From Oligosphaera ethanolica (GTDB lineage: Bacteria > Verrucomicrobiota > Lentisphaeria > Oligosphaerales > Oligosphaeraceae), in assembly GCF_030814695.1 (NCBI RefSeq), contig NZ_JAUSVL010000001.1, positions 2,702,227-2,766,226 of the forward strand: a DNA stretch of 64,000 nucleotides, read 5' to 3'. Below the pieces are notes generated by a model that saw only the letters and a program-made list of their open reading frames with translations, had not been told where the DNA came from and searched no databases. Both the position numbers and the translations under genes were made by a program. Positions 1 through 64,000 of this stretch are shown piece after piece. The first letter of the stretch is position 1. Every line of letters begins with the position of its first letter.

Positions 1-61
1 TTTTTTCCGTTGGCTGAATAGCTTTTCATCCAGCCCGATCAAAAGCCCCGCTACGACTGCC

Positions 62-1645
<1,584 letters not shown>

Positions 1646-1696
1646 GTTCATTTTAACCACGAATGTACACGAATTAACACGAATAAATTCAAATTT

Positions 1697-1736
1697 TTCT
1701 CCCGCTGTGGACGCAGTCCACAGCGGGAGAATTTTT
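1697..1736 (+). terminator. Rho-independent terminator after the helicase
   Basis: A perfect 16-bp stem (TTCTCCCGCTGTGGAC with its complement) closes a 3-nt GCA loop and is followed by five T. The A/T runs on both sides would let it work in either direction, but only the helicase ends towards it. Confidence 0.85.
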
Positions 1737-1777
1737 CTTCATTGGTGTTCATTGGTGTTTCTTTATGATGGGGTGTT

Positions 1778-2302
1778 ATGACGGTTACTGTTCGCCAGGG
1801 TGATCGACCGGTTCCGGCATGCGCGGAGTCCATGCCGGTGGTGGTGGTACTCGACCGGCTGCGCAGCGCGTACAATGTCGGGAACATCTTCCGCGTGGCC
1901 GAGGCGACGCGGGTCGCGAAGATCGTCGCCTGCGGCTATACGGCGGCGCCGCCGCATCCGAAGCTGGCCAAGACTGCGCGTGGCTGCGACGAAGTCGTCC
2001 CCTGCGCAGTCGCCGAAAACGCCGCCGCTGCCATTCGGGCGCTCAAGGCCGACGGCTATACGGTCTATGCCGTCGAGACCGCGCAGGACGCGCAGATGTA
2101 CTGGGACTGCCAGCTGGCATTCCCGGCGGCCATCGTCCTGGGCAACGAAGCGCTGGGCATCGACCCGGAGGCCCTCGCGCTCTGCGACGCCGTTATCGCC
2201 CTGCCCGCACGAGGCCAGAAGAACTCCATCAATGTCGGCAACTGCGCCGCCGTCGTGCTCTTCGAATGCCTCCGCCAAAGCCTCGCGGCATTTCAGCGCT
2301 GA
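1778..2302 (+). CDS. TrmH/SpoU-family RNA 2'-O-methyltransferase
   Basis: A small SPOUT methyltransferase, expected to transfer a methyl group from S-adenosylmethionine to a ribose 2'-OH in tRNA or rRNA. The 174 residues are essentially one catalytic domain. Motif 1 is RSAYNVGNIFRVAEA (conserved N and R), motif 2 is VLGNEALGID, and motif 3 is LPARGQKNSINVGNCAAV, which forms the trefoil-knot cofactor site. There is no N-terminal substrate-binding domain as in TrmH or RlmB, so the size is closer to TrmL-like proteins. The target nucleotide cannot be told from sequence. It lies alone between a terminator and a permease gene. Confidence 0.9.
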   Translation: MTVTVRQGDRPVPACAESMPVVVVLDRLRSAYNVGNIFRVAEATRVAKIVACGYTAAPPHPKLAKTARGCDEVVPCAVAENAAAAIRALKADGYTVYAVETAQDAQMYWDCQLAFPAAIVLGNEALGIDPEALALCDAVIALPARGQKNSINVGNCAAVVLFECLRQSLAAFQR

Positions 2303-2535
2303 AAGCGCTGCGCAAGGCGCTGAGCGTCATCAGCTGATGGCTCGGGCTGGGCTGTTCCCGCTGTCGCGCTCCTTCCTTCCCGCCGCGCCGGTTTATCCCC
2401 CGTTTTAGTCGTCCAGTGGCATGCTGCTCGTCGGCATGCAAGCGCAACTGCATTCTCGCGCTGGCGGGTTACATTACAGTTTTTGCCTTGTGCGTGGTTA
2501 ACGCTGACGACTGCACTGCTTGCCGGAGAGGCCCT

Positions 2536-3588
2536 GTGGAGCGACTCGATTATTTCATCCGCCGACTGCTACTGATCGTCCCGACCTTCATTGGCATCAC
2601 TTTCCTGTGTTTCACGGTGATCCAATTCGTGCCGGGTGGGCCGGTGGAACAGGCGCTGATGCGCATGCGCGGCGGCGGCGTGGGCGGCGAAAGCGCGGCA
2701 ACGGCCAGTGAGGCGTCGGCCGCCATCTCGGCCGAGCAGCGCGAGGCACTGCGGCGCCATTTCGGTTTTGACCAGCCATTTTTGCGGCGCTACTGGCGCT
2801 GGCTGGCGCATGACCGCGTGGGCATGCGCATGGCGTCGTACAAATTTCCCAACAAGAGCGCCTGGGCGCTGATCAGCGAGCGTTTCCCGGTGTCATTGGT
2901 GTTCGGCATCACGGGCTTTCTGCTGACCTACCTAATCTGTGTGCCCCTAGGCATGCTCAAGGCCCTGCGGCACGGCGGCGTGTTCGACATCGCGTCGAGC
3001 GTGATTGTCTTCGTGGGTTACGCCATACCGGCTTTTGCGCTGGGCATGCTGCTCAAGATGCTGCTCTGCGGCACGGTGGAGTCCATGTGGGACATCCTGC
3101 CGGCCACCGGCTTTCACTCGGCCAATTTTGCCGACATGACCCTTGCCGGCAAGGCCCTGGATATCTTCCGGCACATGCTTCTGCCGGTGCTCTGCTACAT
3201 GGTCGGCAGCTTTGCGGTGCTGACCCTGTTGATGAAGAATTCGCTGCTGGAGCAGATCAACAGCGATTATGTGCGGACGGTTTACGCCAAAGGCGCCGGC
3301 ACTTGGCGGGTGCTTTTGGGCCATGTCCTGCGCAACGCGCTCATACCCATCGCGACGGGCTTCGGCAGCGTCCTCACCCTGATGTTCGCCGGGTCGGTCA
3401 TCATTGAGCGCGTCTTCGAAATACCCGGCATGGGCAGCCTGAGCATGGAGGCCATCATCGGCCGCGACTACCCGGTTTTCATGGGTGTGTTGGCCTTGAC
3501 CTCCATACTCGGACTGCTGGGCAATGTCCTTTCAGATTTCTGCTACGTGCTGATCGACCCGCGCATTTCCTTCAAAGGCAATGGCTGA
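2536..3588 (+). CDS. yejB: ABC transporter permease, YejB/DppB-like
   Basis: An inner-membrane permease subunit of a peptide-type ABC importer. A GTG start at 2536 is chosen because GGAGAG lies 5 nt upstream and the protein then opens VERLDYFIRRLLLIVPTFIG, the usual N-terminus of the family; the open frame reaches back to 2416. YejB-like hallmarks are PGGPVEQA near the start, an insert of about 45 residues before FGFDQPFLRRYW, RDYPVFMG and a LIDPRISFKG end. About six membrane spans and the EAA-like loop (YVRTVYAKGAG) are visible. No partner permease, ATPase or binding protein is adjacent; the next gene converges 8 bp away, so the gene is an orphan here. Confidence 0.88.
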   Translation: MERLDYFIRRLLLIVPTFIGITFLCFTVIQFVPGGPVEQALMRMRGGGVGGESAATASEASAAISAEQREALRRHFGFDQPFLRRYWRWLAHDRVGMRMASYKFPNKSAWALISERFPVSLVFGITGFLLTYLICVPLGMLKALRHGGVFDIASSVIVFVGYAIPAFALGMLLKMLLCGTVESMWDILPATGFHSANFADMTLAGKALDIFRHMLLPVLCYMVGSFAVLTLLMKNSLLEQINSDYVRTVYAKGAGTWRVLLGHVLRNALIPIATGFGSVLTLMFAGSVIIERVFEIPGMGSLSMEAIIGRDYPVFMGVLALTSILGLLGNVLSDFCYVLIDPRISFKGNG

Positions 3589-3596
3589 GGGTCGCG

Positions 3597-4406
3597 TCAG
3601 ACGCCCATGCGGCCGATGCGGATATTGCAGTTGACCCGCTTCAGGCCACTGATCAGCGCTTCCTTCTTGGCTTTGTCGATGATGTCCTGCGAGTAGGCGA
3701 TGCCGCTGAGGGTCACTTCGCCGTTGAGGCACTCGGCTTCCAGGAAGAAAATGGGCAGCTGGCATTCCGTCAGCAGGTGCCGTACAACCGCCTGGCCCAG
3801 TGCGAGATTCTCAATGATCTCTTTGCCGGTGGCGATCTGCTCCGGCGTCACCCGCTGTTCGACCATCGTGCGAATGACGGCGACGATCTGCGCCACCGTC
3901 AGGTCCTCTGTGTTGATCACTGCGTGGTAGGCGCAGGGATCGCGCCAGTCGGCATCGAAGAAATAGCGATTGAAGCCCGAGCGGTCGCGGTCGTCCTGCG
4001 TGACCAGCTGCTTGGCCGTCTTGTAATCGACGCCTAGGGCCTTCTCAATGCGCTGCACCCGCGTGTCCAGCGGCGCAACCAGGCGCACGCTGATGACGCC
4101 GGGTATGCCCTTGAAAAAGACTTGGCAGCCCCGGCCGACAAAGATGCAATTGCCCTTGATGGCCTCTTCGTAGAACAGACTCTTCAGGCAGCGCACGTAG
4201 TCTTCCATTGCTGTGGACAGCGCCGCGAAGAGCCCGGGCTTCTTCTCGTCGTAGGCCTTGCGGTGCTTTTCTTCAATGCCCATGTCGCCAAGACGCTCGT
4301 CAACGACTTTTTTGTCGACAAAGCGGTAGTTGAGTTGCTTGGCCAACTCGCGGGCGACCTCGTCGCCCATTGCGCCACGTTCTCGTGCTAGGGTGATAAT
4401 TGCCAT
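3597..4406 (-). CDS. Cytidylate kinase-like protein with C-terminal BON-like domain
   Basis: The first ~190 residues match the cytidylate-kinase-like P-loop family (AAA/CMK fold): MAIITLARERGAMGDEVARE, then VDKKVVDERL, VGRGCQVFF and DDRDRSGFNRYFFD. The P-loop is degenerate (ERGAMGDEVA, no GxxGxGKS), as is common in this family. The last ~70 residues (NGEVTLSGIAYSQDIIDKAK) look like a BON lipid- or ligand-binding domain, an uncommon combination. The start is set by a GGAGG Shine-Dalgarno sequence 6 nt upstream of the ATG at 4406; the longer frame to 4487 lacks one. The substrate is unknown, and a signalling or nucleotide-sensing role is only an inference. Confidence 0.8.
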   Translation of the reverse strand: MAIITLARERGAMGDEVARELAKQLNYRFVDKKVVDERLGDMGIEEKHRKAYDEKKPGLFAALSTAMEDYVRCLKSLFYEEAIKGNCIFVGRGCQVFFKGIPGVISVRLVAPLDTRVQRIEKALGVDYKTAKQLVTQDDRDRSGFNRYFFDADWRDPCAYHAVINTEDLTVAQIVAVIRTMVEQRVTPEQIATGKEIIENLALGQAVVRHLLTECQLPIFFLEAECLNGEVTLSGIAYSQDIIDKAKKEALISGLKRVNCNIRIGRMGV

Positions 4407-4827
4407 GGTACACCTCCTGTCGTTGGGTCCGACCCAGGTCACACTATGTCGCCTTGGGGCAGCGACAGCCCGACCTCGCTGCTTCAATCTCGCCAGCGGG
4501 TGTTTTGACTATAACCGGAATAACCCGTGAATGCAAATTCACAAAAACACTCCACTATGAAGGCGCGATGAATCTACTTCTTTTGCGGCTTAATGCGGCG
4601 GCGTGAATTGCCGCAAAGCGGCAAGGCATGCCGCCATCTTCATTGTCTTTGTCTTCTTCGCGTCTTCGCGTCTTCGCGTGAGAAAAATTGACGTGGCATA
4701 TGGGTCATGGACATGCGCCGGAGCTGGGGTACAGTAAACGGCCGTTGTGCGGCAAGCGCGCCCATGCGTGCGGAGTTGCGCGGCAGTCGTCTTCCCCGAT
4801 GTATCATTATCCTCACGAGGCCCGACC
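4407..4827. other. Intergenic region with one 'GCGAAGACGCGAAG' repeat module
   Basis: Divergent promoter region between the kinase-like gene and the aldolase gene. Around 4600-4685 it holds a Gly/Ala-codon-like GCGGCAAGGCATGCCGCC palindrome and one copy (reverse) of the short module CACGCGAAGACGCGAAGACG that recurs about 16 times in the window. No further gene is supported. Confidence 0.5.
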
Positions 4828-5733
4828 ATGCAGATTGCAGGCATTTGTCCCATTGCGCCGGCGGTGTACAACGCCGCCGGTGAGGTCGATTTGGCTGATT
4901 ACGAGCGCTGTTGCGCCACGATGATCCGCCTTGGCGCTGACGCCTTGACGCTCTTCGGCATCGCCGGCGAGTACTACAAGATGGACTACGACGAAGAGCT
5001 CGCGCTGATTGACAGCACTGTGCGGGTCTGCCACGATCAGCAGCGGCCGGTGATTATCTCCAACACGCGCCATGCGACGGAAGTGGCCGTGAAGTGGGCG
5101 CGGCGCATTGAGGCGTCGGGCGCGGACTGCATGATGGTCCTGCCGCCATTCTTTCTCAAGCCGGGCGGTGCGGCGTTGTTTGCGCACCTCGACGCCCTCT
5201 GTGGCAGCGTGTCGCTGCCGGTGATGCTGCAGTACGCGCCCGAGCAGACCGGCGTGGCCATAGCGCCGGAGGTCCTGGCGCAGCTGGCAAAAAAGCACGG
5301 CAATCTGCTGTATTTCAAGATTGAATGCAAACCGCCGGGCGCCTACATCAGCAAGCTCAGCGGTTTGTTGCCGCCGGGGCGCACGATCTTCGTGGGCAAT
5401 GCCGGCTTCCAGATGATCGAGGGTTTCATGCGCGGCGCTGCCGGCGTCATGCCCGGACCGTCGATGGTCGATGTCTATCGTCGCATCTGGGACGCGCTCA
5501 AGGCCGACCGGGTGGCCGACGCCGAGGCCATCCACGAGAAGCTTAACGCGATCCTCAACCACATCCGCCAGGATGTGGAGATGATCATCTACTACGAGAA
5601 GGAAATCCTGCGTCGTCGCGGGATGATCAAGACGGCGTACTGCCGGCATCCGGGCCACGTCAGCGACCCGGTGAACAACGCGCTTTTCGAACGGCTTTAT
5701 CCGATGATCGCCAAGGAGTTTCTGCCGCTATGA
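4828..5733 (+). CDS. Dihydrodipicolinate synthase / N-acetylneuraminate lyase family protein
   Basis: A class I aldolase of the DapA/NanA superfamily, a 301-residue TIM barrel. The Schiff-base lysine is Lys164 in LLYFKIECK. The pyruvate carboxylate loop, usually GTTGE, reads GIAGEYYKM at about 45-53. The ATG at 4828 is preceded by GAGG at 8 nt; the open frame to 4747 has no good site. The gene overlaps the following SDR gene by 4 bp (ATGA), so the two are translationally coupled. The SDR partners suggest catabolism of a sugar acid or keto-deoxy acid rather than lysine synthesis, but the substrate cannot be assigned. Confidence 0.88.
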   Translation: MQIAGICPIAPAVYNAAGEVDLADYERCCATMIRLGADALTLFGIAGEYYKMDYDEELALIDSTVRVCHDQQRPVIISNTRHATEVAVKWARRIEASGADCMMVLPPFFLKPGGAALFAHLDALCGSVSLPVMLQYAPEQTGVAIAPEVLAQLAKKHGNLLYFKIECKPPGAYISKLSGLLPPGRTIFVGNAGFQMIEGFMRGAAGVMPGPSMVDVYRRIWDALKADRVADAEAIHEKLNAILNHIRQDVEMIIYYEKEILRRRGMIKTAYCRHPGHVSDPVNNALFERLYPMIAKEFLPL

Positions 5734-6503
5734 ATGACCTCCGCAACAAACGGGCGCTCGTGACTGGCGCGGCGCGCGGTATTGGGTCTGGTATCGCCTT
5801 GGCGCTGGCCCGCGCCGGCGCCGACGTCATGCTGCATTTCCGCGGCGATCCGCAGGACGCCATCAACCTCGCCGAGCAGATTGGCGCCATGGGGCGCAAG
5901 GCGCCACTCTGTCAGACTGACCTCGGCAGCGAAGCCGGCGTCGAAAAGCTCTTCGCCGACGTCGAGCGGGTGTTTGGCGGCCTGGACATCGCGGTGAACA
6001 ACGCCGGCTGGGATCCGGGCGCCCTCCCTGCCGAGGAGATCACCTACGAGAGCTACCAGCGCCTCAGCGACATCAATATCCGCGGCACGCTCTTCTGCTG
6101 CCTGCACGAAGTGGCCATCATGCGCCGCAGTCCCGCCGGCGGCAGCATCATCAACATTGGCTCGGTGCACCAGGAAACCACCGTGCCTGGCCGCATTCTT
6201 TACGCCATGAGCAAGGGCGCCATCCATTCCTTCACCGGCGCACTTGCGCTCGAAGCCGGTCCGCAGCACATCCGCGTCAACAACATCGCGCCTGGCTACA
6301 TCGTCGTTGAGCGCATGAGCAGCGCCCCGGGCTTCGACCGCGACCTGATCGCCGCCGGCATCCCCCTCAAACGCCTGGGCGAGCCCGACGACGTCGGCAA
6401 CATGGTGGTATTCCTCGCCTCCGATGCCGCGTCCTTCATCACCGGCCAGACCTATGTCCTCGATGGCGGCGTTTCCCGCAAACTCGCACGCACTGCCACC
6501 TGA
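5730..6503 (+). CDS. SDR-family oxidoreductase
   Basis: A classical short-chain dehydrogenase/reductase of 257 residues with an NAD(P) Rossmann fold. Visible are TGAARGIG at 13-20, NNAG, the active-site pair Tyr158/Lys162 (YAMSK) with an upstream Ser in GSVHQ, and the FITGQTYVLDGG end. The start codon lies inside the stop codon of the aldolase gene (ATGA), so the two form an operon. Overall it is like 3-oxoacyl-ACP reductase or sugar/polyol dehydrogenases. Given the partner, a hydroxy-acid or sugar-derived substrate is more likely than fatty acids. Confidence 0.9.
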   Translation: MNDLRNKRALVTGAARGIGSGIALALARAGADVMLHFRGDPQDAINLAEQIGAMGRKAPLCQTDLGSEAGVEKLFADVERVFGGLDIAVNNAGWDPGALPAEEITYESYQRLSDINIRGTLFCCLHEVAIMRRSPAGGSIINIGSVHQETTVPGRILYAMSKGAIHSFTGALALEAGPQHIRVNNIAPGYIVVERMSSAPGFDRDLIAAGIPLKRLGEPDDVGNMVVFLASDAASFITGQTYVLDGGVSRKLARTAT

Positions 6504-6603
6504 CAGAACCACCATGAAGATGTAAAAACTTACCGCCAGGCGGCTGTATTTGCCTTTATTCGTGTGTATTGATGTTCATTCGTGGTAACAAAGAGGCTGC
6601 ATT

Positions 6604-7344
6604 ATGTCTGTTAAGTATGTTTTGATCACCGGCGCCACTGCCGGTACTGGCCTGGCCATCGCCCGTCGTTTTCTCAAAGAGGGCTACGGGGTGTATATCA
6701 CCAGCCGGCGCGAAGAAGACGCGAAGAAGGCCGCCGCGGCCTTGGCTGATAGTTTCAAGCTGCCCGTGCGGGGCTTCAAACTCGATCCCGCCGATGGCGA
6801 AGCCGGCGTCAGCGCCATCTTCGAGGAGATCGACGACCTGCACGCGCTGGTCCTGAATTCGGCCAACCTGGGCATGACGCCGTCCCTGGCCAACCCGCTC
6901 ACGCTGGACATCAAGGAGTGGTCGGAGGTCATCAATACCAACGTGGTGTGGAATTTCACCCTGGCGCGCAGCGCGGCGCGGCTCATGCAGGACCACGGCG
7001 GCGCCATTGTCTTCATTGGCTCGAACACCTGCCGCCGCGCCATCGCCGGCCGTAGCGCGTACGTCGCCTCAAAGGGCGCCATCGCCTCCATGACCAAGGC
7101 GCTGGCCATGGATTTCGCACCATACGGTATCCGCGTCAACTGCCTCATGCCGGGCATGATCGCGACCATCCGTTGGGACGCCCGCAGCGCCGCCGAACAA
7201 GAGGTCTGCAATAAACAAATACCGCTGGGAAAAGTCGCCACCTACGACGATATCGCCGAAGGCGCGTTCTTCCTCGCCCACAGCGCCACCCAGTCCACCG
7301 GTACCGAAATGATCATCGACGGCGGCGTCGACGCCAGGCTGTAA
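6604..7344 (+). CDS. SDR-family oxidoreductase (second copy)
   Basis: Another SDR enzyme, 246 residues. It has TGATAGTG in the cofactor loop, the Ser in GSNT, Tyr153/Lys157 (YVASK) and a GTEMIIDGG C-terminus. The usual NNAG reads NSAN, a small deviation next to the cofactor site. AAGAGG lies 7 nt before the ATG. It is 100 bp downstream of the first SDR gene and probably belongs to the same pathway, though it may have its own promoter. No terminator is seen after it; the next kilobase is repeat DNA. Confidence 0.9.
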   Translation: MSVKYVLITGATAGTGLAIARRFLKEGYGVYITSRREEDAKKAAAALADSFKLPVRGFKLDPADGEAGVSAIFEEIDDLHALVLNSANLGMTPSLANPLTLDIKEWSEVINTNVVWNFTLARSAARLMQDHGGAIVFIGSNTCRRAIAGRSAYVASKGAIASMTKALAMDFAPYGIRVNCLMPGMIATIRWDARSAAEQEVCNKQIPLGKVATYDDIAEGAFFLAHSATQSTGTEMIIDGGVDARL

Positions 7345-7357
7345 TTTCTTCCTCACG

Positions 7358-7475
7358 CGAAGCTGGCACGTCTTTTGTCTCACGCGAAGACGCGAAGACG
7401 ACCAGCTCGGGGCGCAGCCCGAGCTGGGAAGACAGGAAGGTTTTCACGCCGACGGAGAAAACCGCCCCATCCGAT
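7358..7475. repeat. Copies of the 'CACGCGAAGACGCGAAG' module
   Basis: Two partial copies of the CACGCGAAG module followed by a GCTCGGGGCGCAGCCCGAGC palindrome, the same pair of modules found again near 47230 and 49905. Confidence 0.6.
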
Positions 7476-8334
7476 CGGACGGAGCAGACGGAGCGGACGG
7501 AGCAGACGGAGCAGACGGAGCAGACGGAGCAGACGGAGCGGACGGAGCGGACGGAGCAGACGGAGCAGACGGAGCGGTCGGAGCAGACGGGGCAGACGGA
7601 GCGGACGGAGCAGACGGAGCAGACGGAGCGGACGGAGCGGACGGAGCAGACGGAGCAGACGGAGCAGTCGGAGCGGACGGAGCAGACGGAGCAGACGGAG
7701 CAGACGGAGCGGACGGAGCGGACGGAGCGGTCGGAGCGGACGGAGCGGTCGGAGCGGACGGAGCAGACGGAGCAGACGGAGCAGACGGAGCAGACGGAGC
7801 GGACGGAGCGGACGGAGCAGACGGAGCGGACGGAGCGGACGGAGCAGACGGAGCAGACGGAGCAGACGGAGCAGACGGAGCGGACGGAGCGGACGGAGCA
7901 GACGGAGCGGACGGAGCGGACGGAGCAGACGGAGCAGACGGAGCAGACGGAGCGGACGGAGCGGACGGAGCAGACGGAGCAGACGGAGCAGACGGAGCGG
8001 ACGGAGCGGACGGAGCAGACGGAGCAGACGGAGCGGACGGAGCGGTCGGAGCAGACGGAGCAGACGGAGCGGACGGAGCAGACGGAGCGGTCGGAGCGGA
8101 CGGAGCAGACGGAGCAGACGGAGCAGACGGAGCAGACGGAGCGGTCGGAGCGGACGGAGCAGACGGAGCAGACGGAGCAGACGGAGCAGACGGAGCGGTC
8201 GAAGCGGACGGAGCAGACGGAGCAGACGGAGCGGTCGAAGCAGACGGAGCAGACGGAGCGGTCGGAGCGGACGGAGCAGACGGAGCAGACGGAGCAGACG
8301 GAGCAGACGGAGCAGACGGAGCAGACGGAGCGGA
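7476..8334. repeat. 859-bp minisatellite of 9-bp units
   Basis: About 95 uninterrupted copies of the 9-mer CGGAGCAGA, CGGAGCGGA or CGGAGCGGT; only the last two or three bases vary. Because the period is 9, all six frames stay open and give long Ser-Ala-Pro, Arg-Ser-Gly or Val-Cys-Ser 'proteins', which are artefacts. It abuts the three-hairpin repeat that follows. Confidence 0.97.
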
Positions 8335-8338
8335 TTCC

Positions 8339-8452
8339 GCCAAGTTCGGCCCGGAGGGCCGGACTATGCATAACCCCGGGTGAGGCGCCCGGAGGGCGCC
8401 GCAACCCGGGGTATGACAGCAACCTAGAATTGCGCCCGGAGGGCGCCACATT
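8339..8452 (+). repeat. Three-hairpin repeat element, copy 1 (forward)
   Basis: In this orientation the element runs GCCAAGTT, hairpin H3 (CGGCCC-GGA-GGGCCG), CATGCAT, large nested hairpin H2 (core GGCGCCC-GGA-GGGCGCC within CCCCGGGT/ACCCGGGG), a variable linker, then hairpin H1 (GCGCCC-GGA-GGGCGC) and CACATT. It lies 14 bp upstream of the IS200-like transposase gene, with H1 next to the gene. Confidence 0.92.
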
Positions 8453-8465
8453 GGGGGACACCATC

Positions 8466-8918
8466 ATGAGTTACACGCGACTGATGTACCACATTGTCTT
8501 TCGAACGAAAAGGAGCATCCCCGCCCTATCGGTTGAGCACGAAACATCATTTTACTCCTATGTGTGGGGAATAATCAAAAATAAGAAATCCGTCTTGTAT
8601 CGCATTGGTGGTATGCCAGACCACGTGCATATTCTGATAGATTTGCATCCCTCACTGTCACTGTCAGATTTCATACGAGAGATGAAGACAGCAACCAATG
8701 GTTGGCTGAAAGATCACCACCAAGAATTCCCGCTTTTTATCGGGTGGGGAGACGGATACGCAGCTTTTTCCTACAGTTTGTCAGAAAAAGACGCAATAAT
8801 TAACTACATCATCAACCAAAAAGAGCATCATAAGACCGTAAGTTTTGCTGAGGAATATCGACAATTCATTGTCGCAAATGGGTGTGAAGTCGACGAACGA
8901 TTTTTTCTCAATGACTGA
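8466..8918 (+). CDS. tnpA: IS200/IS605-like tyrosine (HUH-Y1) transposase, REP-associated type
   Basis: A single-domain 150-residue Y1 transposase that cuts and joins single-stranded DNA at hairpin ends. The metal-binding HUH motif is His53-Val-His55 (GMPDHVHILIDL) and the nucleophile is Tyr114 in INYIINQKEHH. The length is normal and the gene looks intact. It has no TnpB partner. The ATG at 8466 fits the family start; the upstream extension of the frame is repeat sequence. The gene is clearly AT-richer than its surroundings and is flanked by inverted copies of the three-hairpin repeat (8339-8452 and 8948-9065), the arrangement expected for a REP-associated tyrosine transposase and its substrates. 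Confidence 0.93.
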   Translation: MSYTRLMYHIVFRTKRSIPALSVEHETSFYSYVWGIIKNKKSVLYRIGGMPDHVHILIDLHPSLSLSDFIREMKTATNGWLKDHHQEFPLFIGWGDGYAAFSYSLSEKDAIINYIINQKEHHKTVSFAEEYRQFIVANGCEVDERFFLND

Positions 8919-8947
8919 TTCCCGCTTTTTTGCCGAATGTCTACTCC

Positions 8948-9615
8948 AATGTGGCGCCCTCCGGGCGCTAATTTGAGGGGGGGAGCCTCTACCCCGGGTT
9001 GCGGCGCCCTCCGGGCGCCTCACCCGGGGTTATGCATGGTCCGGCCCTCCGGGCCGAACTTGGCCGATCTGTCCGACCCGACCGATCAGTCCGCGAAAAA
9101 AGACAGTCGACCCGACCGAGCCACCTGAGAAAATGTGGCGCCCTCCGGGCGCTAATTTGAGGGGGGAGCCTCCACCCCGGGTTGCGGCGCCCTCCGGGCG
9201 CCTCACCCGGGGTTATGCATGGTCCGGCCCTCCGGGCCGAACTTGGCCGATCTGTCCGACCCGACCGATCAGTCCGCGAAAAAAGACAGTCGACCCGACC
9301 GAGCCACCTGAGAAAATGTGGCGCCCTCCGGGCGCTAATTTGAGGGGGGGAGCCTCTACCCCGGGTTGCGGCGCCCTCCGGGCGCCTCACCCGGGGTTAT
9401 GCATGGTCCGGCCCTCCGGGCCGAACTTGGCCGATCTGTCCGACCCGACCGATCAGTCCGCGAAAAAAGACAGTCGGCCCGACCGAGCCACCTGAGAAAA
9501 TGTGGCGCCCTCCGGGCGCTAATTTGAGGGGGGAGCCTCTACCCCGGGTTGCGGCGCCCTCCGGGCGCCTCACCCGGGGTTATGCATGGTCCGGCCCTCC
9601 GGGCCGAACTTGGCC
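8948..9615 (-). repeat. Tandem array of four three-hairpin elements (copies 2-5)
   Basis: Four copies in reverse orientation start at 8948, 9132, 9315 and 9499, giving a 183-184 bp period; the only length change is in a run of G in the linker. Each element (about 117 bp) is followed by a ~66-bp spacer beginning GATCTGTCCGACCCGACC. The four units are almost identical, so the array is recent. Confidence 0.95.
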
Positions 9616-9826
9616 GATCTGTCCGTTCTATCCAATCAGGCCGAATGGGCAGGGCGTCCGCAAGCGGCGCCCTACAGGCGCGCCCGTGCCCACCGTGGCA
9701 GTAATGAATGATCGGGACATTGCAATTTTCTTGATATGTTGTTATCCTATCTCTGTTCGTCTCCGCATTGTGTGGTGGGGCGTCACTCTTACAGAACGGT
9801 GTCAGTTATAGGAAAGGGCCACGACC

Positions 9827-10531
9827 ATGAAATCCCGTCATCTCGCCGCGTTCACTCTCATTGAGTTGTTGGTGGTTATTGCGATCATCGCGATTTTGGC
9901 TGCGATGCTGCTGCCGGCATTGTCCAAGGCCCGTGAGAAGGCCCGGACGATTTCCTGCACCAGCAATCTAAAACAGCTTGGGATCGGCGTGGCCATGTAC
10001 GCCGATGACAATGCCGAGGCGCTGGTGTACTCGCACTACTTCGTGCCTGGCGCCGACACGAGCAATTTCAGCGACTCGACGTCGTGGCGGGCGATGCTCG
10101 CCGACGTGATTACCGACCTCAAGATGTTCAACTGTCCCAGCACGACGCTCAATTACGCCAGCTACGCCAAGGCCGGCCAGCGCGTTGCGGGCGAAACCGG
10201 TGGCTGCAAAGGCGGCTATGGCGTCAACACCGTTCACTGGAGCAGCGGCAACCCGACACCCTTCGATGGCTGTCGCACCCGCGTGCAGATCACCAATCCG
10301 TCGACCTGCATACACCTCGGCGACAACGCCGGCACGGGCGGCGCGACGCAGATCAGCATCAGCTCCAATGACCCGCTCTATACCCGCGCGCAGGCCGGCT
10401 CCGGCAACTACGACCGCCATGGCAGTGGCGACAACTACCTGTTCGTCGATGGCCACGTGCAGCTCTTCAAAGCCGTGAACATACCATGCACCACTAACGA
10501 CTGCTGGTGGTCTATCACCGGCAAGCATTAA
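9827..10531 (+). CDS. Type II secretion/pilin-like protein with H-X9-DG C-terminal domain
   Basis: A secreted pseudopilin-like protein of 234 residues. The N-terminus [20 protein letters not shown] has a short basic leader, the prepilin peptidase site before Phe9, Glu at +5 of the mature protein and a single hydrophobic helix. It continues [20 protein letters not shown], typical of the very large pseudopilin families of Lentisphaerota and Planctomycetota. The C-terminus holds [16 protein letters not shown], the H-X9-DG signature. Such proteins are probably surface or secretion-pseudopilus components, though their function is not settled. AGGAAAGGG precedes the start; a terminator follows. Confidence 0.93.
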
Positions 10532-10546
10532 GCGGCGTAAAAAACG

Positions 10547-10587
10547 GGCGTTGGGCACGGCAGACCGTGCCCAACGCCTTTGTCTTT
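10547..10587 (+). terminator. Terminator hairpin after the pseudopilin gene
   Basis: A perfect 14-bp stem GGCGTTGGGCACGG with a CAGA loop, followed by a T-rich TTTGTCTTTT tract. It could also serve the leftward operon that ends at 10687. Confidence 0.8.
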
Positions 10588-10686
10588 TGCGGCTTAGAGC
10601 CGGCGGCATGGATTGCCGCCATCTTCTCTGCCTTTGTCTTCTTTGCGTCTTCGCGTCTTCGCGTGAGAGAAAAAAAGCCCGGCAAG

Positions 10687-12054
10687 TTATTCGATGATCG
10701 TGATGCCGGTGATGGCGCCGAATTCGCGGATGAGTGCCATGGCATCGCCGTAGGCGACGATGTAGTGCTGGCCGGCGACATGTTGCAGGAACTGGTCGCT
10801 GGGGTAGGGCAGGACCACTTCGAGGCTCGGCAGCTGCGGTGCGGGGGGTGCCCAGCCGGCTTCTTCCCACGCCTCGGGGGTTTTGGCTTCGGCGAGCGCG
10901 GCGTGAATGGCGAGCTTGCCGTCCTGGGCGAAGAGTCGGGCGATGGTGATCTGTCCGGTCTTGAGTTTCGAGACATTGAGCAGGCCTTCGCCGAATGACC
11001 CGAAGGCGTTGGGCATGACCGTGATCGGCCCGTCGACGATGCTTCCCGGCACATAATCCGGCACGCCCATGAGCGCCGACTGCTTGGTGAATTCGTAGAA
11101 TTCGAGGTAGGCGGGATTCTGGCCGGTGAGGGCTTTGATGATCAGCTGCGTCACTGCGCCGTAGGAGTCATTTTCCGGCACGGTGGGAATGGCCATGAGC
11201 TCATGGAGGAGCGTCATCGCGCCCGCTGGAGCGAATCTGAGCAGCTTCTTGACGCCATCGACATCGCAGAAACTGAAGGCGTCGTAGGCGCGGTCGCTGA
11301 TCTTCTGCTGGCATGCCAGCGCGAATTTGACGGAGTTCTCGATGGTGCCCGGCTGCGGTTCGCGCTGGAATTGCCAGGTCGTGCGCACGCGGTCGCTCTG
11401 CGCGGCGATGTCGGTGTCGGCGATGCCGGCGATGATCTCCTGCAGTTCCAGCAGATCGAAGTGCTCGATTTCGGCGCCGATGACGCCTTTGAGGAGATTG
11501 CCGTCATAGAGCGTGCCGTAGAGATTCATGTCGCGATAGCCGGCCATGCCGATTTTGGCTTTGCGCAGGGCGGCGGCGGCGCTGGCGGCGCGGAGGTACG
11601 CGGCGGCCTCGTCATAGCGCGGCGCGCTGTCTTTGAAATTGACCAGGTATTTGAGCTTGTAGCCCATGGCGGCCAGCGGCGCGCGCAGGGCAGTGCTGCC
11701 GGCCTGGTCGGCGGTGGTGACGAAGTGGTCTTTTTCGCGCCAGCCGGAGAGGCCCCAGAGCAGCACCGGCTTGTGTTTGAAGGGCTCGATGGCGCGCAGG
11801 ACTGCCCAGCTGGGTATCCAGCCGGCGATGCACACGACCAGCGCGTCGAAGGGCTCTTTGGCGAGCGCGGCGGCGGCCTGGTCGGCCTGCAGGCCATCGG
11901 GGTCGTCGCTGACAATACCGCCGTCCACTAGCGTCACGCCACGGCGGCGCAGTTCATTGGCGGCGGTTTCGCAGCGCGTGGTGATGAATTCGCGGGGCGT
12001 GTTGACTTCACCGAAGCCGACGAAGCCGGCGCGGATGGTGCTGAGGTCCATCAT
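10687..12054 (-). CDS. L-fucose/L-arabinose isomerase family protein
   Basis: A sugar isomerase-like protein of 455 residues, similar in size and pattern to the L-fucose/L-arabinose isomerase superfamily: an N-terminal substrate-binding domain (FDALVVCIAGWIPSW, LLWGLSG) and a C-terminal catalytic domain with KFALACQQKISDRAYDAFSF, DVDGVKKLL and PENDSYGAVTQLI. Such enzymes interconvert aldoses and ketoses with a divalent metal. It is the last gene of a leftward operon; its ATG overlaps the stop of the kinase gene (ATGA at 12051-12054). The kinase-isomerase pairing suggests isomerisation then phosphorylation of a sugar whose identity is open. Confidence 0.82.
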   Translation of the reverse strand: MMDLSTIRAGFVGFGEVNTPREFITTRCETAANELRRRGVTLVDGGIVSDDPDGLQADQAAAALAKEPFDALVVCIAGWIPSWAVLRAIEPFKHKPVLLWGLSGWREKDHFVTTADQAGSTALRAPLAAMGYKLKYLVNFKDSAPRYDEAAAYLRAASAAAALRKAKIGMAGYRDMNLYGTLYDGNLLKGVIGAEIEHFDLLELQEIIAGIADTDIAAQSDRVRTTWQFQREPQPGTIENSVKFALACQQKISDRAYDAFSFCDVDGVKKLLRFAPAGAMTLLHELMAIPTVPENDSYGAVTQLIIKALTGQNPAYLEFYEFTKQSALMGVPDYVPGSIVDGPITVMPNAFGSFGEGLLNVSKLKTGQITIARLFAQDGKLAIHAALAEAKTPEAWEEAGWAPPAPQLPSLEVVLPYPSDQFLQHVAGQHYIVAYGDAMALIREFGAITGITIIE

Positions 12055-13532
12055 GATTTTTCTCCATCTCCGAAGGTTGGCAGCAAGAGCTGGTTGAGGG
12101 CCTGGTATTTGTGGAAGATCGCCGGGTAGCGTTCGGCGTCGGGTCCGGGTTGGATGACCTGCGCGGTCCTGACCATCGCGGCAGCGGCTGCGGCGGGGCT
12201 GGCGACATCGCCAGCGGCGCCGGCAGCGAGCATGGCCGCGCCGAGTGACGTCGCTTCGGGGCATTGGGTGGTGGTAATGGGCAGATTGAGGACATCGGCC
12301 TTGATCTGCAGCCACAGCGGGCTGCGCGCGGCACCGCCGAGGACGCGGAGCTCGCGGATCGGGCAGCCGAGATCGGCCACGGCCAGCACGTTGTCTTTCA
12401 GCAGGAAGGCAATGGATTCCATGATGGCTCGCGACCAGTGGCCGCGACTATGCGCGAGAGTCACGCCGTAGGCCACGCCACGCGCGGCCGGATTGCATAC
12501 GGGCGACACCGCGCCCGCGCAGTGCGGCAGAAGCACTAGGCCATCCGCGCCGGGGGCGATGGGCGCCGCTGCGCGATCGAAGTCGGCGTAGGACCAGTCC
12601 CGGCAGAATTCGTCCCGGAAGTGCTTGAGGATCATGCCGGCCGTGGGCGCCCATGGCAGCATCGCGTAGGACTGCGGCGTGAAGCCGTGGTAGGTGCTGA
12701 TGCGCAGCGCGTCGTCGTAAAGCAGTGCCGGCGTGGGCACGCAGAGCGCCAGGGCGCAGCCCGTGGTGGCCGAGACCACGCCGGGTTCGCAGCAGCCGCT
12801 CCCGAGCGCGCCGCAGATGTGGTCCATGGGCGCGGCTGCTACGGGCGTGCCCGCCGGGATGCCCGGGAGCACCGCGCGACAGTGGCCGATGATCTCGCCG
12901 GGATCGCGCAGCGCCGGCAGTTGCCGGCGGCTGATGCCGATGGCCGCGAGCATGGCGTCGTCGTAATCGCCCGTACGGATGTCGTAATACAGCGTGGACG
13001 GCAGGAGCCCGCGACAGGTGGCGTACTCGCCGGTGAGGCGGTAGGCGATGAAGTCCTCGACCATCAGGTACTTGGCGCAGGCCGCGTAGGTCGTCGGGTC
13101 GTGCTTCTGCAGCCAGAGGATTTTTGGCGCCGGCCAGCACGGCAGCATCTCGGTTTGACCGGAGAGGCGGAAGAGATGATCGCTGCCGAAGGTCGCCGTG
13201 AGCTCGGCGGCTTCGGCCTTGGCGCGGTTGTCCAGCCAGACGATGGCCTTGCGCAGGGGCCGGCCGGCCTGATCAACGCAGATCAGCGTCTCGCATTGGC
13301 CGGTGATCGCCAGTGCGCGGATGGCGCAGCCGGCGGCATTGGCCAGCGCGCCTTGCAGGGCCGTCTGGGTCGCTTGCCAGTACAGCTCGGGATCGAGCTC
13401 GACGATATCCGGCGCCGGCGTTTCCAGGCGGTACTCGGCGATGCCGTCGCCGATGACGGCGCCGTCGGCGCTGAACAGTGCGGCTTTGATGGCGGTGGTG
13501 CCGATATCGATGCCGAGGTACGCGTTGGTCAT
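12051..13532 (-). CDS. FGGY-family carbohydrate kinase (xylulokinase-like)
   Basis: An ATP-dependent sugar kinase of the FGGY family, 493 residues from this ATG. The ATP-site motif is LGIDIGTTAIKAALF at the N-terminus, followed by AITGQCETLICVD and IVWLDNRA. The C-terminal half carries the second ATP-binding region ESIAFLLKDN..LRVLGGAARSPLWLQ. A GTG at 13541 overlapping the previous stop (GTGA) is an alternative start three codons upstream; the ATG gives the typical family N-terminus. The gene is sandwiched in an operon of tightly spaced cistrons. Xylulose, fuculose or a related ketose is a likely substrate. Confidence 0.9.
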   Translation of the reverse strand: MTNAYLGIDIGTTAIKAALFSADGAVIGDGIAEYRLETPAPDIVELDPELYWQATQTALQGALANAAGCAIRALAITGQCETLICVDQAGRPLRKAIVWLDNRAKAEAAELTATFGSDHLFRLSGQTEMLPCWPAPKILWLQKHDPTTYAACAKYLMVEDFIAYRLTGEYATCRGLLPSTLYYDIRTGDYDDAMLAAIGISRRQLPALRDPGEIIGHCRAVLPGIPAGTPVAAAPMDHICGALGSGCCEPGVVSATTGCALALCVPTPALLYDDALRISTYHGFTPQSYAMLPWAPTAGMILKHFRDEFCRDWSYADFDRAAAPIAPGADGLVLLPHCAGAVSPVCNPAARGVAYGVTLAHSRGHWSRAIMESIAFLLKDNVLAVADLGCPIRELRVLGGAARSPLWLQIKADVLNLPITTTQCPEATSLGAAMLAAGAAGDVASPAAAAAAMVRTAQVIQPGPDAERYPAIFHKYQALNQLLLPTFGDGEKS

Positions 13533-13537
13533 GGTGC

Positions 13538-14989
13538 TCACGCGAAGAATGAGTTGATTTTCTGCACGGCGGTGTCGGCGAGCAGATAGCCGCCGTCGGA
13601 ACCGACGATGCCGTTGACGATCAGGCCGCCGTAGCCGCCGAAGCGCTCGGCCTCCGGGCTGGGCAGGTAGCTGCCGCTGGCGCCGGAGAGCTGAACGATG
13701 AAGGTCTGCTTGGCGAGACTGCGGGCCTTGATGATCTGACCGAAGACCAGGTAGAGCTCAAAGGGCACGTTGACCATGGCGCAATCGCCGATGCGCAGCG
13801 TCTGCATGTCGTAGCTGAAGCGCGGCGTGGCGTCCTGGTTTTCGTAGCGCTTCACGACGGCCTTGGCGTTCTGGATGAGCACGAAATGATGCAGCTTGCT
13901 GTCGTAGGGACCTGGGCGGCCCGGAATGGCCTCGTTGTCATGCGTTTCTTTGCAAAAGGCCAGGAAGGCGGCGTGCTCGGGCATGATCGCCGTCAAGCGG
14001 GCAATGTCGGCCTTGGCCTTGACGTAGTCGCAGTAGCTGGCGCGGCGGATGGGCAGGTCCACCCGTGCGCAGCGGTGCTGGAACAGCGGGTCGGCTTGGA
14101 TCGCCGAGGCCGGAATCTGCTTGAAGGCGGCCATGGTGGCCGTGAACAGGCGCTGGGCATGGACCGGGACGCCGTCGGCGTGCCAGAAGTCCGGCTCGCT
14201 GCGATAGCGGCGGACGAGGTCGCGTGGCGCCTGGCAGCCCGCGGCGCTGATCTGGCACAGGGTGTGGAAGTTGGCGCCGAATTCGCCCTTGAGCAATTCG
14301 CGGGTAGCGCCCATGTAGTCGCTGGAGATTTCATAGGTAGCTTCCATGACCTGCGACGGGCAGGCGACATTGATGATGGCGCCGGTGGGACGCCGCTGCG
14401 CGTCGTAGGTGAACAGCAGTTCCACGCCGGAGTCTTCGCCGGCTTCCATGCCGACGAAGTCGGCGCGGTTGGTGTCGCCGTACATCTCGGCGGTGCCATT
14501 GGCGTAGACGGCACGGCGGCAGTGGCCGATGCGGGCCTGGCCGAAAGCGTTGGCGATGGCGCCGGGCTGGCGCCCCGTCCAGGCCTGTTTGACGGCGTCA
14601 AGCACGCGTTTGAGCAGGAATTCGATGTAGTCGGCGGGCTTGAGGGCCTCGTCGTCCAGCGGCAGCCAGTCGCGGAAGAGCCCGGCCGGGCGCACGTAGG
14701 GCGCGTTGTGGGTGTGGATGGCGTTGAGGAAAATCGCCTGCAGCGGTATCTCCGGTATAGCCTGGTGGATGATTTCCCGTGCCTGGTTCTGGAGTTCTTC
14801 GGGGATCCCGACCACGTCGAGGGCGATCATCACCGCGAGGTCTTGCTCTTTCTGCATGACCAGGGCGACAGTCTTGAGGCGCGAATGGATGCCGCGCGCC
14901 ACGCGCTGGTAGTACTGGCCGGCCAATTCGACTTTGGGGGCGTCGGGCGTGATGTCGGCTTCGCCCCAGCCAATCATGAAGTTGCTCAT
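13538..14989 (-). CDS. Neutral/alkaline ceramidase-like (N-terminal domain family) protein
   Basis: A protein of 483 residues resembling the N-terminal catalytic domain of neutral/alkaline non-lysosomal ceramidases: IGWGEADITPD at the start, then LDVVGIPEE and NAIHTHNAPYV with a metal-ligand His cluster, and CQISAAGCQAPRD. There is no signal peptide, so it should be cytoplasmic, unlike true ceramidases. Many environmental bacteria carry this domain in sugar-utilisation operons, where it may hydrolyse an amide or ester of a small substrate rather than ceramide; that role is inferred. The ATG overlaps the upstream dehydrogenase stop (ATGA). Confidence 0.8.
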   Translation of the reverse strand: MSNFMIGWGEADITPDAPKVELAGQYYQRVARGIHSRLKTVALVMQKEQDLAVMIALDVVGIPEELQNQAREIIHQAIPEIPLQAIFLNAIHTHNAPYVRPAGLFRDWLPLDDEALKPADYIEFLLKRVLDAVKQAWTGRQPGAIANAFGQARIGHCRRAVYANGTAEMYGDTNRADFVGMEAGEDSGVELLFTYDAQRRPTGAIINVACPSQVMEATYEISSDYMGATRELLKGEFGANFHTLCQISAAGCQAPRDLVRRYRSEPDFWHADGVPVHAQRLFTATMAAFKQIPASAIQADPLFQHRCARVDLPIRRASYCDYVKAKADIARLTAIMPEHAAFLAFCKETHDNEAIPGRPGPYDSKLHHFVLIQNAKAVVKRYENQDATPRFSYDMQTLRIGDCAMVNVPFELYLVFGQIIKARSLAKQTFIVQLSGASGSYLPSPEAERFGGYGGLIVNGIVGSDGGYLLADTAVQKINSFFA

Positions 14990-16104
14990 AGATTCACCCA
15001 TGTGCCTTGTTTAGCGGATTGATAGACTTTGTCCATGAGATATTGGATGTACACGCCGCGTTCGAGGGTCGGGCCGCTGGCCTGGCCGCTGTGGACGGCG
15101 CTGAGGAAATTGTAGAGGCAGTGCATGTGCCCGCGCATCCAGCCGATAGAAGCCTTGGGCGTGGGGAAGCCGGCGGGTTTGGCGTAGCGCTGGCCACAGT
15201 CGACAGCCGTCCAGCCGCGGACGCCGCCGAGGGGCGCGCCGCTGGCGGCGCAGTCGTAGTAGTACAGCTTGTCCCAGTTCATGGGATCAAGGCGCAAAGC
15301 GCCCTTGCTGCCGTAGATTTCGAAGCTCACTTCGTCTTCCGTGCCGGTGGCGATTTTTGACGCCACGATGGAGCCGATGGCGCCATTGGGCAACTTAGCG
15401 GTGACGATCATGTTGTCTTCGGCGGTGACCGGCACGAGCTTCGTCGGGTCGTTCAGCGATGGCCGCTGCGGGTAGGCGATATGCGTCGCCGCCTGCAGAG
15501 CCGCAAAGTCGCCGACGAGGTAGCTGACGAGGTCGAGGATGTGGCTGCCCAGGTCGGCGACGGTGCCCGCCTCGAGTTTCCATTTCAACGGCGCCTTCGG
15601 GTCGGCGCTGCCGCTGTGCAGGTAGCGCCCGCGGAACTCCAGGATGTCGCCAATGCGCCCCTCTTCGATCAGCTGCTTGGCGCGCATGGTGGACGGGAAG
15701 AAGCGGTTCTGCAAGGTCATCTGCGACACGCCGCGATAGCCGGCGAGGGCCGCCTGCACCCGCTGCGCCTCGGCGTAGGACGCCACCAGCGGTTTGTCGC
15801 AGTAGATGTGCTTGTTCTTGGCGATGGCCGCCAATAGCGCCTCGCAATGGCAGTCGTTGGGCGAGCAGATGTCGACGATGTCGATGTCGGGATTGTCAGT
15901 GATGTCGCGGCTGTCGGTGCAGGCGTGAGTGGCGCCGATGGCGGCGGCGGCGCGGCGGGCGCTCTCCGGGCGCGACGTGCACACGTGGGTGATGCGCGTC
16001 GCGAAATCCTGCTGCTCATAGAACAGCGGGATATTCGCGTAGCCGTAAGCGTGGACTTTGCCGATGAAGCCGAAGCCGATGATGCCGACGTTGTAGGTCT
16101 TCAT
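14986..16104 (-). CDS. Gfo/Idh/MocA-family NAD(P)-dependent oxidoreductase
   Basis: A sugar or cyclitol dehydrogenase-like protein of 372 residues. The Rossmann fold opens with VGIIGFGFIGKVHAYGY, followed by CSPNDCHCEALLAAI, and the family lysine lies in the CDKPL motif. The C-terminal mixed sheet holds GTVADLGSHILDL with the conserved Asp-x-x-x-His catalytic pair. The ATG at 16104 overlaps the aminotransferase stop (ATGA), and AAGGA inside that gene is its ribosome site. An aminotransferase beside a Gfo/Idh/MocA enzyme suggests removal or addition of an amino group on an oxidised sugar or inositol. Confidence 0.9.
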   Translation of the reverse strand: MKTYNVGIIGFGFIGKVHAYGYANIPLFYEQQDFATRITHVCTSRPESARRAAAAIGATHACTDSRDITDNPDIDIVDICSPNDCHCEALLAAIAKNKHIYCDKPLVASYAEAQRVQAALAGYRGVSQMTLQNRFFPSTMRAKQLIEEGRIGDILEFRGRYLHSGSADPKAPLKWKLEAGTVADLGSHILDLVSYLVGDFAALQAATHIAYPQRPSLNDPTKLVPVTAEDNMIVTAKLPNGAIGSIVASKIATGTEDEVSFEIYGSKGALRLDPMNWDKLYYYDCAASGAPLGGVRGWTAVDCGQRYAKPAGFPTPKASIGWMRGHMHCLYNFLSAVHSGQASGPTLERGVYIQYLMDKVYQSAKQGTWVNL

Positions 16105-17468
16105 CCTAGGAGTTCCTTCTCGGTTTCGGCGATGGCTTCTTCGATGAAGTCCATGCCGCGCTGGGCGACTTCGTTGGGCATGACAATCGGCGGGCTCATG
16201 CGCAGGATGTGGCCGGCGGGGATCCACGCCAGGCCTTTGCGGAAGGCCTTCTGATAGACCAGCTTGCCAGCGGCGTCGAAGGGCTCTTTGGTCGCCTGGT
16301 CCTTGACCAGCTCGACGCCCATGAGGCAGCCTTTGACGCGGCAGTCGCCGACGATCTTGTACTTCTGGGTCCAGTCGGCCATGCGTTTGCGGAAGAGCTC
16401 TTCGAGTTCCTGCGCGTGTTCGAGCAGGCCTTCTTCCTCAATGACTTCGAAGCAGGCCAGGGCGGCGGCGCAGGCCATGGGATTGCCGCCGTAGCTGGTG
16501 GAGGCGCTGATCTTGTCCACCGCGTCCGCAAAGGGCTCGCGGACGGCCATGGCGGTGACGGGGAAGCCATTGCCGAAGCCCTTGCCGAGCGTAACGACGT
16601 CCGGCAGCACATTCCAATGCTCGCAGCAGAGGATTTTGCCGGTGCGGCCCATGCTGGTGAGTACTTCGTCCGCAAAGAACAGAATGTCGCGCTCTTCAAG
16701 GAATTTTTTGAGTTTGGGGAAGAAGTCGTCGGGGGGCATTATGCTGCCGGCCCAGCCCTGGATGGGCTCGGCGACGAAGGCGGCGATCTGGTTGGTGGTG
16801 GATTCGCGGATGAACTGGTCGTAGAACTCCAGGTACTTCTCGGTGTCGAGCGAGCCGTCGGGGCGGTTCCAGAGGGGCCGGTAGGTGTCGGGCCGCGGGA
16901 CCAGGTAGAAGCCGGGCTCGCGGGTCGGGCCGCTGAATTTGGTCATGCGCGCCAAGCCGATGGAGTGGCCGCTCTTGCCATGGAAGTCCATGAAGCAGCT
17001 GATGAATTCGTGCTTGCCGGTGGCAGCCCGGCAGGTGCGCAGGCCGGCCTCGACGGCGGCCGTGCCGCAGTCGTAGAGCTGGAAGCACTTGAGATCGCCG
17101 GGCAGCGTCGCCGCCATCTTTTCCAGCAGGCGGGTCTTGATCTCGGTCGTGAAGTCATGCGCGTTCATCAGCTGATGGGCGTACTTGGCAATGCCCTCGG
17201 AAATCTTCGGGTGGCAGTGCCCTAGCGTGGTCACATAAATGCCGCTGGAGAAATCGATGAACTGATTGCCGTCAATGTCCTCAAGCATGCAGCCCTCCCC
17301 GCGCTCAAAAGCCACCGGGAAGAGCTTGACCTGGCCCGACAGGCCACGGTAGTGCTTCACCGCCCGCGCATGCATGGCGTTGCTCTTGGGCCCCGGGATG
17401 CTCTCGGTAATCAGATGCGGAATGCGATTCAGGTCGAGTTGATACGGCGCGGGATTGTACTTGCCCAT
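16101..17468 (-). CDS. Class III PLP-dependent aminotransferase
   Basis: An aminotransferase of 455 residues in the omega/acetylornithine-GABA fold. Visible are the PLP-phosphate loop CGTAAVEAGLR, FADEV with Asp267 that pairs with the pyridine nitrogen, and the internal-aldimine Lys296 in VTLGKGFGNGFP. First gene of the leftward operon; GGAG lies 8 nt before the ATG. The operon then runs dehydrogenase, ceramidase-like, kinase, isomerase with 4-bp overlaps, apart from a short gap or GTGA overlap at the kinase. The amino acceptor is unknown. The promoter must lie in the region shared with the divergent DeoR-type regulator, a probable controller. Confidence 0.91.
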   Translation of the reverse strand: MGKYNPAPYQLDLNRIPHLITESIPGPKSNAMHARAVKHYRGLSGQVKLFPVAFERGEGCMLEDIDGNQFIDFSSGIYVTTLGHCHPKISEGIAKYAHQLMNAHDFTTEIKTRLLEKMAATLPGDLKCFQLYDCGTAAVEAGLRTCRAATGKHEFISCFMDFHGKSGHSIGLARMTKFSGPTREPGFYLVPRPDTYRPLWNRPDGSLDTEKYLEFYDQFIRESTTNQIAAFVAEPIQGWAGSIMPPDDFFPKLKKFLEERDILFFADEVLTSMGRTGKILCCEHWNVLPDVVTLGKGFGNGFPVTAMAVREPFADAVDKISASTSYGGNPMACAAALACFEVIEEEGLLEHAQELEELFRKRMADWTQKYKIVGDCRVKGCLMGVELVKDQATKEPFDAAGKLVYQKAFRKGLAWIPAGHILRMSPPIVMPNEVAQRGMDFIEEAIAETEKELLG

Positions 17469-18071
17469 GACGAAAGCTCCTTCTCATAGGGGGGAATATG
17501 ACGGATAACAACGAATGGATCACGCAATGAAGTTAGTATAGGCGCTGGCAAGAACGCGACAAGACAATGCGGATGGAAATGAGGCGCATGGGGCGTATTT
17601 TGTGTGAAAAAATCACAGAAAGGCGCACGGAAATTGCCGCCCCAAACAGCGCCGCACTGGCAAAATGCACCGCCACGGTGTTAAATTGTAACAGGGATGG
17701 GACGTAGGGGACGTATAGGACGTATAGGACGTATGGGCAGGGGACGTATAGGACGAATAGGACGAATAGGACGTATGCTCTTAACATAACGATTTCCTTG
17801 GCGTCAGTTGTTTCAACCAAAACAGCCTTTTGTCTTCGCGGTATTTCATCGCCGCGAAGGGGCAGAAGCGCTGAAAGCGCGAAACATACCAGCCCAGGGC
17901 AAGCGCGCTGAAAGCGTGCGCCGCCCTGGGTAACACGCCATAGCCGCCTGTGTTCCTCGGCCCCTTCGCGGCCAGTCGGCGAAGCTGACTGGCCGCGAAG
18001 GGGCAATGGAACTCACCTTGATTGTTTGTGAAATCGTCATTTGCCCCTACTCAAAACCGAGGATTCCTGCA
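17469..18071. other. Divergent regulatory region with short tandem repeats
   Basis: This 600-bp stretch separates the catabolic operon from its divergent regulator gene. At 17697-17776 it has about nine tandem copies of a 9-bp AGGACGTAT-like unit. At 17835-18005 it has a repeat module (GCCCAGGGCAAGCGC with its inverted partner CGCCCTGGGT, then GCGGCCAGTC with GACTGGCCGC) seen again at 35600-35965. No gene is supported. Operators for the DeoR-type regulator should lie here but cannot be picked out. Confidence 0.55.
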
Positions 18072-18824
18072 ATGCACCAACGTCAGCAGCAGTTATTAGA
18101 GATGATGCGTCACGGCATGGTCGAGATCAAGCGCGCGGCGGCGTCCTTGGGCGTTGCAGAGATGACAGTCCGGCGCGATTTACAGGCGCTTGCCGAGCAG
18201 CGGCTGGTGATGATGGTGAAAGGCGGCGCGGTGGTCCATCCGTCGCGCTACGAGCCGGAGCATAGCGAGCGCAATCTCACCGCGGCCAAATACGCGTTGG
18301 CCGAGGCCTTGTACAAGCGCATCATGCCGGTGGACAGTCTTTATCTGAGCACGGGCTTTACGGTGCTGGCTTTTGCCAATGTGCTGGCGCGGCGCAGCAT
18401 TCGGCCGCTGACTGTCATCACCAACTCGCTGTCTGCTGCCGCCGCGCTGTTTCGCACGCCCTGCAAAGTCATGCTCCTCGGGGGCGAATTGCGCGCGAAC
18501 TCCCTGGACCTGGTCGGGCCCATGGCGGAAAAAGACATTGATCTTTTTCATGTGGACATGGTGGTGTCCGGCTGCGACGGCGTCTGCGGTCAACGCGGGT
18601 TTTACAGCTCGGACCTCAATCTGTCCCGCCTTGAACGCAAGACCATGGCTATCGCCGACAAGGTCGCCATCGTCACCGAAAGCAGCAAGTTCGGCAAGAA
18701 GAAACTCGCGAACTTCGCCCTGCCGCACGAGGTGGACCTACTGGTCACCGACGACGCCCTACCTGCCGCGGAAAAGGACGCCCTCGAACGCGCCGGCGTC
18801 GAGGTGACCACCGTGGCACTGTAG
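18072..18824 (+). CDS. DeoR/GlpR-family transcriptional regulator
   Basis: A sugar-responsive repressor of 250 residues. The N-terminal winged helix-turn-helix reads ASLGVAEMTVRRDLQALAEQ, followed by the family GGAV motif. The C-terminal DeoR sensor domain, related to ribose-phosphate isomerases, has the STGFTVLAFA, TNSL and GGELRANSLDLVGP motifs and ESSKFGK near the end. The ATG at 18072 is chosen because GAGGAT precedes it and the HTH then starts normally; the frame is open 22 codons further. It diverges from the five-gene operon at 10687-17468 and probably represses it until a phosphorylated sugar appears. Confidence 0.92.
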   Translation: MHQRQQQLLEMMRHGMVEIKRAAASLGVAEMTVRRDLQALAEQRLVMMVKGGAVVHPSRYEPEHSERNLTAAKYALAEALYKRIMPVDSLYLSTGFTVLAFANVLARRSIRPLTVITNSLSAAAALFRTPCKVMLLGGELRANSLDLVGPMAEKDIDLFHVDMVVSGCDGVCGQRGFYSSDLNLSRLERKTMAIADKVAIVTESSKFGKKKLANFALPHEVDLLVTDDALPAAEKDALERAGVEVTTVAL

Positions 18825-18877
18825 ATTCTTTTTTTGCCTCACGCGAAGGCGCGAAGGCGCGAAGAATTACTTTTTTT

Positions 18878-19078
18878 ATCCACAGATTCCGCAGATTAAC
18901 ACAGATTTTTTAAGAAGGCAAAGTGAATGGCGGCAAGCCGCCATTCACTTTGCCGGTGCCTTTGTCTTCTTCGCGGCTTCGCGGCTTCGCGTGAGCAAAA
19001 ATTACCCGGCGGCGTGGATTGCCGCGCAGCGGCAAGACATGCCGCCAAAATCTGCGTTAATCAGCGTAATCTGCGGAT
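18878..19078. repeat. MITE-like composite repeat M1
   Basis: About 200 bp bounded by inverted copies of ATCCACAGATTACGCAGATT. The interior holds GGCAAAGTGAATGGCGGC and its complement, the CGCGAAGCCGCGAAG module and a GCCGCGCAGCGGC palindrome. The inner modules are in the opposite order to those of the copy at 26876-27075. Nothing else is seen in 18825-19291 except one more CGCGAAGGCGCGAAG module at 18838. Confidence 0.8.
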
Positions 19079-19291
19079 AGAAAAAACTGTGGTCAGGGGT
19101 TTTGTTGTTACTTCTTCACAGCACTTGCGGGTGTTGGTGGTCATGCTGGTGGGTGCGGGCCTTGTCGGCGTCATGTCGTGGCCTATACTAAAGAGCGGGT
19201 TTTGCCGTCGCTGCCGGCGGCGGGGTGGAGCCGGGGTATAGCGGTCGGCTCACGGGGTTTATATGGCGCACGGGCGAGAACATGGCGTAGC

Positions 19292-20515
19292 ATGGCGATC
19301 AGTTGGAAACGCAATTTGTATCTGGTGTGGATTTCGCAGCTTTTGGCCATGGCCGGTTTTAGTGCGATCACGCCGTTCATCCCGGTATTCATCCGCGATC
19401 ATTTTGGCATATACGACGAAAAAGTGCGTGGTGCGTGGGTATCGGCGCTGACCTTTTTTGGCATGTTCAGCTTTTGCGTGTCGGCGCCCTTATGGGGCAT
19501 GCTGGCGGATCGTTTTGGGCGCAAGATGATGCTGTTGCGCTCGTATTATGTCACAGCGCTGTTGTTTCCGCTGCTGTATTTTGCGCCGAACATGATCGTT
19601 TTGATCATGCTGCGTTTTTGCGTATCGGCCTTTTCGGGCACAGTCACCGCTGCGCAGACCCTGGTGGTGACGACGACGCCAGAGGAGAACCACGGCTTTG
19701 CGTTGGGCATGCTGAGCACGGCGGTATGGAGCGGCAACATGTTCGGCTTCATGGCCGGCGCGATGATCGTGAATTACTGCGGCTACTTCTGGGGCTTCGC
19801 CATCTGCGGCATCATGTATTTGCTGGGTGGCCTGCTGGTGCAGTTCTTTGTCAAGGAGGACTTTGTCCGCCAGCCCAAGCCGTTGATCACGGCTGGCCCG
19901 GTGAAGAAGCCGGGCTTGCGCGGGGTGATCCACGCGTATTCGCTGAGCGTGTGGCTGATGTTGCTGCTCTTTGTGCTGATGGGCCTGTCCCGGCGCTATG
20001 ACGAGCCCTACCTGGCCATCCTGGTCGAGGCCATCCACGGCACGGTGGACACCTCGTACTACACCGGCATCATCAGCGCCGGCGCGGCGCTGGGCGGGGT
20101 GATCTCCGGCGTGGTCCTGGGTCGGCTCTGCGACCGCTACTCGCCGTTGAAGCTGGCCTATCCGCTCATTGGCCTGTCCTTTCTCTTCATGCTGTGGCAG
20201 GCCTTTTCGCAGAATCTACTGTCGCTGGGCGTGGCGCGCTTCGGCTGCTTCATGGCTGCCGGCGGCCTCGAACCGGCCTTCCAGGCGCTGTTGGCGCAGA
20301 TGGCCCCGCCAGAGAAACGCGGCACGCTCTTCGGCATTGCGTCGAGCCTGCGCATGACGGGCATACTACTGGCGGCGCTCAGCGGCGGCTTCGTCATCTA
20401 CTTCCTGGGCACCCGCGCCATCTTCGTGGCTGCGGCGTTGCTCATGTTGACCCTGCTGCCCTTGTTGTACTGGTCCACCAAATACCGCCGGCAAACGCCG
20501 GCGAAAGCCAGCTGA
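19292..20515 (+). CDS. MFS transporter
   Basis: A 407-residue major facilitator with about twelve hydrophobic spans. The MFS signature between helices 2 and 3 reads GMLADRFGRKMMLLRSY, and a second half-motif GRLCDRYSPLK follows the central loop. It resembles sugar or drug efflux-type MFS proteins (MdtG/TetA-like) more than sugar-proton symporters, but context (next to a GH28-like enzyme 18 bp downstream) suggests uptake or export of a sugar. The ATG at 19292 is the natural start; the frame extends upstream to 19178 without family similarity. Confidence 0.88.
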   Translation: MAISWKRNLYLVWISQLLAMAGFSAITPFIPVFIRDHFGIYDEKVRGAWVSALTFFGMFSFCVSAPLWGMLADRFGRKMMLLRSYYVTALLFPLLYFAPNMIVLIMLRFCVSAFSGTVTAAQTLVVTTTPEENHGFALGMLSTAVWSGNMFGFMAGAMIVNYCGYFWGFAICGIMYLLGGLLVQFFVKEDFVRQPKPLITAGPVKKPGLRGVIHAYSLSVWLMLLLFVLMGLSRRYDEPYLAILVEAIHGTVDTSYYTGIISAGAALGGVISGVVLGRLCDRYSPLKLAYPLIGLSFLFMLWQAFSQNLLSLGVARFGCFMAAGGLEPAFQALLAQMAPPEKRGTLFGIASSLRMTGILLAALSGGFVIYFLGTRAIFVAAALLMLTLLPLLYWSTKYRRQTPAKAS

Positions 20516-20533
20516 ACCCAGAGGAGAGTGACC

Positions 20534-21823
20534 ATGACGAACGTCCGTGATTTTGGCGCCGTCGGCGACGGCATCAGCAAAGACACCGCGGCCATCCAGC
20601 AGGCCATCGACGCCGGCGGCATCGTCTATTTTCCGCCCGGCACCTACCTGGCCGGCACCCTCTATCTGCGCAGCCACGGCGGGCTGGATCTCGCGCCCGG
20701 CGCGGTGCTCAAGGCCAGCCCCGACCCGGCCGACTACAACGCGGCGGAGTTCTGCCCGCAAAACCGTGCGTCGACCATGGAGCGCGCCAGCGGTGGCCAT
20801 TTCATCGTCGCCGTGGAGCAGCACCACCTTGTCATCCGCGGTGGCGGCCGCATTGACGGCAATCGCGCCGCGTGGCTGCACGAGGCCGATCCGAAGAATC
20901 CCGTGTGGTATCAGTGGACTTGGCGGCCCTCGCAGATGCTGTTCTTCTGCGAATGTCAGGACCTGTGGATCAGCGATGTCGAGCTGGTCGACGCACCATA
21001 CTGGACCTGCTTCCTTCACGGCTGCCAGCAGGCGACATTGCGCGGTCTGCATATCTACGGCGATCGCATGGTGCCCAACAACGACGGCATTGACATCGAC
21101 TGCTGCCAGCAGGTCACCATCAGCGACTGCGTCATCAATTCCGCCGACGACTGCATCACTCTGCGCGGCAATCCCGACCCGCTGCAGACTGCCCGGCCTT
21201 GCGAGTACGTCGCCGTCAGCAACTGCGTTTTGGCCAGCGGCTACGCCAATGCCATCCGCATCGGCGTGGGCGACGGCGTCATCCGTCACTGCACCTTCAA
21301 CAACATGATTATCCACGACACGCGCACCGCCATCTGCGTGGTCTGCAAGTACAACCCCAAACGCGGCGTCGGTACCGACATCAGCGATATCAGCTGCGCC
21401 AATTTCCAGCTCGACGTGCAACGGCCGTTCAATATCAAACTCGATAACGCCGCCGGCTTCGCCGAGCCGTCGCCACGCAGTATCCGCAGGATGTATTTCT
21501 CACAGATGCGCGGCCAGGCCGAACTCAGCAACTACATCCACGGTAATGGCGTCGGCTGCGTGGACGATATCCGCTTCCACGACCTCGCCTTCACCTACCG
21601 CGGCGAAGGGCCGCGACCCGACCGCGACAACAAGGGCAACTGGGGACGCAGCTCGACCCACGCTGTCTTCGATGTCGCCCACGCCAAGAACATCGCCTTC
21701 GAGCAGGTGCGCGTCGCCTGGGACGGCGAGCGACCTGGCTGGCGTTACGACCTCGAATGCAACCACGCCGATGGTATCACCCACAATGCCTGCGCCTTCA
21801 GCAAAGGCGTGCACCGGCAGTGA
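20534..21823 (+). CDS. Glycoside hydrolase family 28-like (right-handed beta-helix) protein
   Basis: A beta-helix protein of 429 residues similar to polygalacturonases. The N-terminus VRDFGAVGDGISKDTAAIQQ is the typical pectin-lyase-fold start. The catalytic region reads NNDGIDIDC followed by SADDCITLRG, matching the family NTDGxD and DD motifs. The next motifs, GHG and RIK, are not recognisable (GYANAIRIG), so activity or specificity may differ. No signal peptide is present, so it should act in the cytoplasm on imported oligosaccharides. GAGGAGAG precedes the ATG; a GTG two codons earlier is possible. It follows the transporter by 18 bp, an apparent operon. Confidence 0.85.
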   Translation: MTNVRDFGAVGDGISKDTAAIQQAIDAGGIVYFPPGTYLAGTLYLRSHGGLDLAPGAVLKASPDPADYNAAEFCPQNRASTMERASGGHFIVAVEQHHLVIRGGGRIDGNRAAWLHEADPKNPVWYQWTWRPSQMLFFCECQDLWISDVELVDAPYWTCFLHGCQQATLRGLHIYGDRMVPNNDGIDIDCCQQVTISDCVINSADDCITLRGNPDPLQTARPCEYVAVSNCVLASGYANAIRIGVGDGVIRHCTFNNMIIHDTRTAICVVCKYNPKRGVGTDISDISCANFQLDVQRPFNIKLDNAAGFAEPSPRSIRRMYFSQMRGQAELSNYIHGNGVGCVDDIRFHDLAFTYRGEGPRPDRDNKGNWGRSSTHAVFDVAHAKNIAFEQVRVAWDGERPGWRYDLECNHADGITHNACAFSKGVHRQ

Positions 21824-21847
21824 TTGTTTTTTCGCGGGAAAATCCGA

Positions 21848-22003
21848 CGGATCGGACCGATCAGACGGATCCGACCGATCAGTCTGATTGATCAGTCCGA
21901 TCAGTCCGATCGGTCGGATCAGCGGACCGATTCGACGGATCGGACCGATCCGTCTGATTGATCAGTCCGATCAGTCCGATCAGTCGGGTCAGCGGACAGA
22001 GTG
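21848..22003. repeat. 9-bp-type satellite (GATCGGACC-like)
   Basis: Degenerate tandem 8-9 bp units built on GATCAGTCC and GATCGGACC, present as two related half-blocks. It ends at the border of a three-hairpin element. Confidence 0.85.
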
Positions 22004-22117
22004 GCCAAGTTCGGCCCGAAGGGCCGCACCACGCATAGCCCCGGGTGAGGCGCCCGGAGGGCACCGCAACCCGGGGTAGGACAACAACATAGAATTGCGC
22101 CCGGAGGGCGCCACATT
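22004..22117 (+). repeat. Three-hairpin repeat element, copy 6
   Basis: Forward orientation, with H3, H2 and H1 conserved except for a GGCCCGAAGGGCC loop variant. The linker reads AGGACAACAACATAGAATT as in the reverse copy at 25675. Confidence 0.92.
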
Positions 22118-22137
22118 GAAAGGCCAGGAGTGTGTCC

Positions 22138-23142
22138 ATGACCGTAGAACACCGCTTCAAAGTCGCCATGATCGCCCGCGAACGCCAGGACGTGCCCGAG
22201 TGGGTGCGTGAGCGCCTGGACGCCATCCCCGGCCTGGAGATAGCCTACGGCCATTGTCGCACGGAAGCCGAGTTGCTGGCCATTGCCGCCGCCGCCGATA
22301 TGATTTGGACCATGGGCTCCAACGAGGTGCTAACGCCGGCCGTGCTGCCCAAGCTCGGGCGTTGCCGGGCGATCTTCCGTAGCGGCAGCGGCATGGACGG
22401 CTATCCCGTCGCCGAGGCCAGCGCGTTGGGCATCGCCATGTGCAACTCGCCGGAGTCAATCAGCGAAGCGGTGGCTGAACACGCGGTGTCACTGCTCTTC
22501 GCGCTGGTGCGGCAGATACCCTTCAGCGACCGGCGCATGCGCGGCGACCAAGGCTGCCGGGTGAGCCTGCGCTGGCACATCAGCGGCAGCACGCTCGGCC
22601 TGGTGGGCTTCGGGCGCATCGGCAGCCGCGTCTGCGAGATGATGGTCGGCTTCCGCATGACCTTGCTGGTGTACGACCCTTTCACGCCGCCGGAACAGGT
22701 CCGCCGCTATGGCGCCCTGCCCGTTGGCCTCGACGAGTTGCTGGCCCGCGCCGACTTCCTGTCACTGCATTGCCCCTTGACCGACCAGACCCGGCACCTC
22801 ATCGGCGCCAAAGAACTCGCGGCCATGAAAAAAGGCGCGCTGCTGGTCAATACGTCCCGCGGCGCGGTCGTTGACGAAATAGCGCTGATCGACGCCCTGC
22901 GCAATGGCCAGCTCGGCGGCGCCGCACTGGATGTCACCGACCCCGAGCCGCCCAGCGCCGACAGCCCGCTCTTTGCACTGCCAAATGTCATTCTCACGCC
23001 CCACAACGCGGCGCTTTCCGGGCAATTCGAACGCAATTTCTGGGAAGCGTCCATACAGGTCGTCAACGAATGCCGACACGGCGACGTCGATACGCACTGC
23101 ATGAACCGCCGCGAACGCGCCACGCGACCAACAACAACATAA
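22138..23142 (+). CDS. D-isomer-specific 2-hydroxyacid dehydrogenase
   Basis: An NAD-dependent dehydrogenase of 334 residues in the phosphoglycerate/glyoxylate-hydroxypyruvate reductase family. The coenzyme loop is GLVGFGRIGSRV. The catalytic triad is Arg241 (VNTSRGAVVDE), Glu270 (DPEPPSADSPL) and His289 (LTPHNAALSG). There is no ACT domain, which argues against a regulated SerA. CAGGAG lies 8 nt before the ATG at 22138; a GTG at 22132 is less likely. It starts right after a repeat element and has no obvious operon partner. Confidence 0.92.
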   Translation: MTVEHRFKVAMIARERQDVPEWVRERLDAIPGLEIAYGHCRTEAELLAIAAAADMIWTMGSNEVLTPAVLPKLGRCRAIFRSGSGMDGYPVAEASALGIAMCNSPESISEAVAEHAVSLLFALVRQIPFSDRRMRGDQGCRVSLRWHISGSTLGLVGFGRIGSRVCEMMVGFRMTLLVYDPFTPPEQVRRYGALPVGLDELLARADFLSLHCPLTDQTRHLIGAKELAAMKKGALLVNTSRGAVVDEIALIDALRNGQLGGAALDVTDPEPPSADSPLFALPNVILTPHNAALSGQFERNFWEASIQVVNECRHGDVDTHCMNRRERATRPTTT

Positions 23143-23146
23143 ATGC

Positions 23147-23465
23147 ATCCACAGATTACGCAGATTACGCAGATTTTGGCGGCATGTCTTGCCGCTGCGC
23201 GGCAATCCACGCCGCCGGGTAATTTTTGCTCACGCGAAGCCGCGAAGCCGCGAAAAATTACTTTTTCTATCCACAGATTACGCAGATTACGCAGATTTTG
23301 GCGGCGTGCTGGCCGCTGGGCGGCAAGACACGCCGCCGGCTATTTTTGCTCACGCGAAGCCGCGAAGCCGCGAAGAAGACAAAGGCACCGGCAAAGTGAA
23401 TGGCGGCAAGCCGCCATTCACTTTGCCTTCTTAATAATCTGCGTTAATCTGCGTAATCTGTGGAT
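23147..23465. repeat. MITE-like composite repeats (partial copy plus M2)
   Basis: A partial unit at 23147-23262 is followed by a full MITE-like unit at 23269-23465. Both start ATCCACAGATTACGCAGATT; the full one ends with the inverted copy (CTGCGTAATCTGTGGAT). Inner modules are GCCGCTGGGCGGCAAG, CGCGAAGCCGCGAAG and the 18-bp GGCAAAGTGAATGGCGGC palindrome arms. This fills the gap between the two genes. Confidence 0.82.
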
Positions 23466-23500
23466 AAAAAAGAACCAAAACCCTTGAAAGGACCACCGCC

Positions 23501-25651
23501 ATGCGTTTCCGAACACTCTGCCTGATGCTTTGCTCGTTGCCGGCCATGTTTTCCTGCCGGCACATCACCACCGCCGATGCGGCACCGGGGGTGATCTTCA
23601 CGCCTGAGAAGACCGACCAGTTGCATCTCAACAACGCGGAGGTCAGCGTCGAGCAGCACCAGGGCGAAGCCCGCGCCGTGGTGAACGCCCTGGGCACGAC
23701 CTCGCAATGGCCGGGTATGCGCTTGGAAGGCATGTGGACCTTCGGGAATGACGAAGAGCTGCTCGTGGACATCGAAAACCTCGAGGACACGCCGTTGTCC
23801 ATCACCTGCCGCCTGGACCGCATGGTCGATGGCAAGAACAAAATGATTTTCTTCCACCAGCATTTCGCGCCCAAAGAGCGCCGGCAGTGGAAGATATACG
23901 CCAAGCCGTCCCTGAAACCCGACGTCCGCGCCAAGCTCTTCGGCATGCGCTATTTCCCGGGGAACATCCTGGAAGCCGAGGCCGACAGCATCGCCGACGG
24001 TCTTAAGGACATCGGCTTCATCCGCCTCTACGTGAACAACATCAGCCAGCCGGTGCGCTTCGCGGTGTACAAGGTCGCCAAGCAGCCGCGGTCCGAGCAG
24101 GTGCCGCCCCGCAAGGACGTCAATGAGGCCGCCTCCGGCAAGAACTGGCGCGACATGAGCGCCGACGAGTTCTTCCCGATGATCGACCAATACGGCCAGT
24201 TCAAGCACGAAGACTGGCCCGGTAAGGTCCACTCCGACGACGATATGCGCGCGGCCATTGCCACGGAGGACGCCGACCTGGCGGCGAAGCCGCGGCCGAC
24301 GACCTGGAATCAGTATGGCGGCTGGGCCGACGGCCCGCAGCATGAAGCCACGGGGCACTTCTATCCGAAGAAGATCAACGGCAAGTGGTGGCTGGTGGAC
24401 CCGGAGGGCCGGCTCTTCTGGTCGCATGGGCCGACTTGCGTGCGCGTCTTCGAAGGCCGCACGCCCATCACTGACCGCGAGCATCTCTACGAGTGGCTGC
24501 CCGAACGCGACGGCGAGTACAAGTTCGCCTACGGCAAGGGCAAGAGCGCGCCATTCGCGTACTACAAAGACAAGGAGTACAGCACCTTCTGCTTCCCAGC
24601 CGCCAATCTCTACCGCAAGTACGGCGAGAACTGGGATGAAATCTTCTCCGACCGCATTCACCGCCGCCTGAGCAGCTGGGGCATGAACACCATCGCCAAC
24701 TGGTCGTCCATGGACATCGCCCGCCTGCGGCGCACGCCGTACGTGGCGTCCGTCGGCGCCAGAGGCATTAACATCGAAGGCTCAAAAGGCCATTGGGGAA
24801 AATTTCCCGATCCCTTCGCGCCGGAATTTGCCGAGTCGTTGCGCCGCAGTCTCGCCAACAACGCGTTTGCTTACGACGACCCGTGGTGCATCGGCTTCTT
24901 CGTCAACAACGAAATGTCGTGGGGCAGTGACGGCGTGAGCCTCGCGCAGGCCACGGTCGCGTCGCCCGCCACCCAGCCCGCGAAAATTGCCATGCTGGCC
25001 TGGCTGCAGGAAAAGTACCCGGACGTCGCCGCCCTCAATCAGGCCTGGCAAAGCGACTACGCCAGCTGGGACGACTGGCTCGCCAAAACTGACCAGCCCG
25101 ACAAGGCCGCCAGCGCCGCCGACATGAGCGCGTTCTACACCCGCATCGCCGACCAGTACTTCAGCACGGTCCACGCCATCATCAAGGACATCGCGCCGAA
25201 CAAGCTCGATCTCGGCTGCCGTTTCTCGCCCTGGAATGACAACGCCAGCCGCGCCGCCGCCCGCCATTGCGACGTGGTCAGCTACAATCTCTACCGCTAC
25301 ACGCTGGATGACTTCGCACTCCCCGAGGGCGTTGACATGCCGGTCATGGTCGGCGAATTCCACTTCGGCACGCTCGTGCGCGGCTATTTCTACCCGAGCC
25401 TCAAGCCCGTGCCCGACCAGGAGGCGCGACGCGATGCCTACGTCACCTACATCCGTAGCGCGCTCAAGAGCCCGCTCTTCGTCGGCGCCCACTGGTTCCA
25501 ACTCGGCGACTGCTCAACCACCGGCCGCAGCGACGGCGCCAACGCCGAAATCGGGCTCCTTACCGGCACCGACCTGCCCTATCACGAGCTCCTCGACGGC
25601 GTCCGCCAAGTCGGCTGGAAACTCTACGAAATCCGCTACCAAGACGAATAA
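23501..25651 (+). CDS. Beta-agarase-like glycoside hydrolase (GH50-like), secreted
   Basis: A 716-residue secreted hydrolase. The N-terminus is a signal peptide of about 28 residues; a Cys at 19 (PAMFSC) is a weak lipobox. An N-terminal beta-sandwich-like part (to ~200) precedes a TIM barrel starting DQYGQFKHEDWPGKVHS, the entry seen in GH50 agarases, and GKWWLVDPEGRLFWSHG. Candidate acid/base Glu471 lies in FFVNNEMSWG and nucleophile Glu619 in VMVGEFHFG. Known GH50 enzymes cleave agarose exolytically; that this one does is inferred from motif resemblance only, and a related galactan is possible. A Shine-Dalgarno AAAGGA precedes the ATG. It stands alone. Confidence 0.83.
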   Translation: MRFRTLCLMLCSLPAMFSCRHITTADAAPGVIFTPEKTDQLHLNNAEVSVEQHQGEARAVVNALGTTSQWPGMRLEGMWTFGNDEELLVDIENLEDTPLSITCRLDRMVDGKNKMIFFHQHFAPKERRQWKIYAKPSLKPDVRAKLFGMRYFPGNILEAEADSIADGLKDIGFIRLYVNNISQPVRFAVYKVAKQPRSEQVPPRKDVNEAASGKNWRDMSADEFFPMIDQYGQFKHEDWPGKVHSDDDMRAAIATEDADLAAKPRPTTWNQYGGWADGPQHEATGHFYPKKINGKWWLVDPEGRLFWSHGPTCVRVFEGRTPITDREHLYEWLPERDGEYKFAYGKGKSAPFAYYKDKEYSTFCFPAANLYRKYGENWDEIFSDRIHRRLSSWGMNTIANWSSMDIARLRRTPYVASVGARGINIEGSKGHWGKFPDPFAPEFAESLRRSLANNAFAYDDPWCIGFFVNNEMSWGSDGVSLAQATVASPATQPAKIAMLAWLQEKYPDVAALNQAWQSDYASWDDWLAKTDQPDKAASAADMSAFYTRIADQYFSTVHAIIKDIAPNKLDLGCRFSPWNDNASRAAARHCDVVSYNLYRYTLDDFALPEGVDMPVMVGEFHFGTLVRGYFYPSLKPVPDQEARRDAYVTYIRSALKSPLFVGAHWFQLGDCSTTGRSDGANAEIGLLTGTDLPYHELLDGVRQVGWKLYEIRYQDE

Positions 25652-25674
25652 AAAACGCTACGACGTGCCGGGCT

Positions 25675-25789
25675 AATGTGGCGCCCTCCGGGCGCAATTC
25701 TATGTTGTTGTCCTACCCCGGGTTGCGGCGCCCTCCGGGCGCCTCACCCGGGGCTATGCATGGTGCGGCCCTCCGGGCCGAACTTGGCC
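25675..25789 (-). repeat. Three-hairpin repeat element, copy 7
   Basis: Reverse orientation, starting AATGTGGCGCCC and ending GAACTTGGCC. Its H3 side continues into three ~34-bp repeats of GCCGATCTGTCTGGCGTCCT up to 25870. Confidence 0.92.
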
Positions 25790-25869
25790 GATCTGTCTGA
25801 CGTCCTTCCGGGCCGAATTTGGCCGATCTGTCTGGCGTCCTTCCGGGCCGAACTTGGCCGATCTGTCTG

Positions 25870-26000
25870 GCGCTCTGCGCCTGCGGCCAGCGCGAAGCGA
25901 TGGCCGCAGGCGCAGAGCCGACATGGGATAGGTGGGGGAGCGCGAGGGGGAGGGACGGGACGAGTCCCTTCCCTCCCCCTCGCAAAACCCTCCCCTCGCA
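25870..26000. repeat. Palindromic repeat with GGGGGAGGG arms
   Basis: A module with CTCTGCGCCTGCGGCCA and its inverted partner, then GATGGGATAGGTGGGGGAGCG and an inverted pair AGGGGGAGGGACGG / TCCCTTCCCTCCCCCTCGC. The same module occurs at 28388-28515 and, in a GC-richer form, at 46990, 49320, 49620, 59955 and 60215. Confidence 0.75.
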
Positions 26001-26014
26001 AAACCTACATAAAC

Positions 26015-26785
26015 CTATGCGAAGATATCGCGGGAGGACTTCAGGGCGCTGCGGCCGCCGCCGGCAATGGCGCCGCAGTCGCCGCTCATGGCCATCCACT
26101 GGATGCCGCGATCACGCCAGCGCTGGCTTGGGCCGGCGGCCGTGCCGAGGATGATGCCGGCCTTGCGCACGCGTGCGGCGACGTCGTCAATCACGGCGAC
26201 GACTTCCGGGTCGTCGTGCTGATTGAGCTTGCCCATGGACCCCGACAGGTCGGTCGGGCCGATGCAGATACTGTCGATGCCCTCCACCTGCAGAATGGCA
26301 TCGAGGTTCTTGACGGCCTCGACGTGCTCGATCTGCAAAATTACCAGCGGCTCGCGATCGGCGTGGTCGACGTACTCCGCCCAAGGCATCATGCCGTAGC
26401 GGTTGCCGCGACGGACGCCGCAGCCGCGATTGCCCCGCGGCGGATACTTGCACGCCGCCACCGCCGTCCGCGCCGCCTCGGCCGTGTTGATCATCGGGAT
26501 GATCACGCCGGCGGGCGCCAAGTCCAAGATCGGCTTGATGATGCCGTGTTCGTTCCACGGCACGCGCACCAGCGGCGCGCAGTCCGTGCCGCGAACCGCC
26601 ATGATGTGCTGCTTGATGCCGTCGATCGTGTGCGGCGCGTGCTCGGCGTCAATCCACGTGAAATCATAGCCGATGTCGCCAGCCACTTCGCTCACCGTCG
26701 GATCCGACAACGTGATCACCATGCCAAAACACACGCCGCCAGTATGGATCTTGCCGAGAAACTTCTCAACGTTGTTGATGCTCAT
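26015..26785 (-). CDS. HpcH/HpaI aldolase/citrate lyase family protein
   Basis: A class II metal-dependent aldolase of 256 residues, like 2-keto-3-deoxy-L-rhamnonate or 4-hydroxy-2-oxoheptanedioate aldolase, which split 2-keto acids into pyruvate and an aldehyde. Motifs are FTWIDAEHAPH, APLVRVPWN, GVIIPMINTAEAA, PPRGNRGCG and ILQIEHVEAVKNLD with the metal-ligand Glu and later IGPTDLSGSMG. AAGGGGA lies 9 nt before the ATG at 26785; the open frame to 26881 adds a stretch from flanking repeat DNA and is not used. No neighbours point to its substrate. Confidence 0.9.
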   Translation of the reverse strand: MSINNVEKFLGKIHTGGVCFGMVITLSDPTVSEVAGDIGYDFTWIDAEHAPHTIDGIKQHIMAVRGTDCAPLVRVPWNEHGIIKPILDLAPAGVIIPMINTAEAARTAVAACKYPPRGNRGCGVRRGNRYGMMPWAEYVDHADREPLVILQIEHVEAVKNLDAILQVEGIDSICIGPTDLSGSMGKLNQHDDPEVVAVIDDVAARVRKAGIILGTAAGPSQRWRDRGIQWMAMSGDCGAIAGGGRSALKSSRDIFA

Positions 26786-26875
26786 GAACACAAGTCCCCT
26801 TGTTACACACCAATACACGCCAATACACACGACTACACACGACAATAAACAAGCGCCCGTAATGTAGCGTTTTTT

Positions 26876-27075
26876 ATCCACAGATTCCGCAGATTAACGC
26901 AGATTTTGGCGGTATGTCTTGCCGCTGCGCGGCAAGCCTCGCCGCCGGCTATTTTTTGCTCACGCGAAGCCGCGAAGCCGCGAAGAAGACAAAGGCACCG
27001 GCAAAGTGAATGGCGGCATGCCGCCATTCGCTTTGCCTTCTTAATAATCTGCGTTAATCTGCGTAATCTGTGGAT
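26876..27075. repeat. MITE-like composite repeat M3
   Basis: A clean 200-bp copy with ~30-bp inverted ends (ATCCACAGATTCCGCAGATT and the mirrored CTGCGTAATCTGTGGAT), each end an iteration of the 9-bp unit GCAGATTAC. Confidence 0.87.
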
Positions 27076-27137
27076 AGAAAAAAACTCTGTGGATAGAAAA
27101 AAACTCTGTGGATAGAAAAAAACTCTGTGGATAGAAT
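27057..27137. repeat. Tandem 19-bp repeat
   Basis: Four copies of TCTGTGGATAGAAAAAAAC, apparently grown from the right end of the preceding MITE-like element; they reach almost to the stop codon of pheA. Confidence 0.85.
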
Positions 27138-27143
27138 AAAAAC

Positions 27144-28280
27144 TTATTCGCTGTAGCTGCCGAGGAAGACGAAGAGGTCTGGTCCGGCGGCCATATCGGC
27201 GAGCAGCCGGACGATGTCCTGGTCGTACACCGACCCTTCGAAATCGAAATAGAACATGAATTCGAAGTCGCGGCCGGCGATAGGCCGGCTTTCGAGTTTG
27301 AGGAGATTGACGCCGAGGACGGAGAATTTGGCCATGAGTCGGTAGAGCGCGCCGGGCTTATGGGGCACGGTCACCATGATGCTGATGCGGTCGGCGCCGG
27401 GATAGATGGCCATTTGCTTGGAGATGACGATGAAGCGCGTGTAGTTGTGGTCGCTGTTCTGGATATTGTCCGACAGCACCTCGAGGCCATAGAGCTCGGC
27501 GCAGGGGCGCGACGAGATGGCGGCGATGTCGCGCCGTTCGGAGTCGGCGACCATCTGCGCGGCGACGGCGGTATTTTCGCAGAGGGTGACTTTGATCTGC
27601 TTGTTCTGCTTGAAGAAGGCGCTGCATTGACCGATGGCCTGGTCGTGCGAGAAGACCTCGGTGATGCCCTTGAGGCTGCTGCCGTGCTTGCCGAGCAGCA
27701 CGTGGTTCACCTGCAGCTTGACGCTGCGCACGATATAGAAATGATGGTTGCGCATGAGGTCGTACACGGCATTGACCGTGCCGTAGGAGCTGTTCTCGAT
27801 GGGCAGGATGCCGTATTGGCAGAGGCCCTGTTCCACGGCCTGGAAGACGCCGTCGAAAGTGCGGACGTAGGTGATGTCGCCCTGCGGGAAGATCTTGTCG
27901 CAGGCGAGTTGTGAGTAGGCGCCTTCAATGCCCTGGCAGGCCACCGAGCCATTGCGGGGGAAGATCTTCGGGGTCTTTTCGAGCGCATCGCTGATGGCGT
28001 GTGCGAGCTGGCTGTCGCCGTCGAGGAGTCGCTGCTGGTAGGAGCGGCTGAGATCGAAGAGCATGCCGAAGAGGATGCGCGCGTGGCTGCTGAGGTCCTC
28101 GCCGGCGTCATTGCCGACGCGCTGCAGGATTTCGCGCTCGCGGGCGTGGTTGAGGATGGGCAGATTATGCTCGGCCTTGTAACGGCCAATTTCCGCGGCG
28201 GTCTGCATGCGCTCCTTGAAGAGCCTGAGGATATCGTGGTCAATGGCGTCAATGCGTTCGCGATAGGTGGCCAGGTCCAT
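27144..28280 (-). CDS. pheA: Bifunctional chorismate mutase/prephenate dehydratase
   Basis: The phenylalanine-branch enzyme that turns chorismate into prephenate and then phenylpyruvate. The 378 residues hold an AroQ-type chorismate mutase (1-90, YRERIDAIDHDILRLFKERM), a prephenate dehydratase (about 110-290, with GIEGAYSQLA, LPIENSSYGTVNA and NYTRFIVIS including the essential TRF) and an ACT regulatory domain (about 300-375, GALYRLMAKFSVLGVNLLKLES). The ESRP-type motif (KLESRPI) that binds phenylalanine is present, so feedback inhibition is expected. It is the last gene of the aroF-tyrA-pheA cluster, 239 bp after tyrA. Confidence 0.95.
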   Translation of the reverse strand: MDLATYRERIDAIDHDILRLFKERMQTAAEIGRYKAEHNLPILNHAREREILQRVGNDAGEDLSSHARILFGMLFDLSRSYQQRLLDGDSQLAHAISDALEKTPKIFPRNGSVACQGIEGAYSQLACDKIFPQGDITYVRTFDGVFQAVEQGLCQYGILPIENSSYGTVNAVYDLMRNHHFYIVRSVKLQVNHVLLGKHGSSLKGITEVFSHDQAIGQCSAFFKQNKQIKVTLCENTAVAAQMVADSERRDIAAISSRPCAELYGLEVLSDNIQNSDHNYTRFIVISKQMAIYPGADRISIMVTVPHKPGALYRLMAKFSVLGVNLLKLESRPIAGRDFEFMFYFDFEGSVYDQDIVRLLADMAAGPDLFVFLGSYSE

Positions 28281-28387
28281 GATCGGGTCCTTTCCAGAAA
28301 TAAGTTAAAGTGCGACGTTTTGTGATGAAACTTGTTGTTGCCAATCGGCAATTCCTTGTGCCAATGTGACCGAAATTCGTCTCGCAA

Positions 28388-28515
28388 AAAAAACGATTGC
28401 CCTCCGCGCCTGGCGGCAAACGCGAAGCGATTGCCACCAGGCGCCGAAATGGGATAGGTAGGGGAGCGCGAGGGGGAGGGAAGGGCCAACGGCCCTTCCC
28501 TCCCCCTCGCAAAAC
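28388..28515. repeat. Palindromic repeat between tyrA and pheA
   Basis: Second copy of the module at 25870-26000: CGCCTGGCGGCAAACGCGAAG with its inverted partner, then GGGGGAGGGAAGGGC and GCCCTTCCCTCCCCCTCGC as a long hairpin. Lying inside the operon, it could act as a processing or attenuation signal for pheA. Confidence 0.75.
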
Positions 28516-28519
28516 CCAA

Positions 28520-29374
28520 CTATACCTTTGGGACGAGTTCCAGGCTATTGACGAGGTCCTTGCGTTCGCGGCCGTCCTTGAGGAGCTGCCGGAGCGTGTC
28601 GGCGTCGCCGGCGGCGATGGCATCGCGGTACTGCTGCAGCCGTTGGATGAAGCTGTCGATTTCAGCGACGAGGTACTTCTGATTATGGATGAACAGCTCG
28701 GTCCACATGCCTTCGTGGAGGGTGGCGACGCGGGTCATGTCCTTGAAACTGCCGGCGGAGAAGCCCGGGTGGGACAGCGCGGTGTCGCTCTTGATGTAGG
28801 TGCTCGAGACGATGTGCGCCAGCTGGGACGTGTAGGCGATGATGCGGTCGTGTTCCGCCGGCGTGCTGATCTTCACCTGCGCGAAACCGATGGCCAGGAA
28901 GATCTTTTTGACCTCGTCCATCACCGTGATGTTCAGGAGGGGGTCGGGTACCAAAATCATCGACGCGTTGCAGAATAGCGCGTTGTTCGAGTAGGCGAAA
29001 CCCGACCGTTCGATGCCGGCCATGGGATGGCCGCCGATGAAGACGAAGCCCTTCTCCCGCGCCAGCGGAAAGGCCATGTCGCAGACGCTCTTCTTGATGC
29101 CGCAGCAGTCCACCACGGTGGCGCCGGGCTTGATGGCGTCCGCGTGCGTGCGCAGGAAGTCGATGGTGGCATCGGGGTAGAGCGCCAGAATAATCAGGTC
29201 GCAGGCGCCGATGTTCTCCTGCGTGAGCTCGTCGTCAATGGCCTCCATGACTTTGGCCTTGAGGACGACCGACTGCTGGATGTCACTGCCGAAGATGCGG
29301 TGAGTGGTGTTTTTGCGGATGGTCTTGGCGATGGAGCCGCCAATCAGTCCGAGGCCGACAATGCCGATGTTCAT
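28520..29374 (-). CDS. tyrA: Prephenate dehydrogenase
   Basis: The tyrosine-branch enzyme that oxidatively decarboxylates prephenate to 4-hydroxyphenylpyruvate with NAD(P). It has 284 residues: Rossmann loop GIVGLGLIGGSIAK, then LALYPDATIDFL, the substrate motif GGHPMAGIERSG and HDRIIAYTSQLAHIVSS with the catalytic His. There is no fused chorismate mutase or ACT domain, so prephenate is supplied by the mutase part of PheA. It follows aroF by 66 bp in the same direction. Confidence 0.95.
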   Translation of the reverse strand: MNIGIVGLGLIGGSIAKTIRKNTTHRIFGSDIQQSVVLKAKVMEAIDDELTQENIGACDLIILALYPDATIDFLRTHADAIKPGATVVDCCGIKKSVCDMAFPLAREKGFVFIGGHPMAGIERSGFAYSNNALFCNASMILVPDPLLNITVMDEVKKIFLAIGFAQVKISTPAEHDRIIAYTSQLAHIVSSTYIKSDTALSHPGFSAGSFKDMTRVATLHEGMWTELFIHNQKYLVAEIDSFIQRLQQYRDAIAAGDADTLRQLLKDGRERKDLVNSLELVPKV

Positions 29375-29440
29375 GTGCTGTTCTCCGATATGCCGTCGCG
29401 CGCGGCGGTGAGGGGTTGCTGCTGTGCCGTCGCGCCTGGC

Positions 29441-30442
29441 TCAGGCCAGGGCCTGGCGAACGCGGTTGATTTTTTCGACGAGGAGCGCGAAGGCGCTGGG
29501 GGTGAGCGACTGCGGGCCGTCCGACAAGGCGTGTTCGGGGTCGTTGTGGACTTCGATGATGAGCCCGTCGGCGCCGGCGGCGGTCGCGGCCAGGGCCATG
29601 GGCGGCACGAGTTTGGCCATGCCGGTCGCGTGGCTGGGATCAATGATCACCGGTAGGTGCGACAGGATCTTGAGCACGGGTATGGCCGACAAATCCAGCG
29701 TGTTGCGCGTGTAGGTCTCGAAGGTGCGGATGCCGCGCTCGCAGAGGATCACTTGCTCATTGCCGCCAGCCATGATGTACTCCGTGCTCATCAGCAATTC
29801 CTGGAAGGTGTTCGACAGACCGCGCTTGAGCAGTATCGGCCGGTTGATCTTGCCCAGCGCCTTCAGCAACTCGAAGTTCTGCATGTTGCGTGCGCCGACC
29901 TGGATGATGTCCACATCGCTGAAGAGCTCGAGCTGGGAGATGTCCATGATCTCGGTGACAATGGGCAGGCCCGTGGCCTCGCGCGCCTTGATCAGCAGTT
30001 TGATGCCGTCGCCACGCAGGCCCTGGAACGCATAGGGCGATGTGCGCGGCTTGAAGGCGCCGCCGCGCAGGATCGTCCCGCCCGCCAGCTTCACCGCCTC
30101 GGCAACCATCAAGATCTGCTCTTCGGATTCCACCGAACAGGGCCCCGCAATGATCTGGAAATGCCCGCCGCCTATCTTCAAATCGCCCACTTGGATGACG
30201 GTGTCTTTCGGGTGGAATTTGCGATTGGCGCTCTTGTAGGGCTCCTGGATGCGCTTGACGTCCTCAACGATGTCCAGCGCGCGGATGAGATCAATGTCAA
30301 TCTGCGACGTGTCACCAACCAGCCCCAAAATGGTCTGCTGCTGGCCCTCAGTAATGTGCACGGTGACGCCCATGCTCCGCAACCACTCGACTAAATTCTT
30401 CAACTGGCTCGGATTGGGATTTTCTTTGAGAATGACAACCAT
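29441..30442 (-). CDS. aroF: 3-deoxy-7-phosphoheptulonate (DAHP) synthase, type I-beta
   Basis: The first enzyme of the shikimate pathway, condensing phosphoenolpyruvate with erythrose 4-phosphate. An N-terminal ferredoxin-like/ACT-like regulatory domain (1-75) precedes a KDSA-like TIM barrel with IIAGPCSVES, LRGGAFKPRTSPYAFQG, KRGLSNTFQE and VIIDPSHATG. This is the type I-beta layout, in which the N-terminal domain senses an aromatic end product. AAGGAG lies 9 nt before the ATG. It is the first structural gene of aroF-tyrA-pheA and is preceded by a leader peptide and terminator (30476-30665). Confidence 0.95.
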   Translation of the reverse strand: MVVILKENPNPSQLKNLVEWLRSMGVTVHITEGQQQTILGLVGDTSQIDIDLIRALDIVEDVKRIQEPYKSANRKFHPKDTVIQVGDLKIGGGHFQIIAGPCSVESEEQILMVAEAVKLAGGTILRGGAFKPRTSPYAFQGLRGDGIKLLIKAREATGLPIVTEIMDISQLELFSDVDIIQVGARNMQNFELLKALGKINRPILLKRGLSNTFQELLMSTEYIMAGGNEQVILCERGIRTFETYTRNTLDLSAIPVLKILSHLPVIIDPSHATGMAKLVPPMALAATAAGADGLIIEVHNDPEHALSDGPQSLTPSAFALLVEKINRVRQALA

Positions 30443-30475
30443 GGCATGCGCTCCTTATTGCTCCTGAAATGACAA

Positions 30476-30511
30476 AGGGCCCCGCAGTGACGAGTTTCAC
30501 TGCGGGGCCCT
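30476..30511 (-). terminator. Attenuator-type terminator hairpin in the aroF leader
   Basis: A perfect 15-bp stem AGGGCCCCGCAGTGA with a 6-nt loop, followed on the transcript by a U-rich UUGUCAUUU tract. It lies between the end of the Tyr/Phe-rich leader peptide (28 nt away) and the aroF start (33 nt away), where an attenuator belongs. There is no upstream gene that it could simply end. Confidence 0.85.
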
Positions 30512-30539
30512 CAAATTCTTTGCTCAGCACGACTGAAAA

Positions 30540-30665
30540 TCAGCTGGCAGGGGTGGTCTGAGGCGGGTCAAAGCACAGCGAAGCCCGGTCCGATTTGCGG
30601 TAATAATAGTACACCGCAAACCGGCTGCTAAACGAGAACTCGCTGTAATAATACTGGCGGGACAT
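30540..30665 (-). CDS. Tyr/Phe-rich attenuator leader peptide of the aroF-tyrA-pheA operon
   Basis: A 41-codon frame, ATG at 30665 to TGA at 30540, too short for routine gene finding. It has seven tyrosines in two runs, Tyr5-7 and Tyr19-22, and four phenylalanines (10, 12, 16, 32), 11 aromatic residues of 41. No tryptophan is present. It sits between a promoter-like sequence and a terminator hairpin ahead of DAHP synthase. By analogy with the pheA, pheST and trp leaders, ribosome stalling at Tyr or Phe codons would favour transcription into the operon. The Shine-Dalgarno match is weak (AAAGAAG about 11 nt upstream), and no antiterminator pairing was worked out. Confidence 0.85.
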   Translation of the reverse strand: MSRQYYYSEFSFSSRFAVYYYYRKSDRASLCFDPPQTTPAS

Positions 30666-30717
30666 CGTGATGTGAGCTTCTTTGTTCAATAATGACAATT
30701 CTTAAGAGGCAAGCGTA

Positions 30718-30745
30718 AGTATACACCAATTTTGTCTCTGCGCAA
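30718..30745 (-). promoter_or_regulatory. Sigma70-type promoter for the aroF leader
   Basis: On the minus strand TTGCGC (30745-30740) and TATACT (30723-30718) are separated by 16 bp. Transcription would start near 30711, about 45 nt before the leader peptide ATG. Confidence 0.6.
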
Positions 30746-30780
30746 GAACAACCCAATAGATAAATTTGCAGGGCAGGGGG

Positions 30781-30925
30781 CCCTGGGACCACCGCCGCCC
30801 CGGCGGCAGGGATCTTTTTATCCACAGATTACGCAGATTAACGCAGATTATTTTTCGAGATTGGCCACTTGGTGTAGTCAGGTCGTAGATATAAGGGTAT
30901 TATTATTGCGTCCCAGGCGCTGGCC
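30781..30925. repeat. Repeat block, left part, copy 1
   Basis: Starts CCCTGGGACCACCGCCGCCC with a CCGCCG...CGGCGG palindrome, then ATCCACAGATTACGCAGATT and a ~100-bp AT-richer stretch (TGGCCACTTGGTGTAGTCAG). The segment returns nearly unchanged at 33662-33810, on the other side of the 32066-33632 gene pair. Confidence 0.88.
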
Positions 30926-31460
30926 AACCGGACGGATCGGACGGATCAAACGGCCTGATCATCGGACAGATCGGACAGATCGGACGGATCGGACGGATCA
31001 AACGGCCTGACCATCGGACGGATCGGACAGATCGGACGGATCAAACGGCCTGATCATCGGACAGATCGGACAGATCGGACGGATCAAACGGCCTGATCAT
31101 CGGACGGATCGGACGGATCAAACGACCTGATCATCGGACGGATCGGACGGATCGGACGGATCAAACGACCTGATCATCGGACGGATCGGACGGATCAAAC
31201 GGCCTGATCATCGGACGGATCGGACGGATCGGACGGATCAAACGGCCTGATCATCGGACAGATCGGACAGATCGGACGGATCAAACGGCCTGATCATCGG
31301 ACGGATCAAACGGCCTGATCATCGGACGGATCGGACGGATCGGACGGATCGGACGGATCAAACGACCTGATCGGTCCGATCGGCCTGATCGGACGGATCG
31401 GACGGATCGGACGGATCAAACGACCTGATCGGTCCGATCGGCCTGATCATCGGACAGATC
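30926..31460. repeat. Hierarchical 9-bp satellite (GGACGGATC)
   Basis: About 12 higher-order units, each one to four copies of GGACGGATC or GGACAGATC followed by AAACGGCCTGATCATC or AAACGACCTGATC. Unit lengths differ by multiples of 9 bp, the mark of slippage. It ends at a three-hairpin element. Confidence 0.93.
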
Positions 31461-31461
31461 G

Positions 31462-31575
31462 GCCAAGTTCGGCCCAGAGGGCCGGACCATGCATAGCCCC
31501 GGGTGAGGCGCCCGGAGGGCGCCGCAACCCGGGGTATGACAGCAATTTAGAATTGCGCCCGGAGGGCGCCACATT
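31462..31575 (+). repeat. Three-hairpin repeat element, copy 8
   Basis: Forward orientation; the linker reads TATGACAGCAATTTAGAATT, identical to the copies at 33943 and 36191. Confidence 0.92.
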
Positions 31576-31990
31576 GGCCTTCCCCCACGCCCGTCTCCCG
31601 TCCTGCCCCGCGCGCTCCTATCCCGTCCGTGGTGCGGGCGTCCTGCCCCCGCCGTCGCGCGCCACGGCATGCCGTGGCGCTACTGAGTTTGGCGCTCTGC
31701 GCCCTGCGCCCCTCTCCCGGCCGTGGTGCGGGCGCGCCCGTCTCCCGTCCTGCCGTCCTGCCGCGGCGCCCCTCTCCCGGCCGTGGAGTGGGCGTCTCGC
31801 CCACTCCGACAAGACGGCTCATTTCCCGCACTCGTCATCCACGCCGACCGTACCTGGCCCGTTTCCCGGCCGTGGTGCGGGCGTCCTGCCCGCACCGTCG
31901 CGCGCCACGGCATGCCGTGGCGCTACTGAGTTTGGCGCGTTGCCCCGCACGCCCATCTCCCGTCCTGCCGCGGCGCCGCCTCCGTCCGTC
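31576..31990. repeat. GC-rich palindromic repeat block, copy 1
   Basis: Made of recurring pieces: CCCGTCTCCCGGCCGTGG, GTGGGCGTCTCGCCCAC (hairpin) with CGACAAGACGGCTCATTTCC, CATCCACGCCGACCGTACC and CCACGGCATGCCGTGG. The same pieces in other orders fill 34060-34340, 36305-36540 and 37400-38360. Frames reading through it are spurious. Confidence 0.85.
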
Positions 31991-32065
31991 ATTTCGGCTT
32001 GACTTTACTTATTCCCGCCATTTATTAACGAGAAACCCACATTTAACCTGGGGAAGTCTTAAATA

Positions 32066-32653
32066 ATGCCAGCGCCAATCGATCATCAGGCTTTGACGGC
32101 GGCCCTCCATCAGCTCAATGAGCAGCTGTATCTGCAGGATGCTCCCGTAGTTGAGTTGGTTGTCTGTGGCGGCTCGGCGCTGATTGCCACCGGATTGGTT
32201 TTGCGGACAACCCATGACGTCGATATTTTGGCTTTCATGGACTCCCGGGTCTTGAAGGATTCCGAGCCCTTGCCGGATTATCTCGTGCTGGCGGCCCGCA
32301 ATGTCGCGCGCAATTTGGGTTTGGCGGCCGATTGGCTGAACAACGGCCCGGCATCACAATTTCGCCTGGGCTTGCCCGAGGGCATTCAAGAAAGACTCCA
32401 TCGGGTTGTGTATGGCGAGAGGCTGGTGGTCCATTTTATCAGCCGCTACGACCAGATATTTTTCAAGACCTTTGCGGCTGTTGACCGCGCCGGCTACCAT
32501 GTCAGCGATTTACTGGCGCTGAAGCCCACGGCGGCCGAGCTGCTGGCCGCGGCCCAATGGTGTTTGACGCAGGACGTCTCAGAAGAATTTCATGCCATGA
32601 TCAAAATCATGTTTACACAACTGGGGTGGCCCGATGTCAGTCAGCGACTTTAA
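32066..32653 (+). CDS. Nucleotidyltransferase-fold protein (DUF6036/AbiEii-like), possible toxin
   Basis: A 195-residue protein with the minimal nucleotidyltransferase signature VVCGGSALIATGLVLRTTHDVDIL at about 32-55 (quoted in part: GGSALIATG then DVDIL), where the Gly-Ser and paired Asp would bind metal-NTP. This pattern fits DUF6036-type and AbiEii-type proteins, several of which are toxins or partners in toxin-antitoxin and phage-defence pairs. GGGGAA precedes the ATG. The stop lies 20 bp inside the next gene, so the two are co-translated. No function is proven; assignment rests on one motif and the operon layout. Confidence 0.65.
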   Translation: MPAPIDHQALTAALHQLNEQLYLQDAPVVELVVCGGSALIATGLVLRTTHDVDILAFMDSRVLKDSEPLPDYLVLAARNVARNLGLAADWLNNGPASQFRLGLPEGIQERLHRVVYGERLVVHFISRYDQIFFKTFAAVDRAGYHVSDLLALKPTAAELLAAAQWCLTQDVSEEFHAMIKIMFTQLGWPDVSQRL

Positions 32654-33632
32654 ACGCCGCGTTCATGCGGCCCTGCTCAATCTGCTCTGGCGGCAATGGA
32701 CGCGGCTCGGTGTGCCTGGTCATGGCGCCGGTGGACAAGGCGCGTACGTGCTTGATCCCGAGGCCCTGTTGGCATTTTCGTCACGCCTGGCCCGCTATGA
32801 CCAGCGGCTCTTTGATTTGCTGATCGATTGGCTGCGCATCAATGGCGACTACATCAATATCCAGCGTCTGAAAGCCAGCGCCCTGAAATCGCCGAGTGTA
32901 GACGCAGCGGCACTCGGCGCCATCGCCGCGCACCTGAGCGCCACTTGTGGTCGCAAGTGGCAGAAACTGGCCAATGACTTGCTGCCGGCCAAAAACGCGC
33001 CGCCGACGCCGCTGTTCCTCCACTTGGATTCACCGGCGGGGGATTTTGTCCGCGACCAGGACCCCCTGGCGCTGCGATACGGCTTTGTCCGCAATCTGTA
33101 CCGCCCGCCGGGCAAAACCACGCCATTCCCGCTCAATGACGGCGCGTCCCTGCTTCTGCAGCTACGCGGCATGTTCGGTCTCTCCGCCCGCGCGGAAACC
33201 GTTCTGATTCTGCTCAACCACGACAGCTGCAAGATACAAGACATCGCCGACCTCAGCGGCTTTGCCTGGAAGTCCATCCAGGACGCCCTGACGGAACTGT
33301 CTGCGTCGCCCCTGGTGGTCAGCCACAGCGGCGCAAAACGCGGCAGCCGCTTTGCGCTGAAAAACCCGGGCAAATTCCGCGCGCTACTGGATGCCCAAAG
33401 CGTCCTGTTCCCCGACTGGCGCCGGGTTTTCGACGCCCTCGCGGTTCTTTGGACGACTATTGCCAATCCGCGCCTGACGTCTCTCTCCGAACAGACCTTC
33501 AACAGCGAAATCAAACGCGTTTTCGCCGACGCCATTGGCGAGACCTTCCTCCACGCCGGCGTCAGCGAACTCAAATACCTCAGCCCAGCGTCCATCGCGG
33601 AACTGCCCGCAGCACTCGACCGTATCGACTAA
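32634..33632 (+). CDS. Winged-helix-containing protein paired with the nucleotidyltransferase
   Basis: A 332-residue protein I do not recognise as a named family. Residues ~185-245 (AETVLILLNHDSCKIQDIAD, then FAWKSIQDALTELSASPLV and GSRFAL) read like a winged helix-turn-helix. The N-terminal half is helical with a YDQRLFDLLIDWLRING stretch. It overlaps the nucleotidyltransferase gene by 20 bp, so the pair is an operon. A DNA-binding partner next to a nucleotidyltransferase resembles the AbiE arrangement with gene order reversed, which suggests it may be the antitoxin or repressor. This is inference from layout. Confidence 0.6.
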   Translation: MSVSDFKRRVHAALLNLLWRQWTRLGVPGHGAGGQGAYVLDPEALLAFSSRLARYDQRLFDLLIDWLRINGDYINIQRLKASALKSPSVDAAALGAIAAHLSATCGRKWQKLANDLLPAKNAPPTPLFLHLDSPAGDFVRDQDPLALRYGFVRNLYRPPGKTTPFPLNDGASLLLQLRGMFGLSARAETVLILLNHDSCKIQDIADLSGFAWKSIQDALTELSASPLVVSHSGAKRGSRFALKNPGKFRALLDAQSVLFPDWRRVFDALAVLWTTIANPRLTSLSEQTFNSEIKRVFADAIGETFLHAGVSELKYLSPASIAELPAALDRID

Positions 33633-33655
33633 TGAGAATGACTTCCTGCGACCGC

Positions 33656-33942
33656 CGGCCACCCTGGGACCGCCGCCATCCCGGCGGCAGGGATCTTTTT
33701 ATCCACAGATTACGCAGATTAACGCAGATTATTTTTTGAGATTGGCCACTTGGTGTAGTCAGGTCGTAGATATAAGGGTATTATTATTGCGTCCCAGGCG
33801 CTGGCCAACCGGACGGATCGGACGGATCAAACGGCCTGATCATCGGACAGATCGGACAGATCGGACGGATCGGACGGATCGGACGGATCGGACGGATCAA
33901 ACGGCCTGATCGGTCCGATCGGCCTGATCATCGGACAGATCG
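33656..33942. repeat. Repeat block, left part and satellite, copy 2
   Basis: Near-identical to 30781-30990: the CCGCCATCCCGGCGG palindrome, ATCCACAGATT unit, TGGCCACTTGGTGTAGTCAG stretch and a shorter GGACGGATC satellite (33815-33942). Together with copy 1 it forms long direct repeats around the 32066-33632 gene pair. Confidence 0.9.
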
Positions 33943-34056
33943 GCCAAGTTCGGCCCAGAGGGCCGGACCATGCATAGCCCCGGGTGAGGCGCCCGGAGGG
34001 CGCCGCAACCCGGGGTATGACAGCAATTTAGAATTGCGCCCGGAGGGCGCCACATT
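33943..34056 (+). repeat. Three-hairpin repeat element, copy 9
   Basis: Forward orientation, almost identical to copy 8. It continues the direct-repeat block into the GC-rich part (34057-34340). Confidence 0.92.
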
Positions 34057-34340
34057 GGCCTTCCCCCATGCCCGTCTCCCGTCCTGCCGCGCGCGCCCCT
34101 ATCCCGGCCGTGGAGTGGGCGTCTCGCCCACTCCGACAAGACGGCTCATTTCCCGCACTCGTCATCCACGCCGACCGTACCTGGCCCGTCTCCCGGCCGT
34201 GGAGTGGGCGTCCTGCCCCCGCCGTCGCGCGCCACGGCATGCCGTGGCGCTACTGAGTTTGGCGCGTTACGCCCCGCGCCCGTCTCCCGGCCGTGGTGCG
34301 GGCGCGCCCGTCTCCCGTCCTGTTGCGCCGTCTTTTTCCC
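34057..34340. repeat. GC-rich palindromic repeat block, copy 2
   Basis: Shorter version of 31576-31990: GTGGGCGTCTCGCCCAC, CATCCACGCCGACCGTACC and CCACGGCATGCCGTGG in the same order. Confidence 0.85.
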
Positions 34341-34379
34341 GTCTATGCATTCGCATTATTTTTCTGCAACCATTGCAGA

Positions 34380-34414
34380 GTTACATTTATGTTGTAACTT
34401 TATATCAGTTACAA
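34380..34414. promoter_or_regulatory. Operator-like GTTACA repeats
   Basis: Three copies of GTTACA in alternating orientation (34380-34385, 34393-34398, 34408-34413), the last two part of TTGTAAC/GTTACAA. They lie 15-50 bp before the AbiEi-like gene in AT-rich promoter-like DNA and could be the autoregulatory site of the pair. Confidence 0.5.
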
Positions 34415-34428
34415 AATAGGACTGCGTT

Positions 34429-35391
34429 ATGAACTTCAGTTACGACAAACTGAAAAAGTACCTCCGTACCCTTGGCGACGTCGCTAGTGAGGGCGAGAGC
34501 GAGGTTTTGGGCGACAAGGTCCCCTTGCTGGTCAGTGCCTGTTATTCGGCATGCCGCGCTCGGATATTTGGCAGTGAGCGCCTGGTTCTGCTGTGTCAGC
34601 ATGAGCGGGGCTTGTCGCCGGAGCAGGTCCAGCTTCACGCGGCGCTGATCTCCGCGCATTACAGCTTGCCCCTCCTCTTTGTTTTTCAGCATGGCACCAG
34701 GGAGTTTTGTGCGGCGCTGATCGTCGCGAATATCCCTTTCGTTATTGTCGGTCGGCAGATTTTTGTGCCTGGCGCGGCGATGGCCATCACGGAAGCCAAA
34801 TTCAACAAAGGCACTCCGGCGCCCATCCGTCGCTTTACGCCATTGGGGCAGGTCATCTTGCTCTATCACCTGCAGCGCCGCGAGCATGGCGACCAGCTGT
34901 CTTTTCAGCAGCTGTTGAGTGATCTGAAGATCCACAAGGTCTATGTTTCGCGTTCTGCCCGCGATCTCGAGCACGCCGGCTTGGCGCAGATCATGTCTAC
35001 TGGCCGGCATAGGCAGCTGGTGTTTCCCTACGACCGCAGAAAAACCTGGGAGATGGCCCAGCCCTTCCTGATTTCACCGGTGAAACGGTCTATTCGCCTC
35101 GAACAGCTCCCCCCGGGGCTTCCTCTGGCGGGACCTTCCGCGCTTGCCGCCCTGACCAATCTCAACGACGATCCCGTCACCACCTACGCAGGCTATGCCC
35201 TGGCGCTGGCGCCCGGCGCGGCACGGCAATACAGCGGCAGCCGCGTCGAACTGTGGAGGTACAACCCGACTCTGCTGTGCGAACAATCGGGCGTCGTCGA
35301 TAAACTGTCGTTATTCCTGTCCCTGAAAGACAACCAGGACCCGCGAATACAGTCGGAACTGGCCGCGATGATGGAGGCGCTGCCATGGTAA
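34429..35391 (+). CDS. AbiEi-like winged-helix antitoxin/regulator
   Basis: A 320-residue protein of the type annotated as MarR-like or AbiEi-like regulator upstream of AbiEii nucleotidyltransferases. The central part (FTPLGQVILLYHLQRREHGD, then FQQLLSDLKIHKVYVSRSAR and DLEHAGL) has the helix-turn-helix and wing of an antitoxin. The C-terminus reads VELWRYNPTLLCEQSGVVDKLS, usual for this group. It overlaps the start of the toxin-like gene by 7 bp. Since that partner is truncated, this gene may persist alone. Operator-like repeats precede it. Confidence 0.72.
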   Translation: MNFSYDKLKKYLRTLGDVASEGESEVLGDKVPLLVSACYSACRARIFGSERLVLLCQHERGLSPEQVQLHAALISAHYSLPLLFVFQHGTREFCAALIVANIPFVIVGRQIFVPGAAMAITEAKFNKGTPAPIRRFTPLGQVILLYHLQRREHGDQLSFQQLLSDLKIHKVYVSRSARDLEHAGLAQIMSTGRHRQLVFPYDRRKTWEMAQPFLISPVKRSIRLEQLPPGLPLAGPSALAALTNLNDDPVTTYAGYALALAPGAARQYSGSRVELWRYNPTLLCEQSGVVDKLSLFLSLKDNQDPRIQSELAAMMEALPW

Positions 35392-35654
35392 GAGGCATGG
35401 AGCTCTTTCGAGGTTTTTTTCAGGACTTTCACGACCATTTTACCCTGATTGGTGGTACAGCCTGCGATTTGCACCTCAAAGACCTCGGAGGCTTTCGGGC
35501 TACCAAAGACATCGACATCCTGGTGCTGCTAGAACGCATGAACCGTGAATTTGCTACCCGCTTCCACCAATTCCTCCGCCGTCCCGGCGGCATTCATCCT
35601 GGGACCGCCGCCGTCCCGGCGGCATTTCAGCGCCGAAGGCGCGACCTAAGATAG
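35385..35654 (+). pseudogene. Truncated AbiEii-like nucleotidyltransferase toxin
   Basis: The first ~65 residues are a good AbiEii-type start: MVRGMELFRGFFQDF, then TLIGGTACDL and FRATKDIDILVLLE with the Gly and Asp-x-Asp of the nucleotidyltransferase site. After FHQFLRRPGG the frame runs into repeat DNA (GTCCCGGCGGCATTCATCC) and stops. Intact relatives are several hundred residues long. The rest of the gene is not found downstream, so repeat insertion went with deletion. The remaining part lacks most of the fold and should be inactive. Confidence 0.78.
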
Positions 35655-35965
35655 CCCAGGGCAAGCGACGCCGAAGGCGGCGCGTCGCCCTGGGTAAGCC
35701 CCCCGTCAGAAGCAAGCCCTGTAGGGGCGACCTAAAAGGGCGACCTAAAAGACCATCGACGATGCCTCGCAGCGCGCAATACTGCAGCAGTCAATGAGTT
35801 CCATTGCCTCTTTGGCCCCAGTCAGCTGCGCCGACTGGGGCCAAAGAGGCCGAGGAACACGGCCATAATGGGCGCGCTACCCAGGGCGGCGCGCGCTTTC
35901 AGCGCTGCTTGCCCTGGGCTATCATATTTCGCGCTTTCAGCGCTTCTGCCGCTTCGCGGCGAGGG
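35590..35965. repeat. Palindromic repeat cluster
   Basis: Two GTCCCGGCGGCATT modules, then two inverted copies of a module with GCCCAGGGCAAGCG and CGCCCTGGGTAAGC arms (35655-35700 and 35875-35925), and GCCCCAGTC/GACTGGGGC arms at 35817-35845. The same set occurs at 17835-18005. No gene is supported. Confidence 0.75.
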
Positions 35966-35967
35966 AC

Positions 35968-36187
35968 ATGGTGGCCGGTAGCGAGGTCCGAAAGAACGTT
36001 TTTCCGGCCATCGTAGTTGGCAGAAACGCGGCCATTTATTGTGGCAGGCAACACGATCGGTCTGATCATCGGACAGAATGGTGGCCGGTAGCGAGGTCCG
36101 AAAGAACGTTTTTCCGGCCATCGTAGTTGGCAGAAACGCGGCCATTTATTGTGGCAGGCAACACGATCGGTCTGATCAACGGACAGA
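35968..36187. repeat. Tandem duplication, 110-bp unit
   Basis: Two copies, 35968-36077 and 36078-36187, of a unit beginning ATGGTGGCCGGTAGCGAGGT and ending in a satellite-like GATCGGTCTGATCATCGGAC. They differ at one or two bases. The second runs into the next three-hairpin element. Confidence 0.92.
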
Positions 36188-36190
36188 TCG

Positions 36191-36304
36191 GCCAAGTTCG
36201 GCCCGGAGGGCCGGACCATGCATAACCCCGGGTGAGGCGCCCGGAGGGCGCCGCAACCCGGGGTATGACAGCAATTTAGAATTGCGCCCGGAGGGCGCCA
36301 CATT
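36191..36304 (+). repeat. Three-hairpin repeat element, copy 10
   Basis: Forward orientation, H1-H3 intact. It is followed to about 36540 by a rearranged piece of the GC-rich block (CCCGTCTCCCG, GTGCGGGCGTCCCGCCCGCAC). Confidence 0.92.
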
Positions 36305-36552
36305 GCCCCTGGCCCCGCGCCCGTCTCCCGCCCCGCGCCCGTCTCCCGTCCTCCCGCCGCGGCGCACATATCGCGGCCGTGGTGCGGGCGTCCCGCCCGC
36401 ACCGTCGCATGGGGCCAGCTCCTTACACGACATTCGAGCGGCAACCCGCAAACGTTCCCCGGTTCCGCCCCACGCCCGTCTCCCGTCCTGCCTAGCACGC
36501 CCGTCTCCCGTCCTGCCTTGCGCGGTGTCGCCTGCCACATCAAGTGGCCACA

Positions 36553-36963
36553 TTATCCCCTCCCGGCGTAACCTGCGGGTGACACAACGGGTAGCAAGTC
36601 CGTGGCGAAATGGCCCATGTCGCGCGTCACCAGGACATCGGCCTTGCCTAGAACGGCCGAGTACAGCTGCAGAGCATCTTCGAAGTCTTTATGCGGCAGA
36701 TCGACAGCCAGCCGCAGCACCTTTTCATCCAGTGGTACCACCGTGAAAATGCCCAGCATAATGCGCACGGCCTGCAATGCCTTCTCTTTGCCCAGGCGTT
36801 TCGCAACGATGTAATGGATGTTATTCAGCGATACCGCCGCGATCATGCCCCGCGCTTTGCCAGTCTCACAGTCGGCCCACACAACCGACGCCGCGTCTCG
36901 GAATGCCTCGCGGTTGAGAATGACATCCAGCAAAACATTCGTGTCAACAAAGATTTTTTTCAT
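36553..36963 (-). CDS. vapC: PIN-domain ribonuclease toxin (VapC-like)
   Basis: A 136-residue PIN nuclease. Acidic metal-binding residues sit where expected: Asp in KKIFVDTNVLLDVI at the N-terminus, the central HKDFEDALQLYSA, and TRDMGHF near the C-terminus. VapC toxins cleave tRNA or rRNA when their antitoxin is degraded. The ATG at 36963 overlaps the stop of the antitoxin gene (ATGA). Together they form an apparently complete type II toxin-antitoxin pair inside the repeat-rich array. Confidence 0.88.
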   Translation of the reverse strand: MKKIFVDTNVLLDVILNREAFRDAASVVWADCETGKARGMIAAVSLNNIHYIVAKRLGKEKALQAVRIMLGIFTVVPLDEKVLRLAVDLPHKDFEDALQLYSAVLGKADVLVTRDMGHFATDLLPVVSPAGYAGRG

Positions 36964-37226
36964 GGCGTGTCGTATTTGTCGCTGATGACATCTGCTAGTT
37001 CGCTGCGGTAGTCCCAATCATCGGGCAGGGCCGCCGACCCCTCGGCGAGCTTTCTCGCCCGCTGTGTCAAGGGCGGCAGTACGGCTCGCGCCGCAGGACT
37101 CTCGTCCAGCAGGGCAATGTAATCCGCAAACATGGCGGATATGCTTGTGTTGCGCTGTCGCGAAACCCGCCGGGCTTTGCTAATCGTGCTTGGTTCTATG
37201 CTCAATGTCAGTTTTTTGGTCGTCAT
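36960..37226 (-). CDS. vapB: Ribbon-helix-helix antitoxin (VapB-like)
   Basis: An 88-residue protein, first in the operon. The N-terminus KKLTLSIEPSTISKARRVSR followed by NTSISAMFADYI fits a ribbon-helix-helix DNA-binding domain. The acidic C-terminus (PDDWDYRSELADVI) is suited to bind the PIN active site. Its stop overlaps the toxin start by 4 bp. VapB-type proteins usually repress their own promoter, which must lie just right of 37226. Confidence 0.82.
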   Translation of the reverse strand: MTTKKLTLSIEPSTISKARRVSRQRNTSISAMFADYIALLDESPAARAVLPPLTQRARKLAEGSAALPDDWDYRSELADVISDKYDTP

Positions 37227-37358
37227 GGCGCAACTCCTCTATACGTGCCTGTTTCGAAATTACTATACGTGCGGTCAGCGTCTTTGCCAAGCCCAGCCAG
37301 GACCTGCGATGCACCGCCGCAATTCACGCCGGCGGTCGTGCTGCGGGACGCTTTTTTT

Positions 37359-38344
37359 ATCCACAGATTCCACAGATTACCGCAGATTTTTTTGAGACTG
37401 GTTGTCTGGCAGTCCAAGGCCTCTCCCGTCCTGCTGCGGCGCCCGTCTCCCGGCCGTGGAGTGGGCGTCCCGCCCACTCCGACAAGACGGCTCATTTCCC
37501 GCACTCGCCATCCACGCCGACCGTACCTGTCCCGTCTCCCGCCCGTGGTGCGGGGAGCTTTTTTATCCACAGATTCCACAGATTATCACAGATTTTTTTT
37601 GAGATTGGTTGTCTGGTAGTCCAAGGCCGTGCTGCGGGGAGCTTTTTTTATCCACAGATTCCACAGATTACCACAGATTTTTTTGAGATTGGTTGTCTGG
37701 CAGTCCAAGGCCTCTCCCGTCCTGCTGCGGCGCTCCTCTCCCGGCCGTGGAGTGGGCGTCCCGCCCACTCCGACAAGACGGCTCATTAAACCGCACTCGC
37801 CATCCACGCCGACCGTACCTGGCCCGTCTCCCGCCCGTGCTGCGGGGAGCTTTTTTATCCACAGATTCCACAGATTTTTTTGAGATTGGTTGTCTGGCAG
37901 TCCAAGGCCGTGCTGCGGGGAGCTTTTTTTATCCACAGATTCCACAGATTACCACAGATTTTTTTTGAGATTGGTTGTGTGGTAGTCCAAGGCCTCTCCC
38001 GTCCTGCTGCGGCGCTCCTCTCCCGGCCGTGGAGTGGGCGTCCCGCCCACTCCGACAAGACGGCTCATTTCCCGCACTCGCCATCCACGCCGACCGTACC
38101 TGGCCCGTCTCCCGCCCGTGCTGCGGGGAGCTTTTTTTATCCACAGATTCCACAGATTACCACAGATTTTTTTTGAGATTGGTGGTTTGGCAGTCCAAGG
38201 CCTCTCCCGTCCAGCTGCGGCGCTCCTCTCCCGGCCGTGGAGTGGGCGTCCCGCCCACTCCGACAAGACGGCTCATTAAACCGCACTCGCCATCCACGCC
38301 GACCGTACCTGTCCCGTTTCCCGGCCGTGGTGCGGGCGTCCCGC
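37359..38344. repeat. Tandem array of alternating long (~207 bp) and short (74-85 bp) units
   Basis: Units begin with ATCCACAGATTCCACAGATT at 37359, 37565, 37650, 37857, 37931 and 38139. Long units carry TGAGATTGGTTGTCTGGCAG, CTCTCCCGTCCTGCTGCGGC, the GTGGGCGTCCCGCCCAC hairpin and CATCCACGCCGACCGTACC; short units stop after the first third. Frames through it are repeat translations. Nothing gene-like is seen from 37227 to 38408. Confidence 0.9.
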
Positions 38345-38478
38345 CCGCACCGTCGCGTCGCTCGCCCCCAGTGTTACGTCGCTTACTTCCAGTTATTAGC
38401 CGCTTGCCAACCTGGATTCCCGGGAAATATAACAAGGCGCGCCTCGCGCCTTTCATTTTGAGCTGAAAAAAACGTCTG

Positions 38479-38505
38479 CCGGGCTCTCGCCCGGCTTGTT
38501 TTTTG
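38479..38505 (+). terminator. Terminator upstream of the outer IS transposase
   Basis: GCCGGGC-TCTC-GCCCGGC stem followed by TTGTTTTTT, between the left inverted repeat and the transposase start. It would block read-through transcription entering the IS. Confidence 0.75.
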
Positions 38506-38576
38506 CTTTTCATTGTTATATTATATAACTAGTTCCATCTTGTTGTTGTCTATCACTGGTTCACGGAGGCAAGACC

Positions 38577-39599
38577 ATGGCAGATTCTGAAGGCGCAGCG
38601 CCGAAACGGCGGGTTCAGGTGATCAATGGCGTTCCGCGGGTCTACGAGGACTACCCTTACTGGGACACGGAAAAAAAGCAATGCCGTCATCGGCGCACCT
38701 ACATCGGCCGTCTGGACGAGCAAGGCGCCTTCATTCCCAGCAAGTCCTACTTGGCCGGCCAGGCCTTGTCGGCTGTAGATGTGGTCAAATCGGCGGACCG
38801 TCGTTTTTACGGTGCCGGCTATTTGTTGGATCATATCGGCAAAGTGACTGGCGTTGAGGCGGATATCGCCCAGAGCTTCCCGTCCATGAAAGATCAGATC
38901 ATCTCTTTGGCCTACTTTCTGGTACAGGAGGGAGAAAGCGCCGTCTATCGTTTTCCGCGCTGGATGCTTTCCCACTGGCATCGCCTCACCCACGCATTGG
39001 GGTCACAGGGCATCAGTCGCCTGTTCGGCAGCATCACCGAGGAAGCCAAGCTGGACTTTTTCCGCCTGCAGGCCAAGCGCCGCCTGGAACGGGAATACCT
39101 TGCCTATGACACGACCAGCATCTCGTCGTACTCCGAACTGATCAAGCAGGTCAAGTACGGTCACAACAAGGATCGCGAGCGCCTGCCGCAGATCAATCTG
39201 GCCATGGTGTTTGGGGAGGAGTCGGGACTCCCCGTGTACTACCGCTTGCTGCCGGGTAACATCAGTGACATCAGCACCATGGAAAACATGATTGCCGACG
39301 CGGCGTTCCTTGAGTTCGCCAAGGTGAAACTGGTCTGGGATATGGGCTTCTTCAGCGCGAAGAATGTCAACGCCCTGTATCACGCGCACTATAAATTCAT
39401 CGGCGGCCTGCATCCGGACACGACCCTGGCCTGCAGCAGCGTGAAAGCGGTTAGGGACGGGCTGGTTCACTACGCCAACTATATTGAGGCTGACGATGTC
39501 TATTGCATCAGCACCATGATCAATTGGGACTATGCCTGGAGCATGCGCAATGGCGGTGAAGAACGGGGGAAGCGCCGCATGTACGTCCACGTGTACTAT
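38577..39599 (+). pseudogene. IS1634-family transposase, 5' part (interrupted)
   Basis: The first 341 codons of a DDE transposase, opening MADSEGAAPKRRVQVINGVP. Residues about 180-200 (YLAYDTTSISSYSELIKQ) hold the first catalytic Asp, and LVWDMGFFSAKNV the second. The frame is cut at codon 341 (Tyr-Tyr, TAC TAT) by the IS starting at 39600 and resumes in frame at 41492. After removal of the insert and one target copy, a single 552-residue transposase is restored. The open frame that runs on to 39674 includes IS sequence. Confidence 0.9.
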
Positions 39600-39611
39600 C
39601 CTAAAAGTCGG

Positions 39612-41339
39612 CTAATTGCTACACGATTCAGTTACTCCCAGCAACTTCAGGAACAGGCGATCCCTCGCCACTGATTCAGTAGTCCAGCGGCGCGTCCCGG
39701 CATCGGTCTTGACCGACGTGGTTTCGACGCAATCAAACCAGTCGAATATCTGGGCCAGCGAGCGCTGCTCCAGCCAGTTTTTCAGACCTTTCTCCAGCTT
39801 CAGCTGCTCCTTGGTCTTGTTCTCCCCGTCGGTGCCAAGCTGTTCCTCAACCGCCTTTATCTTCTTGGTGATATAGCACCTGTAGCACAGGGCCACAAAC
39901 TGGACAAATTGCCGGCCTCGCAGGGCATCCGGATACCACAGTCGTGGTCTGCGCCCGTCGACGCTTTCCTTTTCGTTCTTGAAAAGCTCCTCGATCTTTT
40001 CCCGCAGCCGGTAGTTCTCAAGGGCTTCGAAAACATCCATGGCACTATTGCTGACCAGGACGAAGTAGCCAAAGTATTTCCTGGCTCCAGCGCATTCCTC
40101 CTCATTGAAGGTCACGTGCAAGTTGCCACCACGGCCCACGCGTGACTGCACGAGATACCGGTCGATCCGTTTCTGCGCGGCCTCCGTGAACTCCGCCACG
40201 CCTTCCTCAACCTGCCTTTTGAGTTCCATCAGTCGCTGACGGAAGCTGACCTCGTGCTTGCTGACTAGATCATTGGATTTGAATACATGAAAGTACAGCC
40301 TGCGCTGCATAACCTCCTCGTCTCCAGCCTGTTTCTCCGCCCGCCGCCTCTGGCGCTGCCACGTGAAGGTATGCATGACTGACAAGGATGCGCCGGAAAC
40401 GGCGTAGTCAAAGGGGCATACCGCGCTCATCGACTCCAGTTTGTCGCGCAAGGTCTCCACGGTATCCCTTGCCATGATCACATCCGTGTCGATCAGGGTG
40501 AGGAATTTCATATTGCGACGGCACATGTCTCGGATGTTGTCATGGCTGTAGTAGCCGGTGTCCGTCGTCACCAGCGGCTTTTCAATGTCAAAGCAGTTGA
40601 GCTGTTCGATGGCATTGTCCAGGGCGATGACATCCGGAATATTTCCCGGCTGTTTGGCGAAGGCTATCGGTTCCCTGTCCTTGACAGAATACAGGGTCAA
40701 CAACTTGATGGTGTCCAGGCCGTCACGATCCTTGTTGAAGCCCCGCCGCGCTTCCTTCTGATTCTGAGAGTACGTGGAAATGGTGGTCGAATCATAGGCG
40801 ATGACGGGCTTCCTCGACAGGCGAGAGGCCCGTGCCAGAAAGTAACGCTGAATACCATCCTCGTTGCAGCCAAGTGACTTGAAGAGCTCGCCGTATACAT
40901 CTTCGCTGATGCCATACGAGTAGGGCAGATCATGCATGACCTGCCAGCTCTCGAGTCTCGGCAAGGTGTTGCCGTCCGTGCCGAGCCAGTAGCGAGCGAT
41001 GGACAGAATCTTGTCGGCATCGCCATGGCTGAAACTGGAGCGAACATCCTGGTCGATCAGGGAACCGCGACCGGCCCATTCCAGAATGTCCGTCAGACCC
41101 ACGTGCCGACGGATGGCTACGGCCTGCGCAGCTCCGAGCCCATTGGACTTCCGCGGCCGAGTCGGTACGACGTCGGCGCTTCCTGGAAGGATTTTGCCAA
41201 TCAGTTTGCTTGCGCTGGTCACGGTTTTCCTGGTCTTCTGGTCGTAGTGAGTGGTGCGCTCGTAAACGTAGGTAATCCCGCTTTTGCGCTTGATGCGAGA
41301 CTGACTGACGTGGACTTTTCCTGAATACGGCCTTGGCAT
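39612..41339 (-). CDS. IS1634-family transposase
   Basis: A complete DDE transposase of 575 residues. The first catalytic Asp is in VIAYDSTTISTYSQNQ, the second in LVTTDTGYYSHDN, and the Glu in NYRLREKIEELFKNEKES, spaced as in the IS1634 group with its long beta-strand insertion between the second Asp and the Glu. It fills nearly the whole IS. It is only distantly similar to the transposase it interrupts. Its stop lies inside the left inverted end. The IS looks intact and potentially active. Confidence 0.93.
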   Translation of the reverse strand: MPRPYSGKVHVSQSRIKRKSGITYVYERTTHYDQKTRKTVTSASKLIGKILPGSADVVPTRPRKSNGLGAAQAVAIRRHVGLTDILEWAGRGSLIDQDVRSSFSHGDADKILSIARYWLGTDGNTLPRLESWQVMHDLPYSYGISEDVYGELFKSLGCNEDGIQRYFLARASRLSRKPVIAYDSTTISTYSQNQKEARRGFNKDRDGLDTIKLLTLYSVKDREPIAFAKQPGNIPDVIALDNAIEQLNCFDIEKPLVTTDTGYYSHDNIRDMCRRNMKFLTLIDTDVIMARDTVETLRDKLESMSAVCPFDYAVSGASLSVMHTFTWQRQRRRAEKQAGDEEVMQRRLYFHVFKSNDLVSKHEVSFRQRLMELKRQVEEGVAEFTEAAQKRIDRYLVQSRVGRGGNLHVTFNEEECAGARKYFGYFVLVSNSAMDVFEALENYRLREKIEELFKNEKESVDGRRPRLWYPDALRGRQFVQFVALCYRCYITKKIKAVEEQLGTDGENKTKEQLKLEKGLKNWLEQRSLAQIFDWFDCVETTSVKTDAGTRRWTTESVARDRLFLKLLGVTESCSN

Positions 41340-41355
41340 CGTGTTCTCCTTTGCT

Positions 41356-41437
41356 TAACGTGTAGCAATAATTACTTTGATTGCTACATGTTAAAATGCA
41401 AGTAAAAAGCCCAACTTTTCCCGTGGAAAAATTGGGC
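41356..41437 (-). promoter_or_regulatory. Palindrome and terminator-like hairpin upstream of inner IS transposase
   Basis: TTAACGTGTAGCAAT and ATTGCTACATGTTAA form an inverted repeat (41356-41396) directly before the transposase, an apparent operator or transposase site. Next to it, GCCCAACTTTTCC and GGAAAAATTGGGC (41410-41438) form a hairpin that could stop incoming transcription. Confidence 0.6.
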
Positions 41438-41491
41438 TGCGCGCGTTTTCAGCGATTTCGTGCGACAACTAGCCGACTTTTAGGGTACTAT

Positions 41492-42127
41492 AATGAGCAG
41501 CGCGCGGCGGCGGAAAGGGCCCAGTTCAACCACGACCTGAAGGAACTCAAGACCGCCGTGCAAAGTGGCAAAGCCACGGACGCGCAGCTGAAGAGGGCGC
41601 AACGGCTGCTGACCATCAAAACCACACCGGTCAAGGGAACTCGAGTCGAGTACAATGATGAGGCTATCAAGCAGCACACGAACGATTTTGGCTACTTCGT
41701 GCTGTTGTCCAATGACGTGAAAGAAGGAGACAAGGCTCTGGAGTGCTACCGGAACAAGGACCTGGTGGAAAAAACCTTCAACAATCTGAAGAACCGCCTG
41801 GATTTCAACCGCACGCTGGTCAGTTCGGTTGAAAACCTCGAAGGCAAGCTGTTCGTGGAATTTGTCGCTCTGATCTACATCTCCTACATGCACAAGGTCA
41901 TGAAAAGCAAGAATCTGTACCGCAACTATTCCATCCAGAGCCTGCTGGATGAACTCGACGTCATTGAGCGTTTCGACTATCAGGGGCAACGCGCACGATA
42001 CAGCGAAATCACTGAAAAACAACGGCAAATCTACGAGGCCTTCGGTATTCTGGCCCCCGATGGCAAGCCGTCCAAGACCTACAAGCCGGAGGCGGCGGCC
42101 GCCGCCACCCTCGCCCCGGAGGCATAG
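41492..42127 (+). pseudogene. IS1634-family transposase, 3' part
   Basis: The last 211 residues of the interrupted transposase, resuming with NEQRAAAERAQFNHDLKELK. The catalytic Glu region ECYRNKDLVEKTFNNLKNRL is here. The stop codon TAG at 42125 overlaps the first base of the right inverted repeat. Some frame upstream of 41492 belongs to the inner IS. The two parts are of equal quality and frame, so inactivation came from the insertion alone. Confidence 0.9.
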
Positions 42128-42151
42128 TTATATTTCCCGGGAATCCAGGTT

Positions 42152-42278
42152 AATAAGTGATGAATACTCTTGGGCGCGTTCAGTAAAAAAACTTTCCGAC
42201 GAGCTGATTTCTGCGAAACAGGAATCCGATGCGCGGCATTCGGCAAAGTCGCTTACAGGGCGTTCTGCGCAGTCCTGA
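42152..42278 (+). pseudogene. 3' remnant of a glycosyltransferase-like gene
   Basis: Right of the IS end an open frame reads ISDEYSWARSVKKLSDELIS and stops at 42278, 6 bp before the next glycosyltransferase. The YSWxRSxxKL pattern is common at the C-terminus of GT4 glycosyltransferases. No matching 5' part exists left of the IS at 38409, which fits a deletion at this border. Identification from so short a stretch is tentative. Confidence 0.4.
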
Positions 42279-42284
42279 CAGTCT

Positions 42285-43586
42285 ATGAACATACTTCATT
42301 ATCTCATCGGTCCACGGCGTGGCGGGGGGCTAAACCGCTACGCTCGTGACCTCGCAGTGGCGCAGATGCAGGGTGGTCATGACGTCACGATGCTCTATCC
42401 CGTCGGGGGAATTTTCCCGGCACGTACAGCCTCTATACAAACTGCCCGTGACTACAAGGGTGTTCGCTGTTTTCGTCTCAAGGGCGGAAAGCCCGTACCC
42501 CTGCTTGAAGGGCTCGGCTCTCCGGAAATGATATTGGGAGACGCACACCGCTTGAGTGATACACAGGTGCAGGCCTTCTACGCGGTGGTACGACCGGATG
42601 TCCTTCACATCCATACATGGATGGGCTTCCCAGAGGAACTACTACCCTTTTTCAAAAAACATGGCTGTAAGCTGGTTTATACGACACACGATTATTTTGG
42701 TCTTTGCCCAAAGGTCAATTTCATTGATTCAGAAGGACGACTCTGCGAGCAATACGATAATGTTAAATGCAGCCGGTGTAATGCGCATGCTCCCAGTGAG
42801 CATTTTCTTGCCCTAAGAAACTGTGAGTTTCTGATGCGCTTCAAAGAGTTGCTTAAGCCGGTACTTAACCTCCGTAAGGAGAACCGGCCCAGTGGTAGCT
42901 CGATTGAATGCAACACGCAAGATTACGATGCACTGCGGGAACACTACCTGTCATTGTTAAGACAGTGCAATGTCATTCATTGTAACAGCCAAGTGTCAAA
43001 GCGTATCTACGAAAGATACCTGCCTAATGCAGCTTTCAGGGTGTTACCTATAACGCACGGTGGGATTCACTGGCAGCCACAGGAAGAGACTCTTGATGCT
43101 TCGCGTGTGCGGATTGGTTTTAGCGGCCCAACTGCGTCCTTCAAGGGACTTCCGTTGCTGTTGGATGTTCTCAAGCGATTGCCACAGACAAACTGGCAGC
43201 TGGATGTCTGGGGCACGGGAATTACTAAGACAGAGGGGCCTGTACGCTACCGTGGAAATTACTCGGATCCACGGGAGGCTTTTTGTGAACTTGATTTGCT
43301 GGTTGTTCCCTCAATCTGTTTTGAAACATTCGGCTTCATTGTTGCAGAGGCGCTATCGTCTGGTGTGCCTGTGCTGTGTGCGGATACTGTCGGCGCACAA
43401 TGCTTGGTGGATTCCTCCATGGTCTATCACGGCGAAGCGGGGTTGCGAGATCGTTTGGCCGACCTACTAAGGCACCCGGAACAACTGAAAGCCTTGCGCA
43501 AGAAACTTATTGATGGCCAACAGATAACTGGTTCAATGGATAATCATGCTTCTGACATGATAAATCTGTATTGCATCTGCCAATGA
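42285..43586 (+). CDS. GT4-family glycosyltransferase
   Basis: A 433-residue retaining glycosyltransferase of the GT-B fold. The N-terminal acceptor domain starts MNILHYLIGPRRGGGLNRYA with the glycine-rich loop, followed by RPDVLHIHTWMG and YTTHDYFGLCPK. A short Cys cluster (NVKCSRCNAHAPS) follows. The C-terminal donor domain holds RIGFSGPTASFKGLPLLLD and PSICFETFGFIVAEALSSG, the EX7E-like sugar-nucleotide site. Its stop overlaps the next gene (ATGA). It is AT-richer than the rest of the window. Acts in surface polysaccharide assembly; donor and acceptor unknown. Confidence 0.9.
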   Translation: MNILHYLIGPRRGGGLNRYARDLAVAQMQGGHDVTMLYPVGGIFPARTASIQTARDYKGVRCFRLKGGKPVPLLEGLGSPEMILGDAHRLSDTQVQAFYAVVRPDVLHIHTWMGFPEELLPFFKKHGCKLVYTTHDYFGLCPKVNFIDSEGRLCEQYDNVKCSRCNAHAPSEHFLALRNCEFLMRFKELLKPVLNLRKENRPSGSSIECNTQDYDALREHYLSLLRQCNVIHCNSQVSKRIYERYLPNAAFRVLPITHGGIHWQPQEETLDASRVRIGFSGPTASFKGLPLLLDVLKRLPQTNWQLDVWGTGITKTEGPVRYRGNYSDPREAFCELDLLVVPSICFETFGFIVAEALSSGVPVLCADTVGAQCLVDSSMVYHGEAGLRDRLADLLRHPEQLKALRKKLIDGQQITGSMDNHASDMINLYCICQ

Positions 43587-44653
43587 AAAAAATAGCGATT
43601 ATCGGCATAGTAGGTTTACCGGGCAATTACGGCGGGTTTGAGAGTTTTGCAGATCAGCTGGTGCAGCGCCTGTGGGATGACTTTGACATCACCGTATTTT
43701 GCCAGAAATCGGCATATACTGAGCATCCCTCGGAATATGGCAAGGCTCACCTGCGGTATTTACCCTTACGGGCAAACGGCATTCCAAGCATTTTTTATGA
43801 CATGCTGGCAATACTCCAGGCATTACGTTTTGCCGATACGCTTTTGGTTCTGGGGGTAAGTGGTTGCACCCTGTTGCCATGGCTGCGCTGGCTGGGCTGC
43901 AGAAAGCGTGTCGTGGTTAATATTGATGGCATTGAATGGCGGCGGGCCAAGTGGTCAAAGGCTGCGCGGTGGTTCCTGCGTTTTTCGGAAAAGTGCGCAG
44001 TCCTCTATGCTGACGAAGTGATTGGCGACAACCAAGTTATCGTCGATTATGTAGAGGAAACCTACGGTAAGTCATGCACCCTTATTGAGTACGGGGCTGA
44101 TAATATTTAATGTAAAGTTGTATTGATTATGGAAAAAACATTCAATATTGATGATCCATTTGCTTTCACTGTTTGTCGGATAGAGCCTGAGAACAACGTG
44201 CACTTGCTTTTACAAGCTTTTTCTGAGTCACCCAAAATGCTATTGGTGATTGTTGGTAATTGGGCGTATAGCACCTATGGGAAATTTCTCAAAGAAAAAT
44301 ATGTGAACAGTTCAAGTGTTATTTTACACGATCCTATATATGATCAGCAAAAACTTAATGCGCTACGCTCACGGTGTACTCTTTATCTTCATGGTCATTC
44401 GTGTGGTGGTACCAATCCTTCCTTAGTCGAAGCAATGTATTTAGGGCTGCCAATAGCTGCATACGACTGCAATTTCAACCGTGAAACCACCGAGAATCAC
44501 GCATTATACTTCAAAAGTGCCGAAGAACTGAACGAACTCATTCATTTACTAAATCCTGAGAAACTTCAGTTTGTTGCTCAATCGATGAAGACGGTTGCAG
44601 ATCGCCGATATACTTGGAAGCGCATTGCCAAATGTTATGCTTGTATTTTATAG
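43583..44653 (+). pseudogene. DUF1972-type rhamnosyltransferase/GT4 glycosyltransferase with an in-frame stop
   Basis: Two open frames in the same phase, 43583-44110 and 44123-44653, make one 356-residue GT4 glycosyltransferase if the TAA at 44108 is read through. The first half opens KKIAIIGIVGLPGNYGGFES, typical of DUF1972 rhamnosyltransferases; the second begins near FTVCRIEPENNVHLLLQAF and has GGTNPSLVEAMYLGLPIAAY, the donor-site motif. Only one stop codon separates them and no frameshift is needed. It could be a recent nonsense mutation, or two proteins (an ATG lies at 44129 without a good ribosome site). Strongly AT-rich, suggesting transfer. Confidence 0.8.
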
Positions 44654-44682
44654 TGTGATTGATCGAAAAGAGAAGGATTATA

Positions 44683-45549
44683 ATGAAAGGCATTGTTTTA
44701 GCGGGTGGCGCCGGTACGCGTTTGCATCCGATTACTTGTGGGGTGTCAAAACAACTTCTGGCCGTCTATGACAAGCCAATGATTTACTATCCAATATCGG
44801 TCCTGATGCTGGCTGGTATCAGAGAAATATTGATTATTACGACACCAGAAGATCAGGCGAGTTTCAAACGACTACTTGGCGATGGTTCACGTTTTGGAGT
44901 CGTGTTTACGTATGCCGTTCAACCACGACCAGAGGGCCTGGCGCAGGCGTTCATTATCGGCGAGGAGTTCATTGGTGCGGATTCCGTGGCCTTAGTGCTG
45001 GGCGACAATATTTTTTATGGTGCGAACCTGGGTGATATTTGCACGCAAGCGGCTGCCCAGCCGAATGGCGCGACGGTTTTTGGATACTATGTATCTGATC
45101 CAGAACGTTTTGGCGTAGTAGAGTTCGATGAGAACCACATGGCCATCTCCATTGAAGAGAAGCCTGTTCGTCCCAAATCGCACTACGCTGTAACGGGATT
45201 GTATTTTTATGACAATGATGTGGTGGGCATTGCCAAACAGATCAAACCGTCCGCACGTGGTGAATTAGAAATCACATCGGTCAATAATGAATACCTGAAA
45301 CGCGGTGATCTCCGAGTGGAGCGTCTTGGCCGCGGTTATGCGTGGTTGGACACCGGCACACATGACGCCATGCTGGACGCCGCAAACTTTATTCGTACCA
45401 TTGAAACTCGCCAGGGGCAGCAAGTGGCCTGCTTGCAGGAAATTGCCTATGAGAATGGGTGGATGTCCAAGGAACAAGTACGTGAAAGCATTAAGGACCT
45501 GCTAAAGACAGAATACGGTCAATATCTCATGCGCTTGATAGGAGAGTAA
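44683..45549 (+). CDS. rfbA: Glucose-1-phosphate thymidylyltransferase (first copy)
   Basis: The first enzyme of dTDP-L-rhamnose synthesis, making dTDP-glucose from dTTP and glucose 1-phosphate. The 288 residues start [20 protein letters not shown], the nucleotide loop, with [44 protein letters not shown] and [17 protein letters not shown]. The ATG at 44683 follows AGAGAAGG. It is followed by rfbC (9 bp) and rfbD, so an operon. Codon use is AT-richer than in rfbC/rfbD and than in the second rfbA at 58932, so this copy probably came with the glycosyltransferases. Confidence 0.96.
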
Positions 45550-45558
45550 CCCGCTTTT

Positions 45559-46116
45559 ATGAATATCATTAAGACAAAAGTTGACGGCGTTGTAATCATT
45601 GTGCCGAAAGTGTTTGGCGACACTCGCGGGTATTTCTTTGAATCGTGGAAGGCGACGGCTTGCCGCGAAGCGGGGATTGGTAGTACGTTCATCCAGGACA
45701 ACGAGTCCAAATCGTGTTTTGGGGTGTTGCGGGGGCTGCATTATCAGGCCGCGCCCTACACGCAGTCGAAGCTGGTGCGGGTGGTGGTCGGCGCGGTGTT
45801 GGATGTGGCGGTGGATATTCGTCGGGGGTCGCCGACCTTTGGGCAGCATGTCGCGGTGGAGCTCAGCGGAGAGAATAAACGGCAGATGTTTATCCCCCGG
45901 GGCTTTGCACATGGCTTTGTGGTTTTGAGCGACGAGGCGATTTTCGCCTATAAATGCGACAATGACTACATGCCCAGCGCGGAACGCGGTATTTGCGCCG
46001 ACGATCCGGCATTGGGCATTGACTGGCGGATCGACCGGGAGAAGTGGGTCATGTCGCCGAAGGATCAGGCCTTGCCGATGCTGGCCAACGCCGAGTTCCT
46101 GGAGATTGGCAAATGA
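45559..46116 (+). CDS. rfbC: dTDP-4-dehydrorhamnose 3,5-epimerase
   Basis: Converts dTDP-4-keto-6-deoxyglucose to the L-rhamnose configuration. The 185-residue cupin has the catalytic His in GVLRGLHYQAAPY and the partner region RQMFIPRGFAHGFVVLSDEA, then KCDNDYMPSAERGI. Length and motifs are normal. It lies between rfbA and rfbD and overlaps rfbD by 4 bp (ATGA). Confidence 0.95.
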   Translation: MNIIKTKVDGVVIIVPKVFGDTRGYFFESWKATACREAGIGSTFIQDNESKSCFGVLRGLHYQAAPYTQSKLVRVVVGAVLDVAVDIRRGSPTFGQHVAVELSGENKRQMFIPRGFAHGFVVLSDEAIFAYKCDNDYMPSAERGICADDPALGIDWRIDREKWVMSPKDQALPMLANAEFLEIGK

Positions 46117-46967
46117 AAATAGTCATTACTGGCGGCAAGGGCATGCTGGGGCGGACATTGCAACGGGTGCTATCTGACCAGCAGGTGTATGTTGCGGATC
46201 TCCCCGAGGTGGACATTTGCGATGCGGCGGGCTTAGACCATTTCCTAGCTGAAGTCGCCCCGGATGTTGTGCTGCACTGTGCGGCTATGACGGCGGTGGA
46301 TAAGTGTGAAAGCGACGCCGATCTCGCGTATAAACTAAACGCGGTCGGCTCTGGTAATGTGGCGGCGGCTTGTCATCGGCGTGGGGTGCGGCTGGTCGCG
46401 ATATCGACTGACTATGTCTTTGACGGCGAACTCGACCGGCCCTATCACGAATTTGATGCAGCTGGTGGCGCGCGGTCGGTATATGGCCAGAGCAAGTATG
46501 CCGGCGAGGAGATGGTGCGCCGGCATTGTCCGAACCACGTGATCTGCCGAATATCGTGGCTCTATGGGGCCGGCGGGCCAAGTTTTGTGCATAGCATGAT
46601 GGCACTCGCGGACGGTAATAGACCCGTTCTGAAGGTCGTGAATGATCAGCGGGGCAATCCGACGTCGGCTCTCGCCGTGTCGCGACGGCTGGCGGATATC
46701 CTCGCGCGCCCGGAGTTGGTCGGGACTTTTCACCTGACCTGCGAAGGCGAAGCAAGTTGGTATGAGTTTGCCCAGGAGATATTCCGGCTTGCGGGCGTCA
46801 GGCAGGATGTCGTGCCCTGTACAACGGCGGAATTCCCACGGCCGGCGCCACGGCCGGCAAACTCGCGCCTGGAAAAACGGATGCTGCGGCTCTGCGGTAT
46901 GGCGCCGATGCCCGACTGGCATGACGCTCTTGCGGAATTTATGCGGGAGGAGAGCTTGGGTAAGTGA
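46113..46967 (+). CDS. rfbD: dTDP-4-dehydrorhamnose reductase
   Basis: Last step of dTDP-L-rhamnose synthesis, an NAD(P)H-dependent reductase of 284 residues in the extended SDR group. It opens MKIVITGGKGMLGRTLQRVL and has CAAMTAVDKCESD, ISTDYVFDGELDRPYHE and the YGQSKYAGE active-site Tyr/Lys pair. The start inside the rfbC stop codon indicates coupled translation. It is followed by repeat DNA, and rfbB lies 1.3 kb further on. Confidence 0.95.
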   Translation: MKIVITGGKGMLGRTLQRVLSDQQVYVADLPEVDICDAAGLDHFLAEVAPDVVLHCAAMTAVDKCESDADLAYKLNAVGSGNVAAACHRRGVRLVAISTDYVFDGELDRPYHEFDAAGGARSVYGQSKYAGEEMVRRHCPNHVICRISWLYGAGGPSFVHSMMALADGNRPVLKVVNDQRGNPTSALAVSRRLADILARPELVGTFHLTCEGEASWYEFAQEIFRLAGVRQDVVPCTTAEFPRPAPRPANSRLEKRMLRLCGMAPMPDWHDALAEFMREESLGK

Positions 46968-46989
46968 TTGATGGCGATGGGGAGGAAGG

Positions 46990-47260
46990 TTGTTTTGCGA
47001 GGGAGGGAAAAGGTCATTGACCCTTTCCCTCCCTCGCGCTCCCTCTCTATCCCATGTCGGGCGGTGTGTCTTGCCGCTGGCGCGGCAAGTCACACCGCCG
47101 GGTGGGGAGGAAGAGGGAAAGCTTTGGCTCACGCGAAGGCGCGAAGGCGCGAAGAAAGGCAGGGGTGGGGATGTTTTTGTGGGGGGAGGGGAAGGGGGAA
47201 AGTTTTGCCTTACGCGAAGGCGCGAAGAAGCCAAGCTCGGGGCTGCGCCCCGAGCTTGAG
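46990..47260. repeat. Repeat cluster: long hairpin, rRNA-like GCGGCAAG and CGCGAAG modules
   Basis: A long inverted pair GCGAGGGAGGGAAA / CTTTCCCTCCCTCGC, then CTATCCCATGTCGGGCGGTG, GCCGCTGGCGCGGCAAGTCA, two CACGCGAAGGCGCGAAG modules and GCTCGGGGCTGCGCCCCGAGC. The hairpin may end rfbD transcription. Confidence 0.75.
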
Positions 47261-47272
47261 AAGAAGGAAAGA

Positions 47273-47386
47273 GTGTGGCGCCCTCCGGGCGCAATTTTGA
47301 GTGAGGGCTTTACCCCGGGTTGCGTCGCCCTCCGGGCGCCTCACCCGGGGTTATGCATGGTCCGGCCCTCTGGGCCGAACTTGGCC
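47273..47386 (-). repeat. Three-hairpin repeat element, copy 11
   Basis: Reverse orientation; the linker reads AATTTTGAGTGAGGGCTTT. The loop of H3 is TCT instead of TCC. Confidence 0.9.
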
Positions 47387-47615
47387 AATCTGGCGGTTGG
47401 CTTTGGCCGCTCTGGGCGAACTTGGCCAATCTGGCGGTTGGCTTTGGCCGCTCTGGGCCGAACTTGGCCAATCTGGCGGTTAGCTTTGGCCCTCCGGGCC
47501 GAACTTGGCCAATCTGGCGGTTGGCTTTGGCCGCTCTGGGCGAACTTGGCCAATCTGGCGGTTGGCTTTGGCCGTTCTGGGCGAACTTGTCCGGCCTGGT
47601 GGTTGGCTAAGGAAT
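47378..47615. repeat. Tandem 41-42 bp repeat
   Basis: Five to six copies of a unit starting GAACTTGGCCAATCTGGCGG and containing TTGGCTTTGGCCGCTCTGGG, grown out of the H3 end of the preceding element. Ends 20 bp before the fucU start region. Confidence 0.92.
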
Positions 47616-47636
47616 TATGTCGGGAGTAAGCAGGTT

Positions 47637-48062
47637 ATGTTAACAGGCATATCGCCATTGCTGTCGCCTGAGTTATTGAAGGTCCTTTGTGAGATGGGCC
47701 ATGGCGATGAGATTGTGCTGGCGGACAGCAATTTTCCGGCGGCGAGTCATGCGCGGCGGCTGGTCCGGGCGGATGGCATTGGGATGCTGGCGTTGTTGTC
47801 GGGGATACTACCGTTGTTTCCTTTGGACAGCTACGACGCGTCGTCTTTTGTGGTGATGGCGGTGGTGCCGGGTGATCCGGTTGAACCGGTGATATGGCCG
47901 GAGTACCAGGCGCTGCTGAAAAAGCATTCGCCGCAGACGGCGCTGGTGCAGCTTGAGCGCTTTGCCTACTACGAGCGGGCCCGGCAGGCATACGCCATTG
48001 TGGCCACGGGCGAGACCGCGCGCTATGCTAATGTCATTCTGAAAAAGGGCTGCGTGCTGTAG
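47637..48062 (+). CDS. fucU: L-fucose mutarotase (RbsD/FucU family)
   Basis: Interconverts the anomers of L-fucose (or a related 6-deoxy sugar or ribose). The 141 residues match FucU along their length: MLTGISPLLSPELLKVLCEM, GHGDEIVLADSNFPA with the catalytic His, FPLDSYDAS and FAYYERARQAYAIVATGE. The ATG at 47637 gives the exact family start; the frame upstream is tandem repeat. No fucose isomerase or kinase adjoins it here; it sits between rfbD and rfbB, where it may be a passenger or may act on a deoxysugar. Confidence 0.93.
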   Translation: MLTGISPLLSPELLKVLCEMGHGDEIVLADSNFPAASHARRLVRADGIGMLALLSGILPLFPLDSYDASSFVVMAVVPGDPVEPVIWPEYQALLKKHSPQTALVQLERFAYYERARQAYAIVATGETARYANVILKKGCVL

Positions 48063-48167
48063 GGCAGAGATGAGCAGGCAGCGAGGTCGGGTAGGCATGA
48101 CGCGGGGGGGAGCGTAAAAAAGGGGGGCGTGTTGGGATGATGGTGGGGAAAACGTGAATAGTGTCGA

Positions 48168-48211
48168 GGGGAAGGCCGGGCGGTGGTTCGGGCTTCCCCC
48201 GTTTTGTTTTC
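48168..48211 (+). terminator. Terminator between fucU and rfbB
   Basis: GGGGAAG and CTTCCCC arms with a GC-rich interior, followed by CGTTTTGTTTT. The following rfbB therefore probably has its own promoter. Confidence 0.55.
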
Positions 48212-48271
48212 TGGCGGGCAAGCGGCATTGTTGTGTGGTGACGGTGGGTCTTTCATATTTCAGGAGTGGCC

Positions 48272-49309
48272 ATGACGCGGGTAATAGTTACGGGTGGTGC
48301 GGGTTTTATTGGTTCGGCGTTGGTGCGGTATTTGTTGCGGGAGACGGCGTGTGAGGTGATGGTGTTGGACAAGCTGACCTACGCCGGGAATCTAGAGAGC
48401 CTGCGGGAAGTGTCGGGCCTGCCGCGTTATCATTTTGCGCAGATGGACATCGGTGATGCCGCGGTGGCGGGGCTGTTCGAGGAATTTCAGCCGGACACGA
48501 TCATGCATTTGGCGGCGGAGTCGCATGTGGACCGGTCCATAGATAGTCCGCTGGAGTTTGTGCAGACGAATGTGATGGGGACGGCGAATCTGCTGAATGT
48601 CGCGACGGCGTATTGGCAGCGTCGCGGGGGGGACTTTCGGTTTCAGCATATATCGACGGACGAGGTGTACGGGTCGCTGGGCGCGGAGGGGTATTTTACG
48701 GAGCGGACGCCGTACGATCCGCGGTCGCCATATTCGGCCAGCAAGGCCGCGAGCGATCACTTGGTGCGGGCGTGGGGGCATACCTACGGGCTGCCGGTGC
48801 TGATCAGCAACTGCTCCAATAACTACGGGCCGTACCATTTTCCGGAAAAGCTGATACCGCTGGTGATACTGAATGCGCTGGATGGCAAGCCGCTGCCAAT
48901 ATACGGGAAGGGGGATAATGTCAGGGACTGGCTGTATGTCGATGACCACGCGCGGGCACTGTGGGTGATTAATCAGAAGGGGGAGAAGGGCGAGACGTAT
49001 AATGTCGGGGGACATAATGAACGGACGAACCTGGAGGTGGTGAGGGACATATGCGAGATTCTCGATGAGCTGCGGCCGAAGAACGCCGGGTCATACGCGG
49101 ACCAGATTGTGTTCGTAAAGGACCGGCCAGGCCATGACCAGAGATATGCGATCGACGCGGAGAAGCTCCGCCGGGAACTGGGGTGGGTGCCGAAGGAAAA
49201 TTTTGCCACGGGGCTGCGCAAGACGGTGCGGTGGTATCTGGACAATGACTGGTGGTGGCGGCCTATCCGCGAGGGGAAGTACGCCGGCGAACGGCTCGGG
49301 AAGGGGTAA
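48272..49309 (+). CDS. rfbB: dTDP-glucose 4,6-dehydratase
   Basis: Second step of dTDP-L-rhamnose synthesis. The 345-residue extended SDR opens [20 protein letters not shown] and has [29 protein letters not shown], the active-site [10 protein letters not shown] and [19 protein letters not shown] lies 6 nt before the ATG at 48272; a GTG two codons earlier is less likely. It completes the pathway with rfbA, rfbC and rfbD but is separated from them by repeats and fucU. Confidence 0.95.
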
Positions 49310-49319
49310 AGATGACGGT

Positions 49320-49942
49320 TTTGTGGGGGGAGGAGAAGGGTCGAGGGCCGCAGACCTGCACCGCAGGTGCAGGGATAGTCGGATAGCCGCGAAGCGGCGG
49401 CCCGAGCGAAGCGAAGGGCCCTTCCCCTCCCCCCACGCCCCCCTCTCTATCCCATCTCAAGGCGGCGTGTCTTGCCGCTGCGCGGCAAGTCACGCCGCCG
49501 GTGGGAGGAAGGGGGGAAATTTTTGGGCCTCACGCGAAGGCGCGAAGGCGCGAAGAAGACAGGGGAAGAGGGCGGCCTGTCTTGCCGCTGCGCGGCAAGT
49601 CACGCCGCCGGGTGGGGATGGTTTTGTGGGGGGAGGGGAAGGGCCGTGGGCCCTTCCCCTCCCCCCACGCCCCCCTCTCTATCCCATCTCAAGGCGGCCT
49701 GTCTTGCCGCTGCGCGGCAAGTCACGCCGCCGGGTGGGAGGAATGGGTAAAATTTTTTGCCTCACGCGAAGGCGCGAAGGCGCGAAGAAGACAGGGGAAG
49801 GGGGCGGCCTGTCTTGCCGCTGCGCGGCAAGTCACGCCGCCGGGTGGGAGGAATGGGGGGAAATTTTTTGCCTCACGCGAAGGCGCGAAGGCGCGAAGAA
49901 GACAAGCTCGGGGCTGCGCCCCGAGCTTGGGAAGAAGGGAAG
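49320..49942. repeat. Repeat cluster of hairpin, GCGGCAAG and CGCGAAG modules
   Basis: Three successive composite units (about 49440-49560, 49570-49790 and 49800-49930) each contain TCTTGCCGCTGCGCGGCAAG, GTCACGCCGCCGG and CACGCGAAGGCGCGAAGG. Two also have the hairpin GGGGGGAGGGGAAGGGC with its inverted copy and CTATCCCATCTCAAGGCGG. No gene. Confidence 0.82.
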
Positions 49943-50057
49943 AGTGTGGCGCCCTCCGGGCGCAATTTTAACTTGTTATCATACCCCGGGTTGCGGCGCC
50001 CTCCGGGCGCCTCACCCGGGGTTATGTATGGTGCGGCCCTCCGGGCCGAACTTGGCC
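49943..50057 (-). repeat. Three-hairpin repeat element, copy 12
   Basis: Reverse orientation; linker AATTTTAACTTGTTATCATA. H1-H3 intact. Confidence 0.92.
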
Positions 50058-50149
50058 AATCTGGCGACGTAATCCGTCCGGCCCGGGGCGAAACCCAGGG
50101 ACGGCGACGCTCCCAGGAGTCGCGGGAGTCGGCCAATCAGTCCATGGGG

Positions 50150-50402
50150 TCGGGCGTCATTCCCTGGCGTCCAGGAGTCCCCGGAGTCCAATCCATGGGA
50201 TCATGCCTCATGAGTCCGTGAGTCCTCGCTCCAGCGCCGGCGCTAATTGGTCCAAGCGGTCCAAGGCGTCGGCAAGTGGTCCAGGGCGTCAAGGCGTCGT
50301 CAAGGAGTCCAATGCGTCGGGCGTCATTCCCTGGCGTCCAGGAGTCCCCGGAGTCCAATCCATGGGATCATGCCTCATGAGTCCGTGAGTCCTCGCCCCA
50401 GC
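50150..50402. repeat. Direct 86-bp duplication, second copy hit by IS66
   Basis: 50150-50235 and 50317-50402 share 86 bp beginning TCGGGCGTCATTCCCTGGCG, with one mismatch near the end. The similarity continues (GCCGGCGC) on the far side of the IS66 element at 58789, showing that IS66 landed in the second copy. The surroundings are rich in GGAGTC/GGCGTC units. Confidence 0.9.
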
Positions 50403-50489
50403 GTAAGCGCTCGCCCAGCCCATTAAGCAGGAAATTCTGATGCGTTTAGGTTAATTGGCAGTCCTGAAACCAAGCAAGGAGACTGCCCA

Positions 50490-50828
50490 ATGACCGACCG
50501 TGAAACTGCCTGGCGTGACGCCTTGTCCGCCCATTCGTCGTCCGGAATGCCTTTGAGTCGCTATTGTCGCGACAAGGGGCTCAACTATCATCAGGCGGTG
50601 TACTGGCGTCGCCGCCTGGCCACGATTGACGGCGCCGCCGGCTTGTCCGTCCCGGATGCGCCTGCCCCGACTTTTTCGCTCGTGGAGCTATCCGAGCCGC
50701 CGCGGCAGGTCGCGGACAGCGGCGTGGCCATTGAGTGCGGACGTTGTCGGATCAGTCTGAAAGCCGGCTTCGATCCGTCGGTGCTGTCCCGGGCGCTGGC
50801 CGTCCTGTCGGGTCTGGAGGCGGACTGA
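50490..50828 (+). CDS. tnpA: IS66-family accessory protein TnpA
   Basis: A 112-residue accessory protein of IS66 elements. WRDALSAHSSSGMPLSRYCR followed by KGLNYHQAVYWRRRLA is the helix-turn-helix region typical of the group; an acidic/hydrophobic C-terminus follows (ALAVLSGLEAD). Its stop codon overlaps the tnpB start (TGATG). A purine-rich AAGGAGA lies ahead of the ATG. Confidence 0.88.
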   Translation: MTDRETAWRDALSAHSSSGMPLSRYCRDKGLNYHQAVYWRRRLATIDGAAGLSVPDAPAPTFSLVELSEPPRQVADSGVAIECGRCRISLKAGFDPSVLSRALAVLSGLEAD

Positions 50829-51178
50829 TGTTGTCCCTGCCGCCATCCGCACGCATCTATATTTGCCACCAGGCCGTGGACATGCGCAAGTCGTTTGACG
50901 GCCTGGCGGCGGCCTCCAGCCAGCTGCTCGCCCAGAGTCCGGATTCCGGGCACTTCTTCGTTTTTCTCAACGCCCGGCGCACGCTGATCAAAATCCTCAA
51001 CTGGGACGGCGACGGCTACACCATCTGGAGCAAGCGCCTTGAGCAGGGGCAATTCAACCTGCCCAAAGCCGTCGGCGACCGTCTGCTGCTTGATTTGCGC
51101 GATCTTCACGCCATGCTTGATGGCGTGAAGCCGGGCGCGTACTACAAAAGATTCTCACAGCCGTCCCATAGTCACTGA
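50828..51178 (+). CDS. tnpB: IS66-family accessory protein TnpB, C-terminus altered by insertion
   Basis: The conserved IS66 TnpB (often called IS66 Orf2): IYICHQAVDMRKSFDGLAA, FVFLNARRTLIKILNWDGDG and YTIWSKRLEQGQF. The inserted element begins after codon 109, so the last residues now come from its inverted repeat (QPSHSH). Without the insert the frame would end seven codons after Tyr-Tyr as KRFSKKM (stop at 56927). Since only the tail changes, the protein may still work. Currently 116 residues. Confidence 0.88.
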   Translation: MLSLPPSARIYICHQAVDMRKSFDGLAAASSQLLAQSPDSGHFFVFLNARRTLIKILNWDGDGYTIWSKRLEQGQFNLPKAVGDRLLLDLRDLHAMLDGVKPGAYYKRFSQPSHSH

Positions 51179-51280
51179 AATTACCTGTTTTTTGGGCACA
51201 TGCGAGCACGAGGCCGCCTGATTTTTCAAGACACCTTCTTTGTGTGTGGAAAAGTTTAGCCAGGAGACTACCTCAACTTT

Positions 51281-53110
51281 TCATCTCTTGGAAGTAACTA
51301 CATTATTTTGCCATCGTCTGGCGGTGGCAGTAGCGCTTCCCGGGTCGACGGCGAGTGCCGTGAGCATCCCCGGGGCCACGACCTCGAAGATTTCCCTCGC
51401 CTTGAGCGGCACTTCGGCCACGATTCTGGAACCATCGGGGTAGGCTACGGCCCTGAGCTTCCGTGCCTGGTCAAGGGCCTTGTTGACCGAAACGTGCCCT
51501 AGCAGATCAGCCTTGCGGAGCGCGTTCTCAAGCAACTTGAACAAGGTCACGGCGATGAAGGCGAGGAAGAGCCGTCCCTCCACGCTGTCATCGCCGGCGG
51601 AACGCAGGCGATCATTGCCCGTTGAGTTTTTCAGGATGTCGAAAACCTTTTCCTGGCAGTCCCGGCTGCGGTTGTCCCGTAGCGTCTCTTCGGCGTTGGC
51701 TTCGCGATCGCTGTTGAGCACCATGAACATACCGAGGTTTTTCATCGTTGCCGCGTAGGTCTTTTCAGCAACGCAGACCTGGAAATCGCCATCTTTCGAG
51801 ATGGCCGCGCAATCGCCTTCCTCGCGCGGGCCGCGGGTGGCCTTCCTGACCGAGAAGAGGTCTGCCTTGCTCTTGCCCGCTGTCGCTGTCAGCCACGCCT
51901 GGGCGTCCTCAAGCGTGGAGAAGGATGTGCGCGAAAAGTCCGTCATGATACCGTGAAGCAGTTCTGCCAGTTCGCGTTCCTGCCTGGCTCGTTCGCATTT
52001 GTTCAGAAAGAGATGGGCCGTGGCGGCGAACCAGCTGTCTTTTTCGCCTTTTCGCCCGCGTTTGGTCACAACGTAGGTATCCGCCGCGTGGTGCAGCGTC
52101 GTGTCATCAAAGGTGACTATGCTTTTGAAGGAACGGAACTTCAGCCGGTTTTTATCCAGCAGCCGCTGCGCCTCGCGGTTGTTGCTCACAGGCACCCCGA
52201 TGGTGAAGCCCAGCTTTTCGTTGTGAAGGTAATGCAGGTTTTCGGCGCTAAAAAAACCTCTGTCCAAGGAGAAGGTATAGGCCGACAGTCCGAGCTTGGA
52301 GATGGCTTGCGAGGTGTTTATCAAGGTAGTGACATCAGCGATGCTTCCATGTATAAGCCTGTAGAACAACGGCAGATGCGTCTCTCGCGAATAGACCATA
52401 TTCAGGTTGACCTGCGGCAAGTGTTCGCCATCACGATTGTGTCCCCATTCGGCCAGGCAGAGCTTTTCCGCGTAACTGGAGATGGACGTGGTGTCACTGA
52501 TCAGAGCTTTCGGGTTGCCGCTGGCCTTGAACCAGGCACGGAAAAAGTCGTTACGCAGGTCCGAATGCTCGCCGAGGTGCTGAAGCAGCCGAGTCATCGA
52601 CGACGGCGACAACGACAGGTCTGCGTCGCGCAAAGACGTGTCGTCAGCCCAGTCTTCAAGACGGCAAAGCGCGCCCCCTTCGCAGCACTCAAAAATGGCC
52701 GCGGCCAAAATGCGTTGAGCGTCCTGTTCGCCAAAGGCGCGTATCAGGGAGCCATGCAGGCCGCTGTCGCCGGCAAGTCGCGCAAGCAGAGAGACGCGGC
52801 CCAGTTCAACGTCGTGACAGGATGTCAGGGTCTTGAGCACAATCTCCCTTTCGCGAAGCAGGCGCTTGCGCCCGGCATGGACGACCTTGCGCCCGCTGTA
52901 GCTGATCCCCTTGGCCTGCAGCAGGGCGACAAGCTCCGCCGTGGGCTCGGGGCAGCTCCTGCCCAGTAGCAGGTCCGATGCATCCTGGTCGAGGACGCCA
53001 AGATAAACCCGTTTTTGCACGGGATAGGTCCGGCCCTCCACCCGATGGCTGTCAACCAAATAGACATGAACGCGGTCTTTGCCGAAACGTTGCTGGACAA
53101 TATATGACAT
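51281..53110 (-). CDS. IS1634-family transposase (element I)
   Basis: A 609-residue DDE transposase. It opens MSYIVQQRFGKDRVHVYLVD; the first Asp lies in ALISDTTSISSYAEKLCLAE, the second in TFSLDRGFFSAENLHYL, and the Glu in RDNRSRDCQEKVFDILKNST, the IS1634 pattern. AGGAGG 5 nt before the ATG at 53110 sets the start. It is complete and fills the element. Between gene and right end a terminator-like CAAGCTTTTTGAGCTTG-TTTTTTT on the minus strand guards against read-through. Confidence 0.93.
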   Translation of the reverse strand: MSYIVQQRFGKDRVHVYLVDSHRVEGRTYPVQKRVYLGVLDQDASDLLLGRSCPEPTAELVALLQAKGISYSGRKVVHAGRKRLLREREIVLKTLTSCHDVELGRVSLLARLAGDSGLHGSLIRAFGEQDAQRILAAAIFECCEGGALCRLEDWADDTSLRDADLSLSPSSMTRLLQHLGEHSDLRNDFFRAWFKASGNPKALISDTTSISSYAEKLCLAEWGHNRDGEHLPQVNLNMVYSRETHLPLFYRLIHGSIADVTTLINTSQAISKLGLSAYTFSLDRGFFSAENLHYLHNEKLGFTIGVPVSNNREAQRLLDKNRLKFRSFKSIVTFDDTTLHHAADTYVVTKRGRKGEKDSWFAATAHLFLNKCERARQERELAELLHGIMTDFSRTSFSTLEDAQAWLTATAGKSKADLFSVRKATRGPREEGDCAAISKDGDFQVCVAEKTYAATMKNLGMFMVLNSDREANAEETLRDNRSRDCQEKVFDILKNSTGNDRLRSAGDDSVEGRLFLAFIAVTLFKLLENALRKADLLGHVSVNKALDQARKLRAVAYPDGSRIVAEVPLKAREIFEVVAPGMLTALAVDPGSATATARRWQNNVVTSKR

Positions 53111-53131
53111 GCGCGCCTCCTTGACAGGAGC

Positions 53132-53215
53132 TGGTGTAGTTACTCCTGTTAACAAGACAAAGTAACTACAGAAAACAAAAAAACAAGCTCAAAAAGCTTG
53201 TAGTTACTTTATTTT
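53132..53215 (-). promoter_or_regulatory. GTAACTAC repeats and terminator hairpin at the right end of element I
   Basis: AAAGTAACTACA and its inverted copy TGTAGTTACTTT enclose a minus-strand hairpin CAAGCT/AGCTTG followed by seven T. A further GTAGTTAC at 53132 and one near the left end (51294) suggest transposase-binding sites combined with a transcription shield. Confidence 0.6.
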
Positions 53216-53242
53216 TTCAAAAATTATGAAAAGTTTAGGAGA

Positions 53243-54589
53243 CTATACCATCCCTTCAAAATACAGCTGATATGCTTTTTCCGGACTTCCCCGGATAATA
53301 TGGCGCCGCTCCCGCTTCGTGTCGCAGCACTCGATGATACTGGGCAAACTGAAGTAATTCCAGAGCACGGCACGCAACAAGGTAAAGAGCCGACTGAACT
53401 GGCGCTTCCACTTGTTGTACCAAGCGACGAACCGTAGCAGGAGATAGGCAAGCAGCGCTGTCCAGACTTGCCAGCGGACGGCATTTTCGTTATATCCAAG
53501 GAAATCGGCCAGCTGCAGCGTCTGTTTGATTTCCTTGAAAAACACCTCCACACCCCAACGGCATTGATAGAGCTGGCACACGGAAAACGGCGACCACTCG
53601 AAGTTGTTGGTAATAAACGTCATCACCACCATCTTCCCCTTCACCTCGACCTCTGCCGTGACCAGCCGCAGGTCATCGGGGTAATTGTCCTTGGTCTGCA
53701 CCCCTATCAGCCTGATGCGCTCATCTGACAACACCTTGCATTTCTTGCGGACATAGCGGCGCTTGCCGGGCGCTTGCTGTCCCATAACTTCAGCCGTATC
53801 TGTCTCGGGTTCTGAGGAGGCGGACGCATGTTTGACGGGATCAGACGCCTCCGGTTTCCCAGTCGCATGCTGTCCCATAACTTCATAGAGCATGTTTTCC
53901 TTGGCCCGCGTCACCCAGGAGACGCCGCGCGTGTCAAGGACCTTAAGATGCTTAAAATCAACATAGGCCTTGTCGAATACCACGACCTCTCCGGCCTTCA
54001 TGTCGGCGCACAGTTCCCAGGCGCTTTTCGGGTCAGAATCCTTTGCACTTTTGACGAGGACGAAGTTCGGCAGGAACGAGCGCATGTTCAGCGCCGTGTG
54101 CATCTTGGCGGCCGCTTTCTGGCGTCGGTGCTGGGCCCAGCCCATATTAAATGCCGTCAGTTTGATGGTGGTTGAATCAACGGCGCGAATGGTTCTTGTC
54201 CGGAAGCGGTAGGGCAAACCGGGATAATTGCGGCTGGAGGTCAGGAACTCGGGGTAACGGGTTGACAGTGACTCATATACCTTCCAGAACAGTTCTTCGG
54301 CCATATCCGCATTGCGGGTCTTGTTGGCGTGAGAGAGACCGTTCCTGCTCGGAGGCGTGCAGTTGCGTATCTGAGCAAGGGGGCCGGCATGGTTGTGGAG
54401 GCTGTCACAGATGTCGTTCAGACTTAATGAATGCGCCAGATGCGCGTAAAGCATAGCCATTACATGGCTGGTGGCGCTGAAGGCCCGTGTCTGGATTTTG
54501 TACTTTTTGGCGAGGTTGTCGATAATCCGGTCAGGTATCCAGCTTGCAATCTGCGCGAGGACTGACACAGTACTTTTTAGTGGATTCAT
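53243..54589 (-). CDS. IS4-family transposase (element II)
   Basis: A 448-residue IS4-family transposase. The DDE residues are Asp138 (IRAVDSTTIKL), Asp206 (VVVFDKAYVDF) and Glu348 in YQCRWGVEVFFKEIKQ, which also shows the IS4 Y-(2)-R-(3)-E-(6)-K signature. An odd insertion at about 236-277 contains a near-duplicate of EVMGQHATGK. GGAGG precedes the ATG. The stop codon lies in the duplicated target of element I, so the gene is intact. Confidence 0.93.
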   Translation of the reverse strand: MNPLKSTVSVLAQIASWIPDRIIDNLAKKYKIQTRAFSATSHVMAMLYAHLAHSLSLNDICDSLHNHAGPLAQIRNCTPPSRNGLSHANKTRNADMAEELFWKVYESLSTRYPEFLTSSRNYPGLPYRFRTRTIRAVDSTTIKLTAFNMGWAQHRRQKAAAKMHTALNMRSFLPNFVLVKSAKDSDPKSAWELCADMKAGEVVVFDKAYVDFKHLKVLDTRGVSWVTRAKENMLYEVMGQHATGKPEASDPVKHASASSEPETDTAEVMGQQAPGKRRYVRKKCKVLSDERIRLIGVQTKDNYPDDLRLVTAEVEVKGKMVVMTFITNNFEWSPFSVCQLYQCRWGVEVFFKEIKQTLQLADFLGYNENAVRWQVWTALLAYLLLRFVAWYNKWKRQFSRLFTLLRAVLWNYFSLPSIIECCDTKRERRHIIRGSPEKAYQLYFEGMV

Positions 54590-54767
54590 GGTACCTCCTA
54601 TGGTTGCTTACTAGGCTACCATTAAGATGCCGTGAATCCTTTTTTTTACGAAGCCACCATCAAGTTACCCACATTTCTCACACAAAACCGTGAAAAAAAC
54701 GTCTATTTTCTCGCGGTTTTTTTATTTGCCCACTTGCATGTCGCATATTATATACGACATTATAGGC

Positions 54768-55097
54768 ATGTCAAACGCCACTCACCAACAACTGCTTGCT
54801 GAACGCTCCGCCCTATTGGCGGAACTTGCCCGCCTTCCACACGTGGTCCATGGTTCCATCGTCGAGCGGTACACCGTCTGTTCACGGGCGAACTGCAAAT
54901 GCCACCAGGGGCATAAGCATGGTCCGGTCATGTGCGTCGTGGTCAATGAGAACGGGAAGCAGCGGCAGAAGTACATCCCCAAGGAGATGCGGGAGCTGGC
55001 CGTGCAGTATGTGGATGAATACAAACGCGCGCTGACGCTTTTGGACCGCATCAGCGCCATCAACGTGCAACTTCTTCAGGAGAAAAACAATGGCTGA
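54768..55097 (+). CDS. Small Cys-rich IS accessory protein (DUF6788-like)
   Basis: A 109-residue protein directly upstream of, and overlapping by 8 bp, the element III transposase. Its core CSRANCKCHQGHKHGP has a Cys-x4-Cys-x-Cys-x-His pattern that could bind zinc. Such small proteins are often encoded ahead of IS1634/IS1182-type transposases; their role is not known. A terminator-like AACCGTGA/TCGCGGTT hairpin with seven T lies at 54687-54725 ahead of it. Confidence 0.75.
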   Translation: MSNATHQQLLAERSALLAELARLPHVVHGSIVERYTVCSRANCKCHQGHKHGPVMCVVVNENGKQRQKYIPKEMRELAVQYVDEYKRALTLLDRISAINVQLLQEKNNG

Positions 55098-56838
55098 CAC
55101 CACGTTGTCCCCGGAGCTTCTTGCCGCCATTCGCAGCATGGAGGTGCGTGGCGTTGACCATCTTCCGGTTGTGGCGGCATTCTGCAACGCGATTCATCTG
55201 CAGGACATCGTCAATGGCTTCGTGGACACCAGGATGGACGTAAAGCCCGGGGCCATTGTCCAGGCGATGGTGCTGGATACCCTCAGCGGTCGCTCCCCTC
55301 TCTACCACTTGGAGTCATTCATGGAGGAGCAGGATAGTGAACTGCTGCTTGGTGAAAAGCACGCCGCCCACAATTTTTCCGATACCAACATTGGGCGCGC
55401 TCTTGACGCCATCTTCGCGGCGGGGTCCTCGAATATGTTGACGGAGATAGCCATCTCGGCCTGCAAGACCTTCCACATCAACTGTTCCCATCTGAGCTTC
55501 GACACGACGTCCATAAGCGTGTGGGGCGAATACGCCAACTATGACAAGAGCGACGATGCGCCTGCCGACGACGGAACGCCCAGAGCTCCCTGTGTCACCT
55601 ACGGTCACAGCAAGGACCACAACCCCGACTTGAAGCAGGTGATGGCTGAACTTCTCTGCGTCGAGCGTGGCGTGCCGATTTTCGGCAGGTGCATAGACGG
55701 CAACGCCTCCGACAAGACGAACAACAACAAGATGCTGACGAAAATCTCCTCGCTGATGGCCAAACATGGACTTGGCCAGGGCGCCTTCACCTATGTGGCC
55801 GACTCCGCGCTGGTCACCGAGCCCAATCTGGAGCTTCTTTCGTCGACGCCCTTTGTCACTCGTCTTCCAGGCGTATACCGGGAATGCGACCGAGTCGTCG
55901 GCGAGGCTGTCGACGCAGGGAAATGGGTTGAGCTTGGCACCTTGTCCGAGCTGCCGTCACCCGTAAGCAGGCCTTGTTCCGACTATCGCGTGGCCGAAAG
56001 CCACGTCACTCTTTACGGGATGAAATACCGCGCCGTCATCGTCCATTCCGACTCGCATGATCGCAGAATGCAGAAGCGCCTGGAGAAAGCGGTCAATGCC
56101 TCGCGGCAGAATCTGGAGAAACAGCTCAAGAAGCAGGAATGTGAGTTCTTCTGCCAGGCCGACGCTGAGAAAGCGGCCGAGGCGTTGCGCAAAAGATCGG
56201 ACCACATGCATGCCTTGGATGTTGAAGTCATACAGACTGAGGCGAATAAACGCGGGCGCCCACCGAAGAACGGAAACATCCAGACTCGGCCCAAATACAC
56301 GCTCAAGACGACTATCCGAAAAAAAGAGGAGGGAGTGAAACGCGAGGAAGAACGTGCCGGCTGCTTCGTCCTGCTGACGAACATTCCGTTGGCAGGAGAT
56401 GGAGCGATGGACGCAAAAAGCCTGTTCCTTGCCTACAAGGGACAATATGGCGTGGAAAACAACTTTGCCTTCCTGAAAGACCCGCTTATCGTCAACGACA
56501 TGTTCCTGAAGAAGGCCGAGCGCATCGACGTGCTCGGAATCATCCTCATTCTATCACTGCTGATCTGGCGCTTGATTGAGCGTTCCATGCGCAATCACTT
56601 GGCAAATACCGGTGGCACCCTCGTGGGACTCAACCAGCAACTAACCAAAAGGCCAACGGCCTACGCAATGTCAACCAAGTTCAGAGGGCTACAGATCATG
56701 CTCGTGCAAGGAACGCGAATGCTGGCGCGGGACTTGAGCGATGACGTCACCGCCTACCTGGAAGCATTGGGCCTTACGATGGAAGTGTTTACGACGCCAG
56801 GCTATGCGTGCAAACCAGTTCTGAAAGAGCGATCGTGA
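55090..56838 (+). CDS. IS1634-family transposase, DUF4277-type (element III)
   Basis: A 582-residue transposase. The N-terminal DUF4277-like domain reads VRGVDHLPVVAAFCNAIHLQ and AMVLDTLSGRSPLYHLESF. Catalytic Asp residues lie in LSFDTTSISVWGEYANY and TYVADSALVTEPN, and the Glu in YKGQYGVENNFAFLKDPLIV. Complete, and ends 68 bp before the right inverted repeat of its element. It overlaps the small accessory gene, so both are translated together. Confidence 0.92.
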   Translation: MADTTLSPELLAAIRSMEVRGVDHLPVVAAFCNAIHLQDIVNGFVDTRMDVKPGAIVQAMVLDTLSGRSPLYHLESFMEEQDSELLLGEKHAAHNFSDTNIGRALDAIFAAGSSNMLTEIAISACKTFHINCSHLSFDTTSISVWGEYANYDKSDDAPADDGTPRAPCVTYGHSKDHNPDLKQVMAELLCVERGVPIFGRCIDGNASDKTNNNKMLTKISSLMAKHGLGQGAFTYVADSALVTEPNLELLSSTPFVTRLPGVYRECDRVVGEAVDAGKWVELGTLSELPSPVSRPCSDYRVAESHVTLYGMKYRAVIVHSDSHDRRMQKRLEKAVNASRQNLEKQLKKQECEFFCQADAEKAAEALRKRSDHMHALDVEVIQTEANKRGRPPKNGNIQTRPKYTLKTTIRKKEEGVKREEERAGCFVLLTNIPLAGDGAMDAKSLFLAYKGQYGVENNFAFLKDPLIVNDMFLKKAERIDVLGIILILSLLIWRLIERSMRNHLANTGGTLVGLNQQLTKRPTAYAMSTKFRGLQIMLVQGTRMLARDLSDDVTAYLEALGLTMEVFTTPGYACKPVLKERS

Positions 56839-56991
56839 GAAGGGAAAAATGCGTGGTTTCGGTGCATGAAAAAGTGAGAAATGTGGGAAGTTATGGGACG
56901 GCTGTGAAAGATTCTCAAAAAAAATGTGATTTTCGCCATCTTTTTTTGCGTGCCTGCTTGCATGTATTTGTTTTTGATGTAAGTTATTGGC

Positions 56992-58656
56992 ATGCAAAAT
57001 GATACGTTTCATTTTAGCAACTTTTCTGGCGGCGGCGCCGCGCGACTTGCCGCCGAGAACGACCGCCTGCGTGAACAGCTTCTGCAGGCCACTGCCGAGA
57101 ACGTCCAGCTGGGTGAAACGCTGCAGAAAATCCAGCAGATCGCCACTGCCGAGACGGGCGAGTTGCGCGATGCGCTGAAAAAATCCCTCCAGCGCCTGGC
57201 TGAACTGGAACTGCAGTTGGCCTGGCTGAACAAGCGGCTCTTCGGCAGGAGTTCCGAGCGCGTGGTCGACGAGAAGACCCCGCTGCTGCCGGGCCTGGTA
57301 TTGTCGGAAACGGCCCCCAAGCCGGAACCGGCCACGATCAAAGTCCAGGGCCATGATCGCTCGCAAAAGGCCGCCGACAAGGATGCCAAGAGCGTTCCTT
57401 TTTCCGATAAACTCGAGAGCGAGGAACTCGTTCTTGATATCCCCGAAGCCGATAAACTCGGGAAGGAGTTCATTGGCTTTGACATCTCGAAAATGCTCAA
57501 GTACCGTCCTCCCTTCTACGTCCTGGTCATCAAGCGCGCCAAGTATGTGGTGCCGGGCCAGCCTGAGCTGGGCGTCGTGATGGCGCCGCCGCTGCCGAAC
57601 GTCCTGTCCGAAGACTCCGACCGCAGCCACTTCGACATCAGCGTGCCCGTTCACGTCCTCCACGAGAAATTCGTCAACCACATGCCCTTCTACCGCCAGA
57701 GTGAAGACCTCAAACGCGAGGGCATCATTCTGAGCCGCGGCACCATGTGCGACTGGGCGGACAAGATCGCCTTTCTGGTGCAACCCATCATAGATCGCAT
57801 GTCCGACCTGCTGCTGAAAAGCGACGTCATTCACGCCGATGAAACCTCCGCGCGAATGTTGGCGAAAGGAAAATGTCAGAAGTGTTACCTCTGGGTGCGC
57901 AAGACCGGCGTCGGCCCGCCGATCACCCTCTTTCATTTTTCGCCCGGGCGAGGTCAGGGCGAAGCGCAAAAAATCCTCGGAAATTACGCCGGTATATTCA
58001 TCAGTGATGCCTATACGGGCTACGACAAGCTGCCCGGAACCCGCGCCGCCTGCTGGGCGCACGTGCGCCGCAAGTTCTACGAGGTGCCCGAACTGGACAA
58101 CGAGCAGCGTCTGACGGCCCTGAAGCTGATCCGGATCATGTATGACAACGAGGCGCGGGCCGCTGACGAGGTCAAGGACGCCGAGGCCGCGCGGGCCGGC
58201 GGCGAGATCGCCATCGTCGTCCCGGCCCTGGTCGAGACGCGCCGGAAGCAGCGGGCCAATTCGGCGGAGCTGGTCGAGCAGTTCTTCGCGCTGTGCGACG
58301 ACATCGTCCGCCGGCGTCTGCCACCGACCTCCATGCTCGTCCGGGCCGCCGTCTACGCGCTCAAGCAACGCCAGGAGCTCTCCGTGTTCCTGAATGACCC
58401 ACGCGTGAACATCGACAACAATCCGGCCGAGAACGCGATCCGCCCCTGGGCACTGGGACGAAAAAATTGGCTCTTTGTTGGCAACGAACGCGGCGGCGAA
58501 AAATCCGCCATCATCGCCAGCCTCGTGGCCACCTGCAAAGACAACAAGGTCGACTTCAAGGCTTGGCTCGAAGACGTCCTCACTCGCCTCGGCACTACCC
58601 GGCATGACGACATTGACTCCTTGCTGCCACACAACTGGACTCCCGCACGCAACTGA
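56992..58656 (+). CDS. tnpC: IS66-family transposase TnpC
   Basis: The 554-residue DDE transposase of IS66. A coiled-coil N-terminus (AENDRLREQLLQATAEN) leads to LAWLNKRLFGRSSER, the family signature. Catalytic residues lie in VIHADETSARML, GIFISDAYTGYDKL and VNIDNNPAENAIRPWALGRK. It is intact; the insertion in tnpB separates it by 5.8 kb from tnpA/tnpB and probably from its promoter, although it may be driven from element III. Confidence 0.95.
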   Translation: MQNDTFHFSNFSGGGAARLAAENDRLREQLLQATAENVQLGETLQKIQQIATAETGELRDALKKSLQRLAELELQLAWLNKRLFGRSSERVVDEKTPLLPGLVLSETAPKPEPATIKVQGHDRSQKAADKDAKSVPFSDKLESEELVLDIPEADKLGKEFIGFDISKMLKYRPPFYVLVIKRAKYVVPGQPELGVVMAPPLPNVLSEDSDRSHFDISVPVHVLHEKFVNHMPFYRQSEDLKREGIILSRGTMCDWADKIAFLVQPIIDRMSDLLLKSDVIHADETSARMLAKGKCQKCYLWVRKTGVGPPITLFHFSPGRGQGEAQKILGNYAGIFISDAYTGYDKLPGTRAACWAHVRRKFYEVPELDNEQRLTALKLIRIMYDNEARAADEVKDAEAARAGGEIAIVVPALVETRRKQRANSAELVEQFFALCDDIVRRRLPPTSMLVRAAVYALKQRQELSVFLNDPRVNIDNNPAENAIRPWALGRKNWLFVGNERGGEKSAIIASLVATCKDNKVDFKAWLEDVLTRLGTTRHDDIDSLLPHNWTPARN

Positions 58657-58780
58657 CACCACCCGCACACTATCGCGCCACCGCCCCGATCCGCTTCACG
58701 CGGAACGGGGCTTTTCGCGTTCAGGTGCTAATGTAATCACGCGAAACACATGCGGGGATATGGGCTGGGCGAACGCTTAC

Positions 58781-58925
58781 GCCCCAGCGCCGGCGCCAAA
58801 GAAAGCCGCCGGGACGGCGGCGGTCCCAGGATTAGCGCCGCCGCCAATGAAAGCCGCCGGGACGGCGGTGGGGCCAGGAGCGGTCCAAGACGTCCAAGGC
58901 GAATAAGTCGAATTGAAAGGAAGGA
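58781..58925. repeat. GCCGCCGGGACGGCGG palindromes
   Basis: After the IS66 target duplication come two modules AAAGCCGCCGGGACGGCGGT, related to the CCGCCGCCCCGGCGG palindromes at 30790, 33670 and 35600. They may form hairpins in the rfbA leader. Confidence 0.7.
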
Positions 58926-58931
58926 ATGGGT

Positions 58932-59795
58932 ATGAAAGGCATAGTGTTGGCTGGGGGAGCGGGTACGCGGTTGCATCCGGTTACGCTCGGGGTGTCGAAG
59001 CAGCTGCTGGCAGTGTATGACAAGCCGATGGTGTATTATCCGCTTAGCGTGCTGATGCTGGCGGGTATCCGGGACATACTGGTGATTACGACGCCGGAAG
59101 ACCAGGCGAGTTTTCAGCGGCTGCTAGGCGACGGCGCGGGCTTCGGCGTGCGGCTGAGCTACGCGGTGCAGCCAGAACCGAAGGGGCTGGCGCAGGCGTT
59201 CATTATCGGCGCCGAGTTCATTGGCCGGGACCGCGTGGCGATGGTGCTCGGCGATAATATCTTCTACGGCGCGAATCTGCCGGCGATGCTCAGCGCCGCC
59301 GCCGCGCGCGAACAGGGCGCGACGGTATTCGGGTATTATGTGCGGGACCCGGAGCGCTTCGGCGTGGTGGAGTTCGACGACGCGGGGCGCGCGGTGTCGA
59401 TTGAGGAAAAGCCGGCAGAACCGAAGTCGCACTACGCGGTGACGGGGCTGTACTTCTATGACAATGATGTGGTGGCAATCGCGCGGGACGTGAAGCCGTC
59501 GGCGCGCGGCGAGCTGGAAATCACGGCGGTGAATAACGCCTATCTGCAACGCGGGGCGCTGCAGGTGGAACGGCTGGGGCGCGGATACGCGTGGCTGGAT
59601 ACGGGGACGCACGAGAGTATGCTCGACGCGGCGAATTTTATCCGGACGATTGAGACGCGGCAGGGGCTGCAGGTGGCATGTCTGCAGGAAATTGCGTGGC
59701 AGAAGGGGTGGATGTCGCGCGAGGAGGTGATGGTGGCTATCAAGGATATGCTTAAGACCGACTACGGGCAATATCTGCTGCGGCTGGTGAAATAA
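58932..59795 (+). CDS. rfbA: Glucose-1-phosphate thymidylyltransferase (second copy)
   Basis: Same activity as the gene at 44683. The 287 residues start [20 protein letters not shown], with [53 protein letters not shown] and [17 protein letters not shown]. The proteins are clearly close, yet this gene is GC-rich with mostly G/C third positions, unlike the AT-richer first copy. An ATG two codons upstream (58926) is possible, but AAGGAAGG spacing favours 58932. This is probably the native copy, split from rfbB by the IS66 nest. Confidence 0.95.
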
Positions 59796-59814
59796 TCCGG
59801 GATGGGCTTTTTTT

Positions 59815-60470
59815 TATCCACAGATTACGCAGATTGACGCAGATTATGGCGGCATGTCTTGCCGCTGCGCGGCAAGTCACGCCGCCGGGTGGGGAGAATT
59901 TTTTGCCTCACGCGAAGGCGCGAAGGCGCGAAGAAAGGCAAGGGGAAGGGATGGGTTTTGTGGGGGGAGGGGAAGGGGCTCGCCCCTTCCCCTCCCCCCG
60001 CGCCCCCCTCTCTATCCCATGTTGGGCGGCATGTCTTGCCGCTGCGCGGCAAGTCACGCCGCCGGGTGGATATTTTTATCCACAGATTACGCAGATTGAC
60101 GCAGATTATGGCGGCCTGTCTTGCCGCTGCGCGGCAAGTCACGCCGCCGGGTGGGGGATGTTTTTGTGGTCTCACGCGAAGGCGCGAAGGCGCGAAGAAA
60201 GGCAGGGGGAAGGGATGGGTTTTGTGGGGGGAGGGGAAGGGGCTCGCCCCTTCCCCTCCCCCCACGCCCCCCTCTCTATCCCATGTCAGGCGGCGTGTCT
60301 TGCCGCTGACGCGGCAAGTCACGCCGCCGGGTGGGGGATGTTTTTGTGGCCTCACACGAAGGCGCGAAGGCGCGAAGAAAGGCAGGAGAGGGTGGGGAAA
60401 GAAACAGGGACGGACGAGAGCGGGTGCTCTTTTCCGTCCCTGGGTGTTTTTTTGGGGGATGGCTGCGCGC
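59815..60470. repeat. Repeat cluster with MITE ends, hairpins and CGCGAAG modules
   Basis: Two composite units, each ATCCACAGATTACGCAGATT, a TCTTGCCGCTGCGCGGCAAG palindrome, CACGCGAAGGCGCGAAGG, and a hairpin GGGGGAGGGGAAGGGGC with GCCCCTTCCCCTCCCCCC; a third partial unit follows at 60275-60390. The run ends at a GGGACGGACGAGAGC/CCGTCCCTG pair. Confidence 0.82.
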
Positions 60471-60472
60471 GG

Positions 60473-61096
60473 TTATTTGGGGGAGTTGCCGGGGAGGGCG
60501 CCCTGTTGCTGCATGAGGGCTTCGGTCAGCTGGGCGATGAGGCGGTCTTTGCGGGCCACTTCGTTCCTAAGACTGGCCAGTTCGGCTTTCATGTCATCGG
60601 CGTCGGCGCTGGTGATGGGGCGGGTCATGTTGACGGAGGGAGTAGCAGCGGCAGTGGCAGTGGCAGCATCAGCAGTAGCTTGGGTCTGCGCGGCTTGCGC
60701 CTCGGCCATCTTGCGGAGTTTCGTGCTGACTTCTTCGGCGGAGAGGCGGCCGGTGTCGTCGCTGGTGAGATGTCGGCCGACCTGGCGCGAGCGGTCTTTG
60801 CGGCGTTGTTGGCGGCTGCGGTAGTCTTCGATTTTCGCGGGGAGGTCCGCAATGAAAGCGATGAGGGCAATGCCGCCGAAGACCACGATGCACCAGATGG
60901 CAAAGCCCTTTTCGGATTGCGCGCGGCCGGTGCGGTCGAACCACTGGAGGAGCACGGAGAAGCCCAGGTAGGCCCAGGCGGCGGTGGCAATCACGACGCA
61001 GGCGATGCTCTTCCACAACGAGTACAGCAGGCGGCTCAGGGGAACGAAGATAATGAGCAATAGTACGGCGATGAGCTGATACTGGTGGGGAGTCAT
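60473..61096 (-). CDS. Membrane protein of unknown function with C-terminal coiled coil
   Basis: A 207-residue protein not recognised as any family. Three hydrophobic segments are visible at about 6-25, 30-52 and 65-88 (LIAVLLLIIFVPLSRLLYSL, ACVVIATAAWAYLGF, AIWCIVVFGGIALIAFIADL). Then come a basic stretch (RSRQQRRKDRSRQVGR), an Ala/Thr-rich linker and a heptad-like C-terminal helix (MKAELASLRNEVARKDRLIA). The layout suggests a cytoplasmic coiled coil anchored in the membrane. The start at 61096 gives a natural N-terminus; the frame to 61312 includes repeat sequence. No operon partner. Confidence 0.65.
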   Translation of the reverse strand: MTPHQYQLIAVLLLIIFVPLSRLLYSLWKSIACVVIATAAWAYLGFSVLLQWFDRTGRAQSEKGFAIWCIVVFGGIALIAFIADLPAKIEDYRSRQQRRKDRSRQVGRHLTSDDTGRLSAEEVSTKLRKMAEAQAAQTQATADAATATAAATPSVNMTRPITSADADDMKAELASLRNEVARKDRLIAQLTEALMQQQGALPGNSPK

Positions 61097-61289
61097 ATAG
61101 GTCGCAATCTGGGTGAATGAATGACGCTTAAGCGACTTTTCAGAGTAGCTGATGAATATAAAGTTGCTGAGGCAGAAATCAAGGTGAAAAAATGTGGGAC
61201 GGAGGACGGGGGGAGGTAAGCGGTCAGTTATTGATATTGGATGCACGGCATGCCTCACTCTACCGCGGTGAGACGAGACGTATCTGACC

Positions 61290-61404
61290 AATGTGGCGCC
61301 CTCCGGGCGCAATTTTAAATTGTTGTCATACCCCTGGTTGCGGCGCCCTCCGGGCGCCTCACCAGGGGTTATGCATGGTCCGGCCCTCCGGGCCGAACTT
61401 GGCC
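61290..61404 (-). repeat. Three-hairpin repeat element, copy 13
   Basis: Reverse orientation. H2 has compensating changes: the outer arms read CCCCTGGT / ACCAGGGG instead of CCCCGGGT / ACCCGGGG, keeping the stem paired. Confidence 0.92.
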
Positions 61405-61469
61405 GATCAGGCGACGTGCTTTGTCCGATTCGGGCCGAAAACCACCATCATTCAATGTCCATGTTTTTG

Positions 61470-61551
61470 CGCCGTAGGCGCATAACCATGCTTAACCCCA
61501 GGCTTTAGCCTGGGGACGCTGCCTGCCAACAGGCAGTGCCTCGTAGAGGCA
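61470..61551. repeat. Cluster of four short hairpins
   Basis: In a row: TGCGCC-GTA-GGCGCA, CCCCAGGC-TTTA-GCCTGGGG, CTGCCTG-CCAA-CAGGCAG and TGCCTC-GTA-GAGGCA. They lie just past the H3 side of the last three-hairpin element and look like another modular element. Confidence 0.75.
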
Positions 61552-62084
61552 CCACAGTGTTGGTTATCAATCACTGACCAATTACCGGAGGACTGGGGGG
61601 GTGCCCGGGAATGCATTCATTACTTGAAATCACTGCTGGCTGATATAAGGTAAGGCTTCTTTTTTTGCAGTTTAAGTAGGGTCGGCGTCGGCTGTTGGCG
61701 AAGAATTGGCCAGGTGGGCCAGTCTTCGGATATGACGACGGGGCGCGGGGGCGCAGGAATGCGTAGACGAGACGACAAGGGCAAGAGAGGGACGGCGGCC
61801 GCCGCGGCGCTTCGGCGGTGCCGGCGGGCCGTGGGCGCGCCGGTAGCACGAGCTATTTGTTGACGACAATGACTGCGCAGATGGCATCACAGATTTGCGT
61901 GTTTTTTTATTTATAGATTATGATAAACTGCCGGCGCATGCCGGCGGGCGCCCCGGCGGTTTTTCCGGCGGGGTGCCTTTGGCTGCTTGGATTCGCTGAG
62001 AAGGTCACGACGCCCGGGAGTAGCACAGGTAGCAACAGAGGCATGAAAAACAGTCGTGGCACAAGTGAACAAAGAAAGACTGGT
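61552..62084. other. Intergenic region before the tviB-like gene
   Basis: Apart from GC-rich palindromic bits (GCCGGCGCATGCCGGCGGGC near 61930) and an A/T-rich TTTTTTTATTTATAGATTATG stretch at 61903-61923 that could hold a promoter, no gene or known repeat is seen. The open frame from 61920 to 62084 reads in phase with the next gene but has no family similarity. Confidence 0.4.
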
Positions 62085-63368
62085 ATGCTGAAGCAGAAAA
62101 TTAACGACGGCAGTGTGCGTATCGCGGTAGTCGGCCTGGGCTACGTGGGGCTGCCGCTGGCGGTGGAATTCGGCAAGAAATTCGACACGGTCGGCTTCGA
62201 CATCAAGAAGGACCGGCTGGAACAGCTGCGCAAGGGCGTGGACCTCACGCTGGAGACATCGGGCGACGATCTCGCCGCCGCGACGAAGCTGCGCTACAGC
62301 GCCACGCTGGACGACCTGCGTGACCGCGATGTGTTCATTGTCACGGTGCCGACGCCGGTGGACAAGTACAACAACCCCGATCTGACGCCGCTCTATAAGT
62401 CCAGTGAAACCGTCGGCAAGGTGATGAAAAAAGGCGCCGTGGTGATCTACGAAAGCACGGTGTTCCCCGGCTGCACGGAGGAAGAATGCGTGCCCGTGCT
62501 GGAAAAAAGCAGCGGCATGGTCTTCAACCAGGACTTCTTCTGCGGCTACAGCCCCGAGCGCATCAATCCCGGCGATAAGGAACACACGCTGCTGAAGATT
62601 ACGAAGATCACGGCGGGGTCCACGCCGGACATCGCCGAGGCGGTGGACGCGCTGTACAACGCGATTCTGCTCAATGGCACGCACCGCGCCAGCTGCATTA
62701 AGGTCGCGGAAGCCGCGAAGGTCATTGAGAACTCCCAGCGCGATCTCAATATCGCGTTCGTCAATGAGCTGGCGAAGATCTTCCACCTGATCGGCATCGA
62801 CACCAACGAGGTGCTGGCCGCCGCCGGCACGAAGTGGAACTTCTTGCCCTTTAAGCCGGGGCTGGTCGGCGGGCACTGCATCGGGGTCGATCCGTATTAT
62901 CTGACCCATAAGGCGCAGTCGCTGGGATATATGCCGGAGGTGATTCTCGCCGGTCGACGCATCAATGACGGCATGGGCAAGTACGTCGCCGCCGAGGTGG
63001 TGAAGCTGATGATCAAAAAGGGCCAGCGCGTCGCAAACGCCCGCGTGCTGCAGCTGGGCATTACGTTCAAGGAGAATTGCCCGGATATCCGTAATTCGCA
63101 TGCCGTCGATGTGGTGCGGGGGCTGGAGGAATTCGGCTGTATGGTGGATGTGTTCGATCCGTGGGCGGAGCCGAAGGAGGTCGAACACGAATACGGCATG
63201 GCAACCATGAAGGATATGGTCGTCGCCGGGAAGTACGACGCAATTGTCCTGGCCGTCGCCCATAAGGAATTCGCCGCCATGGACCTGGAGCCACTCAAAC
63301 GGACCGACACCGTCGTGTTCGATCTCAAAGGCGTGCTCCCCAAAGACGCCGTCGACGCCCGCCTGTGA
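62085..63368 (+). CDS. tviB: UDP-N-acetylhexosamine 6-dehydrogenase (TviB/WbpO-like)
   Basis: A nucleotide-sugar dehydrogenase of 427 residues that oxidises the C6 hydroxyl of a UDP-sugar in two NAD-dependent steps. It opens with VRIAVVGLGYVGLPLAVEFG, has VPTPVDKYNNPDL, ESTVFPGCTEE, YSPERINPGD, and the catalytic Cys265 in LVGGHCIGVDPYYL, then LGITFKENCPDIRNS. These fit the TviB/WbpO group (UDP-GlcNAc or UDP-GalNAc) better than UDP-glucose dehydrogenases. The downstream TviC/WbpP-like epimerase supports UDP-GalNAc uronic acid formation. The ATG at 62085 gives a normal start; an ATG at 62043 is possible. Confidence 0.9.
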   Translation: MLKQKINDGSVRIAVVGLGYVGLPLAVEFGKKFDTVGFDIKKDRLEQLRKGVDLTLETSGDDLAAATKLRYSATLDDLRDRDVFIVTVPTPVDKYNNPDLTPLYKSSETVGKVMKKGAVVIYESTVFPGCTEEECVPVLEKSSGMVFNQDFFCGYSPERINPGDKEHTLLKITKITAGSTPDIAEAVDALYNAILLNGTHRASCIKVAEAAKVIENSQRDLNIAFVNELAKIFHLIGIDTNEVLAAAGTKWNFLPFKPGLVGGHCIGVDPYYLTHKAQSLGYMPEVILAGRRINDGMGKYVAAEVVKLMIKKGQRVANARVLQLGITFKENCPDIRNSHAVDVVRGLEEFGCMVDVFDPWAEPKEVEHEYGMATMKDMVVAGKYDAIVLAVAHKEFAAMDLEPLKRTDTVVFDLKGVLPKDAVDARL

Positions 63369-63378
63369 AATACATTCT

Positions 63379-63564
63379 ATCCACAGATTACGCAGATTAA
63401 CGCAGATTATTTTGTAAAGATTGCCTGTCTGATGTAGTCAGACCAGTGATATGCAAAATCCTCTTCCGTAGGTTGATTTCCCGCTTCCCCCCCGGCGTCA
63501 TGTCTTGCCGCGCAGCGGCAAGACATGACGCCATAATCTGTGTTAATCTGCGGAATCTGTGGAT
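63379..63564. repeat. MITE-like composite repeat M4
   Basis: 186 bp with inverted ends ATCCACAGATTACGCAGATT and its mirrored copy. The interior has GATTGCCTGTCTGATGTAGT (akin to the 30860 stretch) and a TCTTGCCGCGCAGCGGCAAGA palindrome. Confidence 0.83.
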
Positions 63565-63591
63565 AAAAAAGAAAAAGAAAGATCTACTTTC

Positions 63592-64000
63592 ATGGCACGC
63601 ACGATACAAAACAGCAGGGTATTAGTCACTGGCGGCGCGGGCTTTATTGGCTCGAATCTGGTCGAGGCGCTGTTGGCGCAAGAGAATGACGTGGTCGTCT
63701 TGGACAACTTCGCGACGGGCAAAATGGAGAATCTGCTGCCCTTTGTGAAGAACAAGGCCTTTCGGCTGCTTGTCGGCGACATTCGCGACCGCGACGCCTG
63801 TCGGCGCGCGACCGACGGCGTGGACTACGTGCTGCACCAGGCCGCGCTGGGCTCCGTCCCGCGCTCGATTCAGGACCCCATGACCTCCACCGACGTGAAT
63901 ATCTCGGGTTTTGTGAACATGCTTTGGGCGGCGAAAGAGGCCGGTGTCAAGCGCTTTGTCTATGCGGCGAGCAGCTCCACCTACGGCGACAGCGCCACGC
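63592..64000 (+). CDS. tviC: UDP-N-acetylglucosamine 4-epimerase (TviC/WbpP-like), cut by the window end
   Basis: The first 136 codons of an extended SDR epimerase that runs off the window. It reads [20 protein letters not shown], then [34 protein letters not shown] and [15 protein letters not shown]. The [12 protein letters not shown] and ASSSTYGD segments are characteristic of WbpP/TviC epimerases that act on UDP-GlcNAc. The active-site Tyr-x3-Lys lies beyond the end. Next to the 6-dehydrogenase it forms the pair that makes UDP-N-acetylgalactosaminuronic acid for capsule or O-antigen. Confidence 0.9.

Follow-up and report, generated by a model that had tools for sequence, protein, structure and literature searches.

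Class 2 REPtrons, in which REP sequences are paired with a TnpA_REP (RAYT) transposase, combine a single-copy Y1 gene with inverted flanking hairpin repeats that are also dispersed intergenically; they have a tetranucleotide at the 5' foot of the hairpin and several unit families per genome. The system described here shares all of these features, but its transposase carries Y---Q--HH, not Y---NP, and falls short of the REP_Tyr_transpos model, and its repeat comprises three hairpins over ~116 bp with the tag RTA(A/G) instead of GT[AG]G. IS608 and ISDra2 (IS200/IS605, subclass 1.1) have the same HUH/Tyr core and fold and a similarly short protein without extra domains; the present system departs from them in that its flanks are homologous and inverted, tnpA copies are few and many unit copies lack the gene. 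The enzyme also resembles the TnpA_Y1 proteins that Quentin et al. (2018, PMC6006769) classify as subclass 1.2 in length, in its DHVH and YIxNQKEHH motifs, in low copy number and in its prevalence among Bacteroidetes. That classification lists "no" REP for subclass 1.2 and states that it does not share IS properties, whereas we observe inverted tagged hairpin units at most tested loci and a range extending to Pasteurellaceae and others. Non-GTAG hairpins with dispersed copies likewise flank the Y1 genes of class 3 and subclass 2.6, but their Y motifs differ, the foot in class 3 is CnGA, and the covered text of PMC6006769 does not describe a three-hairpin unit for them. REPIN/BIME composites and MITEs, finally, resemble some elements found here in that two inverted units form a larger repeat, in some cases with terminal inverted repeats (TIRs) and a target duplication; the difference is that here the two inverted units come from different families (e.g. 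A with B).

The DNA analysed is a 64-kb stretch of the Oligosphaera ethanolica chromosome (the window). Its tnpA gene, assigned by Pfam, NCBIfam, alignment and AlphaFold2/Foldseek to a 150-aa Y1 HUH transposase of the subclass 1.2 type, lies at 8466-8918 on the forward strand. Upstream, on the same strand, BLAST and folding place a three-hairpin unit at 8339-8454 (H1 8343-8365, H2 8373-8412, H3 8432-8446), which ends 12 nt before the tnpA ATG and thus lies in the probable 5' UTR; it is abutted by a 9-bp tandem array of GACGGAGCA (~95 copies, 7478-8331, forward strand). Downstream, four units on the reverse strand, inverted relative to the upstream one, form a 183-bp tandem array (8948-9625), the first at 8946-9064 with H3 nearest the gene and the other three within 9132-9614 (9132-9247, 9315-9431 and 9499-9614). 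This is the REPtron arrangement, a tnpA between inverted copies of a genome-dispersed repeat. The sequence-only reading had placed the gene between two inverted copies with H1 facing it on both sides. The inversion holds, but the downstream side carries four copies, and the hairpin that faces the gene is H3 when the hairpins are numbered 5' to 3' along the 8339 copy (the earlier numbering may differ). The SDR and prepilin genes adjoining tnpA were not found in the close relative G002, so that this genome provides no empty site for the tnpA locus. Abundant units in a genome that lacks a related Y1 gene would, by the sequence-only reading, speak against it; in G002, an 85%-complete MAG that is ~84-98% identical in the compared flanks, many units but no close tnpA were detected, a limited indication at that completeness.

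The tnpA product matches Pfam Y1_Tnp (PF01797, E=1.8e-23). H53, H55 and Y114 are invariant in 10 relatives, as are Q118, H121 and H122 within its motifs DHVH and YIINQKEHH, and the intact Y1 transposase with HVH53-55 and Tyr114 recognised earlier is thereby confirmed. Its earlier designation as REP-type has to be abandoned: the protein scores 21.5 bits against NCBIfam REP_Tyr_transpos (cutoff 80) and has Y---Q instead of Y---NP, which rules out a class 2 REP-associated tyrosine transposase. It passes the NCBIfam IS200 model (64.6 bits, cutoff 55), and its AlphaFold2 model (pLDDT 89) is closest in Foldseek to IS608/ISDra2 TnpA (E=1e-8), followed by TnpA_REP 4er8 (2e-5). Three Y1 genes are present in the genome, with tnpA in single copy and the next best at 32% identity; the multiple near-identical tnpA copies of subclass 1.1 are absent. 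Members of subclass 1.2 measure about 148 aa, carry Y---Q--HH and DH[IV]H and occur as few, dissimilar copies per genome; TnpA fits this subclass by motif, by its length of 150 aa and by low copy number, a placement inferred from the motif.

The unit occurs 13 times in the window (BLAST, 112-119 bp, 88-100% identity to 8339-8454), each copy with three hairpins whose loops are GGA (or TCC), in agreement with the earlier count of 13 three-hairpin elements. Besides the five copies around tnpA, dispersed units were located by BLAST on the forward strand at 22004-22118, 31462-31577, 33943-34058 and 36191-36305, and on the reverse strand at 25675-25788, 47274-47385 (followed by 41-bp repeats containing H1), 49945-50056 and 61288-61403, the last inside a long composite form, in which terminal inverted repeats enclose two inverted units. 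The hairpin core GCCCGGAGGGC has 36 matches in the window against 0.13 expected in shuffles. A genome-wide count, which had been proposed as a check, gives 154 copies of the core of the central hairpin H2 in the 5.73-Mb chromosome at up to 3 mismatches, and the reversed core gives 0 matches over the chromosome under the same limit; chromosome-wide repeat work beyond these core counts covered 2.06 Mb of sampled sequence. Read from 5' to 3', the order within the unit is H1, then a linker whose last bases are TGCATAA, then the long H2, which encloses an inner hairpin, and last H3. In the upstream copy TGCATAA (8367-8373, forward strand) stands directly 5' of the G+C stem of H2; we read it as an RTAA tag from the sequence and from the enrichment of RTAR near relatives. 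Across 63 distinct copies in the O. ethanolica genome pairing in the outer stem of H2 reaches 97.8%, compared with 92% in shuffles, and the stem shows 23 doubly compensated cells against a shuffle maximum of 10, while the same test on these copies reveals no clear covariation in H1 or H3. Sampled copies are intergenic in 61 of 65 cases and, judged with a crude gene caller, show no preferred orientation relative to flanking genes; Rfam has no family covering the unit. Nor does the unit have the form of a canonical REP, a single hairpin of 20-65 nt with GT[AG]G at its 5' foot: its tag is ATAA on H2 inside a three-hairpin unit, and relatives show GTAA and GTAG variants. Elsewhere in the window we noted an Acido-Lenti-1 RNA (Rfam RF01687, 47 bits, 35880-35944, forward strand) and a pair of long direct repeats at 44683-45447 and 58932-59696 (14.2 kb apart, 73-75% identical), probably paralogous genes.

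Is the pairing of such an enzyme with such a repeat peculiar to this locus? Relatives from the same family, order or class (40-59% identity) mostly have inverted flanking units, unlike in sequence and similar in layout; the exceptions are the G055 relative, which sits in a direct array, and the G006 relative, whose upstream sequence is too short to judge. GTDB genomes were scanned as well, and 80 further loci were retained, mostly from Bacteroidota, with others from Pasteurellaceae, Kiritimatiellota, Cloacimonadota and Calditrichota. When the upstream flank was aligned with the reverse-complemented downstream flank (score at least 40), inverted homologous flanks were found at 57 of the 80, compared with 3/240 cross-locus and 1/68 far-flank controls. 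The IS200 control loci, fetched with a query that served solely for this purpose, gave 1/38, or 1/11 after removal of redundancy. These relatives from other groups and those of the same class strongly uphold the earlier suggestion of a transposase-repeat system, in the sense of a partnership, and leave movement of the unit by the transposase a hypothesis. RTAR stands directly 5' of strong hairpins in 46/267 cases near the relatives' genes and in 2/62 far from them (p=0.003), with 9/267 on the opposite strand near the genes, and near the gene the strand of the unit carries 66 matches to TGNRTARCC, in 35 of the 80 loci, against 23 on the opposite strand and 11 in far flanks with both strands summed. 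In the complete genome of Actinobacillus genomosp. 2, five of the eight CTATGCNTAACC matches fall within 1.8 kb around tnpA, with ~0.9 expected genome-wide (a hand calculation that assumes equal base frequencies). High unit copy number is confined to some genomes; Chryseobacterium ZHDP1 has 10 matches, and Pasteurellaceae have a few. The sequence-only reading had also held that transposase genes elsewhere in this genome lacking the flanking unit would speak against it. Two such Y1 genes exist (L032 and L033); they are only 32% identical to tnpA, and each has hairpin units of other families beside it, on one side or both. A GTAG tag is borne by one of these multi-hairpin units, and the L032-type unit C was located at 60 separate sites of the sampled sequence, 41 of them with the sense of the window unit.

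Many units are embedded in larger structures. Among 82 classified copies, 25 belong to the long form, in which a unit of another family (A) lies next to the first in inverted orientation, and 31 have the right arm only; in G001, a member of the same genus, tnpA is flanked by unit A. The TIR of the composite form is GTAATCGGTCAGTGATTGATAA, and sampled sequence contains eight strictly matched TIR pairs, six with the unit inside and two without. Their 8-bp flanks match in all eight, five in register (0-2 mismatches) and three shifted by one base as read from the printed flanks, so that the composite form displays both features of a MITE, TIRs and a target-site duplication. In the informative comparisons with a close relative, the unit belongs either to a TIR element with target duplication or to an array of 9-bp repeats. 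At L191, G002 has a single CTCGGGGC, whereas in the present genome the element is bracketed by two CTCGGGGC copies, a perfect duplication; three other core copies lie inside 9-bp GATCCGTCC-type arrays whose counterparts in G002 lack the core, sites at which target duplication cannot be judged. Related 9-bp arrays adjoin several other units, and one site has a single composite in this genome and two in G002 (L079/L082 versus L112), a case of local amplification. Given the composites with TIRs and ~8-bp target duplications, another (TIR) transposase also spreads the units.

We favour the interpretation, with a probability of roughly 0.72, that the unit is a REP-like cognate repeat of a subclass 1.2 TnpA and that tnpA with its inverted flanking units constitutes a REPtron-like locus. 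In its favour stand the inverted flanks at 57/80 loci, the shared layout despite unrelated sequence in related genomes, the tag enrichment, the matches gathered around tnpA in Actinobacillus genomosp. 2, the compensatory changes in H2, the fold and the replichore polarity described below. Counting against it are the missing covariation in H1 and H3, the restriction of high copy number to some genomes, the TIR composites, which account for part of the spread without a Y1 enzyme, the units of G002, and, within the polarity data, the strand on which the tag lies, the unpolarised unit A and the other polarised repeat families. The match to the IS200 model, the closest folds being those of IS608 and ISDra2, and the few clustered copies in some genomes might instead point to an autonomous IS200-like element, with the two flanking units as its ends and the dispersed units as decayed or internally deleted copies. 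One tnpA copy faces 154 unit cores, however, the flanks are inverted copies of one unit, an arrangement seen at 1/38 IS200 controls, and subclass 1.2 is published as not sharing IS properties (PMC6006769); such an element is improbable. It is also unlikely, if somewhat less so, that the units spread only in MITE-like TIR composites through a DDE-type transposase, the unit by tnpA being that gene's regulatory 5' and 3' hairpin DNA. The matching 8-bp flanks of all eight strict TIR pairs, direct or shifted by one base, the empty site in G002 with its perfect CTCGGGGC duplication and the 25 long-form and 31 right-arm copies are what this view explains well, but units also occur outside composites, in the tandem array at tnpA, in 9-bp arrays and as dispersed copies in the window, and tnpA is paired with units in other phyla too, where the unit sequences are unrelated.

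A primarily RNA-level or chromosome-structural role, as terminators, mRNA stabilisers or regulator-binding hairpins with GGA loops that stand beside tnpA by chance, would agree with the strong hairpins, the GGA loops and the intergenic position of 61/65 sampled copies. We consider it very improbable given the absence of an orientation preference relative to flanking genes and of an Rfam family, and an inverted-pair association with tnpA far above controls; secondary roles of this kind are possible. Under the preferred REPtron-like interpretation, TnpA would bind the unit in single-stranded form, the probable contact being H2 together with the RTA(A/G) tag 5' of it, and Tyr114 would cut and rejoin it at replication forks, so that the enzyme would mobilise or prune the units. 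The units would in addition travel as passengers in TIR composites, moved by another transposase with ~8-bp target duplications.

The distribution of the units between the strands is strongly uneven. By GC skew the origin lies near 2.05 Mb and the terminus near 5.05 Mb, and the three 16S genes (2.50, 2.88 and 3.81 Mb), all on the forward strand, agree with the inferred origin. A simple rule, reverse strand from 2.05 to 5.05 Mb and forward strand elsewhere, describes 90 of the 100 listed unit copies, and 68 of 76 after clustering (p=6e-13). It holds for 31/31 right-arm and 18/25 long-form copies and, among core-only copies, for 12/12 outside and 7/12 inside the window, a split read from the classification rows. 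Gene orientation was ruled out as the cause, called genes being divided 50/50 between strands (crude gene caller), and the idea of a generic selection against inverted repeats was dropped, since the sister unit A of the same genome is unpolarised (10/20). With GC skew of contigs as the replichore proxy, 7/8 longer contigs of G006 agree in sense, as do 10/14 over all contigs, the latter not significant (p=0.18). As candidates for a complete second genome in the polarity test, the G055/G052 pattern yielded one match, Chryseobacterium ZHDP1 only 10 and a Bacteroidetes pattern almost none, which is why the G006 contigs were used.

Other intergenic repeat families of this genome are polarised as well (TTATCCACAGATTACGCAGATTAACGCAGATT 59/70, CTCACGCGAAGGCGCGAAG 84/93 and the GCGGCATGTCTTGCCGC hairpin 52/58; L087-L186), so that polarity by itself is weak evidence for a Y1 enzyme and, with unit A unpolarised, does not identify a mechanism. 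The strand rule places the tagged strand on the leading-strand template. Since IS200/IS605 enzymes are described in PMC6006769 as acting on the lagging-strand template, simple IS608-like insertion of the tagged strand predicts a polarity opposite to the one observed, and strand-selective loss of exposed tagged strands may be involved instead. A bolder proposal would make subclass 1.2 wholly a group of REPtron enzymes acting on multi-hairpin RTA(A/G)-tagged units, and would attribute the polarity in this genome to removal by TnpA of units whose tagged strand is exposed on the lagging-strand template; we offer it tentatively and consider it rather doubtful.

The Y1 locus of O. ethanolica thus bears on a subclass published as neither IS nor REP-associated, which appears to gain a recognisable DNA partner with a shared tag at most tested loci. 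A REPtron-like system for this orphan subclass is new with respect to the literature covered, and a prior description outside it is possible. REPtron-like systems would accordingly extend to Bacteroidota, Pasteurellaceae and the lineage of O. ethanolica, and a poorly understood Y1 subclass would acquire a defined candidate substrate. The strong polarity of one unit family, in turn, offers a natural trace of insertions or losses coupled to replication.

Follow-up and report, generated by a model that had tools for sequence, protein, structure and literature searches.

A predicted tyrosine/phenylalanine leader-peptide attenuator ahead of aroF in Oligosphaera ethanolica and related leaders in Clostridia and Lentisphaerota

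How does Oligosphaera ethanolica control its aroF, tyrA, and pheA genes, and does the short region ahead of aroF take part in this control? The genes lie on the minus strand of the window, the whole 64,000-nt stretch of DNA analyzed here, which is part of a 5.73-Mb single-contig genome. The first, aroF (29441–30442), encodes a DAHP synthase with an N-terminal ferredoxin-like domain, similar to that of T. maritima (1RZM/3PG9), and is followed by tyrA (prephenate dehydrogenase, 28520–29374) and, 239 nt after tyrA, by pheA (chorismate mutase/prephenate dehydratase, 27144–28280). Pfam and NCBIfam confirmed these identities, which had been proposed in a preliminary description of the locus together with a tyrosine-rich leader peptide. 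Based on sequence comparison and RNA modeling, the region very probably attenuates transcription by way of a translating ribosome, with charged tRNA-Tyr and tRNA-Phe as the sensed signals.

All elements of the leader locus are on the minus strand. A −35-like hexamer (TTGCGC, 30740–30745) and a −10-like hexamer (TATACT, 30718–30723), separated by a 16-nt spacer, can be read directly, and transcription is expected to start near 30711. Both hexamers are kept in a congener (L084), the second as TATGCT, and form a conserved island beyond which the two sequences are unrelated, the DNA farther upstream having diverged. The leader ORF of 41 codons runs from an ATG at 30665 to a TGA at 30540 (30540–30665) and encodes the peptide MSRQYYYSEFSFSSRFAVYYYYRKSDRASLCFDPPQTTPAS, which contains seven Tyr and four Phe. 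The putative control codons include a run of three Tyr (codons 5–7, 30645–30653) and a run of four (codons 19–22, 30600–30611), and the Phe codons are 10, 12, 16, and 32. The density of Tyr and Phe in this frame exceeds that of dinucleotide shuffles (p = 0.005, window locus alone). No recognizable Shine-Dalgarno sequence was seen for the window leader, and the frame has no Pfam match. The leader RNA of the minus strand folds with z = −5.3, none of 200 shuffles being equally stable, and the fold of the plus strand at the leader is unremarkable (z = −0.8). Within the frame, a predicted P1 hairpin (30590–30624) presents Tyr codons 19–21 as its 9-nt loop. An intrinsic terminator of 15–16 bp with a loop of 6 nt (30475–30512) follows the frame and contains a perfect 15-bp inverted repeat (30476–30490/30497–30511). 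The promoter-like sequence, the frame with its aromatic codons, and the perfect stem had all been noted in the preliminary description and are present; the U-rich tail attributed to the terminator stood only in part, as the tail UUUGUCAUUU is moderately U-rich.

The leader RNA also contains the mutually exclusive hairpins expected of an attenuator, including the antiterminator that the preliminary description had missed. The protector strand R1 (UACAGCGAG, 30639–30647, codons 7–9) pairs with R2 (UUCGCUGUG, 30574–30582), which can instead pair with R3 (CGCAGUGAA, 30496–30504), located in the 5′ arm of the terminator; R2 and R3 were identified by a search for triples and by coevolution. The resulting 1:2, 2:3, and 3:4 pairings form a trp-like switch, in which 2:3 is the antiterminator and 3:4 is the terminator. 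The stacking energies in the window are −14.2 kcal/mol for 1:2, −14.6 kcal/mol for 2:3, and −36.9 kcal/mol for the terminator. Taken alone, the triple of the window reaches p = 0.03.

Related loci were compared through the upstream regions, at most 350 nt long, of 100 aroF homologues (≥60% identity) from Victivallales and Clostridia, obtained from whole-genome relatives and GTDB contigs. A Tyr/Phe-dense upstream ORF (p ≤ 0.05) was found at 78 of the 100 homologues, so that the small frame and its aromatic codons are kept upstream of aroF despite changing sequence. The best Tyr/Phe cluster contained on average 6.55 aromatic residues per 12, compared with 3.07 in dinucleotide shuffles and 3.08 in the antisense direction; examples include MLKKSFAAAYYYFGFAYYFAGRVTMLSAVNRQLVKEPNTD (L087, a member of the window's family) and MKSTLFAAAYFFYFFFYFICGKVKVISAAKNAIVA (L027, Clostridia). 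In 77 of the 78 leader-bearing loci, the leader is separated from aroF by a terminator.

The same comparison bears on the possibility that the frame encodes a functional small protein ahead of an ordinary terminator, with no switch. The frame is indeed conserved between congeners: the leader of the window and that of L084 share 90% nucleotide identity, and the frame, start, stop, and terminator are all kept. However, 7 of the 12 codons that differ between the two are non-synonymous, while all 11 aromatic positions are still aromatic (one Tyr is replaced by Phe), which points to a coding constraint on the aromatic positions. Moreover, leader frames across the relatives have little in common beyond their aromatic clusters, the frame matches no Pfam family, and the pairings coevolve with the terminator arm. 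A small protein of this kind is very improbable, and the attenuator remains the preferred reading. The refuting conditions set out in the preliminary description, as far as sequence could address them, all spoke for the attenuator.

The R1/R2/R3 triple recurs among the relatives. It reached p ≤ 0.05 in 36 of 77 loci (approximately 4 expected) and p ≤ 0.01 in 25 of 77 (approximately 0.8 expected), although roughly half of the relatives gave no significant triple when considered one by one. The best triples place R1 at codons 3–9 and R2 at codons 19–30 in 53% of cases, compared with 11% in shuffles. The sequences of the three strands change together between loci, as seen in L090 (GGCGAUACC / GGUAUCGCU / AGCGAUACC), L004 (GCAUACUU / AGGUAUGC / UGUAUACU), and L081 (CGCAGUC / GACUGCG / CGCAGUC). 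A locus's own 1:2 and 2:3 regions paired better than in all 5000 cross-locus permutations (z = −9.8 and −8.2, respectively), and R2 strands picked from the 1:2 pairing alone still fit their own R3 (z = −5.5). In the control comparison of R1 with R3, which are not expected to pair, a locus's own pairing was no better than the permuted ones. Within the window's bacterial family alone, 0 and 1 of 5000 permutations were as good for 1:2 and 2:3, respectively. The permutations leave relatedness in place, but the similarity of close relatives also carries over to the permuted partners and so makes a difference harder to detect.

The position of the aromatic codons relative to these strands was assessed by a ribosome walk, in which the nascent RNA was folded up to the terminator loop in an equilibrium model while the ribosome footprint was masked codon by codon. 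In the window, the probability of the 2:3 pairing is 0.66–0.97 with the ribosome at codons 3–24 (0.79–0.91 for a stall at the first Tyr run and 0.66–0.91 at the second) and falls to ≤0.02 at codons 25–37, right after the second Tyr run. Of the 11 aromatic codons, 10 precede the boundary at codon 24/25 and are thus at permissive positions (Fisher p = 0.009). The walk was extended over 35 loci, which were chosen for a well-placed triple, irrespective of where their aromatic codons lie with respect to that triple. Across these loci, the probability of 2:3 goes from 0.73 to 0.53 over A-site codons 5–15, and its mean is 0.60 at codons 10–12, 0.20 without a ribosome, and 0.02 at codons 25–27, with values of ≤0.02 from codon 25 onward. 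Aromatic codons coincide with higher 2:3 probabilities than other codons, and none of 2000 circular shifts was as good. In a count over 75 leaders, the aromatic content per codon is 0.24 at codon 9, climbs to 0.85 with codon 10, and remains high to codon 19; R1 ends just ahead of this jump. The model thus places the control codons where a stalled ribosome would favor the antiterminator and a ribosome that completes the frame would not. The switch was clear when the walk scored the 1:2 and 2:3 helices specifically; a cruder version that counted every pairing of the terminator arm showed little contrast, as this long arm also has partners elsewhere. Unlike in most relatives, the window RNA without a ribosome is predicted to prefer 2:3 (0.72) to 1:2 (0.01), and 1:2 is predicted solely near the end of translation.

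The following sequence of events may be proposed. Transcription would begin near 30711, with a ribosome trailing the RNA polymerase along the leader frame of 41 codons. Under a shortage of Tyr or Phe, this ribosome would stall at Tyr codons 5–7, Phe codons 10, 12, or 16, or Tyr codons 19–22, where it would cover R1 or block the 1:2 pairing and leave R2 to pair with the emerging R3. With 2:3 formed, the terminator would not form, and aroF and tyrA (probably pheA too) would be transcribed. When both amino acids are plentiful, the ribosome would pass codon 24 and cover R2, R3 would be free to pair with R4, and transcription would end before aroF; the 1:2 pairing could re-form when the ribosome nears the stop codon.

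The preliminary description held that the leader senses tyrosine and, to a lesser extent, phenylalanine. The part played by tyrosine agrees with the model, but the lesser role of phenylalanine does not, and joint Tyr/Phe sensor is suggested as the best name because a stall at Phe codon 10 or 12 should, by its position, be as effective as one at Tyr. It is also conceivable, if unlikely, that the leader is an attenuator that in vivo responds to Phe alone (or to Tyr alone). The AroR leader peptide of C. glutamicum, with its Phe-Tyr-Phe motif, answers Phe only (PMC11802643), and UUU makes up 82% of the Phe codons in the leaders compared with 36% in the adjacent aroF genes, which hints at tuned decoding of Phe; the choice between UAU and UAC in the leaders shows no bias. 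On the other hand, Tyr outnumbers Phe by 7 to 4 in the window, where both Tyr runs lie in the permissive zone, and both residues are kept by the family (319 Tyr and 402 Phe in 78 leaders), which favors the joint sensor. The Tyr share was 0.47 in tyrA-linked leaders compared with 0.31 in leaders without tyrA or pheA (p = 0.001); the downstream gene was nevertheless dropped as a predictor of the Tyr:Phe ratio of the leader (pheA-linked, 0.61), phylogeny being uncontrolled. Tyr and, less strongly, Phe inhibit the DAHP synthase of T. maritima, so, by analogy, the AroF enzyme and the aroF gene may answer the same signals.

Control of the terminator by a T-box or another tRNA- or metabolite-binding riboswitch, with the small frame being incidental, would be an alternative in view of the T-boxes that regulate tyrosine genes in other groups (PMC1262725). 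No T-box was detected by its covariance model anywhere in the window, at leaderless loci, or among the leader-bearing loci sampled. Other Rfam families were likewise without a match at the window leader and at the leaderless loci, and Rfam 15 gave no meaningful match in the leader-bearing sample. As the aromatic frame is kept while the RNA sequence changes, a riboswitch is hardly to be expected here, and a leader peptide remains the better explanation of the terminator.

Attenuation of the trp operon by trpL in E. coli is the classical case of ribosome-mediated attenuation. The window leader resembles trpL in being a short ORF, placed ahead of the first biosynthetic gene, in which codons for the product amino acid form runs, and in its exclusive 1:2, 2:3, and 3:4 pairings with an intrinsic terminator. 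Unlike trpL, it is longer, appears from its sequence to sense Tyr and Phe, and has R2 inside the frame; therefore, a ribosome past the control codons would itself cover R2. The enterobacterial leaders pheL (pheA) and pheM (pheST) are likewise attenuators for an aromatic amino acid, but they respond to Phe only, precede other genes, and belong to Proteobacteria. In C. glutamicum, the aroR leader (Phe-Tyr-Phe) precedes aroF, whose induction is reported under limitation of Phe but not of Tyr (PMC4046766; PMC11802643). As described, it shares with the window a leader with Phe and Tyr before a DAHP synthase gene named aroF, and it differs by its single Phe-Tyr-Phe motif, its response to Phe only, and its actinobacterial host. 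The Acholeplasma candidate uORFC-13-1 contains one or more Phe codons just before a terminator upstream of aroF (PMC8632094) and is similar by description in combining a candidate uORF and a terminator ahead of aroF; it is found only in Acholeplasma and environmental DNA, its U run codes for at least one Phe, and no Tyr runs are described. Attenuation by leader peptides in Firmicutes, a group expected to use T-boxes, is also represented by the histidine leaders of hisS/hisZ in bacilli (Naville and Gautheret, 2010; PMC2965389), which concern another amino acid and other genes. In a study of Actinobacteria, the Phe and Tyr operons of that group showed no conserved regulatory RNA structures upstream (PMC1262725). 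The kind of device is thus known from trpL, pheL, aroR, and uORFC-13-1, but the broad Tyr/Phe family is not in Rfam 15 and is set apart from aroR and uORFC-13-1 by their descriptions. No description of such a family in Clostridia or Lentisphaerota, and no precedent for a leader specified by tyrosine runs, was found in the open-licence literature, and the family is apparently not yet described.

The preliminary description placed the attenuator outside Proteobacteria, which holds. The device is not confined to this operon and belongs to a widespread family. In a second set, which sampled genomes evenly across the class of L013 (Clostridia), a leader plus terminator was present at 37 of 69 aroF upstream regions; in the phylum of the window, the combination accompanied 7 of the 17 aroF homologues that were close and 1 of the 14 that were distant. 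For these counts, most of the hits with at least about 50% identity were used, as opposed to a random selection from all hits. The window's family is interleaved with Clostridia in the AroF tree, with at least two label changes forced by starred branches, which suggests that aroF was transferred together with its leader, in a tree whose inner support is often weak. It seems reasonably likely that these leaders form a large undescribed family of joint Tyr/Phe attenuators traveling with ferredoxin-like-domain aroF genes between Clostridia and Lentisphaerota.

Textbooks know leader-peptide attenuation from Proteobacteria, and isolated cases are on record in Actinobacteria and bacilli. In the present data, a complete device with fixed geometry and coevolving strands is predicted at about half of the sampled clostridial aroF genes and also in Lentisphaerota, a phylum rich in uncultivated members. 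If this reading is true, leader-peptide attenuation would be a usual control of the entry step of the shikimate pathway where T-boxes have been assumed to rule, and many gut anaerobes would probably set their aromatic amino acid synthesis by such leaders. The family also provides material for a covariance model for annotation, and a natural series for the joint evolution of control-codon position, codon choice (with UUU preferred), and RNA pairing.

The extent of the controlled operon is clearer for tyrA than for pheA. The preliminary description assigned aroF, tyrA, and pheA to one leader, and this remains likely for aroF and tyrA, but the co-transcription of pheA is less certain because a 239-nt gap (28281–28519) bearing a perfect 20-bp hairpin (28468–28510) follows tyrA. 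The gap is short in L084 and comprises 515 nt with other palindromes in L106, and it represents repeat insertions in the operon. Weak miRNA-like Rfam matches fell on the perfect hairpin and were judged to be chance. A second palindrome in the gap is followed at a distance by T8.

Other genes in this lineage also have leaders. In the window genome, ilvB (L213, G000:C1 near 3037061) is preceded by a branched-chain leader (MFISLANLIIVIILSVIVLLGVSALGVLPEPT) with a GTG start and a T-tailed hairpin, and such leaders were found at about half of the ilvB loci of the bacterial family. Trp leaders precede trpE in the same bacterial family, including MNTNLTIKAQAWWWRGLRWPTPRYLVV (L242) and MQHFQHNNMMFWTWSWR (L254), and the window genome's own trpE leader contains SWSWRWR. 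Because of these leaders before trpE and ilvB, attenuation by leader peptides appears from sequence to be ordinary in the lineage, and if so, Lentisphaerota would use such leaders for aro, trp, and ilv alike. No leader was seen at leuA or hisG of the window genome. Trp-run leaders before trpE (L216, L242–L260) further include AWWWRGLRW and FWTWSWR, and many have terminators.

Several other features were observed in the window. A 9-mer of the CGGACGGAT type is repeated in arrays at 30929–31462 and 33810–33943, which also show a higher-order period of 43/77/120 bp; shared translations suggest that the stretch immediately preceding the first array recurs ahead of the second. An Acido-Lenti-1 RNA (RF01687, 47 bits) at 35880–35944 on the plus strand (+) is the sole Rfam match in the window. 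It is followed at 35968–36187 by a 110-bp direct repeat in two copies, which are 99% alike.
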